From positions 1 through 31,199 of IMG/VR virus record IMGVR_UViG_3300009183_000251: a DNA stretch of 31,199 nucleotides; one strand, written 5' to 3'. Shown here piece by piece: positions 1-31,199 of the stretch. Positions within the stretch are counted from its first letter, which is position 1; each line of letters starts with the position of its first letter. The notes under the pieces were generated by a model that ran no database searches, was not told the origin of the DNA, and saw nothing but the letters and a program-made list of their open reading frames with translations. A program made the position numbers and the translations under genes. This DNA is from a virus.

Positions 1-636
1 AGTAAACAAACCATCTGACGCACAGTTGTAATACTCTTTGATGTAACGCATACGTGCCGATCCAGGTTCTTCTTTATGAAAGACCGTAGCGGCCGCGACC
101 ATATACCTAATTTGTGGAGTCTCGTAGATCTCCTTTGTAGCGCGATTGCGTACAAGATACTTCTCAATAAGTTGTTCAATAGCTGCATAACTGTATTCCT
201 CATCTTTGTCATGGTCAAGCATGTCGTTCATGCGGTTCCAATCTTCTTGGGTATACCACTCAAGAAGTTCAGATGTGTATAAGCCTGTGTCTACGTTTTT
301 CTTTACAATTTCATATAGATGCGGAACATCATATGTTCCATACACATCTTTACGCAACATACTCAGGCGTTGTTTACCTGCTACATATTGATAATTGGTG
401 TGACCTACATCTGGATTTGATTCTATATCAATTAAGTCCACAATAGCTCGCAATGTAATACCATCAATTTCTGTCGTGGTAATGCCATCGTAGAAATGCA
501 ATTGTGCTTTGATCTCAATCATACTTTGACTTACGTCAGCAATGCCTTGACAGACTTTGGCAACCTGTGCCTGCCACTTTTCAATATGCAGTGGCTCTTT
601 TTGTCCGCTTCTTTTAACTACTGTAATCTGCGTCAT
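1..636 (-). CDS. nrdA: Ribonucleoside-diphosphate reductase class Ia, large (alpha) subunit, partial
   Basis: Reduces ribonucleoside diphosphates to deoxyribonucleotides with the NrdB subunit, supplying dNTPs for phage replication in the host cytoplasm. The gene runs off the left edge, so only the N-terminal 212 residues are present. I see an ATP-cone-like N-terminus (VVKRSGQKEPL near residue 6) followed by the NrdA signature HTNYQYVAGKQRLSMLRKDVYG around residues 90-111, which matches T4 NrdA in order and spacing. The ATG at 634-636 is preceded by a weak purine-rich AGAGAG. The active-site and radical-transfer cysteines lie outside the window. A metabolic gene next to tail-fibre genes is common in T4-like phages. 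Family call is firm; completeness cannot be judged. Confidence 0.9.
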   Translation of the reverse strand, partial: MTQITVVKRSGQKEPLHIEKWQAQVAKVCQGIADVSQSMIEIKAQLHFYDGITTTEIDGITLRAIVDLIDIESNPDVGHTNYQYVAGKQRLSMLRKDVYGTYDVPHLYEIVKKNVDTGLYTSELLEWYTQEDWNRMNDMLDHDKDEEYSYAAIEQLIEKYLVRNRATKEIYETPQIRYMVAAATVFHKEEPGSARMRYIKEYYNCASDGLFT

Positions 637-670
637 TAATACTCTCTATTCTTAATTGTACTGTTTACTG

Positions 671-1087
671 CTAGATAATTTGGTCCAGCTGGTATTGCCT
701 TTTGATTTTTACTTTAGTGAAGGTATTTACGACCTGTTCAGCTTGCCAATTAAGTATATATTTTTCTTTTGCAACCTGTACTAAATTACTGCCATCTTCA
801 GTCAAAACCAAGGTTGTAGGCGCCATATCCGCACGATCCAGCATACTGATAGTATACACTATTCCAAGCCCTCTTGCAAGATCGCAATAGACATCATCGC
901 TCAAAAGTTGCCAGGGATCGGGCCAGGCGGATTGATCATCCCAATGTAGGTAATATGGTCGCCATGGGGCCGTAAACCACCAGGCATTGATGTCTTCAAG
1001 TGCTGATTCTATGGATAGATTTTGAACTTGATCTCGTAGCTGGTTCCAGCTTTCCAGCCGGGCAGAAAATGTAGAGGGCCAGATCAA
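671..1087 (-). CDS. Conserved phage protein of unknown function, downstream of tail fibre
   Basis: A 138-residue protein, rich in Trp and Asp in its N-terminal half (WWFTAPWRPYYLHWDD near residues 36-51). No signal peptide, membrane segment or known catalytic motif was recognised. It begins at a TTG (1085-1087) whose bases overlap the TGA stop of the tail-fibre gene (TTGA), so it is probably translationally coupled to it and cotranscribed late. Position suggests an accessory tail or fibre-associated protein such as a chaperone or small structural subunit, but that is inference from context only. No in-frame ATG lies near the N-terminus, so TTG is the best start. Confidence 0.7.
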   Translation of the reverse strand: MIWPSTFSARLESWNQLRDQVQNLSIESALEDINAWWFTAPWRPYYLHWDDQSAWPDPWQLLSDDVYCDLARGLGIVYTISMLDRADMAPTTLVLTEDGSNLVQVAKEKYILNWQAEQVVNTFTKVKIKRQYQLDQII

Positions 1088-2676
1088 GCTAGGTATGTGA
1101 TACTATAGGTCATTGTGGCATTGGTGCCAGCGTTGTCAGCAGTGTAAGTTAGACTAACTATGTCGCCTGCTTGATCAACTGTTAAGGTAACACCAGTGTT
1201 GTTGTTTTCTACATAGTCGTCGCTGGAGGTGATTCCTAGACTAGAATCTCCAACGTCGGTGGCTACCATGATAGTACCGGTACGATATACAGGACCTCTC
1301 ACAATAGTGTAGTTGACACTGAATGCTCGAATTGTTGTAGCATTGAGTTCAAACACAGTACCTGTGTCATTGTCGGTTAGCGTGGCCGAGTCGCCACTTT
1401 CACGTGTGTATGTGCCCATGGCCAACTGACCACCGTTGGTGGTGGCTATGCTGACAGTGTTGTTGAGATCAATTCTAGGATAGGTTGTGGCAAATGTATC
1501 AGTGCGTTCAAACAGATCGCTGATACTGACGTTGTTGTTGCTTTGTATGCTGATAATGCTGGTAGCAGGCGTGCCTGTGCTGCCTGTAAAGTGGTTGCCC
1601 ACATCATAAAAAATGTTATGACCACTGGCATTGATTGCCAACACAAGATTGCTGCCAAATACAATACCCTCGGCATAGATATCGTCAAACAGGTTGCCTA
1701 CAATTCTTGTGCCAGTTGGACCACCATTGGTCACTGCCGCGGTTCCTAGCACAACACCTCTGTATAAAGTATTAAACTGACTGGTAGAAACGGTAACTGC
1801 TTTAGTTTGCTGGTTAGTGTTGATGCCCCATACTAGTCCAGAGAACACACAACCATCAAAGGTAATTTGTTCACAAACAAGACTGCTGGTGCTGGCAAAA
1901 CTTACACCAATACTTCCGTTAGCATCAGAGTCTAAGTCTGCAGTAGTTGATACTCCACGAAATCCTACATTTTGAAAACGACAATTAGTAGCGTCTTGAA
2001 CTAGGAACACACTGCCTGTAGGATCAGAGTGTGTGAATCCCATGTTGGTAATGGTAATATATTGAGGTGTTATTGCGCCAGCATCACCAATGTTTACTCC
2101 TATGTTTTGTAAACTATCCGCCGTGCGTGATACATAATCGTCAACACCAGAATCCATAACAATTAAAGAATTGTCTCCACCTTCACCTACTAATGTGGCA
2201 TAAGGAGGAATCTTAATAGCACTGGTCACACGATATACACCAGCTGGAAAAAACAAACTGCGGCGTATTTGTGGATTTACTTCTCTGCAATACAGTTGAT
2301 ACAAGGCACGATTGATGGCCGCAGTATCATCTGTAACTCCATCACCTGTTGCACCAAAGTCCAACACACTGGCAAACTGATCCAACCATGATTGCAAACT
2401 TAAGGTTATTGGATCGCCAGCAGTGGGTCCTGTTTGTACAGTATACCCAGCGGCTTGACCTTTGTAGGTGTAAGTGTTAGTGAAGTTTAAAATGTCACTG
2501 AATTCTGTTAAGATTTCAGTGTTGCCAATAACCGGGGCGCCATCTTGTAGTGTACCATTACCAATCCATAACTGGCGGGTGTCTGTTGACCAGCCCAATT
2601 CTGCACCAGCTAACTGTGGTAAATTTTCTGCTAACCCTTTGCGGTTAGTAATTTGAGAGATCTGTACAATGGCCAA
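1084..2676 (-). CDS. Tail fibre/tail spike with pectate-lyase-like beta-helix
   Basis: Probable host-recognition or polysaccharide-degrading tail protein, 530 residues. Residues 1-50 resemble N-terminal fibre domains in which a short module (LGWSTDTRQLWIGNG, 28-42) precedes the body. Residues 104-123 carry the DFGATGDGVTDDTAAINRAL signature of the pectate-lyase-3/right-handed beta-helix superfamily, and residues 130-400 are rich in the short beta-strand repeats with N and T ladders expected of a beta-helix. The start is TTG at 2674-2676, supported by an AAGGAAG ribosome site 7 bases upstream and the absence of a nearby ATG. A TAAATA late promoter lies at 2703-2708. Enzyme activity is not shown by the sequence; many homologous folds only bind sugar. 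Confidence 0.85.
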   Translation of the reverse strand: MAIVQISQITNRKGLAENLPQLAGAELGWSTDTRQLWIGNGTLQDGAPVIGNTEILTEFSDILNFTNTYTYKGQAAGYTVQTGPTAGDPITLSLQSWLDQFASVLDFGATGDGVTDDTAAINRALYQLYCREVNPQIRRSLFFPAGVYRVTSAIKIPPYATLVGEGGDNSLIVMDSGVDDYVSRTADSLQNIGVNIGDAGAITPQYITITNMGFTHSDPTGSVFLVQDATNCRFQNVGFRGVSTTADLDSDANGSIGVSFASTSSLVCEQITFDGCVFSGLVWGINTNQQTKAVTVSTSQFNTLYRGVVLGTAAVTNGGPTGTRIVGNLFDDIYAEGIVFGSNLVLAINASGHNIFYDVGNHFTGSTGTPATSIISIQSNNNVSISDLFERTDTFATTYPRIDLNNTVSIATTNGGQLAMGTYTRESGDSATLTDNDTGTVFELNATTIRAFSVNYTIVRGPVYRTGTIMVATDVGDSSLGITSSDDYVENNNTGVTLTVDQAGDIVSLTYTADNAGTNATMTYSITYLA

Positions 2677-2700
2677 TTTAGTCTTCCTTGAATTCTATCC

Positions 2701-2710
2701 AGTATTTAGC
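2701..2710 (-). promoter_or_regulatory. T4-type late promoter for the tail fibre gene
   Basis: Minus strand reads GCTAAATACT. By analogy with the T4 late element (TATAAATA, -13 to -6) transcription would start near 2697, giving a 21-base leader that contains the AAGGAAG ribosome site before the TTG start. Confidence 0.6.
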
Positions 2711-2713
2711 TGG

Positions 2714-3427
2714 TTAGGCCAGTAGGTAGTACTGCTCTAATCTGCGCCACCAAGCATCAGACCAGTAGCTAAAATCCTCAGGTTTTAGTATGAATTCTTG
2801 ATAAACCGGACGGGCCAATGGGTTCCCCATGTCGTCTACTGGCGGCTTTACTGCCATTAGCACTACACCCTTGCGTATGTTGGTTCCATACACTTCATTG
2901 TGTGCCAGTGCATAGGCTGTAAGCTGTAAGTAATAGTCTTCAATCCACTCCGCTTTTTTAGGTTTGTTAGTCTGTTTAAAGTCCAGGATACTTTCGTCTT
3001 GTTGATGAATGCCTACACAGTCTGTTGTGCCTGCATACAGCTTGGGAAAATACAAAGGAATTTCTACACCCCAAAATTCATTAACATTTACCAGTCCGTC
3101 TTCAATCACAGTCTGTGCCATGGCATGACTGGCCCAGCCAAACGGATTTGTTCCACGGTCCTTTAGTTCACCTTCTTTTACATAATGCTCTAGATAGGTG
3201 TGCATTCTGGTGCCGCGGTTGGCAGCTTCTGTGGTAATTTGTTGTGCTTTGGCATGCCCTACATTTTTACGCCACTGTTCTAGTGCGGCTTTAGTTTCAG
3301 CGGGTTTGGTCTTGTCTAGGATAGTGGTTACACTAGGTACTCGGCTACCATCTGGGGTAGAATACAAGCGTCGGCCTTCATCTGTGGTACGACTTAGTTC
3401 ATGATAGATAAATTTTGGATTATACAT
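2714..3427 (-). CDS. PD-(D/E)XK superfamily nuclease (RecB/Cas4-like)
   Basis: Putative single-strand or exonuclease of the PD-(D/E)XK fold, 237 residues. The core motif is visible in the middle of the protein: a Gly-Thr-Thr-Asp (AGTTDCVG) segment, then ILDFKQTNKP, i.e. D...(D)xK, followed by YYLQLTAYALAHNEVYG, the QxxxYA helix typical of RecB-type nucleases. An upstream ANRGTRMHTYLEHY resembles the conserved His-containing helix. Only one cysteine is present, so no Fe-S cluster is expected. I start at ATG 3425-3427, not the TTG three bases earlier, because a strong promoter (-10 ending at 3434) would start transcription exactly on this ATG. Likely roles are DNA recombination, repair or host DNA degradation; the substrate is unknown. 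Confidence 0.8.
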   Translation of the reverse strand: MYNPKFIYHELSRTTDEGRRLYSTPDGSRVPSVTTILDKTKPAETKAALEQWRKNVGHAKAQQITTEAANRGTRMHTYLEHYVKEGELKDRGTNPFGWASHAMAQTVIEDGLVNVNEFWGVEIPLYFPKLYAGTTDCVGIHQQDESILDFKQTNKPKKAEWIEDYYLQLTAYALAHNEVYGTNIRKGVVLMAVKPPVDDMGNPLARPVYQEFILKPEDFSYWSDAWWRRLEQYYLLA

Positions 3428-3433
3428 CAAGTT

Positions 3434-3462
3434 AGTATAACAGAATTATTGGACAGAGTCAA
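3434..3462 (-). promoter_or_regulatory. Sigma70-type early promoter, leaderless, for the PD-(D/E)XK gene
   Basis: Minus strand shows TTGACT (3457-3462), a 17-base spacer and TATACT (3434-3439) with extended TGT before it. The ATG begins 6 bases after the -10 box, so the predicted first base of the mRNA is the A of the start codon. Confidence 0.75.
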
Positions 3463-3463
3463 G

Positions 3464-4048
3464 TTAAACAAGTTCATATCTTGCTGTACCTCTATTAAAA
3501 ATAACAAGACCCTGTTTGACTAATTCAAATATAATAGATTCAGATTCGGCATGTAATTTATTATGTTCTGCTACTGTAGTTAAAAATAAATTTTCAAGTT
3601 TATTATTTCTTTTATTACCGTCTATATGATGTACTATTTCCCCTTTTTCTATTCGACGTTGTAAATAGGTTTCCATTACAAATATATGTTCTCGAATACA
3701 TCTATATCCGCCCGGGCGATAAGGATAATCTTTACCAATATATACTTCTGGATAGCCTTCTTTACCTGAGATTACTGTTCCAATTCTATTTGTAAATTTA
3801 TTTTTAATTTTTGCTTGATATCCTGCAGATCCCGCTAATTTTGCTACACCTATTTTAGAAATACAATTTTTACAGTAGGATTTAGATTCTGGGTCATATA
3901 TTTTGCCATTTTTTGCTTTAGTAAATTCAGCAAAACAATGATCACATTTCCAGCGTATTATTTTTTTGGTTCTGGTATATTCTGAAAGTTTACCAAATTT
4001 GCTTTTCTTTGTGTAATTATTTGTTTCTGTTAATTCTTCTATAAACAT
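3464..4048 (-). CDS. HNH homing endonuclease with N-terminal zinc-binding motif
   Basis: Free-standing mobile endonuclease that would cut a homing site in related phages and spread by repair. It has 194 residues. C35, C38, C59 and C62 form two CxxC pairs, probably a zinc knuckle. The HNH core lies in residues 119-170: REHIFVMETYL, H140-H141 with I-D-G-N-K, N153 and H162, the usual arrangement for HNH_3-type enzymes. The gene is distinctly AT-rich compared with its neighbours, a sign of separate ancestry, and it sits between the isc operon and the nuclease promoter as an insertion would. It has its own TAAATA promoter and an AGGAG site 6 bases before the ATG. Confidence 0.85.
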   Translation of the reverse strand: MFIEELTETNNYTKKSKFGKLSEYTRTKKIIRWKCDHCFAEFTKAKNGKIYDPESKSYCKNCISKIGVAKLAGSAGYQAKIKNKFTNRIGTVISGKEGYPEVYIGKDYPYRPGGYRCIREHIFVMETYLQRRIEKGEIVHHIDGNKRNNKLENLFLTTVAEHNKLHAESESIIFELVKQGLVIFNRGTARYELV

Positions 4049-4064
4049 AATTTCTCCTATATTT

Positions 4065-4072
4065 TATTTATC
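4065..4072 (-). promoter_or_regulatory. Late promoter for HNH endonuclease
   Basis: Minus strand GATAAATA. The predicted start near 4059 gives an 11-base leader that begins almost directly with the AGGAG ribosome site. Homing endonuclease genes of T4 also tend to be driven by late promoters. Confidence 0.5.
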
Positions 4073-4115
4073 CACAAGAGGATATTTTATAGGATTTTTA
4101 TTATCTAATGGATTG

Positions 4116-4436
4116 TTAAATGCGGAAGCTAGTACCGCAACCACAGCGGTCTTTTTCCAAGGGATTTATAAATTCAAAGCCTTCGTTTAGACCCTGGCGT
4201 ACATAGTCTACTTCTAATCCTTCAAGATATGCAGAACTTTTAGGATCAACTACAACCACAAATCCATCTTGCTCAAAGGCAATATCCTCTGAATTTACAG
4301 TATCAATATATTCCAACACATAAGCAAGTCCAGAACATCCGGTAGTTCTTACACCCAGACGAATACCCATGCCCCGACCACGTTTGTTTAAATTGGCCAC
4401 AATTTTTTTAGCGGCTATTTCAGTCACTGATATCAT
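4116..4436 (-). CDS. iscA: A-type iron-sulfur cluster carrier
   Basis: Small Fe-S carrier of the HesB/IscA family that accepts clusters and delivers them to target enzymes. The 106 residues match the usual family length. The three ligand cysteines are intact: C34 in TTGCSG, and C98 and C100 in the C-terminal CGCGTSF. The internal GIRLGVRTTGCSGLAY and DPKS..YLEG segments are classic. Its ATG overlaps the TAA stop of iscU by one base (TAATG), so the two are cotranscribed and probably translationally coupled. Sequence looks like beta/gammaproteobacterial IscA rather than the shorter HesB-like proteins often seen in cyanophages. IscA, SufA and ErpA cannot be separated with certainty, but the partner iscU favours IscA. 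Confidence 0.9.
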   Translation of the reverse strand: MISVTEIAAKKIVANLNKRGRGMGIRLGVRTTGCSGLAYVLEYIDTVNSEDIAFEQDGFVVVVDPKSSAYLEGLEVDYVRQGLNEGFEFINPLEKDRCGCGTSFRI

Positions 4437-4807
4437 TAGTGTTTGCTTTTGTAATCTGCTACTGCAGCCTTAATAGCGTCTTCCGCAAGGATACTACAAT
4501 GGATCTTAACTGGCGGGAGTGCAAGTTCCTCTGCAATTTGAGAGTTCTTAATTGCTCCGGCCTCGTCCAGCGTTTTGCCCTTGACCCATTCTGTGACAAG
4601 TGAGCTCGAAGCGATCGCCGACCCACAACCATAAGTTTTGAATTTTGCATCTGTTATAATTCCATCTTCAACTCGGATCTGTAATTTCATCACGTCACCG
4701 CAAGCGGGGGCTCCCACCATGCCAGTGCCAACAGTATCATCTATTTCTAATTTTCCAACGTTGCGTGGATTTTCGTAGTGATCAATTACTTTTTCTGAAT
4801 AGGCCAT
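4436..4807 (-). CDS. iscU: Iron-sulfur cluster scaffold protein IscU
   Basis: Scaffold on which IscS builds [2Fe-2S] clusters before transfer to carriers and apo-enzymes. The 123 residues are full length. All functional residues are kept: C36 with D38 (GAPACGD), C61 (TYGCGSA), H103 and C104 (KIHCS). The LPPVK motif (97-101), bound by the chaperone HscA in host systems, is intact, which implies it can plug into the host HscA/HscB machinery. It differs from E. coli IscU mainly by a shortened and divergent loop at residues 19-26. The ATG has an AAAGGAG site and a perfect-spacing sigma70 promoter. No iscS, hscA or fdx is present in the window, so it must rely on host sulfur donors. Confidence 0.95.
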   Translation of the reverse strand: MAYSEKVIDHYENPRNVGKLEIDDTVGTGMVGAPACGDVMKLQIRVEDGIITDAKFKTYGCGSAIASSSLVTEWVKGKTLDEAGAIKNSQIAEELALPPVKIHCSILAEDAIKAAVADYKSKH

Positions 4808-4824
4808 TGTATACTCCTTTGTGT

Positions 4825-4853
4825 ATTATAACATGTTACCAAATTATTTACAA
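4825..4853 (-). promoter_or_regulatory. Sigma70-type promoter of the iscU-iscA operon
   Basis: Minus strand has TTGTAA (4848-4853), 17-base spacer and TATAAT (4825-4830) preceded by TGT. The leader carries AAAGGAG 6-7 bases before the iscU ATG. No obvious IscR-type operator was seen, so expression is likely simply early and host-polymerase driven. Confidence 0.75.
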
Positions 4854-4862
4854 CCGTTTTGA

Positions 4863-5198
4863 TTAAGAACGACGCTTCATTGCCGCTTTGGCATTAGAAT
4901 CTACTACCGCACGGGCTTGGTCCACGCTCATGCCAGTAGCAACCTCTGTGTCACCTTTGAATCGAACCACATTAGAATTTGGTTCCAATGGCTCTAGTAT
5001 GTTGCTCAGTGGTTCTTGACTGATTAGGTCGCCTAAATTGTCTGCGGTAACATTCACTCCTAAACTCTTGGCTAGATCAATAAAAGCTGTTTGACTGATT
5101 TGTTTTTTGGCCGTTTCGTCTTGACTGCGTCCAAGCAAAAACTGGCTTAATGCAGCCAGTCGTTGTGTGTTAGGGTCTGCAACTTCGCGGATTAACAT
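4863..5198 (-). CDS. Conserved phage protein of unknown function with M-x-I-x-E N-terminus
   Basis: A 111-residue soluble, probably helical protein that ends in a basic KAAMKRRS tail. No known domain was recognised. Its N-terminus MLIREVADP shares the pattern M-x-[I/L]-x-E with the genes at 5198, 8014 and 9927, which could be a capsid-targeting tag. The ATG overlaps the TAA of the upstream gene (TAATG), so it belongs to the same late transcript. Probably a virion or head-assembly accessory protein; this is inferred from neighbours only. Confidence 0.7.
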   Translation of the reverse strand: MLIREVADPNTQRLAALSQFLLGRSQDETAKKQISQTAFIDLAKSLGVNVTADNLGDLISQEPLSNILEPLEPNSNVVRFKGDTEVATGMSVDQARAVVDSNAKAAMKRRS

Positions 5199-6046
5199 TA
5201 TCTACGTTCACGTCCTAGACCAGCGGGTTCAATATTGGCATCCATTTCTGCATCAATATCTTCTTCACCGTTGACGGTTGGAATTTCAGCATCAATAGCA
5301 ACTTCCTCTTGACCTGGCACAGGTGGTGCAGGTTCTTCACCTGGAACAGTAGGAGCTTGCCCAGTTACTACGCCCAATGCCTGCTCCAGTTGAGTCTTGG
5401 CGCCTTGCAAATTTTGTAACAGTCCAGCCAATGCAGCTGTAGCGTCTGTGTTAAACTGCATGGCTTGATCAACCCCAACTTCGTTCTTGATCTGGTCAAC
5501 CAAGGCTGGTAAATCTTTAAACTGCATGGCACTGATTTGTTCACTCATTTTTTGCACTTGGTCAACCATGTCTTGACTGGCCAACACAACTTGAGCCTGC
5601 TGAACTTCGCTAGCTTCGCGCAATCGACGAGCAATTTTGCTTTCTGCCATGGCCATCATTGTAGGATCGTTCATTTGTTTTTGCAATTGGGCAATTTCTT
5701 CTTGTTTGGCTCGGATAGTGTCTTGTATTTGCTTTTTCTTTTGTTGAACCTGGGCGGCCATCAAGGCTTGTTGTTGTTGAGGATTAGCAGCGGGTTGACC
5801 TGCAACAGCTTGAGTGGCTAGAGCCTGCTCTAACATTACCAATTTAAGATATGCTGGGTTACGTTCACTTTGATGGAACTCAGGAGTGCGACGGTGTTCG
5901 CTGATCAATGAGCGTACACGGTTTAATAGGCCTTGAGCTTGGCGGCGAGAAATAGTATCAAATTTGATACTGGTTCCAAAATAGCTTTCAAAAACCTTAG
6001 CGGCTTGTTTTGTTGGGTTGGCTACGGCCAGTTCTTGCAGTTTCAT
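5198..6046 (-). CDS. Coiled-coil protein, putative virion/head-associated
   Basis: A 282-residue protein of unknown function. Residues 1-75 form a conserved-looking N-terminal part (FDTISRRQAQGLLNRVRSL). Residues 85-135 are a Gln/Lys-rich coiled coil, and residues 135-225 are helical (VLASQDMVDQVQKMSEQIS). The last 55 residues are acidic and Pro/Glu-rich, low in order. I recall similar proteins annotated as structural or hypothetical in marine T4-like phages, but cannot verify that here. The start overlaps the preceding gene by 50 bases; it is supported by an AAAGGGA site 7 bases upstream and a late promoter at 6070-6077. The N-terminus MKLQEL has the M-x-[I/L]-x-E pattern. A scaffold-like role is possible. 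Confidence 0.7.
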   Translation of the reverse strand: MKLQELAVANPTKQAAKVFESYFGTSIKFDTISRRQAQGLLNRVRSLISEHRRTPEFHQSERNPAYLKLVMLEQALATQAVAGQPAANPQQQQALMAAQVQQKKKQIQDTIRAKQEEIAQLQKQMNDPTMMAMAESKIARRLREASEVQQAQVVLASQDMVDQVQKMSEQISAMQFKDLPALVDQIKNEVGVDQAMQFNTDATAALAGLLQNLQGAKTQLEQALGVVTGQAPTVPGEEPAPPVPGQEEVAIDAEIPTVNGEEDIDAEMDANIEPAGLGRERR

Positions 6047-6494
6047 TATCGAATCCCTTTTGTTGAATATATTTAGCCCATTCTACACATTTGGTTAGTT
6101 GATTTTCTAGTTGTTTTTTGTGTATGATCTTGCTTTCTAGCTTGGTTAAAATAGTTTCACGTAACGCTGGGCTTTGACTACGGTCACCTACAGCAGCTCT
6201 AGCATTGATATCCTGTGTCAATGCATTTAATTTGTTGTCTACTGTTAGCAGTTCACGTGCTGTATTGTAGGCACGGTTTTTGTCGGCTATACACCAACTG
6301 AGTGCAGTTTTAGTACTGTGGAATGTGCCCACTTCTGTGGCTGAACAAAATACTTGGTATCCAGGACGCAACGGAACAATGCGATATCGTCCAAATGCTT
6401 CGTATTCGCCTGCATCGGTTTGCCAGATCAAATTAGGAGTAATATTCTTAAATTCCTGGCGAAACAGGCGTTCAAATTCTTGGTCTGGCTTCAT
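5997..6494 (-). CDS. Conserved hypothetical phage protein
   Basis: A 165-residue protein with no recognised domain. The N-terminal 80 residues look globular (YEAFGRYRIVPLRPGYQVF), with a surface or ligand-binding feel but no catalytic motif; the C-terminal 70 residues are charged and helical and end in a basic tail. Its ATG overlaps the TGA of the gene upstream (ATGA), and its 3' end extends 50 bases into the next gene, so it belongs to the same tightly packed late run. No signal peptide or membrane segment. The function is unknown. Confidence 0.65.
   Translation of the reverse strand: MKPDQEFERLFRQEFKNITPNLIWQTDAGEYEAFGRYRIVPLRPGYQVFCSATEVGTFHSTKTALSWCIADKNRAYNTARELLTVDNKLNALTQDINARAAVGDRSQSPALRETILTKLESKIIHKKQLENQLTKCVEWAKYIQQKGFDNETARTGRSQPNKTSR
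6070..6077 (-). promoter_or_regulatory. Late promoter inside the preceding gene
   Basis: Minus strand GCTAAATA, within the 3' end of the 5997-6494 gene. Predicted start near 6064 gives an 18-base leader with AAAGGGA before the ATG at 6046. Confidence 0.5.
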
Positions 6495-6754
6495 TTAAGA
6501 ACGTAGTGAGATATAAGATAAATTACCGAAGCTGCTAAAAATCCAATGATTCCAACACCCCACCCAATTAATCTATCTGTGTTTTTTTCACTTAACTTAC
6601 TTACACTGGATTTAACTTCTTGTACCATAGTGCAAAGATGTGCAATGCTTTCGCTCATGGCGGACATTTTATCTTCTAGTGCATTATAGCGTTCAGCACA
6701 CAGTTCCACATGCGCTTCTAGGCTTTTCTTTTCAATATCCGTAGCTTCAATCAT
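6491..6754 (-). CDS. Small coiled-coil protein with C-terminal membrane helix (XhlA/holin-like shape)
   Basis: An 87-residue protein: residues 1-60 are a charged helix likely to form a coiled coil, and residues 64-86 form one membrane span (WGVGIIGFLAASVIYLI). This tail-anchored arrangement resembles XhlA-type phage lysis proteins or a membrane-anchored virion or assembly factor, but no lysis partner (endolysin, spanin) is seen nearby, so a holin call is not justified. It starts with a clear ATG after a 44-base predicted leader, and its TGA overlaps the next start as ATGA. Confidence 0.6.
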   Translation of the reverse strand: MIEATDIEKKSLEAHVELCAERYNALEDKMSAMSESIAHLCTMVQEVKSSVSKLSEKNTDRLIGWGVGIIGFLAASVIYLISHYVLK

Positions 6755-6774
6755 AGTATTTTCTCTATTTTTGT

Positions 6775-6811
6775 GGATCGGCTCTTGTGCAGATCCTATT
6801 AATTATTTATG
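6775..6811 (-). promoter_or_regulatory. Late promoter and 5' leader hairpin for the membrane-anchored gene
   Basis: Minus strand CATAAATA at 6804-6811, overlapping the stop codon of the upstream gene. The predicted start near 6798 is followed at once by an inverted repeat, GGATC (6792-6796) and GATCC (6775-6779), that could fold at the 5' end of the mRNA. Confidence 0.4.
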
Positions 6812-7227
6812 GAAATAGGTGCAAACCAAATGTTTTGTTTGGGTCCGTCGGTGACTAAAATAGATTCAATATCTGGAGTGTTATTGAGTTCACGCAACAT
6901 AGGAACTCCGTTGGCATCTGCTCTTAGCACTTGTGTAGGGTCGTTGTTGGGGCCATAAATGCCATCGGTTTCTGTTTCAAATTCAAACATCCATCGAGTA
7001 CCAGTTTGATCCGGTATTGGGTCGGTAAGAGCAAATAATTGTGTGCGAAGGCCCAGGATTTGTGTAAGTGTTTCCCAATTGCGTTGTTGATTACGACTGC
7101 GATTCCAAGATTCAGTATCTTGTATCAATTGTCCAGCACGATCCCGGAATGGCATATGAGCTGATTTAAAATGACCAGTTATGCCGGTCACGGTAATATC
7201 AAATTGAGTTTGACAGGCAAACTTCAT
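6799..7227 (-). CDS. Conserved phage protein of unknown function
   Basis: A 142-residue protein, mostly beta-strand in appearance, with a well-ordered N-terminus (CQTQFDITVTGITGHF) and a central SWNRSRNQQRNWETL segment. I believe similar proteins occur in marine T4-like phages, but no function is known to me. The ATG overlaps the TGA of the gene upstream as ATGA, and GGAAC precedes it weakly. It sits in a run of small late genes and may be a structural or assembly component; this is positional inference. Confidence 0.65.
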   Translation of the reverse strand: MKFACQTQFDITVTGITGHFKSAHMPFRDRAGQLIQDTESWNRSRNQQRNWETLTQILGLRTQLFALTDPIPDQTGTRWMFEFETETDGIYGPNNDPTQVLRADANGVPMLRELNNTPDIESILVTDGPKQNIWFAPISINN

Positions 7228-7478
7228 TTGGAGTTCCTACCGAGTTCATATAGGATTTCAACCTGTTCACACAAGTGGTCGAGTTCTGGATCGTCTCGTC
7301 GAGCTTGTAAAATTTCTACCCAACGTTTTGAATTTTCTAAATCTTTAAGTTCTTGTTGCAAGGCCGGATCTTGACTGTACAATTCTCGGTTGGTATTACC
7401 GGGTTGCCGGGCATATACTGTACGTCCACCATCAGGACTTTCAAATATTGTTACTTCGGTAATTTTATTAACCATCAT
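7224..7478 (-). CDS. Small conserved protein, predicted leaderless mRNA
   Basis: An 84-residue acidic protein. The first half looks like a small beta module (VTIFESPDGGRTVYARQPG) and the second half like a helix (DHLCEQVEILYELGR). No function recognised. Its ATG at 7476-7478 lies 5 bases after a TAAATA late element, so the A of the start codon is the predicted first base of the transcript. A second ATG follows directly and would make a 3-base leader. No Shine-Dalgarno sequence is visible. It is coupled by ATGA to the following gene. Confidence 0.6.
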   Translation of the reverse strand: MMVNKITEVTIFESPDGGRTVYARQPGNTNRELYSQDPALQQELKDLENSKRWVEILQARRDDPELDHLCEQVEILYELGRNSK

Positions 7479-7483
7479 ACCAG

Positions 7484-7491
7484 TATTTAAG
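7484..7491 (-). promoter_or_regulatory. Late promoter giving a leaderless transcript
   Basis: Minus strand CTTAAATA, ending 5 bases before the ATG. Using T4 late-promoter spacing the predicted start site is 7478, the A of the start codon. Confidence 0.55.
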
Positions 7492-7510
7492 TTATTATAT
7501 TAAAGTCAAC

Positions 7511-7534
7511 AAAAAACCCACCGAAGTGGGTTTT
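7511..7534 (-). terminator. Rho-independent terminator after the 7555-7944 gene
   Basis: Inverted repeat AAAACCCAC / GTGGGTTTT (7513-7521 and 7526-7534). On the minus strand the loop is TTCG and the stem runs into six T. It ends the small late gene just upstream. Confidence 0.85.
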
Positions 7535-7554
7535 GAGCATCAATAAAAAATTGA

Positions 7555-7944
7555 TTAGGTTGACAACTTGAAACCAACATTGGTTGAGCTGTTGATTTGA
7601 TTAACACCAACAACACCAGCTGTGTTAGCTGCAGCTGTTGCAACTGTGGTGTTAGCAAATGCGCCAGTAGGATAGAGACCAACGCTGAGGGCTGTGCCAT
7701 CAACTTGATACATCGCAACTGTGGTTGTTTGCTGAAGAGCTTGCAACACGTTAGCCACGAAACCGTTAACTTCACCTTGTGTGTTCATTGTGTTAGCAGC
7801 AACGAAACGGAAAAAGTCTAGTTTAGGACCTTGTGGTTGAACTGAATTACCAGCTAGGCTGGTACTTTGTGGCAATGGACCATTCAATGTGTCTAATGCA
7901 AATACTGGTTGTGATCCACCAGAAACTACGGTAATATAAGCCAT
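7555..7944 (-). CDS. Small late protein, probable virion component
   Basis: A 129-residue protein, rich in Ser, Thr, Ala and Asn with few charges (e.g. TTVATAAANTAGVVGVNQI), the composition of many decoration, sheath-like or fibre proteins. No signal peptide or catalytic motif. It is a single-gene transcription unit: late promoter at 7985-7992, a strong AAGGAG site 8 bases before the ATG, and a strong terminator right after the stop. That isolated, well-translated arrangement suits an abundant structural protein. Function is otherwise unknown. Confidence 0.7.
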   Translation of the reverse strand: MAYITVVSGGSQPVFALDTLNGPLPQSTSLAGNSVQPQGPKLDFFRFVAANTMNTQGEVNGFVANVLQALQQTTTVAMYQVDGTALSVGLYPTGAFANTTVATAAANTAGVVGVNQINSSTNVGFKLST

Positions 7945-7964
7945 TTTAAATCTCCTTAATATAT

Positions 7965-7992
7965 GGACACTGAGGTCCTGCTAATATTTACC
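7965..7992 (-). promoter_or_regulatory. Late promoter and leader hairpin of the small late protein
   Basis: Minus strand GGTAAATA at 7985-7992. The predicted start is 7979. GGAC (7975-7978) and GTCC (7965-7968) can pair with a 6-base loop from the second base of the mRNA, ahead of the AAGGAG site. Confidence 0.5.
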
Positions 7993-8013
7993 TTTTGGGA
8001 CAAAAAAGTAGAG

Positions 8014-9927
8014 TTAGGCTGGTTGTTTTGAGTTGTTTATTTCGCGATTGGCCGCTGTAAATCCACCGGCTAAGCGGTTAACAGCCTTGGCCATGCCGGC
8101 TCCTGTGGCCATTACCCAGCCTTCTTGACCCGGATGTTGTAGATCCAATTGATTTAAAATATCCATCTTGATATCGTGTAGCAAGACCCAGGCTGTAAAT
8201 GCCGCGGCCATGCCATCTAAATTGCTACGTGGGCTTTGGATATATTCTACAATGTTGTTGAACTTTTTAGGGGTAACGTGTTGTTGGAGCCATGGTCCAA
8301 ACTGCGCCAATAAATTATCAAACCCAGTGCCTACTCTACTATTAATATAGTCTATACATAATCGAGGCAAATCAGTGATTTGTAATGCACGAAGATCTGT
8401 AGGATCAAACAGCTGATCAATTGCAGCACCTTGACTGTTGTACACATCTTTAACTTGCTGTACTAGCTGACGATTTGGTCGTACATTTTCTTTGGCATAC
8501 ACCGGCTCTAATAGCAGTAGTCCAGGAACCTGTTTAAAATCAACACGGCCAATAGGCTCTTTAGGAGAACCAGGTTCTGCATACCGTGTGTGCATGGCAA
8601 TACCAACTTTGCTATTGGTAATACGTTGACCTACATCGCTTGCCACTGGAATTTTATATTCTACAGTGTTGGGTGTAAACACAAAATTACCGGCTTGTTC
8701 AGGAGGACGCTGTGTGTACAACAGGTCGCCTTGCACATATCCTTTAAAATCTTTAGGAACAGCAGATTCTAACATGGGCCATAATTGAACATACAAAGGC
8801 AACAGTGTTTCAACGCGAGTAGCTGGTCGGCCTTGTGCTTCAGCATCACGATCACGCTGTTCCAAATGTCTTGCCACTTGTCGTGGACTTGTAAACAGAC
8901 CATTATATCCTCGAGCTGTAAATCCTGATACATCAGTAAGAACAAATGTTCCCTCTGGATCACGACCAAATACTAGAGCAGGTTTGCCATCCCACTTGAC
9001 TGTGGTGGTTTTGCCTGTGTCAGCTGAGGTATGTTTGACAATGTCTAGAGCTTTTTTAATACCTGCACTGCCGCTACGGAACACAAGATCTTCTAAGTGT
9101 TCGATGCCTTTGGCACGGCCGCCTTGAACCTCGGCTTCAACAATGACCTGCATGCCTTGATTCACAATACGATCACGTAGTTTGGCTAAGAAGTTTACAT
9201 CACTAACCGGTTGATATAGTTCTGCACTTTCAAGGAATGGCAGGCCTTCGCGTTCCATGTGTTGTTTAAAGTCTGCTAATTTAGCGTCACGGTTGGGATC
9301 TGTGCTAAGTGCTTGTAGAATTGTTTCTACACTGGCCAAGTCTTGACGTGTAGCTGTTTTATTCAATAATAATTTGGCTACAGCATCTGGATTGTCAGTA
9401 ATAATTTTGTTGGTGGCACGATCAGCAATTCCAGCAATTTGATTCAATTTGTAACCCATGCTTTTGGCAACTGAATTCATTAGCACATTGCGCTCACGAC
9501 CTTTGTACTTTGAATCTGTGGGCATGGCACCAAGTACAAATTTGCTCCAAGGTATGTTGTTTAAAAACATAAAGTCTGTTTGCACATACCCTAGGTCTGG
9601 ACGACCGTTGATAGGTGTTTTAAAATGTACGCCAGCGCCGGTTTGTTTGACCCAGTCTTCGGGTTTTTGTTTTTGGCTGGTTGCCCAGCGTGTTAATTGT
9701 GCTATTAATTGTTCTTTGGTTAATTGTTTGGCGTCAACAGCAATATCCAAATCGCCTGAGGTGTCTTTAATGCCGGTTGATCCCAGGGTGTTGTTTTGTA
9801 GGTCAAGTCCTGGCAACATTTGCTCAAGCCATGCTAGGGTTGTTTTTACGTCAGTCTGATTAATGCGTTGGGTTAACGCACGGCCGTTGCCGTCTTTGAA
9901 CACATTACCGCCTTCAAGTATGTTCAT
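8014..9927 (-). CDS. Large phage protein with Pol-beta-type and ligase-type nucleotidyltransferase-like regions (DUF6267-like)
   Basis: A 637-residue protein. Residues 49-65 read GS(9)DLDIAVD (G49-S50, D59, D61) with a third carboxylate at D118 (YVQTDFMF): the GSx(n)DxD...D layout of Pol-beta-like nucleotidyltransferases. Residues 277-450 resemble the unknown-function family DUF6267 of T4-like phages and carry KWDG (311-314), like motif I of ATP-dependent ligases, then VQGDLLY (398-404), VEYK (422-425) and SKVGIAMHT (439-447), which could be later ligase motifs. The C-terminal 150 residues are helical. The ATG overlaps the upstream TAA (TAATG). The N-terminus MNILE fits the M-x-[I/L]-x-E pattern. 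Activity is unproven: the motifs are seen, the fold is inferred, the substrate is unknown. Confidence 0.7.
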   Translation of the reverse strand: MNILEGGNVFKDGNGRALTQRINQTDVKTTLAWLEQMLPGLDLQNNTLGSTGIKDTSGDLDIAVDAKQLTKEQLIAQLTRWATSQKQKPEDWVKQTGAGVHFKTPINGRPDLGYVQTDFMFLNNIPWSKFVLGAMPTDSKYKGRERNVLMNSVAKSMGYKLNQIAGIADRATNKIITDNPDAVAKLLLNKTATRQDLASVETILQALSTDPNRDAKLADFKQHMEREGLPFLESAELYQPVSDVNFLAKLRDRIVNQGMQVIVEAEVQGGRAKGIEHLEDLVFRSGSAGIKKALDIVKHTSADTGKTTTVKWDGKPALVFGRDPEGTFVLTDVSGFTARGYNGLFTSPRQVARHLEQRDRDAEAQGRPATRVETLLPLYVQLWPMLESAVPKDFKGYVQGDLLYTQRPPEQAGNFVFTPNTVEYKIPVASDVGQRITNSKVGIAMHTRYAEPGSPKEPIGRVDFKQVPGLLLLEPVYAKENVRPNRQLVQQVKDVYNSQGAAIDQLFDPTDLRALQITDLPRLCIDYINSRVGTGFDNLLAQFGPWLQQHVTPKKFNNIVEYIQSPRSNLDGMAAAFTAWVLLHDIKMDILNQLDLQHPGQEGWVMATGAGMAKAVNRLAGGFTAANREINNSKQPA

Positions 9928-11114
9928 TAGAGACCCTGAAAACCCATTAGTAGTAACAATCCATCCGCCGCAGGGTTGCCTGTTGATTTTACTTGTTTAG
10001 TGCCAGTTAGTTTTGCCGCTGTTGCGCCAAGTGCCGGTAGGCCTTTAGCAATTGCTGGATCCAGTTGTTGTTTTAATGTTTGTGCCATTCCTTCTGCATC
10101 TTGAGTGCTGCCCTGAGTACCACCCGGTGCAATAGTTGACTGACCGGTGGCATTGCCGTTGCCTGCGCCCGGAGCTGATGTTTGTGCCAATCCTGCCTGT
10201 TGAACCAATTGTTTAAATAATTCTTTTTCGTTGGTCGGTGCAACAGCAGGTGCAGGTGCTGCTGGTGTTGCAGGTGCGGGGGTCGCCGGTGGTTTAGCAG
10301 TTGCTGGTGTTGCAGGTGTAGGTTGACCAGCAACCGGTGCTGGTGCGTTTCTTTGCGCCGATCTTGCTGCCAATCCGCCAACAGGTCGTGCTGTGGGTTT
10401 TACAGTAGGGATTGCTTCTTCAAGATCCGATGTCATTCCTTGTATTCCACCTTTTGGTTTACCATATGCCTTTATTGTATTTTTTCCTTTAGGACTGTTG
10501 GCAACACTGGCAGGCATCTGTCCAGGTTTTGCTGGTGCAGTGGCAGAAGGAACTCTACCAAATGTTGCCGCAGGTTTCTGTCCTTGCACTTGTTGTTGTA
10601 GAGCTGTTGCTTGTTGCAATGGTGTTTGTTGTGGCTGATTAGGATTGCCTGATTTAGCTACATTAGTTTTACTAATTGGGGCCGTGGCCGCGCCGGCACT
10701 TGCGGTATTAGTTTGTGTTGCAGGCGGTTGTTGTGCAGGTGCCCCACTATTGCTTATTTGTTTGACCAGACTGACAATTTTATCTTTGTTAATAACATTT
10801 GGCAAATACATACCACCAAGTAAATTTTTGTTTACAAATGCTAATAATGCTTGTTCAAGTTGCCCGTTTGCACGGGCATTTGGATTGGTTCTTAGCAACT
10901 GTCTTTCATATTTTTTCCATATAGGATAGGCCTTATTAAACAGCTCACCAGTTTTACGATCTGCAGATGCATCTTGATAAGCACCTTTAAAATTTGAAAC
11001 AGCACCGCCTACTTTTTGAGCGGCTCCCTTGGCTTTGTTTGCAATCCATTCAGAAGGAAGTGTAACTTCTTCTAGTTCAAATTGTTTCTTTTTTGTTAGT
11101 TCATGAATTTGCAT
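9927..11114 (-). CDS. Low-complexity Pro/Ala/Gln-rich phage protein
   Basis: A 395-residue protein of unknown function. Residues 1-125 look folded and helical (KAYPIWKKYERQLLR; LEQALLAFVNKNLLGGMYLP). Residues 125-345 are disordered, built from repeated PA, AP, PAT and QQ runs. A short ordered end follows (PAADGLLLLMGFQGL). The N-terminus MQIHEL matches the M-x-[I/L]-x-E pattern of three neighbours and is followed by a second LEE at 13-15. It starts 14 bases inside the preceding gene and ends TAATG-coupled to the nucleotidyltransferase-like gene. Tethering or internal head protein roles are possible; no enzyme motif is visible. Confidence 0.65.
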   Translation of the reverse strand: MQIHELTKKKQFELEEVTLPSEWIANKAKGAAQKVGGAVSNFKGAYQDASADRKTGELFNKAYPIWKKYERQLLRTNPNARANGQLEQALLAFVNKNLLGGMYLPNVINKDKIVSLVKQISNSGAPAQQPPATQTNTASAGAATAPISKTNVAKSGNPNQPQQTPLQQATALQQQVQGQKPAATFGRVPSATAPAKPGQMPASVANSPKGKNTIKAYGKPKGGIQGMTSDLEEAIPTVKPTARPVGGLAARSAQRNAPAPVAGQPTPATPATAKPPATPAPATPAAPAPAVAPTNEKELFKQLVQQAGLAQTSAPGAGNGNATGQSTIAPGGTQGSTQDAEGMAQTLKQQLDPAIAKGLPALGATAAKLTGTKQVKSTGNPAADGLLLLMGFQGL

Positions 11115-11349
11115 CTGTGCGTCTCACTGTGCGTGTAAATTTGCCTGGGTCACGCTGATTAATAGCGTTGAGTAATTTTCTCTGTAGATTCTGAGCATCT
11201 TCTACACTGTAACTGGAGTCAATCTGCTCTAGCAAGCGTATAGCACTAGATATAATGTTGGTGGCGCGGTTTTCAATAACATGGCGTTGATCACGCTCAA
11301 CATACATTGAGTCTAATTCTTCCAATAAACTACGTGTTTTCTTTTGCAT
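11101..11349 (-). CDS. Small conserved helical protein of T4-like phages
   Basis: An 82-residue, strongly charged, all-helical protein (TRSLLEELDSMYVERDQ). I recall similar small proteins in marine T4-like phages, always without function. The ATG follows a 16-base predicted leader that begins AAGG; the late promoter lies at 11371-11379. It overlaps the next gene by 14 bases and appears to lead the late run 11349-8014. Putative head or tail accessory; unknown. Confidence 0.65.
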   Translation of the reverse strand: MQKKTRSLLEELDSMYVERDQRHVIENRATNIISSAIRLLEQIDSSYSVEDAQNLQRKLLNAINQRDPGKFTRTVRRTDANS

Positions 11350-11369
11350 TTTAGTCCAGGACCTTTTTA

Positions 11370-11933
11370 TTATTTATTCGGTTTTAAATGGTTTGCCCGG
11401 ATCTCTATCAATGGAATTATGCAAGGATGGGCCATAACCCATGCAATAGTATCAGCAATGTGGGTTAACTCTAACCATGTTTCATGCCCCGGAGCATTAT
11501 CGTTTAATCCGCCAGCAATAATGTGTGTGGTCTTAATATTGTTTAATCCATTTAACTGCAAACTACGGTCTTTTAACGCTCTTTTTTGAATTGAATAGGT
11601 GCCATATAGTTTGTCTTTGGCTTTATTATCGTTTATACCTATGTACTCTGCTGTGCTTCCGATATTAATAATGTGACCATAGATTCCAAGTTTAGCCCAC
11701 TCCTCGTGTGTTGTCTCTAATAAAGCTAGTTGACCGTTACCACAGATAAAAGAACTATTAATAAATATGGTGTAGTGAGCAATTTGTTGTCTAAAATGTT
11801 GTTCGCTACCTGGATCCCAAAATCTTAAATCATACCCTGTAGCTCGACTAGCAAACTCCGCAGAAGGAAAACGTTGTTTTACTGCGCTAGCCACTGTCGA
11901 ATGATATGGATTTCCAGAACATAATATATTCAT
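11370..11933 (-). CDS. SDR-like oxidoreductase, divergent
   Basis: Short-chain dehydrogenase/reductase-like protein, 187 residues, shorter than the usual ~250. The catalytic set is recognisable: S93 in NIGSTAEY and Y113-x3-K117 (YSIQK). The nucleotide-binding turn at the N-terminus is degenerate (CSGNPYHSTVASAV, no GxxxGxG), so cofactor binding is uncertain. I start at ATG 11931-11933, not 15 bases earlier, because this ATG overlaps the TGA of the radical SAM gene (ATGA) and has GGAG 9 bases upstream. Coupling to the radical SAM gene suggests a two-step modification of one small molecule or sugar. The substrate is unknown. Confidence 0.6.
   Translation of the reverse strand: MNILCSGNPYHSTVASAVKQRFPSAEFASRATGYDLRFWDPGSEQHFRQQIAHYTIFINSSFICGNGQLALLETTHEEWAKLGIYGHIINIGSTAEYIGINDNKAKDKLYGTYSIQKRALKDRSLQLNGLNNIKTTHIIAGGLNDNAPGHETWLELTHIADTIAWVMAHPCIIPLIEIRANHLKPNK
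11371..11379 (-). promoter_or_regulatory. Late promoter for the 11349-8014 gene run
   Basis: Minus strand GAATAAATA, overlapping the stop codon of the SDR-like gene. The predicted start near 11365 gives a 16-base leader starting AAGG. Confidence 0.5.
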
Positions 11934-13066
11934 AGTAGTTGACTCCATTCTGGAAACACACTTTTATAATCAATTTGACGAATTTGGTCAATTTTTTGAA
12001 TAAGCTCCCAGAACGCCAAGTGTGGAGTATTGTCGATTTCAATCCCGTCTAACAACTTGTGCAATTGCGGATAGTTTGAGAATCTGTCAGATAAAATTTT
12101 CTTTGCAGTAGAATTTAAGTGCACAATATTAAAATCTCCAATAGCACGTTGAAAAATTAAATTTACAGGATCTCCATATCGATTAGTTAAAAAATTAGAT
12201 TGGTACCAATCTACTAATTCTGTTAGATAATATAAATTTAAATAACTCCAAGTACAATTTATGTTAAACATATGATTATGAGGCATATTTTCTTGATACC
12301 ATAATAAATTATTAGTTACCGATTTCCAATCTGCACCAGTTCGTTGATAATTAAATCTATCGCCTACGTCATCGATGCTAAAATATAATTCAATTAACTG
12401 ACATTCTCCCCACAAATTTAATAATTCTTGTGTGGCTTGTTGTGTACCATTGGTATTATAAAATACACGAACATTGTCAAGGCCTTTAACTTTTTTTATT
12501 TCTTTAAGTAAATTAATATGGTTATTGCTCATCAGCGGCTCGCCGCCACCATGAAAGTGCAAAGTTTTTATATTTTTAAGTAATTTTGAATCAAATGTTT
12601 CAAGTTGATTAAATTTTTCATATTTGAATTGATCGATTGTCTTAAGGGGGTAAAGTTTTTGATAGTCAGATACCCACGCTGTACTGTTGTGTGGGCCACA
12701 TATAACACATTTTAAATTGCAAAGATTTCCTACGCTGTAATCTAAACCTTGTGGTGCATTTAAATCAATGTCGGTATCATAATGATAGTTTTCATATAAA
12801 TTTTGGCTGGCTAAGCGACGACTTACTAATCCGTTTTCTTCAGCTTTGTAACAACTAGAACATCCGGGAATAGGAGTATCTGTTTCTACACATCGTTTTA
12901 ATTCTGCACGTTCTGGGCCATTCCAGATGCTATCTAAATCAAATACCTCAGACGTTTTAATATATCCTTTAAAGAAACTGCATGGATTATAACCTAATTG
13001 ACCGTTGTAGGACCATATGGCAAGATTTTTATATATTTCATAACAGAAATATTTCTTGTCTTTCAT
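11930..13066 (-). CDS. Radical SAM protein with N-terminal twitch-like cysteine domain
   Basis: A 378-residue radical SAM enzyme. The [4Fe-4S]/SAM motif is C116-x3-C120-x2-C123 (CNLKCVIC), followed by the SAM-binding GGGEP at 173-177 (FHGGGEPLMS). N-terminal cysteines C8, C29, C69 and C72 (PGCSSC) fit the accessory cluster of twitch-type radical SAM proteins, a family I recall from marine phages and polysaccharide or peptide modification loci. It starts at an ATG overlapping the helicase TGA (ATGA) and ends ATGA-coupled to the SDR-like gene. It needs Fe-S clusters, which links it to the phage iscU-iscA. Substrate unknown; its position inside the replication operon is unusual. Confidence 0.85.
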   Translation of the reverse strand: MKDKKYFCYEIYKNLAIWSYNGQLGYNPCSFFKGYIKTSEVFDLDSIWNGPERAELKRCVETDTPIPGCSSCYKAEENGLVSRRLASQNLYENYHYDTDIDLNAPQGLDYSVGNLCNLKCVICGPHNSTAWVSDYQKLYPLKTIDQFKYEKFNQLETFDSKLLKNIKTLHFHGGGEPLMSNNHINLLKEIKKVKGLDNVRVFYNTNGTQQATQELLNLWGECQLIELYFSIDDVGDRFNYQRTGADWKSVTNNLLWYQENMPHNHMFNINCTWSYLNLYYLTELVDWYQSNFLTNRYGDPVNLIFQRAIGDFNIVHLNSTAKKILSDRFSNYPQLHKLLDGIEIDNTPHLAFWELIQKIDQIRQIDYKSVFPEWSQLL

Positions 13067-14472
13067 GACTGTTTGATTTGGCCTAGCAATTGTTTTAACT
13101 TGGCACTTTGCACATCTGCTGTAATTTTTACATTGTCTTCGCGCTCAACTGGACTAGCAGGCTCTGTTCCGTTAATCATTGTGCTTTTTGCTTTGATACT
13201 ATCTAGTAAATTGCCTTTGGCAAAGGAATTAACAGGGCCGGCTTCCTCGCCTGGGTCAGTGATGCGCATGGTTTCAATGTTATAATCTAAATCAATTTTC
13301 ATGCCTACACCTGTACTACTACGACTCTTCATACATTGTATTTGATACTTGCCACGCTCACGCATGGCACGGCTTGTGAAGATACCAAACACGTTGTCAG
13401 CTGTATTGATCTTAGAGATACCACCTGAAATATGACTGTGATCAAATTCTACTTCTTCTACAGCACTACGATTCAACTGCGACGCTGTGACAAACAACAC
13501 ATTGAGTTCTTTGGCCAAGTTGCGCAACTCTTCACTCACATATTTGTCTTTGACAAACAAGTCATTTGGGCTTACTTTGGCGCTGACCGGCATCAACAAA
13601 TCCAAGTAATCGCACATGATAAAATCTACTCGAATGCCTGTCTGTACTTGAACTTCTTTTATGTAACTGCGAATGTCATTGATGTTGCTCTGCGCCGGCA
13701 ATGCTTTAATACGATACTGCCCAGCTTTCTTACTTACAAGTTTAACTTTAAGTTCGGTTTGATCAATGTCTTTGCGGATTTCTTTTGTGCTCATCCCGGC
13801 CAACATGGCATCAGTTCTTAGGGCGCACAGTTCTTCACTCAGTTCTAAACTGATATAAACACCACTGAGTCCGGCCTGTAACCAACTCAATGCTATGTTC
13901 ATCATAACAAGCGATTTACCCGAACCAGATCCACCGGCAAAAATGTTAAGTTCGCCACGACTGAATCCACCATACAAGATCTTGTCCATTTGTGGCCATC
14001 CTGTTGACACTTGTCCGCCCGAATTAAAGTATTTGTTGATACGAGCCTGCGGGTCAGCAAAGTAGTCTGTGCCCATGTCCTTGGTCAAACTGATTTGAAC
14101 TGCATCCTTGATTAGTTTTTCTACAGGATCATACTCGCCTTTTTCCAACAAGTCGGCTGATTTTAAGATTGCACGTTCTAGTTCTTGTCTGCGAGTAAAT
14201 CCCTCAAACTCAGTCATAAACCATTCAAAGTGACCTTCGTTTAGGTCAGGAATGTGATTCAATACCACGCCGGTTGCAGCTCGAATTTGGTCTGTACCCG
14301 GTAATGTTTTATATTCATTGCTATGTGTGGCAATAAACTCTGCTACTGGTCGTAAACTACGATCAAAATTTTCTGGGTTATAGATGTTCTGCACACGCAC
14401 ATAGCTTTCGGCGTCTTGCAACATCATTTCTAAAAATAGTTTTTGGACATCAAGCCCGTAGTCTTTTAACAA
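13063..14472 (-). CDS. 41: Replicative DNA helicase, DnaB family, T4 gp41-like
   Basis: Hexameric 5'-3' helicase that unwinds the replication fork and recruits primase. The 469 residues match T4 gp41 (475). The N-terminal domain spans 1-150; the RecA-like motor shows Walker A GGSGSGKS (180-187), Walker B DYLDLLMPV, and downstream ASQLNRSAVE and GISKI segments typical of DnaB-like motors. The start is TTG at 14470-14472 with AAGGAAG 7 bases upstream; the next ATG (residue 16) would cut conserved N-terminal sequence. It overlaps the primase gene by 23 bases and is ATGA-coupled to the radical SAM gene, so replication and radical SAM genes share a transcript. Confidence 0.92.
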   Translation of the reverse strand: MLKDYGLDVQKLFLEMMLQDAESYVRVQNIYNPENFDRSLRPVAEFIATHSNEYKTLPGTDQIRAATGVVLNHIPDLNEGHFEWFMTEFEGFTRRQELERAILKSADLLEKGEYDPVEKLIKDAVQISLTKDMGTDYFADPQARINKYFNSGGQVSTGWPQMDKILYGGFSRGELNIFAGGSGSGKSLVMMNIALSWLQAGLSGVYISLELSEELCALRTDAMLAGMSTKEIRKDIDQTELKVKLVSKKAGQYRIKALPAQSNINDIRSYIKEVQVQTGIRVDFIMCDYLDLLMPVSAKVSPNDLFVKDKYVSEELRNLAKELNVLFVTASQLNRSAVEEVEFDHSHISGGISKINTADNVFGIFTSRAMRERGKYQIQCMKSRSSTGVGMKIDLDYNIETMRITDPGEEAGPVNSFAKGNLLDSIKAKSTMINGTEPASPVEREDNVKITADVQSAKLKQLLGQIKQS

Positions 14473-15421
14473 GTTGTTTCTTCCTTAGTTCTATTTTAAT
14501 TTTGCTGGTTTCTTTGGCCTGCATAATAGTTATCAATGCGGCCAATCTACCCAACTGAATTACTGCATCGTTTACATCTTTAATACCTGCGGGCCACTCA
14601 GGCATACTTACTGCCCACCCTAGTTCTACTGCACGATCCACTAACTTCATACCAGCGGCATCTTGATCTGGCACTACTATAGCTTCACGTCCTAGACTGC
14701 GTATTAATCTAACTTGTGCATCACTAATTTCTGCGTGTAATACTGCTAGGCCGTTGATGCTGAGTGCATCAAACACACCTTCTACTATAATTACTGTTTG
14801 CCAGTTGGACTTTTGCAAATCTGTGCCAAAAACATAACCCGGTTGTATGTCTTGAATGTACCTGGGCGTACGATCGTCTAAAAATCTTGTGGTGTGACCA
14901 ACCACTTGATTATCATGTGTAAATGGAATTACTACTCCAGGACGTGGCATGGTTTTATACAAAAATGGATAATCTAGCGGAATACATCTATTCCGCAGAT
15001 ACTCTTTGGCCTGCTCATTAAGTGTTTGTGTATCTGCTGGTAGATCTCTGTCTTCAAATTCAATATTTTGTAATTTATTAATAATCTCTTGGCGCTCTCC
15101 AAGTAAACCTTCTATACTCTTATGTTTAAGGCTTTCAAGATTTATGCGCTCGATTTCTTCTGTGGGTACGTTCAACCACTCTAATAGCTTACGAGCTTTG
15201 AATGTTAAATTTCTACCCAATACAAAACTAGCAGTATAGCCACAATTGAAACACGAATAACTCCAGCCAGAATCTGATATTTTTAGACCGCCACGGCCTC
15301 TCTTATCTTGTGTGTCGCTACGATGTGTGCAACAAACAGCATTTCCAGATAACCAGCCAGAAGATGTTTGCTTAATCTTTCGACCTTGCCTCCAGTAAGT
15401 TTCAACTGTCTGATTTATCAA
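14450..15421 (-). CDS. 61: DNA primase, T4 gp61-like, zinc-binding and TOPRIM
   Basis: Makes RNA primers for lagging-strand synthesis with the gp41-like helicase. 323 residues versus 342 in T4. The zinc site is C31, H33, C57 and C60 (CCTH ... CFNC). The TOPRIM domain has E214-x3-D218 (VEGVFDAL) and D252-x-D254 (PDQDAAG), then KDVNDA (281-286), as in bacterial and phage primases. The start is a TTG (15419-15421) with only a weak AAGAA upstream; no ATG exists near the N-terminus. The GIY-YIG gene overlaps its first 20 bases, so translation may depend on read-through coupling or on a possible promoter within that gene. Confidence 0.88.
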   Translation of the reverse strand: MINQTVETYWRQGRKIKQTSSGWLSGNAVCCTHRSDTQDKRGRGGLKISDSGWSYSCFNCGYTASFVLGRNLTFKARKLLEWLNVPTEEIERINLESLKHKSIEGLLGERQEIINKLQNIEFEDRDLPADTQTLNEQAKEYLRNRCIPLDYPFLYKTMPRPGVVIPFTHDNQVVGHTTRFLDDRTPRYIQDIQPGYVFGTDLQKSNWQTVIIVEGVFDALSINGLAVLHAEISDAQVRLIRSLGREAIVVPDQDAAGMKLVDRAVELGWAVSMPEWPAGIKDVNDAVIQLGRLAALITIMQAKETSKIKIELRKKQLVKRLRA

Positions 15422-16061
15422 TTCTTGTTACTATCCATTTGTTAATGTTTTTTGATGTTCGTATGTTTACTGTGTTAGTATAACACTTTCTATAGGCATT
15501 AAACAAGCCCCAATATGAGATTTTTAGCTCTGTTTGAAACTGTTCGGCAAACCCTTTTAACCCAATATCTGTTTCCCAAACTCTGCCATCTGGTGATTCA
15601 ATTCTATAGGATCCATTATGAGCATCACTTTTGCGTTTTTTGGTTTTTTCTGATTCAGGATTGTCTTTAAATCTTTTTAATTGCCCTTTGCTACAATTCA
15701 ATGCCCTTTTTTGTTTCCAGTCGCTCGATGCATTGGCCCAAAATAGTTTAGCCGATTCTGAATCATGCCCCTCACCTCCGCCGGTAATATTATATCCAGT
15801 GTGTAATGTTTTATAATATTGTATCCAATACTTTTCTTTTGTATTTAGATCTTGAGTTGTCCACTTATTGTTTTGCTCAATAATTTCAAATTTCATATTA
15901 TCCCAACCGTATTTTCTAATTGCAATCAGAATGGGTCTTTTAATGTCAGGGTAATATTTGGCAGCCGATTGATACAATACTGCTTTTTGTTCCAGCGGTA
16001 ATGTACACTTGCCAACATATTGTTTTCCAGATGGCGAGGTAATCAGATAGATATATTTCAT
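15402..16061 (-). CDS. GIY-YIG homing endonuclease
   Basis: Free-standing mobile endonuclease, 219 residues. The GIY-YIG domain is clear: YIYLI (3-7), YVGK (15-18), a conserved catalytic Glu in the TKEKYWIQYY segment (E76) and the YNITGGGEG segment (90-98). Residues 100-150 are basic and probably contact DNA; residues 152-175 (SPDGRVWETDIGLKGFAEQF) resemble a NUMOD-type DNA-binding repeat. I start at ATG 16059-16061, not at the TTG 24 bases upstream, because the domain begins there and a TAAATA promoter would start transcription on that A. AT-rich, unlike its neighbours. Placed directly against the primase gene, a plausible homing target. Confidence 0.87.
   Translation of the reverse strand: MKYIYLITSPSGKQYVGKCTLPLEQKAVLYQSAAKYYPDIKRPILIAIRKYGWDNMKFEIIEQNNKWTTQDLNTKEKYWIQYYKTLHTGYNITGGGEGHDSESAKLFWANASSDWKQKRALNCSKGQLKRFKDNPESEKTKKRKSDAHNGSYRIESPDGRVWETDIGLKGFAEQFQTELKISYWGLFNAYRKCYTNTVNIRTSKNINKWIVTRIDKSDS
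15477..15506 (-). promoter_or_regulatory. Possible internal sigma70 promoter for primase-helicase operon
   Basis: Minus strand TTGTTT (15501-15506), 18-base spacer and TATACT (15477-15482) with extended TGT. It lies inside the GIY-YIG gene about 55 bases before the primase start. The -35 is weak and the site is within coding sequence, so confidence is low. Confidence 0.35.
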
Positions 16062-16066
16062 ATACC

Positions 16067-16074
16067 TATTTATG
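16067..16074 (-). promoter_or_regulatory. Late promoter giving a leaderless GIY-YIG mRNA
   Basis: Minus strand CATAAATA followed by five bases and the ATG. Predicted start site is 16061, the A of the start codon; no ribosome binding site is present. Confidence 0.5.
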
Positions 16075-16099
16075 CTAATCCACAATTAAAACAAATTAG

Positions 16100-17248
16100 T
16101 TATCGGTACAGTAGATCAACCACATAACCGGTACTGATCACTACTGCGGCGCCAGTCTGGGCAGGATTGTTTGGGTATGTACCTACTCCAAATCCGGCAT
16201 TGGGTAGATACCAGTACCCACTTCCACCATTGGTCACAGTAATACCAGTGACCACACCTCCTGACACTGCGGCCACTGCTGTGGCTCCGGCACCATCGCC
16301 AATGATGTTGATCTTGGGCGGTGCTAGATATCCTGATCCACCGTTGGTCACTGTGATGCCGGTAACCACACCGTTGGTTGTTGTGGCAAAAGCTATAGCC
16401 GGAAAACTGGGTTGATCTGGTACAGCAAAAATGCTGTTGTTAAAACACATGCGGATTAAGGGATACCAACCCACAATGTTCATGTAGATGGTGCCAGTCT
16501 TGTCCAAATAGGTAGTTGATTCGGTTACATTGTACCAAAGACTTTCATAGTTTTCGGCGGCCTGTGCTTTGATTGTTCCTGTGTAGCCATCCAAGGTCAT
16601 TTGTACTGTAGTTACTGCATTAACTGGCTCAATAAAACTGCTGAAATATTCTGTGTTTGTAAAACTGTTCCAGTAGTTTCCGCCATTGGGATTACCGGCC
16701 CAGTAAGGATTACTAGGATTTTGGCTCCAGGCAGTGCCATCAACACTGGCCTGTGCTGTTAATTTAAGCGTGGGTATTGTGAGTGGAGCACTGGGCACAT
16801 ACTGTGGTAACACGCTGTCCACAATGTTTACAGGAGCACGGGCTCCAGCTTGAGCATTAGTAAACACTGCCTCGACTAGGCCGCCGGGTTGTGTACGTTG
16901 TATACTATAGGTGGCTGGTTGTGCTAGCACTTCCAACATTTCAGCTGTGGTCAATGTGACCTTGGCTCGGCCAGTAGTGGCACTCAAGGTAACCAGCTCC
17001 TTTTCAACTAGTATACGGTCGCCGGCAGTGTTGATTGCACGGAATAGGAACGTACTACCTGTGATATTAACAGGTTTTTCTTGTTGATTAATGAATTCAA
17101 ACAAAAGCACGTTATCTACGCCTTTGTTTATGGTTAGTTGTTTTGCGTACACAGGATCGTACCTATAAGTAAAAGTTTCCCCCGCACCTGTATCCATGAG
17201 TAACACTCGCGTGAGCTGTTGATAGATATAGACCTGGGTAGAGTACAT
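16100..17248 (-). CDS. Late structural protein with BppU-like N-terminus and Gly-rich repeats
   Basis: Probable baseplate or tail fibre protein, 382 residues. Residues 30-150 have the alternating-strand pattern of phage baseplate upper-protein domains (LTINKGVDNVLLFEFIN ... ITGSTFLFRAIN). Residues 150-300 are Trp/Tyr/Asn-rich. The C-terminal region has two copies of GVVTGITVTNGGSGY about 38 residues apart, joined by PPKINIIGDGAGATAV, a repeat I associate with phage tail proteins. The ATG at 17246-17248 follows a late promoter by 6 bases. The alternative ATG at residue 18 has a weak GAG upstream; I keep the first because the intervening residues look coding. The exact role is unproven. Confidence 0.75.
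   Translation of the reverse strand: MYSTQVYIYQQLTRVLLMDTGAGETFTYRYDPVYAKQLTINKGVDNVLLFEFINQQEKPVNITGSTFLFRAINTAGDRILVEKELVTLSATTGRAKVTLTTAEMLEVLAQPATYSIQRTQPGGLVEAVFTNAQAGARAPVNIVDSVLPQYVPSAPLTIPTLKLTAQASVDGTAWSQNPSNPYWAGNPNGGNYWNSFTNTEYFSSFIEPVNAVTTVQMTLDGYTGTIKAQAAENYESLWYNVTESTTYLDKTGTIYMNIVGWYPLIRMCFNNSIFAVPDQPSFPAIAFATTTNGVVTGITVTNGGSGYLAPPKINIIGDGAGATAVAAVSGGVVTGITVTNGGSGYWYLPNAGFGVGTYPNNPAQTGAAVVISTGYVVDLLYR
16229..16373 (-). repeat. Tandem imperfect repeat encoding the GVVTGITVTNGGSGY module
   Basis: Two related 45-base stretches (about 16214-16258 and 16329-16373) about 114 bases apart in the structural gene, coding for the same 15-residue Gly-rich segment with many silent changes. 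The divergence at silent positions says the duplication is old and the protein sequence is selected. Confidence 0.7.
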
Positions 17249-17254
17249 ACAGAG

Positions 17255-17262
17255 TATTTAGC
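17255..17262 (-). promoter_or_regulatory. Late promoter of the structural gene, 1-base predicted leader
   Basis: Minus strand GCTAAATA, then six bases and ATG. The predicted start is 17249. The same GCTAAATACT core occurs before the tail fibre gene. Confidence 0.55.
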
Positions 17263-17291
17263 CGGTTTAGAATAGGGTCTCAGAATGGTTT

Positions 17292-17299
17292 GGTAAATA
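17292..17299 (+). promoter_or_regulatory. Late-type promoter of the lone plus-strand gene
   Basis: Plus strand GGTAAATA. Predicted start near 17305, 4 bases before the ATG at 17309. No ribosome binding site intervenes. Confidence 0.5.
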
Positions 17300-17308
17300 T
17301 CCGTAGAT

Positions 17309-17686
17309 ATGAACAATGATTTCTTTGAAAAACTAGCGGAAAAATACCCATTTATAACCTTGTGTGTTTATGCCACAACGGAATACGTGGGCATTATACA
17401 AAATCAGGACGATGCTATAACTACTATCTATGATTTTGGCGCCATACAAGACTTGGAAATCAAGCAACAATTTTTAGAGTTGGCCAATGTTTGGTGGTGG
17501 GAAAGTAATCGCAGTGTACCTATTAACATATTCCTCAAGCACGATTGGGATCAATTTAAACCTTACCTGCGTACTTTTATTAACAAAGATTTAGAAGTAT
17601 TGCACGGCCCTGTTTGTAGTCTTAGCGACATGGGTCGCAAAAAGTCTAAGAGAAAATCAATTACACTTGTTCGACGGATTGACTAA
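17309..17686 (+). CDS. Conserved phage protein of unknown function
   Basis: A 125-residue protein. The core looks alpha/beta (FITLCVYATTEYVGIIQNQDDAITTIYDFG) with a Trp cluster (NVWWWESNR, 60-68) and a strongly basic C-terminus (GRKKSKRKSITLVRRID) that may bind nucleic acid. I recall a family like this in marine T4-like phages, without assigned function. It is the only plus-strand gene between nrdA and 25912, with its own TAAATA promoter and a near-leaderless start. Its last 26 bases overlap, tail to tail, the 3' end of the DnaE-like gene, so the two convergent transcripts could interfere. Confidence 0.65.
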   Translation: MNNDFFEKLAEKYPFITLCVYATTEYVGIIQNQDDAITTIYDFGAIQDLEIKQQFLELANVWWWESNRSVPINIFLKHDWDQFKPYLRTFINKDLEVLHGPVCSLSDMGRKKSKRKSITLVRRID

Positions 17687-18239
17687 GCAGATTCATATGT
17701 AACGACACCAAGGCTGCATAGCCGATAGCGTGAGCATGTTTGAACACAAATCCGCGGCTGTCATCACCATCCCACACCGATTCAAACACTTTGTTCCAGG
17801 CCGTGTTTTGCAGATGCGCTTTGCCAGGTCTAATAATACTAATAAATGCTGCCATTCTTGGAATAGAATCTGGCTTCATTGTGGCAAGTAAATCTGTATA
17901 ATTGCCCACGTGTACTAACTGCTTTGCCCACTCAGAATCTGTCCATAAACGTGACCAGGCGGGTTCTTGACCCAACATTTGCTCATAGTGCTCTGGGTTT
18001 TTTATCAGTTGATAAACACTCATGTTTAACAAATCTATTTTAAAATACCCCAGTTGTTCAGCTTGTTCATAATCTATAGCCGCACAAGCATTAACAGGAT
18101 CATATGGAATATCAGTAACGTACACACCACTGTTATGGCGACGTGCTTGGCCTTGATGCAGTTGTCTAGCCGGGATTGCTTGAATTAATTTTAACAGCTG
18201 ATCTCTATCAGCTAAATCTAAGTCAATATCTGCGCTCAT
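17661..18239 (-). CDS. Mini DnaE-like (Pol III alpha, family C) protein
   Basis: A 192-residue protein that strings together, in the right order, the family-C polymerase palm landmarks. Residues 4-13 DIDLDLADRD resemble the DnaE active-site PD(I/F)D(I/M)DF stretch; RRHNSGVYVTD (33-43) resembles the conserved RHAGGVVI region; FKIDLLN (67-72) resembles VKFDFLGL with the third catalytic Asp (D69). MKPDSIPRMA (121-130) and IRPGK (136-140) resemble the DnaE RPxxFxD..ALYRPGP segment, and KHAHAIGYAALVS (167-179) resembles NKSHAAAYALVSYQ. DnaE is about 1000 residues; PHP, most of the fingers and the beta-binding parts are missing. Start ATG overlaps the previous TAA (TAATG). Catalysis is plausible but unproven; it could be a regulatory relic. 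Confidence 0.65.
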   Translation of the reverse strand: MSADIDLDLADRDQLLKLIQAIPARQLHQGQARRHNSGVYVTDIPYDPVNACAAIDYEQAEQLGYFKIDLLNMSVYQLIKNPEHYEQMLGQEPAWSRLWTDSEWAKQLVHVGNYTDLLATMKPDSIPRMAAFISIIRPGKAHLQNTAWNKVFESVWDGDDSRGFVFKHAHAIGYAALVSLHMNLLSQSVEQV

Positions 18240-18913
18240 TACCAACCTGCCTTAGTTAGTATATCTCGAGCGTATTCTTGATCTGCTGGATAGTCTCGAA
18301 ATTTCTTCATCCAAAAATCTGCATCAATGTAGGGCCATATCATAGAGACCTGCGTGGCGTCTAACTCTGCTAGGAATTTTTGTCCTGCGGCACTATTGTA
18401 GATAATCCATGGACTGATACGTCCTGCGGTCACAGCATAGACCATGGCATTGGTGTTGCCATACCGTAAGCAATCTTCTGCAGGGTGACCGTGTTGTTCA
18501 CTCCAGTCTATACCAAACTCCATGGCACGGGCTAGTGCATCATTTACATTTTCCACACGCAAATAGTCTGTAAGATATTCAGTGTAGACGCTATCCTTAC
18601 ACCAGTGATCGATTTTTTTATTTTGTTTCAGTACCCACTCAGTAAATCGCGCTGGATTGATAGCTCGAACGTCTACACAATAACGACCAAACTTTACAAA
18701 AGCACGATAGTAAGGGCTTTCGCAAAAGTCATCATAAGTTTTTAGTTTGGCGCTGCCTTGTGTAAGTTCGTAAAATTTTATGTAAGCGTGAAACCCTAGA
18801 CGTACTCCGGCTTCGTCTTTTTGCTGACGACGACGACGAGGTTCACATGAATGCACTGCCAGACTAGATTCTTTAATAAAATCTTTCTTACAATACTGGC
18901 AGGTATATTTCAT
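18239..18913 (-). CDS. Zinc-finger-like protein, conserved in T4-like phages
   Basis: A 224-residue protein with an N-terminal C2HC zinc-finger-like motif: C5 and C8 (CQYC), H21 and C23, followed by an Arg run (RRRR, 26-29). The rest is mostly helical and aromatic-rich (YYRAFVKFGRYCVDVRAINPARF). The zinc module and basic run point to nucleic-acid binding. I believe similar proteins are conserved in marine T4-like phages next to clamp-loader or UvsW genes, but no function is known to me. Overlaps: ATGA with the gp62-like gene before it, TAATG with the DnaE-like gene after it, so all are translated from one mRNA. Confidence 0.7.
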   Translation of the reverse strand: MKYTCQYCKKDFIKESSLAVHSCEPRRRRQQKDEAGVRLGFHAYIKFYELTQGSAKLKTYDDFCESPYYRAFVKFGRYCVDVRAINPARFTEWVLKQNKKIDHWCKDSVYTEYLTDYLRVENVNDALARAMEFGIDWSEQHGHPAEDCLRYGNTNAMVYAVTAGRISPWIIYNSAAGQKFLAELDATQVSMIWPYIDADFWMKKFRDYPADQEYARDILTKAGW

Positions 18914-19356
18914 TTTTTAACTTCTTGCCCTAGCTGTTTAAGGTAAGCATCAATGTCTTTTTTGGTATTGATCTTGGCCATTAGTTCCACTTCGTCATCT
19001 TTTAAATGTGGGAACAATTCAACAATTTGTTTTCGAATACCACTGGCGCCGGCTTCTTTTTTCTTAGGAGCAATCCATTGATGTCGTTGTGTACCTAGGC
19101 CTGGGCTCACTGCTGTAGCACATAACCATTGCAGTTTAGGATGACGATTAATTGCAAAAAAATGTTTGTTGACATAGTGATTACTACTTTGCAAATAATA
19201 ATGTTGTAACTCTGCACTGCCTTGGATACTTGAGCCCCAGCGTATCATTAGGAAGTTGCTGAACTTCTTGCGCTCTTCGTCTGTAAGGCTGGAATAAAAA
19301 TCTCGATCTTTGCGATCAAAGCACATCATTTCATTTTGTATTGACAGTTTATCCAC
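18910..19356 (-). CDS. 62: Probable clamp-loader small subunit, T4 gp62-like
   Basis: Would act with a gp44-like ATPase to load the sliding clamp. 148 residues, mostly helical. The pattern RKDRDFYSSLTDEERKKFS near the N-terminus, VNKHFFAINRHPKLQWL in the middle, and RHQWIAPKKK after it agree with what I recall of gp62 in marine T4-like phages; similarity to T4 gp62 itself is low. No gp44 is adjacent, though the AAA+ gene at 22315 lies about 3 kb away. The start is GTG at 19354-19356, overlapping the TAG of the upstream gene (TAGTG) with AGG upstream; a TTG lies 6 bases earlier and an ATG pair 27 bases later. Confidence 0.55.
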   Translation of the reverse strand: MDKLSIQNEMMCFDRKDRDFYSSLTDEERKKFSNFLMIRWGSSIQGSAELQHYYLQSSNHYVNKHFFAINRHPKLQWLCATAVSPGLGTQRHQWIAPKKKEAGASGIRKQIVELFPHLKDDEVELMAKINTKKDIDAYLKQLGQEVKK

Positions 19357-19856
19357 TACCAAGCCTGATTGTAATTTACCACTTCACAGTTGCGACTAAT
19401 GTCCTTGACAAAATAAACACAGTCAGGCTTTTCACCAATGCCTAATGGTACACACAACATTTGACCGTTTTTTAATTTAGGAGCATACCATGTTACTTCT
19501 TGATATACATCAATAATCTCAATATCTAGAAAACTAGGACGGAAACTGCTAAGAGGGTTGAATTGAAATGCTTTAAATCCGCGATCATTAATACTGGTTA
19601 ATGGCAATACTTCCAGGTCTCCTAGATCAGGTTCACCTATGAGTATTTGCCAGTCCACAGGCATACGCACTCTATGTTCGCCAACACGTAAAACTAGTGC
19701 GGGTGCTGTGAAACTTTCTAAAAAGATTAAGGGAATGTAATGATAGTCTGGGTCTTTAGGATCGCTATTATCAAATATGGCAAACCGCATGTCATCCACT
19801 TCCTCTGGTAGATGATCCAAATCAAATGGTGTGTTATCTAATGTAAGTATACGCAT
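19356..19856 (-). CDS. Conserved phage protein of unknown function, leaderless
   Basis: A 166-residue, acidic, beta-rich protein (LILTLDN-like start MRILTLDN; WQILIGEPDLGDLEVLPLTS; WYAPKLKNGQMLCVPLG). No catalytic motif was recognised; the LKNG..LCVP.G segment looks conserved. I think it occurs in marine T4-like phages near UvsW and clamp-loader genes. The ATG starts 6 bases after a TATAAT box, so the mRNA should begin at the start codon with no leader. It opens the operon that continues with the gp62-like, zinc-finger and DnaE-like genes, hinting at a DNA-metabolism role. Confidence 0.65.
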   Translation of the reverse strand: MRILTLDNTPFDLDHLPEEVDDMRFAIFDNSDPKDPDYHYIPLIFLESFTAPALVLRVGEHRVRMPVDWQILIGEPDLGDLEVLPLTSINDRGFKAFQFNPLSSFRPSFLDIEIIDVYQEVTWYAPKLKNGQMLCVPLGIGEKPDCVYFVKDISRNCEVVNYNQAW

Positions 19857-19862
19857 GAATTT

Positions 19863-19890
19863 ATTATAACATAGTTTGTAGTAGATGCAA
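19863..19890 (-). promoter_or_regulatory. Sigma70-type early promoter, leaderless, for the gp62/DnaE-like run
   Basis: Minus strand TTGCAT (19885-19890), 16-base spacer and TATAAT (19863-19868) with TGT before it. Six bases separate the -10 box from the ATG, so the predicted +1 is the A at 19856. Confidence 0.7.
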
Positions 19891-19893
19891 CCT

Positions 19894-21354
19894 TTATTTC
19901 CATTCTAGTTTTTCTTGAGTGAATGGATAATTAGCTTCTCGATAAAAAACTTTGCGTTTGGTTAGATGTCTTTTCGCAAATTTGCAGGTGCTGGTTACGT
20001 CCCAGATTTGCACATGATCTTTATCTTCAGCTTTTCGTATTCCGCGGCCGATCGACTGGATGACCCGGACAAAACTCTTGCCAGGTTCGACAAGAACAAG
20101 ATTAAAAATCCTAGGCAAATTAATACCCACAGCAGCAACACCATAGGTAGCCACAATGATTTTTCCAGTACTAGTTGCCACTTCGTCATATTCATCTTGT
20201 CGATCCTTTGCTTTTGTAGCTCCACTAACAAACACTGCCTGATCGCCTAACAAGTCCACTAAGGCATGACCGCCTGCTACACGATCTACTAACACCAGAG
20301 TATTACCTGTGGCATTAACCTGTGCTATCAGGTGTGCTATGGTTTTAAGTCTGTCTGGCTCTTCTAGTAGGAACTTTAGTTCACTTTGATAGTTAGAGAA
20401 CTCTGCATGATCAACTAACTGTACCACATTCACGTGGCATTGCGCTAGTACACCACGATCCTGTAACTCACTGGCACTGAGCTGATTAATTACCGGACCA
20501 AGACTACACTTTAAGGCTTGAAATTCAAAGGGTTCTTTAGGTATGGTTCCTGTGAGTCCCCAACGCAATGGTATACGACTCATTACACCTGTAAGCAAAC
20601 TTTTTAATGCATCAGCTTTGGCCATATGCACTTCGTCAACAATAACGCACACAACATCTTCAAGAAACTCGCCAATAGTAACATCACCTACAGAGTTTTT
20701 TGTATTCTTCAATAACACATTCAAACTTTGCCATGTACATATAGTATGCTGGCGGCCCCATTCCTTACGATCGCCAAAGTAAACACCAACATCCTGTTGC
20801 ATGTTGATATAGTCTTTTTCTGTTTGTGTTACTAGACTCTTGTTGGGCACAATAACAATGGTGCGACCATATGGTGCCACTGCATTACTGAGTGAGGCTG
20901 TGATTACAGTCTTGCCTGCGCCAGTGGCGATCTCCTGGATACATTGTGGGTTCTCAAGGAAGTTGTTGATGATCTCAACTTGATAGTCGCGCAACTCCAT
21001 TGGTTTACCTTCTAATGGATGTCCTTTTCCCCACACAATATGACTGAATGTTTTTTCTGTCACTTTCTCAAAAGTAAATGTCGTAGAATAATCTCGTTGG
21101 TCATCTAAGTCAATGTCATAGTTAAACTTTTCAAGTATAGGAATAATCTCCGGTAGCAAGTTTACATAAGTGCTACCACCCAGTTGGAAGTAACTTACCT
21201 TGCCGTCCCATCGTCCAAGTCTAACAGCGGGCAAGTAACGGGCGCCCGGAACATCATACTTAAACGCATTAACTAAAGCGCGGCGAGCATCAAGTTCAAG
21301 TCCTTCAATTTTGATGTTTACTTCGTCTCGAATTATAATAGTGGCTGTTTTCAT
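19894..21354 (-). CDS. uvsW: UvsW-like DNA/RNA helicase (superfamily 2)
   Basis: ATP-driven helicase that remodels stalled forks, branched DNA and R-loops and helps the shift from origin- to recombination-dependent replication in T4. 486 residues (T4: 503). N-terminal substrate-binding domain 1-110 with RYLPAVRLGRWDGKVS; then Q-like LRDYQ (121-125), Walker A ATGAGKT (143-149), DEVH box (240-243), TGT (268-270), and motif VI QSIGRGIRK near the C-terminus. ATG overlaps the upstream TGA (ATGA). It ends 37 bases before the next start; that gap holds a promoter. Family call is firm. Confidence 0.92.
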   Translation of the reverse strand: MKTATIIIRDEVNIKIEGLELDARRALVNAFKYDVPGARYLPAVRLGRWDGKVSYFQLGGSTYVNLLPEIIPILEKFNYDIDLDDQRDYSTTFTFEKVTEKTFSHIVWGKGHPLEGKPMELRDYQVEIINNFLENPQCIQEIATGAGKTVITASLSNAVAPYGRTIVIVPNKSLVTQTEKDYINMQQDVGVYFGDRKEWGRQHTICTWQSLNVLLKNTKNSVGDVTIGEFLEDVVCVIVDEVHMAKADALKSLLTGVMSRIPLRWGLTGTIPKEPFEFQALKCSLGPVINQLSASELQDRGVLAQCHVNVVQLVDHAEFSNYQSELKFLLEEPDRLKTIAHLIAQVNATGNTLVLVDRVAGGHALVDLLGDQAVFVSGATKAKDRQDEYDEVATSTGKIIVATYGVAAVGINLPRIFNLVLVEPGKSFVRVIQSIGRGIRKAEDKDHVQIWDVTSTCKFAKRHLTKRKVFYREANYPFTQEKLEWK

Positions 21355-22217
21355 TGTAAGGTAACTTGTGTAATGTGCTGATTTTGCTTAATTGCTTCTA
21401 TTAACTGATCTCTAGGTTGGGTTTCAATGAGTTCTGCTACAGGAAAACGCAAAGGTAACAGTCTAGGATCTTGAAATGCTGTAAACCCTTGATCAAAGAA
21501 AAAATCTCTATGTAGATTAAAATGTTTCTGCATTCTAATTAATTTGTCAGAAATATAGTCGACTGTTTCCTCATGCATGCGAACATTGAAGTCTGCTGAA
21601 TAATGATTAAAAGGTTTAAATGCATCATCACTTATGTAGTTATCACGATCTTGTGTAAGGTCCTCAAGGGTTTTGCCTATCTCAGAATAGTTCAAACATA
21701 CGCTACCAAATTTGGGATTTAAAGTTCCATATTCATGCATAACTTCTACAGGTAACGTGTTGATCTTTGGCATGCCAAACCAAGTGCAAACAAATCTAGG
21801 ACGATTGCCACGTGCGGCGCTTTCGCATCTGTGGACACTGACATTTAAATTGGCTAGATGTTGTCTTGTCTCTTGAGGTATGGGGCCATATTTTGGATGT
21901 ACTGGATGTTGGTCTAACAGGCCATGCCATTGTTCAAAAATATTGTGTAGATAATTTAATGTGTCTTGATCGTTGACCGTAGATAAGTCCCGAGTGATTA
22001 ACGGTTGCCAACTATTAATTCCTTGGATACATTCTTTTATTTTTACCAAGGCAATACGTTGGTCTTCGTCTTGGGTGTTAAACCCATAAAATCTTTTAGG
22101 GTCATCTAACGGCCACTGCTCTCGTTTACTCATACGTTCGAGCCATAATTGAGCAATTGAATTATCCAATACTTGAAATTGCAATTTTAAATCCAATAGA
22201 TTAATGGTTAAGATCAT
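21351..22217 (-). CDS. Conserved hypothetical phage protein, leaderless
   Basis: A 288-residue soluble protein of unknown function. It is rich in His, Trp and aromatic residues (KPFNHYSADFNVRMHEE around 205-221; RFVCTWFGMPKIN). A scattered set of His and Glu residues could bind metal, but no named motif is recognised. Coupled by ATGA to uvsW, so a role in DNA repair or recombination is plausible by association only. The ATG begins 5 bases after a TATACT box, so the message should be leaderless. Confidence 0.65.
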   Translation of the reverse strand: MILTINLLDLKLQFQVLDNSIAQLWLERMSKREQWPLDDPKRFYGFNTQDEDQRIALVKIKECIQGINSWQPLITRDLSTVNDQDTLNYLHNIFEQWHGLLDQHPVHPKYGPIPQETRQHLANLNVSVHRCESAARGNRPRFVCTWFGMPKINTLPVEVMHEYGTLNPKFGSVCLNYSEIGKTLEDLTQDRDNYISDDAFKPFNHYSADFNVRMHEETVDYISDKLIRMQKHFNLHRDFFFDQGFTAFQDPRLLPLRFPVAELIETQPRDQLIEAIKQNQHITQVTLQ

Positions 22218-22222
22218 AACTT

Positions 22223-22251
22223 AGTATAACATACTTAAAACAAAAGATCAA
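22223..22251 (-). promoter_or_regulatory. Sigma70-type early promoter, leaderless, upstream of the uvsW operon
   Basis: Minus strand TTGATC (22246-22251), 17-base spacer and TATACT (22223-22228) with TGT before it. Five bases lie between the -10 box and the ATG. The -35 overlaps the T-run of the preceding terminator. Confidence 0.7.
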
Positions 22252-22301
22252 AAAAACAGGCACCAAAGTGCCTGTTGAAAATGGGTAGTTAAAAACTACC
22301 C
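22251..22301 (-). terminator. Tandem hairpins ending in a rho-independent terminator
   Basis: The AAA+ transcript first meets GGGTAGTT/AACTACCC (22283-22301, 3-base loop, no T-run), then AACAGGCAC/GTGCCTGTT (22255-22276) followed by seven T on the minus strand. The second is a textbook terminator; the first may stabilise the 3' end. Confidence 0.85.
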
Positions 22302-22314
22302 AGGAGCTACCATA

Positions 22315-23364
22315 CTAACTGTTCTTCATACAAGTGCTAGCGGCCAAAGCCTTCCAGTTATCACCCGATACTTTAGTCAAGTCTGCAATCTTAAGTGCCA
22401 TACGCAAGCTCATTTCACGTAAACGACTTTGATTAGCGTCCATAAAGCCAATGATCTCGTCCCCTTGCTCTTGAGTAAAATCGTAGTCTGCAAATAACTC
22501 ACCCTTTAGGTAAATCTGTTTGATACGCAAGAAACGATCACGCATAGTGTTAAGGGTAAGATCTAGGAAGTGACAACGACTTTGTAATGCTTCCAAATGG
22601 TCTTGTAACTTCTTGCTCTTGAGGTTTTGGAACTGTAGATTGGTAATAAAAATACACGATCCTTTGAAGTCAAACATGTCTGGAACGCCTTCGCGGCGCA
22701 ACATAGCACTATCACTATTCCAGTAGATTCTACGCTTCTTACCTGAGTCCAATGCGGCCTTGAGAATGTTCAAGCTCAAGTCATCTTGAAACACTGAGTC
22801 ACAATCGTCAAACACCAAGACATTGTTTTTGTCTGAATGTTTATACAGGGTGCAATACAGACCAATTGGAGTCATTGCACCTTTAATAACTTCATACTTG
22901 ACACGACGGCCTGACAATTTGTCAAACAACCCTGAATGTTCTAGTTGTTTTTCTACACCATAACTTTTACCTACACCGGGAGGGCCAACTACAATCATTG
23001 CACGGACATCGCCGGCAATTGTGGCCTTGGTCATTTGGTCAAGAATGTCAAAGCGTTCGCCAATACGAGCAATAACTTCTTCGTCAGTTTCAACCGGCGC
23101 TTTAGCATGAACATGAACTTGGGCGTGAGCAATGGGTGCTACAAATTCACCTGCTGACACTGATTCGGCAGTAAATTCAATATCTTCAATTGTGTTTACA
23201 TTAACACGAACTACATCTGGTAAGTCTGGGCCAAAAAAGCCATCTGATTTTACAGTCACGTAGCCTCCTTTGGCTCCTGTTTGGTAACCCTTCACCAAAT
23301 TAAAGGTCACATTGTTTACGGGTTGATTACGGTATATTCCGTTTTTAATAATTACTGTACTCAA
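22315..23364 (-). CDS. AAA+ ATPase of T4-like phages
   Basis: A 349-residue ATPase. Walker A is GPPGVGKS (127-134), Walker B VLVFDDCD (182-189), with a sensor-1 IFITN near 237-242 and a likely arginine finger in ALQSRCHFL. The first 100 residues form a separate N-terminal domain (VTFNLVKGYQTGAKGGYV). It is a AAA+ remodeller; the substrate is unknown. It may or may not be the gp44-type clamp loader ATPase, since the spacing of motifs and N-terminus differ from gp44. The start is TTG at 23362-23364, set by AAAGGAG 6 bases upstream and the strong promoter; the longer upstream reading frame would run back through the promoter. Confidence 0.82.
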   Translation of the reverse strand: MSTVIIKNGIYRNQPVNNVTFNLVKGYQTGAKGGYVTVKSDGFFGPDLPDVVRVNVNTIEDIEFTAESVSAGEFVAPIAHAQVHVHAKAPVETDEEVIARIGERFDILDQMTKATIAGDVRAMIVVGPPGVGKSYGVEKQLEHSGLFDKLSGRRVKYEVIKGAMTPIGLYCTLYKHSDKNNVLVFDDCDSVFQDDLSLNILKAALDSGKKRRIYWNSDSAMLRREGVPDMFDFKGSCIFITNLQFQNLKSKKLQDHLEALQSRCHFLDLTLNTMRDRFLRIKQIYLKGELFADYDFTQEQGDEIIGFMDANQSRLREMSLRMALKIADLTKVSGDNWKALAASTCMKNS

Positions 23365-23394
23365 GGTTAGCTCCTTTTTATTAACTATACAACT

Positions 23395-23423
23395 ATTATA
23401 ACAAATTGGGTATTTTTGGTCAA
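23395..23423 (-). promoter_or_regulatory. Strong sigma70-type promoter of the AAA+ ATPase gene
   Basis: Minus strand TTGACC (23418-23423), 17-base spacer and TATAAT (23395-23400) with TGT before it. Predicted leader of about 25 bases ends in AAAGGAG and a TTG start. Confidence 0.8.
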
Positions 23424-23427
23424 CCAC

Positions 23428-23553
23428 TTACTTGCGGTATATTTCACGGGCTATGTCAGCACCATTTTTGTACCCTTGATAACGACCCAAACAATAGCCC
23501 ATGAATACACCGTATGCTAGTGCCATTAAGATTAGGATTGTGTTTGATTCCAT
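23428..23553 (-). CDS. 41-residue single-span membrane protein
   Basis: A very small protein. Translating the minus strand from ATG 23551-23553 gives MESNTILILMALAYGVFMGY, then CLGRYQGYKNGADIAREIYRK and a TAA stop. The first 22 residues form one hydrophobic span (TILILMALAYGVFMGYCLG); the C-terminus is basic. AAGGAG sits 9 bases before the ATG and a full sigma70 promoter lies upstream, so the gene is convincing despite its size. No terminator separates it from the AAA+ gene, so its transcript probably reads into that gene. Possible roles: inner-membrane effector, superinfection exclusion or host takeover; there is no direct evidence. Confidence 0.7.
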   Translation of the reverse strand: MESNTILILMALAYGVFMGYCLGRYQGYKNGADIAREIYRK

Positions 23554-23584
23554 TTAAAACTCCTTTATTAATTGTTATAATACT

Positions 23585-23613
23585 ATTATAGCAAAAAGGT
23601 CTTTAATGGTCAA
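23585..23613 (-). promoter_or_regulatory. Sigma70-type promoter of the small membrane protein gene
   Basis: Minus strand TTGACC (23608-23613), 17-base spacer and TATAAT (23585-23590) with TGC before it. It starts 5-10 bases downstream of the preceding terminator. Confidence 0.75.
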
Positions 23614-23617
23614 TCGT

Positions 23618-23645
23618 AAAAAAAGCCCTAGAACTAGGGCTTTTT
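23618..23645 (-). terminator. Bidirectional rho-independent terminator
   Basis: Near-perfect inverted repeat AAAAAGCCCTAG/CTAGGGCTTTTT (23620-23631 and 23634-23645) with an AA loop. T-runs on both strands. It ends the late gene 23667-24329 read on the minus strand. Confidence 0.85.
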
Positions 23646-23666
23646 ATTATGTTAGTGTGTACTAAC

Positions 23667-24329
23667 TTATTCTAGTCCGGCAATTGCAGTAAGATCGCAT
23701 TCCATTAAGCCAGATCCTTCTGCTGGAAATTCTACCATCCAACCCCAAGTACCAGGAGGAGTGTCGCCACGAGTCTTTGCTACTCCATTAACTACAACAT
23801 TACTTCTAGGTTCGTTAGGTCCGTTTAGATTTATAAACGTGTCTGGACCAGAACTTACTATTGTAGTTAAATTATGGGCTTCTAAAACAGCGGTTTGTTC
23901 TGCCGGTGTACCGTTCTCTAATATTGCAATTTCAGCGCCGCTTAATGGAGGGACGGCTTTTGCAGTATAAATTGCAATTTTTTCAGCTGTTGTACTTGCA
24001 GGATCTGTTAACACACCAATTTCACTTTCGGTGTATACTGGATTAAGTAAAGGCATGTAATTTGACATAATTTGTTCAAAAAATGTAGATACTCCTACTG
24101 GATTATCTAGTGAAATTGACATGGGTTGTGTACCTGCAAAATTTATAGGTACTTCAAAGGTAAACAATACCACTTGGTCTGCTGGCGCTCTACTAACATC
24201 ACTGGTATATAATGTTGGAATATTTCCAGTATAAACTACATTTCCATTTAAGGTTGCTGTAATTACAATAGGTTCTGTTCCAGTTGGAGCATATCCGTTG
24301 CCTAAAAATTGTATTGTTCTATTTGCCAT
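23667..24329 (-). CDS. Late protein, probable virion or fibre-associated
   Basis: A 220-residue protein in two parts. Residues 1-80 are beta-rich (TIQFLGNGYAPTGTEPIVITATLNG) and resemble carbohydrate-binding or Ig-like modules; residues 100-160 are helical and Thr/Ala-rich; the end (DTPPGTWGWMVEFPAEGSGL) is Gly/Pro/Trp-rich. No catalytic motif. It is a single-gene late unit: TAAATA promoter, AGGAG 9 bases before the ATG, and a terminator after the stop. Expression pattern suggests a structural protein of the virion. Function unproven. Confidence 0.65.
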   Translation of the reverse strand: MANRTIQFLGNGYAPTGTEPIVITATLNGNVVYTGNIPTLYTSDVSRAPADQVVLFTFEVPINFAGTQPMSISLDNPVGVSTFFEQIMSNYMPLLNPVYTESEIGVLTDPASTTAEKIAIYTAKAVPPLSGAEIAILENGTPAEQTAVLEAHNLTTIVSSGPDTFINLNGPNEPRSNVVVNGVAKTRGDTPPGTWGWMVEFPAEGSGLMECDLTAIAGLE

Positions 24330-24350
24330 TGTTTAAATCTCCTGTGCAGT

Positions 24351-24358
24351 TATTTATC
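24351..24358 (-). promoter_or_regulatory. Late promoter of the 23667-24329 gene
   Basis: Minus strand GATAAATA, overlapping the end of the glycosyltransferase gene. Predicted start near 24345 leaves a 16-base leader carrying AGGAG. Confidence 0.6.
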
Positions 24359-25070
24359 ATCGCCAGTGAGCAACCACGGTTTGATCCATAATTTGATCAG
24401 GTTTAGGATTGCCGTGAAATACCATAATGCTGGTGCTGTCCGAGACGTGTGTACCAGTGCCTGGCGTTTGATGACGTCGTTTACGGAAATTGTAGCCGCC
24501 GTCGAGGCATTGCCAGCGCCAACTTTGCACACGATTTGTATCAAAAAATCTACGTTGATTTTCAGGAATTTCGGCTGAAATGTAATCTTGGTCGCCTGGG
24601 TATTTTCGCATAGTTGTGGCTAGGTCCTGGTGAACAAATGTAGTCCATATGTTTTGATAATGCTGAGTGTCCCACCACATAACACTGGAGTTTATACCTG
24701 TATGATTAGGGCGCCATAGATACTTAAAATCACGTATGGCCCAAAAATACGTAGTGGGTTGTTGCCAAATCCAATCGATGTTGCTTACTATTACAGTATC
24801 CAAATCAAAGTACAACAACGGCCCGGCATGATGCACGGGATTAAAAAGTTGCATTTTATACCACCAAGATTTTTTTGGACTAGCAATAGACCACGGTTCA
24901 AGTATATGTTTGATCATGTGCTTAGGTACCGGTCTGTCGGCTTCGGTGTAGACGTGTAATCTAATGCCTGGAATGATGTTCCGGCTCAGCATGTTGTACA
25001 ATCGTTCTACGTAGTTCCACGAGTATGCTGTGCCGTGTATAACACAGGCACAGTTTATAGGGCCTTGCAT
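24357..25070 (-). CDS. Glycosyltransferase, GT-A fold (DxD)
   Basis: Probable glycosyltransferase, 237 residues. The nucleotide-sugar/metal motif is D89-L-D91 in LLYFDLDTVIVSN, preceded by KSWWYKMQLFNP, a layout like GT8-type and capsular-type transferases; QDYISAE downstream may hold a catalytic acid. A longer frame opens upstream, but I start at ATG 25068-25070 because the domain begins there and only 16 bases overlap the upstream gene. Would add sugar to a host surface glycan, a phage protein or DNA; acceptor unknown. It is in the same minus-strand transcript as the gene after it in the genome (25055-25891). Confidence 0.7.
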   Translation of the reverse strand: MQGPINCACVIHGTAYSWNYVERLYNMLSRNIIPGIRLHVYTEADRPVPKHMIKHILEPWSIASPKKSWWYKMQLFNPVHHAGPLLYFDLDTVIVSNIDWIWQQPTTYFWAIRDFKYLWRPNHTGINSSVMWWDTQHYQNIWTTFVHQDLATTMRKYPGDQDYISAEIPENQRRFFDTNRVQSWRWQCLDGGYNFRKRRHQTPGTGTHVSDSTSIMVFHGNPKPDQIMDQTVVAHWR

Positions 25071-25891
25071 AATCTCTTGAGCCATAGGCCTTGGGTAATT
25101 TCTTCTAGGGTGTATTCTGTGTGGCAGATCTCTACTAACCATTGATCTCTATCGCAATCATATGGCTTTTCTATATCTGTTATTTGTACACCAACTGGGT
25201 GCGCTAAACTACTTGAATCAACTATGGGCCTGGTGCCGGCCAACGCGGCCTGTATTCCAGGACCTGAATTGTAGTTAACCAAAGCATGACAATCAAATGC
25301 TAAATTATAACTGTCATAGGTGCTTTTTATTTTTTTAGGTTGTTCTATAGTTACACTGTGAAATCGTGTATGATCCAATGGGCTTCTAGGATGTGGGCGA
25401 ATCACAATTGGTCTATCTGTTACAGCTCGAATGTTATCCACTTGGGTTGAAATCCAATCTTCCATACTAACTAGTCCTGCAACTTGTTGACTTTTTTTAT
25501 GTTGTGCAGCAATTACAATTTGCGGATTGCGACTGAGATTCAACGCTAGACTTATACCTAACTTTTTGGGACGGTCCATATCCAAGTTTTCAGTGTGCCC
25601 ATAGTAACCCAACCGGTTGATATGATTAACAGCAATTTTCCAAGTTTTGCCACGATACAGTGCGCCCACATCTACTATAATAACTGACTTATTTTGTGCT
25701 CGATAATGTTTGTAAACTTGCTTGTTTGCGGTCATTCGGCCTGACCATAGCACTGACCATATTATAGCCGCATCGCAATCTTGCCCGTTTTCAACAGGTA
25801 TATGCCCACTAGATCGCAGGCCATCCAGCATGGCCTGCACGACAGGAACACTGTTTAAAGCACATTGATTTGGAAAGTAGGCCACACGCAT
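25055..25891 (-). CDS. Glycosyltransferase-like protein, GT-B/capsule type
   Basis: A 278-residue protein with a GT-B look: an N-terminal Rossmann-like half (VAYFPNQ, 3-9; SVIIVDVGALYRG) and a C-terminal half with RPHPRSP (165-171) and NYNSGPGIQAALAG (206-219), which resemble the sugar-nucleotide loop of capsule (KpsC/WcbA-like) or teichoic-acid type transferases. No known DxD. Leads the minus-strand arm of the glycan cluster from the 25895-25910 palindrome; predicted leader is only 6 bases and lacks a Shine-Dalgarno sequence. Function is inferred from those motifs and neighbours; the substrate is unknown. Confidence 0.6.
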   Translation of the reverse strand: MRVAYFPNQCALNSVPVVQAMLDGLRSSGHIPVENGQDCDAAIIWSVLWSGRMTANKQVYKHYRAQNKSVIIVDVGALYRGKTWKIAVNHINRLGYYGHTENLDMDRPKKLGISLALNLSRNPQIVIAAQHKKSQQVAGLVSMEDWISTQVDNIRAVTDRPIVIRPHPRSPLDHTRFHSVTIEQPKKIKSTYDSYNLAFDCHALVNYNSGPGIQAALAGTRPIVDSSSLAHPVGVQITDIEKPYDCDRDQWLVEICHTEYTLEEITQGLWLKRLCKAL

Positions 25892-25894
25892 AAG

Positions 25895-25910
25895 GTTAAA
25901 TATATTTAAC
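25895..25910. promoter_or_regulatory. Palindromic bidirectional late promoter
   Basis: GTTAAATATATTTAAC is a perfect 16-base palindrome, so each strand carries TAAATA at a mirror position. It fills the 20-base gap between the start codons at 25891 (minus) and 25912 (plus). Predicted leaders are about 6 and 4 bases. Confidence 0.6.
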
Positions 25911-25911
25911 T

Positions 25912-26709
25912 ATGATGCTACCACCACTACACGGAAACCTAGACCAGAATCAATTTTTTATATATGCAGCCGCCGATGCTGTTTATTTTGATAGATTTGG
26001 GCCTGCATTGGCCAACAGCGTGGTTAGAAACACTGATCACGGAGTGCATTTTCATTTATATGATCCTACGCCAGCTCAATTAGAATATTGTAAAAATACC
26101 GATCGAATTAGTGTAACTTGGGAAACTACTGCACCAGGGCAATTTGACTCAGCCTTTGCGTTTTGGGGTGGGACTGATTTACCGGAGCCATACCACAGTA
26201 GAAAAAACAAAATGTTAGGCCTAAAACAATTCACAGATAATGCCAATTTGTCAGCCTGGATCAAAAAAACCTATTATGCTTGTATGAGATTTGTGCGCTT
26301 GCCCGAAATAGTTACTACCCCTAGGCGATTTTTAGAGATTGATATAGATGGACTAGTGCGTGGTACATTTGAAACCCAATTTGCAGACGATGGTGAAAAG
26401 GATTTTTATCTATATCAAAAAGAAAAAGGTGGACATTTGGCTGGTGCTATCTTGTACACTGACAAACCAGAGTGTTTGCAGTTTGCACAAAAATTAGCGG
26501 CAGTCATAAAAGAACAAATTGAGCAAGATAACATTTATTGGTTCCTAGATCAACACAGCCTAGATCGTGTCATAGTTGATTATAAAAAAGGATTATTGCC
26601 CATATCATATGTAGATTGGCGTATGCAACCCACCAGCAGTATATGGAGTGCTAAAGGCAAACGCAAAGATCTAGAAATATTTAAAAAAGAACTAAGAAAA
26701 TATCAATGA
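25912..26709 (+). CDS. Putative glycosyltransferase with DxD motif
   Basis: A 265-residue GT-A-like protein. It opens with a beta-strand FFIYAAADAVYFDRFG and has DID (144-146) in RRFLEIDIDGLVRG, followed by LAGAILYTD, as in GT8-like and phage surface transferases. DQHSLDRVIVDY near residue 218 may hold a catalytic acid. First gene of the plus-strand glycan arm; an ATGATG pair makes the exact start uncertain by one codon. There is no ribosome site; the leader is about 4 bases. ATGA-coupled to the epimerase gene, hinting that the epimerase makes its donor sugar. Confidence 0.6.
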   Translation: MMLPPLHGNLDQNQFFIYAAADAVYFDRFGPALANSVVRNTDHGVHFHLYDPTPAQLEYCKNTDRISVTWETTAPGQFDSAFAFWGGTDLPEPYHSRKNKMLGLKQFTDNANLSAWIKKTYYACMRFVRLPEIVTTPRRFLEIDIDGLVRGTFETQFADDGEKDFYLYQKEKGGHLAGAILYTDKPECLQFAQKLAAVIKEQIEQDNIYWFLDQHSLDRVIVDYKKGLLPISYVDWRMQPTSSIWSAKGKRKDLEIFKKELRKYQ

Positions 26710-27410
26710 AAACCATATTAATAACCGGCCATGAAGGATTCATAGGCCGGAACACAGTAAAATTATTAAAACACAAATATGAATTTGTATTATATCCAGG
26801 AGATATACGAGAATTTGCATTTGATGGACATTGCGATCTTGTACTACATCTAGCAGCTTTGGCAGGTGTACGGGCCAGTTGGCAAGATCCTGAGGCATAC
26901 TGGGCCACTAATGTAATGGCCAGTCAACTTATTTTTAACTGGGCAACTGAAAATAATAAAAAAGTGTTTTATGCTAGTTCATCATCAATTTACGAATGGT
27001 GGCTAAATCCCTACGCTACCACTAAAAAATCCATGGAACAATTATCACCAACAAACAGTACAGGCATGAGATTCCACACCGTGTGGGGTAGTGATAGTCG
27101 ACCTGACATGTTTTATGACATGATGCTCAAAGGAAAAATACAATATCTAACCACCCATGAAAGAGATTGGACCCACGTAGAAGATGTAGTTAGTGCTATC
27201 GATCTGTTAATTAATTTAGATCAAACTCCGCGATATCTTGATATAGGCACAGGAACTGTTACACGAGTTGATCAATTTGCGCAAAGTCGAGGTTTTGGTC
27301 ATTTACCTATCAAAGAAACCACAGGAGAAAGATTACATACCCAGGCCGACATTGGCTTTTTACAATCTCATGGGTGGATGCCTACTAAAAATATCATGCG
27401 CGATGGCTAA
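26706..27410 (+). CDS. NAD-dependent sugar epimerase/dehydratase (extended SDR)
   Basis: Likely interconverts or dehydrates a nucleotide sugar. GxxGFIG is present at 8-14 (GHEGFIG), S91-S94 forms the catalytic Ser site, and Y103-x3-K107 (YATTK) completes the triad. At 234 residues it is shorter than the usual 310-340: the C-terminal substrate domain is trimmed but keeps WTHVEDVVSAI and LDIGTG. Coupled by ATGA to the gene before it and by an 8-base overlap (ATGGCTAA) to the gene after it. Fits the glycan-cluster setting; the actual sugar is unknown. Confidence 0.82.
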   Translation: MKTILITGHEGFIGRNTVKLLKHKYEFVLYPGDIREFAFDGHCDLVLHLAALAGVRASWQDPEAYWATNVMASQLIFNWATENNKKVFYASSSSIYEWWLNPYATTKKSMEQLSPTNSTGMRFHTVWGSDSRPDMFYDMMLKGKIQYLTTHERDWTHVEDVVSAIDLLINLDQTPRYLDIGTGTVTRVDQFAQSRGFGHLPIKETTGERLHTQADIGFLQSHGWMPTKNIMRDG

Positions 27411-28185
27411 AAATTTAATTTATCAAGTAGCTGTAGGTAAACCTAATCCCTTATACGAAATCTGCATTGCCAGCGTGGCCTCTTATTGTCAACGTTGGGG
27501 TATTGAGCATCGCGTACAACATGAGCCTATTCTTCGTATACGACCATTGCATAGTTTTCGCAGTGAAGGTGCAGTAGAACGACTGGGCTATCTGCCTATA
27601 TTTGAAAAAGAAAATGCGTTTGATTTTTTGGATCAATATGATGCTGTGTGTATTGTTGATAGCGATATCTACATCATGCCCACGGCGCCCGATATATTTG
27701 ATCAACTAGGAGATGCGGTGTTTGGCGCTGTAGCCGAGCGTGACATGCCATTGACTGAACAACACAAGAAAAAGATTCGTAAATATAGTGAAGGACAATA
27801 TGGTCCACTAAGATCAGAAGCAGATTTTCGTTGGAATAATCTTGGTGCTGAATTTTACAATATGGGTCTGATGTTGTGCAAGAATCAGTTACAATCATAT
27901 TTAAACGCACAAAATTCAGAACAATTTATACGCAGACCAGAGTTTGAAAGATTTGTAAATGGCGAAGGAAATTGGCGGTGGAGCACTGACCAAACTCTGC
28001 TAAACTATTGGATTAAACATGATAATGTGCCTACTAAAAATTTAGATTGGCGTTGGAATGCCTTGTACCGTGGCATAGAAGATCAATATTTGTCAGACGC
28101 TTACTTTGTACATTTCTTTCTAGCGACACACATTCCTGCAGACAAAAGTATCAATCAAATCATTACAGAAATCCACAATTTATGA
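27403..28185 (+). CDS. Glycosyltransferase, GT-A type (DSD)
   Basis: A 260-residue putative transferase. YDAVCIVDSDIYIMP (79-93) has D86-S-D88 in the place of the GT-A DxD, and NWRWSTDQTLLNYWIKH near 215-231 is similar to catalytic regions of GT8-like enzymes. I start at ATG 27403-27405 (MAKNLIYQVAVG), not the earlier in-frame ATG at 27268, because the earlier frame lies inside the epimerase gene. It overlaps the epimerase stop by 8 bases without a clear ribosome site, so it probably re-initiates. It ends ATGA-coupled to the next gene. Confidence 0.65.
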   Translation: MAKNLIYQVAVGKPNPLYEICIASVASYCQRWGIEHRVQHEPILRIRPLHSFRSEGAVERLGYLPIFEKENAFDFLDQYDAVCIVDSDIYIMPTAPDIFDQLGDAVFGAVAERDMPLTEQHKKKIRKYSEGQYGPLRSEADFRWNNLGAEFYNMGLMLCKNQLQSYLNAQNSEQFIRRPEFERFVNGEGNWRWSTDQTLLNYWIKHDNVPTKNLDWRWNALYRGIEDQYLSDAYFVHFFLATHIPADKSINQIITEIHNL

Positions 28186-28874
28186 AAGCTCGTGTTATTA
28201 CCATCATCGGCCACGAGTATTCAGAACATATGGCACAACGTTGTATCAGCAGTGCTGCAACTCATGGTCTCGAGGTAGAACTTTTTCCTGCTGTTACAGC
28301 AAAAAATGTGCAGGAAATAATGCAACAGGAAAATCTACGCTGGTCGTGGGCCGATAATAATACCAAAGAAACTGTGTGTGTCTACACCAGTCTGCAACAA
28401 TTTCCATATCGTGCTAAAAATGTGCTGACTAAAATGGCTTGTAGCATGAGTCACTATTTACTGTGGAAAGAGTGTGCAATCGGCAATGACCCTATGTTGA
28501 TTCTTGAACATGATGCTGTGTTTGTGCGACCACTACCCAGTATTGAATTCAACGGTGCGATACAAATCAATGATCCTTGCGGTGGTGGATATCGTGGAAA
28601 AGAGCACAGTAATATTATGACCCAGCGAGGTACCGAAGGTGTACACCCGCTCACACGTAAACGTGAACACGACAGTCGAATCCCCGACGGCTTTTCGGGT
28701 AATAGTGCTTACATAGTCAAGCCCTGGGCCGCTGAAAAATTTATTAGGGCTTACAAGAAATATGGAGTATGGCCCAATGATGCCACTATATGCCTACAAC
28801 TGTTTCCGTGGTTAGAAGAATATTATCCTTTCATCACAATAGTTAAGCAAAGTCAGAGCACTAGCACTGCATAA
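28182..28874 (+). CDS. GT25-family (LPS-type) glycosyltransferase
   Basis: A 230-residue protein with the glycosyltransferase family 25 layout: an opening ITIIGHEYSEHMAQRCISS like the VINL..(S/R)..R.. motif, ACSMSHYLLWKECAI (86-100) like the GCxLSHxxLW block, and ILEHDAVF (107-114) like ILEDDA. Enzymes of this family add galactose or related sugars to LPS. The longer upstream frame is rejected: MKARV at 28182 overlaps the previous TGA (ATGA). Its TAA lies within the TAAATA promoter of the next gene. Acceptor could be host LPS, virion or DNA. Confidence 0.78.
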   Translation: MKARVITIIGHEYSEHMAQRCISSAATHGLEVELFPAVTAKNVQEIMQQENLRWSWADNNTKETVCVYTSLQQFPYRAKNVLTKMACSMSHYLLWKECAIGNDPMLILEHDAVFVRPLPSIEFNGAIQINDPCGGGYRGKEHSNIMTQRGTEGVHPLTRKREHDSRIPDGFSGNSAYIVKPWAAEKFIRAYKKYGVWPNDATICLQLFPWLEEYYPFITIVKQSQSTSTA

Positions 28875-28877
28875 ATA
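28870..28877 (+). promoter_or_regulatory. Late promoter of the methyltransferase cluster
   Basis: Plus strand CATAAATA overlapping the TAA of the GT25-like gene. The predicted start near 28883 leaves a 7-base leader without a Shine-Dalgarno sequence. Confidence 0.55.
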
Positions 28878-28889
28878 TAGGCTAATATT

Positions 28890-29471
28890 ATGAAAATATA
28901 TCAATACCAGACACACGACGAGTATGTAGCGGCTCAAATCGAAGCTAATGTAAGAAAAATTAATAATATTTGGGTCGATCGAGCAACTATTAAACAAATA
29001 AATCAGCGTCAGCCTACTGCAAAAAATATACTGTGCCACGGCACTAGGAATGCTGCTGAACAAAAATTCTTTAAAGAATTTTATCCCAACGCTACCATTA
29101 TTGGTACAGAAATATCTCATACTGCTACCAAGTTTCCAATGACTGTACAATGGGATTTTCATAATGAAAATCGTGAATGGGTTGGGCTGTTTGACATTGT
29201 ATATTCCAACGCAATTGATCATAGCTACAATCCAACACAAGTGTTAACAACTTGGCGAAATCAACTTGATGTCAATGGAATATTGTATATTGAACATGCT
29301 TATACTGAAATTGACAATTATAGCAGGGCCAGTGATCCGTTAGAAATACACGATGAGGAAATTAGATATCTAGTTGATGCATTAGATATGACGATTGATG
29401 ACACTTTTGAGACCACTGGTATCAAAGGTCGGTGCCCTAGTAGAGTGTACATTATAAAGAAAAAGGATTAA
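28890..29471 (+). CDS. Class I SAM-dependent methyltransferase
   Basis: A 193-residue methyltransferase. Motif I is LCHGTRN (48-54), atypical but in place, with an acidic residue at the end of strand 2 (E74). FDIVYSNAIDHSYNP (101-115) is the motif IV/post-IV region, and NGILYIEH follows. FETTGIKGRCPSRVYIIKK gives the usual last strand. Its own TAAATA promoter starts the methyltransferase run, with a near-leaderless ATG. Probably methylates sugar or lipid of the glycan made by the cluster; it is not a DNA methylase by motif. Confidence 0.7.
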   Translation: MKIYQYQTHDEYVAAQIEANVRKINNIWVDRATIKQINQRQPTAKNILCHGTRNAAEQKFFKEFYPNATIIGTEISHTATKFPMTVQWDFHNENREWVGLFDIVYSNAIDHSYNPTQVLTTWRNQLDVNGILYIEHAYTEIDNYSRASDPLEIHDEEIRYLVDALDMTIDDTFETTGIKGRCPSRVYIIKKKD

Positions 29472-29472
29472 A

Positions 29473-29994
29473 ATGTTACCAACAAAAGTTAACAAAAAAG
29501 TAATAAGAGAATTAAGAGAAGTTGCTGCATCTACGCCACCTGGTGCTTTTGTAGAGATAGGTGTGTATCAAGGAGGCACCGCTTGGCATTTTTGCGAGAT
29601 TGCTCAACAACAAAATAGAGAAGTGTTCTTGTACGACACTTTTGAAGGTATTCCTTTTCAAGATGAGATTGACCATCATAAAGTTGGAGATTTTAGTGAT
29701 ACTGATTATGAAACGGTCAAATCTGCGTTGCCATATGCTACTGTAGTCAAAGGAATATTTCCAAACAGTGCTGTTACTATGCAAAATATTGCTTTTGCAC
29801 ATATTGACTGCGACCAATATCGTGCAATTAAAGATAGTGTAGCTTATTTGTTGCCGCTTATGGTACCAGGTGGTATTATTTGGTTTGATGATGTAGTACC
29901 TTGGATTCCAGGAACTATGATAGCCATTAAAGAAATGTTTGGTGATGACTACATCCAAAGCAGAACAAGAAAAGTCTATGTTATAAAGAAATAA
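29473..29994 (+). CDS. TylF/macrocin-type O-methyltransferase
   Basis: Sugar O-methyltransferase family (TylF-like), 173 residues. The SAM site is FVEIGVYQGGTA (26-37), D55TFEGIPF (55-62) follows as in TylF, and the metal-binding acidic residues are IDCDQY (111-116) and FDD (138-140). The N-terminus is shorter than TylF (about 250). ATG has AAGGA upstream and starts one base after the preceding stop. Metal-dependent, acts in the cytoplasm on nucleotide-sugar-derived products. Context supports methyl-capping of a glycan. Its C-terminal KVYVIKK mirrors the RVYIIKK end of the previous gene. Confidence 0.82.
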   Translation: MLPTKVNKKVIRELREVAASTPPGAFVEIGVYQGGTAWHFCEIAQQQNREVFLYDTFEGIPFQDEIDHHKVGDFSDTDYETVKSALPYATVVKGIFPNSAVTMQNIAFAHIDCDQYRAIKDSVAYLLPLMVPGGIIWFDDVVPWIPGTMIAIKEMFGDDYIQSRTRKVYVIKK

Positions 29995-29995
29995 T

Positions 29996-30559
29996 ATGTT
30001 AATTCCAAATTTTAATCAATGTAATAGTTTACTCGAGTTTTATAATTACGCCTGCGAGTGTTTTGTTAAAGAATACGGGCCAGAATTTATCTTGTATTAC
30101 CAGCATATACAACGTCTAATAACTGAATGCGACAGTTATAAAGAGCTTGGAGTGTTGTCGGGTGTGAGTGCTGCAGCCGCTTGGGTAGGAAATACAAATT
30201 TAAAATATATTGAATTAGTTGACGTTAACTTTGATACCATAACTCCTCATCGCCATTTGTTTGAACAAGAATGCAAGAATCGTATAGTGTTCAATCATAA
30301 CAGTAGCATTGACACTAGTATTCCAGTATCAACAGTGGACATGCTCATGGTTGATAGTATACACTCCTATAAACATGTCTGTGCTGAAATTAAACTGCAT
30401 GCACCAAAAGTGAACAAATATATTGTATTTCATGACGCTCGACATCCCCCTGTTAAGAAAGCAATTGATGAATTTGTAGCTGGAGGCAATTGGGAATATG
30501 TAGTGTATGATGATCGTAGTTTTGGGTACGCTATTATTAAAAGAAAAGAACATACTTAA
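29996..30559 (+). CDS. Class I methyltransferase (Methyltransf_24/CmcI-like)
   Basis: A 187-residue protein. ELGVLSGVSA (50-59) is motif I, IELVDVNFDTI (72-82) holds the acidic strand-2 residue, MLMVDSIHSYKHVCAEI (116-132) is the family hallmark, and YIVFHDARH (142-150) provides a likely metal-binding HD. These agree with the Methyltransf_24/cephalosporin-hydroxylase-type fold. No strong ribosome site is seen; start is one base after the previous stop, so coupling is likely. A sugar or lipid methylase working with the two preceding enzymes is the best guess. The start is TAATG-coupled to the next gene. Confidence 0.75.
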   Translation: MLIPNFNQCNSLLEFYNYACECFVKEYGPEFILYYQHIQRLITECDSYKELGVLSGVSAAAAWVGNTNLKYIELVDVNFDTITPHRHLFEQECKNRIVFNHNSSIDTSIPVSTVDMLMVDSIHSYKHVCAEIKLHAPKVNKYIVFHDARHPPVKKAIDEFVAGGNWEYVVYDDRSFGYAIIKRKEHT

Positions 30560-31199
30560 TGAAAAATGTTGTAATGAGATTCTGGAGTACAAGAATTCCA
30601 GATCTTCAATATAGTTGCCCTGGATTTGGAGACATTGTTCATAGTTGTCTTTTGACTTATCTTTACGGGCAAGCACACGGTGAGCCTGCAACCTTACATA
30701 TTGCAAGTCATCAGTATAACCGAGACAAGCCCACTACTTGGAACGAAGTAATTAAATTATTTCCAAAAGACACTGTATTTTTAAAACCTTACGAAACAAC
30801 CACTATGACTGATCAGGCATTTCTTGATCTTGTGTTGGCCGAGCATCCAAACGCTGAATTACATTACTACAAAAAATATCCAGGTAAACTACAAAAACCA
30901 TTGACTCCATTCTTTTGGGTAGATGATTATCTTGTTGCTGAAAAATTTCCAAGTCTTGCCGCCGACGATCTCAGTGCCTCTATTTGTTTACCCGAAAGTT
31001 TTGCTACTATGCAAATAGATGCAACAAGTATTCAACGGCGTCCTACACAAGAACAAGTGGATCAACTGTATAAAAAATTTGCCGATCTTGGTTGTGAAAT
31101 AGTTGTTGTAGGAGGCGACGCTGTTGATCCGGCTCTACGTAGAGCAACCGGCGCTGGATATGCAATGAGTCGTGCCAAATATCACATTGGAGTTGACAG
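30559..31199 (+). CDS. Glycosyltransferase-like protein (GT9-type C-terminal half), partial
   Basis: Open at the right edge; 213 residues are visible. The start ATG overlaps the TAA of the preceding gene (TAATG). PGFGDIVHSCLLTYLYG (21-37) looks like the GDxxxxTP-type N-terminal loop of GT-B enzymes. IVVVGGDAVDPALRRA (181-196) and KYHIGVD (207-213) match the GG.aE and the HxGxDS motif of heptosyltransferase/GT9-like proteins. Probably adds a sugar to the same glycan as its neighbours. The donor, acceptor and full length cannot be told. Confidence 0.6.
   Translation, partial: MKNVVMRFWSTRIPDLQYSCPGFGDIVHSCLLTYLYGQAHGEPATLHIASHQYNRDKPTTWNEVIKLFPKDTVFLKPYETTTMTDQAFLDLVLAEHPNAELHYYKKYPGKLQKPLTPFFWVDDYLVAEKFPSLAADDLSASICLPESFATMQIDATSIQRRPTQEQVDQLYKKFADLGCEIVVVGGDAVDPALRRATGAGYAMSRAKYHIGVD

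What the first reader, a model, noticed from the sequence alone, without database searches (positions are those of the whole stretch)
8014..9927. One protein with both Pol-beta-like and ligase-like nucleotidyltransferase signatures
Residues 49-118 show GS...DLD...D, the Pol-beta nucleotidyltransferase layout, while residues 311-447 show KWDG and later segments compatible with an ATP-ligase-type adenylylation site in the DUF6267-like region. A fusion of two unrelated nucleotide-transfer folds would be new to me. It could add and seal nucleotides, modify a protein, or act on host tRNA or DNA ends.
Basis: partly seen in the sequence, partly recalled or inferred. Interest (0 to 1): 0.75.

Follow-up and report, generated by a model that had tools for sequence, protein, structure and literature searches.

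The report
Phage polymerase-ligase fusion, probably virion-packaged
A gene common in uncultured T4-like phages joins a small repair-polymerase-like domain to an RNA/DNA-ligase-like domain in one protein, and its promoter and leader suggest it is loaded into the phage head, so it may be an injected fill-and-seal repair enzyme.

Summary
The 637-aa protein (8014-9927, minus strand) has two well-predicted domains joined by a disordered linker. The N-terminal domain matches Pol lambda/beta/mu (palm plus thumb) in structure search, with GS..SGDLD..QTD active-site residues. The C-terminal DUF6267 domain is a ligase-type covalent nucleotidyltransferase: KWDG, GDLLY..PNxxxY, EGWV and KxVNR, with structural matches to RNA ligases. 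All motifs are kept in every complete copy among 106 distinct fused homologues. The same two modules are separate, neighbouring genes in three jumbo phages. In marine Kyanoviridae the ligase-like module is paired with a different (HIGH-type) nucleotidyltransferase. New here: the operon starts at a conserved T4-type late promoter, 93 of 93 homologues carry an (I/L/V)xE|GG site like T4 head-protease sites, and the most complete relative encodes that protease. I read it as a late, probably capsid-packaged enzyme that fills and seals nucleic-acid ends. Substrate and activity are unproven. A Pol X-ligase fusion is already known in Phaeocystis globosa virus (PMC5537341), so the idea is not unprecedented; this is an independent bacteriophage version with a different ligase.

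The parts
8014..9927 (-). CDS of the fused protein, 637 aa
   Evidence: 80 best homologous loci, 590 stretches encode a relative
9913..9927 (-). 5-residue leader MNILE ending in a head-protease-like site (I/L)xE|GG (between residues 5 and 6)
   Evidence: 93/93 distinct homologues have [ILV]-x-E directly before GGN, with the middle residue free
9238..9858 (-). Pol X-like palm and thumb domain, residues about 24-230
   Evidence: AF2 pLDDT mostly >85; Foldseek to Pol lambda/beta/mu/TdT, probability about 1.00
9745..9783 (-). Palm motif G49-S50...S57-G58-D59-L60-D61
   Evidence: G49, S50, G58, D59, D61 invariant in fused and stand-alone homologues
9574..9576 (-). Third catalytic Asp, D118 (VQTDF)
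   Evidence: invariant
9112..9228 (-). Low-confidence inter-domain linker, residues about 234-272
   Evidence: pLDDT <50 for 234-248 and 250-272; a short predicted helix overlaps this stretch
8068..9111 (-). DUF6267 ligase-like domain, residues about 273-620
   Evidence: Pfam PF19782; separate AF2 model pLDDT 90, pTM 0.86; fold hits to ligases
8986..8997 (-). Ligase motif I, K311-W-D-G (predicted adenylated lysine)
   Evidence: invariant in window family and cyanophage DUF6267 proteins
8722..8730 (-). Ligase motif III-like G400-D401-L402, followed by P419-N420...Y424
   Evidence: invariant in window family; G, D, L, N, Y also in cyanophages
8113..8124 (-). Ligase motif IV, E602-G-W-V
   Evidence: E, G, V invariant across A3/A5 alignments
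8074..8088 (-). Ligase motif V, K614-x-V-N-R
   Evidence: K, V and R invariant, N invariant or nearly so
9927..11114 (-). Upstream gene, 395 aa, variable body with conserved leader MQIHE(I/L)T...E; TAATG overlap with the fused gene
   Evidence: leader conserved in homologous loci; TAATG overlap
11101..11349 (-). 82-aa gene, first gene of the three-gene unit
   Evidence: 67 matching ORFs in family loci
11371..11377 (-). T4-type late promoter core ATAAATA, about 28 bases before the 82-aa gene
   Evidence: 42 of 59 distinct upstream regions, shuffle expectation 3.4, mostly at fixed distance 28

Best explanation
The gene encodes a two-domain enzyme made late in infection, whose short leader is probably clipped off by the T4-type head-maturation protease, so the enzyme is probably carried in the phage head and injected with the DNA. 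The N-terminal domain is a minimal Pol X-like nucleotidyltransferase (palm and thumb only) that would add one or a few nucleotides to a 3' end or gap. The C-terminal domain would take AMP on Lys311 and seal the resulting 5'-phosphate/3'-OH break. Shown here: the two folds (the second less firmly), conservation of both active sites, the fusion, the late promoter element, the protease-like site. Inferred: packaging, catalytic activity of both domains, that they act in sequence, and that the substrate is the phage's own DNA (less likely RNA).
For: Fold of N-domain: top 50 PDB hits are all Pol lambda/beta/mu/TdT. Fold of C-domain: best PDB hits are tRNA/RNA ligase adenylyltransferase domains, with DNA ligases including AsfvLIG lower down (weak). 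In the viral library it matches the PA5oct protein A0A4Y5JUK8 (E 1.2e-5, probability 1.00) and the Atu_ph07 RNA ligase A0A2L0UZB7 (probability 0.93). By phage and length these are the ligase-like genes sitting near stand-alone Pol X-like genes in those phages. All motifs kept in all complete copies. Late promoter element before the operon and before two downstream genes, none before helicase or primase. Leader site (I/L/V)xE|GG in 93/93; T4 ipII/ipIII and gp23 show the same (I/L)xE type of site (T4 processing reviewed in PMC5694885); a Peptidase_S77 head protease is encoded on the 344-kb relative. The PA5oct Pol X-like protein is annotated as a structural protein detected by mass spectrometry. 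A fused Pol X-ligase in Phaeocystis globosa virus does gap filling and sealing in vitro (PMC5537341).
Against: No activity has been measured. The phages already carry a canonical DNA ligase (8 of 10 records), so this domain is not needed for ordinary nick sealing. The C-domain resembles RNA ligases at least as much as DNA ligases. In marine relatives the ligase-like module partners a HIGH-type nucleotidyltransferase (79 of 80 loci), which does not fit a simple DNA gap-filling story. The window family's leader is only about 5-8 residues long, shorter than the T4 internal-protein leaders. Lak and Flavobacterium phages carry the Pol X-like gene with no ligase nearby.
Confidence: 0.5

Rival explanations
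1. RNA repair: the enzyme restores host or phage tRNA (or other RNA) cut by host anticodon or other nucleases, replacing a lost nucleotide and sealing the break, in the manner of T4 Pnkp/Rnl1 but with a nucleotide-adding domain.
For: C-domain fold hits are headed by tRNA ligases and RNA ligases; the Atu_ph07 neighbour gene scores weakly against Pfam RNA_ligase (E 0.002); Pelagibacter phage HTVC008M has a P-loop kinase gene (Zeta_toxin/AAA_33) two genes after its DUF6267 gene.
Against: N-domain is closest to DNA polymerases of family X, not to CCA-adding or poly(A) polymerases; no tRNA genes in the window; no 2',3'-phosphatase or cyclic phosphodiesterase domain was found in the protein.
Confidence: 0.22
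2. Injected effector that nucleotidylates host proteins: the Pol-beta domain transfers NMP to a host target, as proposed for Pol-beta domains in polyvalent phage proteins; the ligase-like domain assists or is a second modifier.
For: Late promoter and head-protease-like site suggest injection; Pol-beta NTases in injected polyvalent proteins are predicted to modify proteins (PMC5512222).
Against: The predicted thumb and Pol X fold point to a nucleic-acid substrate; repeated pairing with a ligase-type domain with complete motifs favours nucleic-acid ends.
Confidence: 0.13
3. It works inside the infected cell or the prohead, not after injection: it finishes gaps and nicks in replicated or recombining DNA before or during packaging.
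For: Late transcription signal; conserved neighbours upstream are helicase and primase.
Against: The canonical DNA ligase is present; the head-protease-like leader would have no role outside a head.
Confidence: 0.15

Closest known systems
Phaeocystis globosa virus PgVPolX (and CeV homologue), PMC5537341
   Same: [quoted passage not shown] does gap filling then sealing.
   Different: PgVPolX is 1093 aa, has dRP lyase activity and an NAD-dependent ligase; here a minimal palm/thumb and a DUF6267 RNA-ligase-like domain, in tailed phages, with late promoter element and leader site. PgVPolX itself was not aligned here.
African swine fever virus Pol X plus ASFV DNA ligase (PMC5330486, PMC6344480, read only as abstracts)
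   Same: Minimal Pol X lacking the 8-kDa domain, working with a viral ligase; AsfvLIG appears among the weak fold hits.
   Different: Separate genes; true DNA ligase; different virus group.
Pfam DUF6267 / PHROG 455 proteins of Kyanoviridae (T4-GC 71)
   Same: Homologous C-terminal domain with all ligase motifs.
   Different: About 400 aa without the Pol X-like domain; partnered by a HIGH-type cytidylyltransferase gene, fused to it in S-PM2.
Stand-alone Pol X-like genes of Agrobacterium phage Atu_ph07, Sinorhizobium phage Phosso, Pseudomonas phage PA5oct, Flavobacterium phage immuto, Lak phages
   Same: Same N-domain with catalytic residues and a similar GGxxF-type start.
   Different: Not fused; a ligase-like gene is adjacent or near only in the first three.
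T4 internal proteins (IPII, IPIII) and Alt
   Same: Proposed capsid packaging with an N-terminal (I/L)xE-type site.
   Different: Unrelated bodies; the window leader is shorter and packaging is not shown.

Membership tests
Family X DNA polymerases | Pol beta-type palm with GS...DxD and a third Asp | tested here: met
   G49 S50, D59, D61, D118 invariant
Family X DNA polymerases | Overall palm and thumb fold closest to Pol X | tested here: met
   Foldseek top 50 all Pol lambda/beta/mu/TdT, probability about 1.00, best E 1.3e-3
Family X DNA polymerases | PROSITE-type Pol X signature G-[SG]-[LFY]-x-R-[GE]-x3-[SGCL]-x-D-[LIVM]-D (pattern from memory) | tested here: not met
   0 of 106 distinct proteins; motif is one residue shorter and lacks the Arg
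Family X DNA polymerases | Significant sequence match to a Pol X Pfam model | tested here: not met
   only DNA_pol_B_thumb at E 0.11 in 2 of 19 members
Family X DNA polymerases | Template-directed or terminal nucleotide addition | not testable with these tools
   needs purified protein
ATP-dependent ligase / covalent nucleotidyltransferase superfamily | Motifs I (KxDG), III, IV (EGxV), V (K) in that order | tested here: met
   motif III has Asp in place of the usual Glu
ATP-dependent ligase / covalent nucleotidyltransferase superfamily | Ligase-type fold | tested here: inconclusive
   PDB hits weak though headed by RNA ligases (E 0.03-0.4, probability at most 0.28); BFVD hits to ligase-like phage proteins good (probability 0.82-1.00)
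ATP-dependent ligase / covalent nucleotidyltransferase superfamily | Lysine adenylation and strand joining | not testable with these tools
   needs biochemistry
DUF6267 (PF19782) | Pfam score above the curated cut-off | tested here: met
   105 bits against cut-off 27; all 19 members of A1 match
T4-type processed head-internal (ejection) proteins | N-terminal (I/L)xE cleavage site | tested here: met
   93/93 [ILV]xE|GG, of which 89 [IL]xE
T4-type processed head-internal (ejection) proteins | Late promoter and head protease in the same phage | tested here: inconclusive
   late promoter element conserved; Peptidase_S77 on one relative of 10 partial records, not seen on the 74-kb contig that matches the window, which is a fragment
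T4-type processed head-internal (ejection) proteins | Presence in virions | not testable with these tools
   only indirect: PA5oct homologue annotated as structural by MS

The most novel reading that the evidence does not exclude
Tailed phages have a shared, head-packaged nucleic-acid end-repair kit in which a DUF6267/RNA-ligase-like sealing module is combined with interchangeable nucleotidyltransferases: Pol X-like (fused in this family, neighbouring genes in rhizobial and Pseudomonas jumbo phages) or HIGH-type (neighbouring or fused in Kyanoviridae), and which acts on incoming DNA or RNA at the start of infection.
Probability: 0.35. Interest if true: 0.85.

Novelty: new variant of a known kind. 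Interest (0 to 1): 0.62.

Why it matters
DUF6267 is an unannotated family found in more than 200 marine T4-like cyanophage records, and no paper in the searched library names it. Identifying it as a ligase-type enzyme, and finding it fused to a Pol X-like domain with a late promoter and head-protease site, gives hundreds of environmental phages a concrete, testable function: repair of nucleic-acid ends, perhaps by an injected protein. It also suggests that polymerase-ligase fusions arose separately in phages and in algal giant viruses.

Tried and rejected
Sequence searches of PDB with the protein, the whole family and each half gave nothing convincing; fold search was needed. Profile-profile comparison of the C-domain with three jumbo-phage ligase-like proteins was not significant (hhalign probability 0.8 percent, E 0.068), although it paired KWDG with KLDG and the PNxIxY segment; the link rests on structure. 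A Pol beta-HIGH fusion in Flavobacterium phage immuto_182 was considered as a third pairing, but both Pfam matches are below cut-off (E 0.1 and 0.03), so I do not count it. The idea that this domain replaces the replicative DNA ligase was rejected: a canonical ligase is present. A scan of bacterial genomes found no relative, so no host can be named. Exact TATAAATA is absent from the window and ATAAATA is not enriched overall; only the positional conservation across homologues supports the late promoter.

Full report
Observation. The ORF at 8014-9927 on the minus strand encodes 637 residues. Among 78 homologues from viral metagenome contigs, K311-W-D-G and D118 are invariant in all and G49, S50, G58, D59, D61 in all that reach that far. 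In 148 fused ORFs (106 distinct), the ones lacking a motif are shortened ORFs, almost all cut by contig ends.

Domains. AlphaFold with a 48-sequence alignment gave mean pLDDT 85, two confident domains and a low-confidence linker at about 234-272. In the PDB fold search the top 50 hits were all DNA polymerases of family X (lambda, beta, mu, TdT), probability about 1.00, best E 1.3e-3. The N-domain thus has a Pol X-like palm and thumb, and there is no room before it for an 8-kDa lyase or fingers part. It fails the usual Pol X sequence signature, so I call it Pol X-like, not a certified member.

The C-domain alone modelled well (pLDDT 90, pTM 0.86). Its PDB hits are weak, but the leading ones are tRNA and RNA ligase adenylyltransferase domains, with DNA ligases, including the ASFV ligase, further down. 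In the viral structure library it matched other DUF6267 proteins, then PA5oct A0A4Y5JUK8 (E 1.2e-5), the Atu_ph07 RNA ligase (probability 0.93) and a Lactococcus phage RNA ligase (0.82). The alignment with marine DUF6267 proteins (22-25 percent identity) keeps the ligase motifs in order: K311WDG, G400-D401 with PNxxxY, E602-G-(W/Y/F)-V, K614xVNR.

Module pairing. Stand-alone N-domain homologues occur in jumbo phages. In Phosso and Atu_ph07 the ligase-like gene overlaps the Pol X-like gene; in PA5oct it lies two genes away. These ligase-like genes show EKLDG/EKIDG, EGVV/EGYV and a motif V lysine. Lak phages and Flavobacterium phages have the Pol X-like gene without a ligase nearby. In marine cyanophages 79 of 80 DUF6267 loci have a HIGH-type cytidylyltransferase gene nearby; in S-PM2 the C-terminal part of DUF6267 and that domain are in one ORF. 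In all 146 window-family loci the Pol X-like and ligase-like domains share one ORF, with no HIGH gene close by. The ligase-like module thus has interchangeable nucleotidyltransferase partners.

Expression and packaging. The fused gene overlaps the preceding gene by TAATG. That preceding gene has a variable body but a conserved leader MQIHE(I/L)T...E. The unit begins with an 82-aa gene preceded by AATAAATAATAAAAAGGT. The core ATAAATA is present in 42 of 59 distinct upstream regions against 3.4 expected by shuffling, mostly at 28 bases from the start, while the flanking DNA differs. This is the T4 late promoter type (TATAAATA, from general knowledge). The same element precedes two downstream genes but not helicase or primase. 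Every one of 93 distinct homologues has [ILV]-x-E immediately before GGN, with eleven different residues in the middle position. Cleavage there would expose GGN, matching the N terminus of most stand-alone relatives, which begin MGG. T4 ipII/ipIII (IAE|A) and gp23 (LTE|A) show the same type of site, and the T4 protease removes propeptides from internal proteins (PMC5694885). A Peptidase_S77 is found on the 344-kb relative. Several Kyanoviridae neighbours also start with T4-like leaders, for example MKKFSEIIEA and MRFRQFIIEA. Packaging is therefore likely (I put it at about 0.65) but unproven.

Function. My best reading is a late-made, probably injected enzyme that adds nucleotides at an end or gap and seals the break. 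The Phaeocystis globosa virus Pol X-ligase fusion does this in vitro (PMC5537341). The DNA-versus-RNA question is open: the N-domain favours DNA, the C-domain leans to RNA ligases, and the phages have their own DNA ligase.

Verdict. The fusion type has a precedent in algal giant viruses, but this phage version uses a different ligase-type domain and has packaging signals, and assigning DUF6267 to the ligase-type enzymes appears new within the literature I could search.

Noticed in passing
L282:3923-4981, L283:3890-4975 (genes before DUF6267 in HTVC008M and Melnitz-1): Genes directly before DUF6267 show a D...SLK pattern that by eye resembles PD-(D/E)XK nucleases; no Pfam match.
   Followed up: partly
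L282:6718-7380: A P-loop kinase gene (Zeta_toxin/AAA_33) lies between DUF6267 and the cytidylyltransferase gene in Pelagibacter phage HTVC008M; it could be an end-healing kinase.
   Followed up: no
L085:4908-7631 (immuto_182): A 907-aa protein with weak Pol-beta-like, HIGH-type nucleotidyltransferase and metallopeptidase matches, next to a stand-alone Pol X-like gene.
   Followed up: partly
window 11930-13066 (-): Radical SAM protein gene between the helicase gene and the operon; related genes are present at varying positions or orientation in relatives.
   Followed up: no
window 4116-4807 (-): A NifU-like Fe-S assembly gene next to a small conserved gene that by eye looks like an A-type Fe-S carrier.
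   Followed up: no
L280 around 4501-5478: Lak-B2 phage (read with TAG as Gln) carries a 325-aa Pol X-like protein close to a DHFR-thymidylate synthase-like gene.
   Followed up: partly
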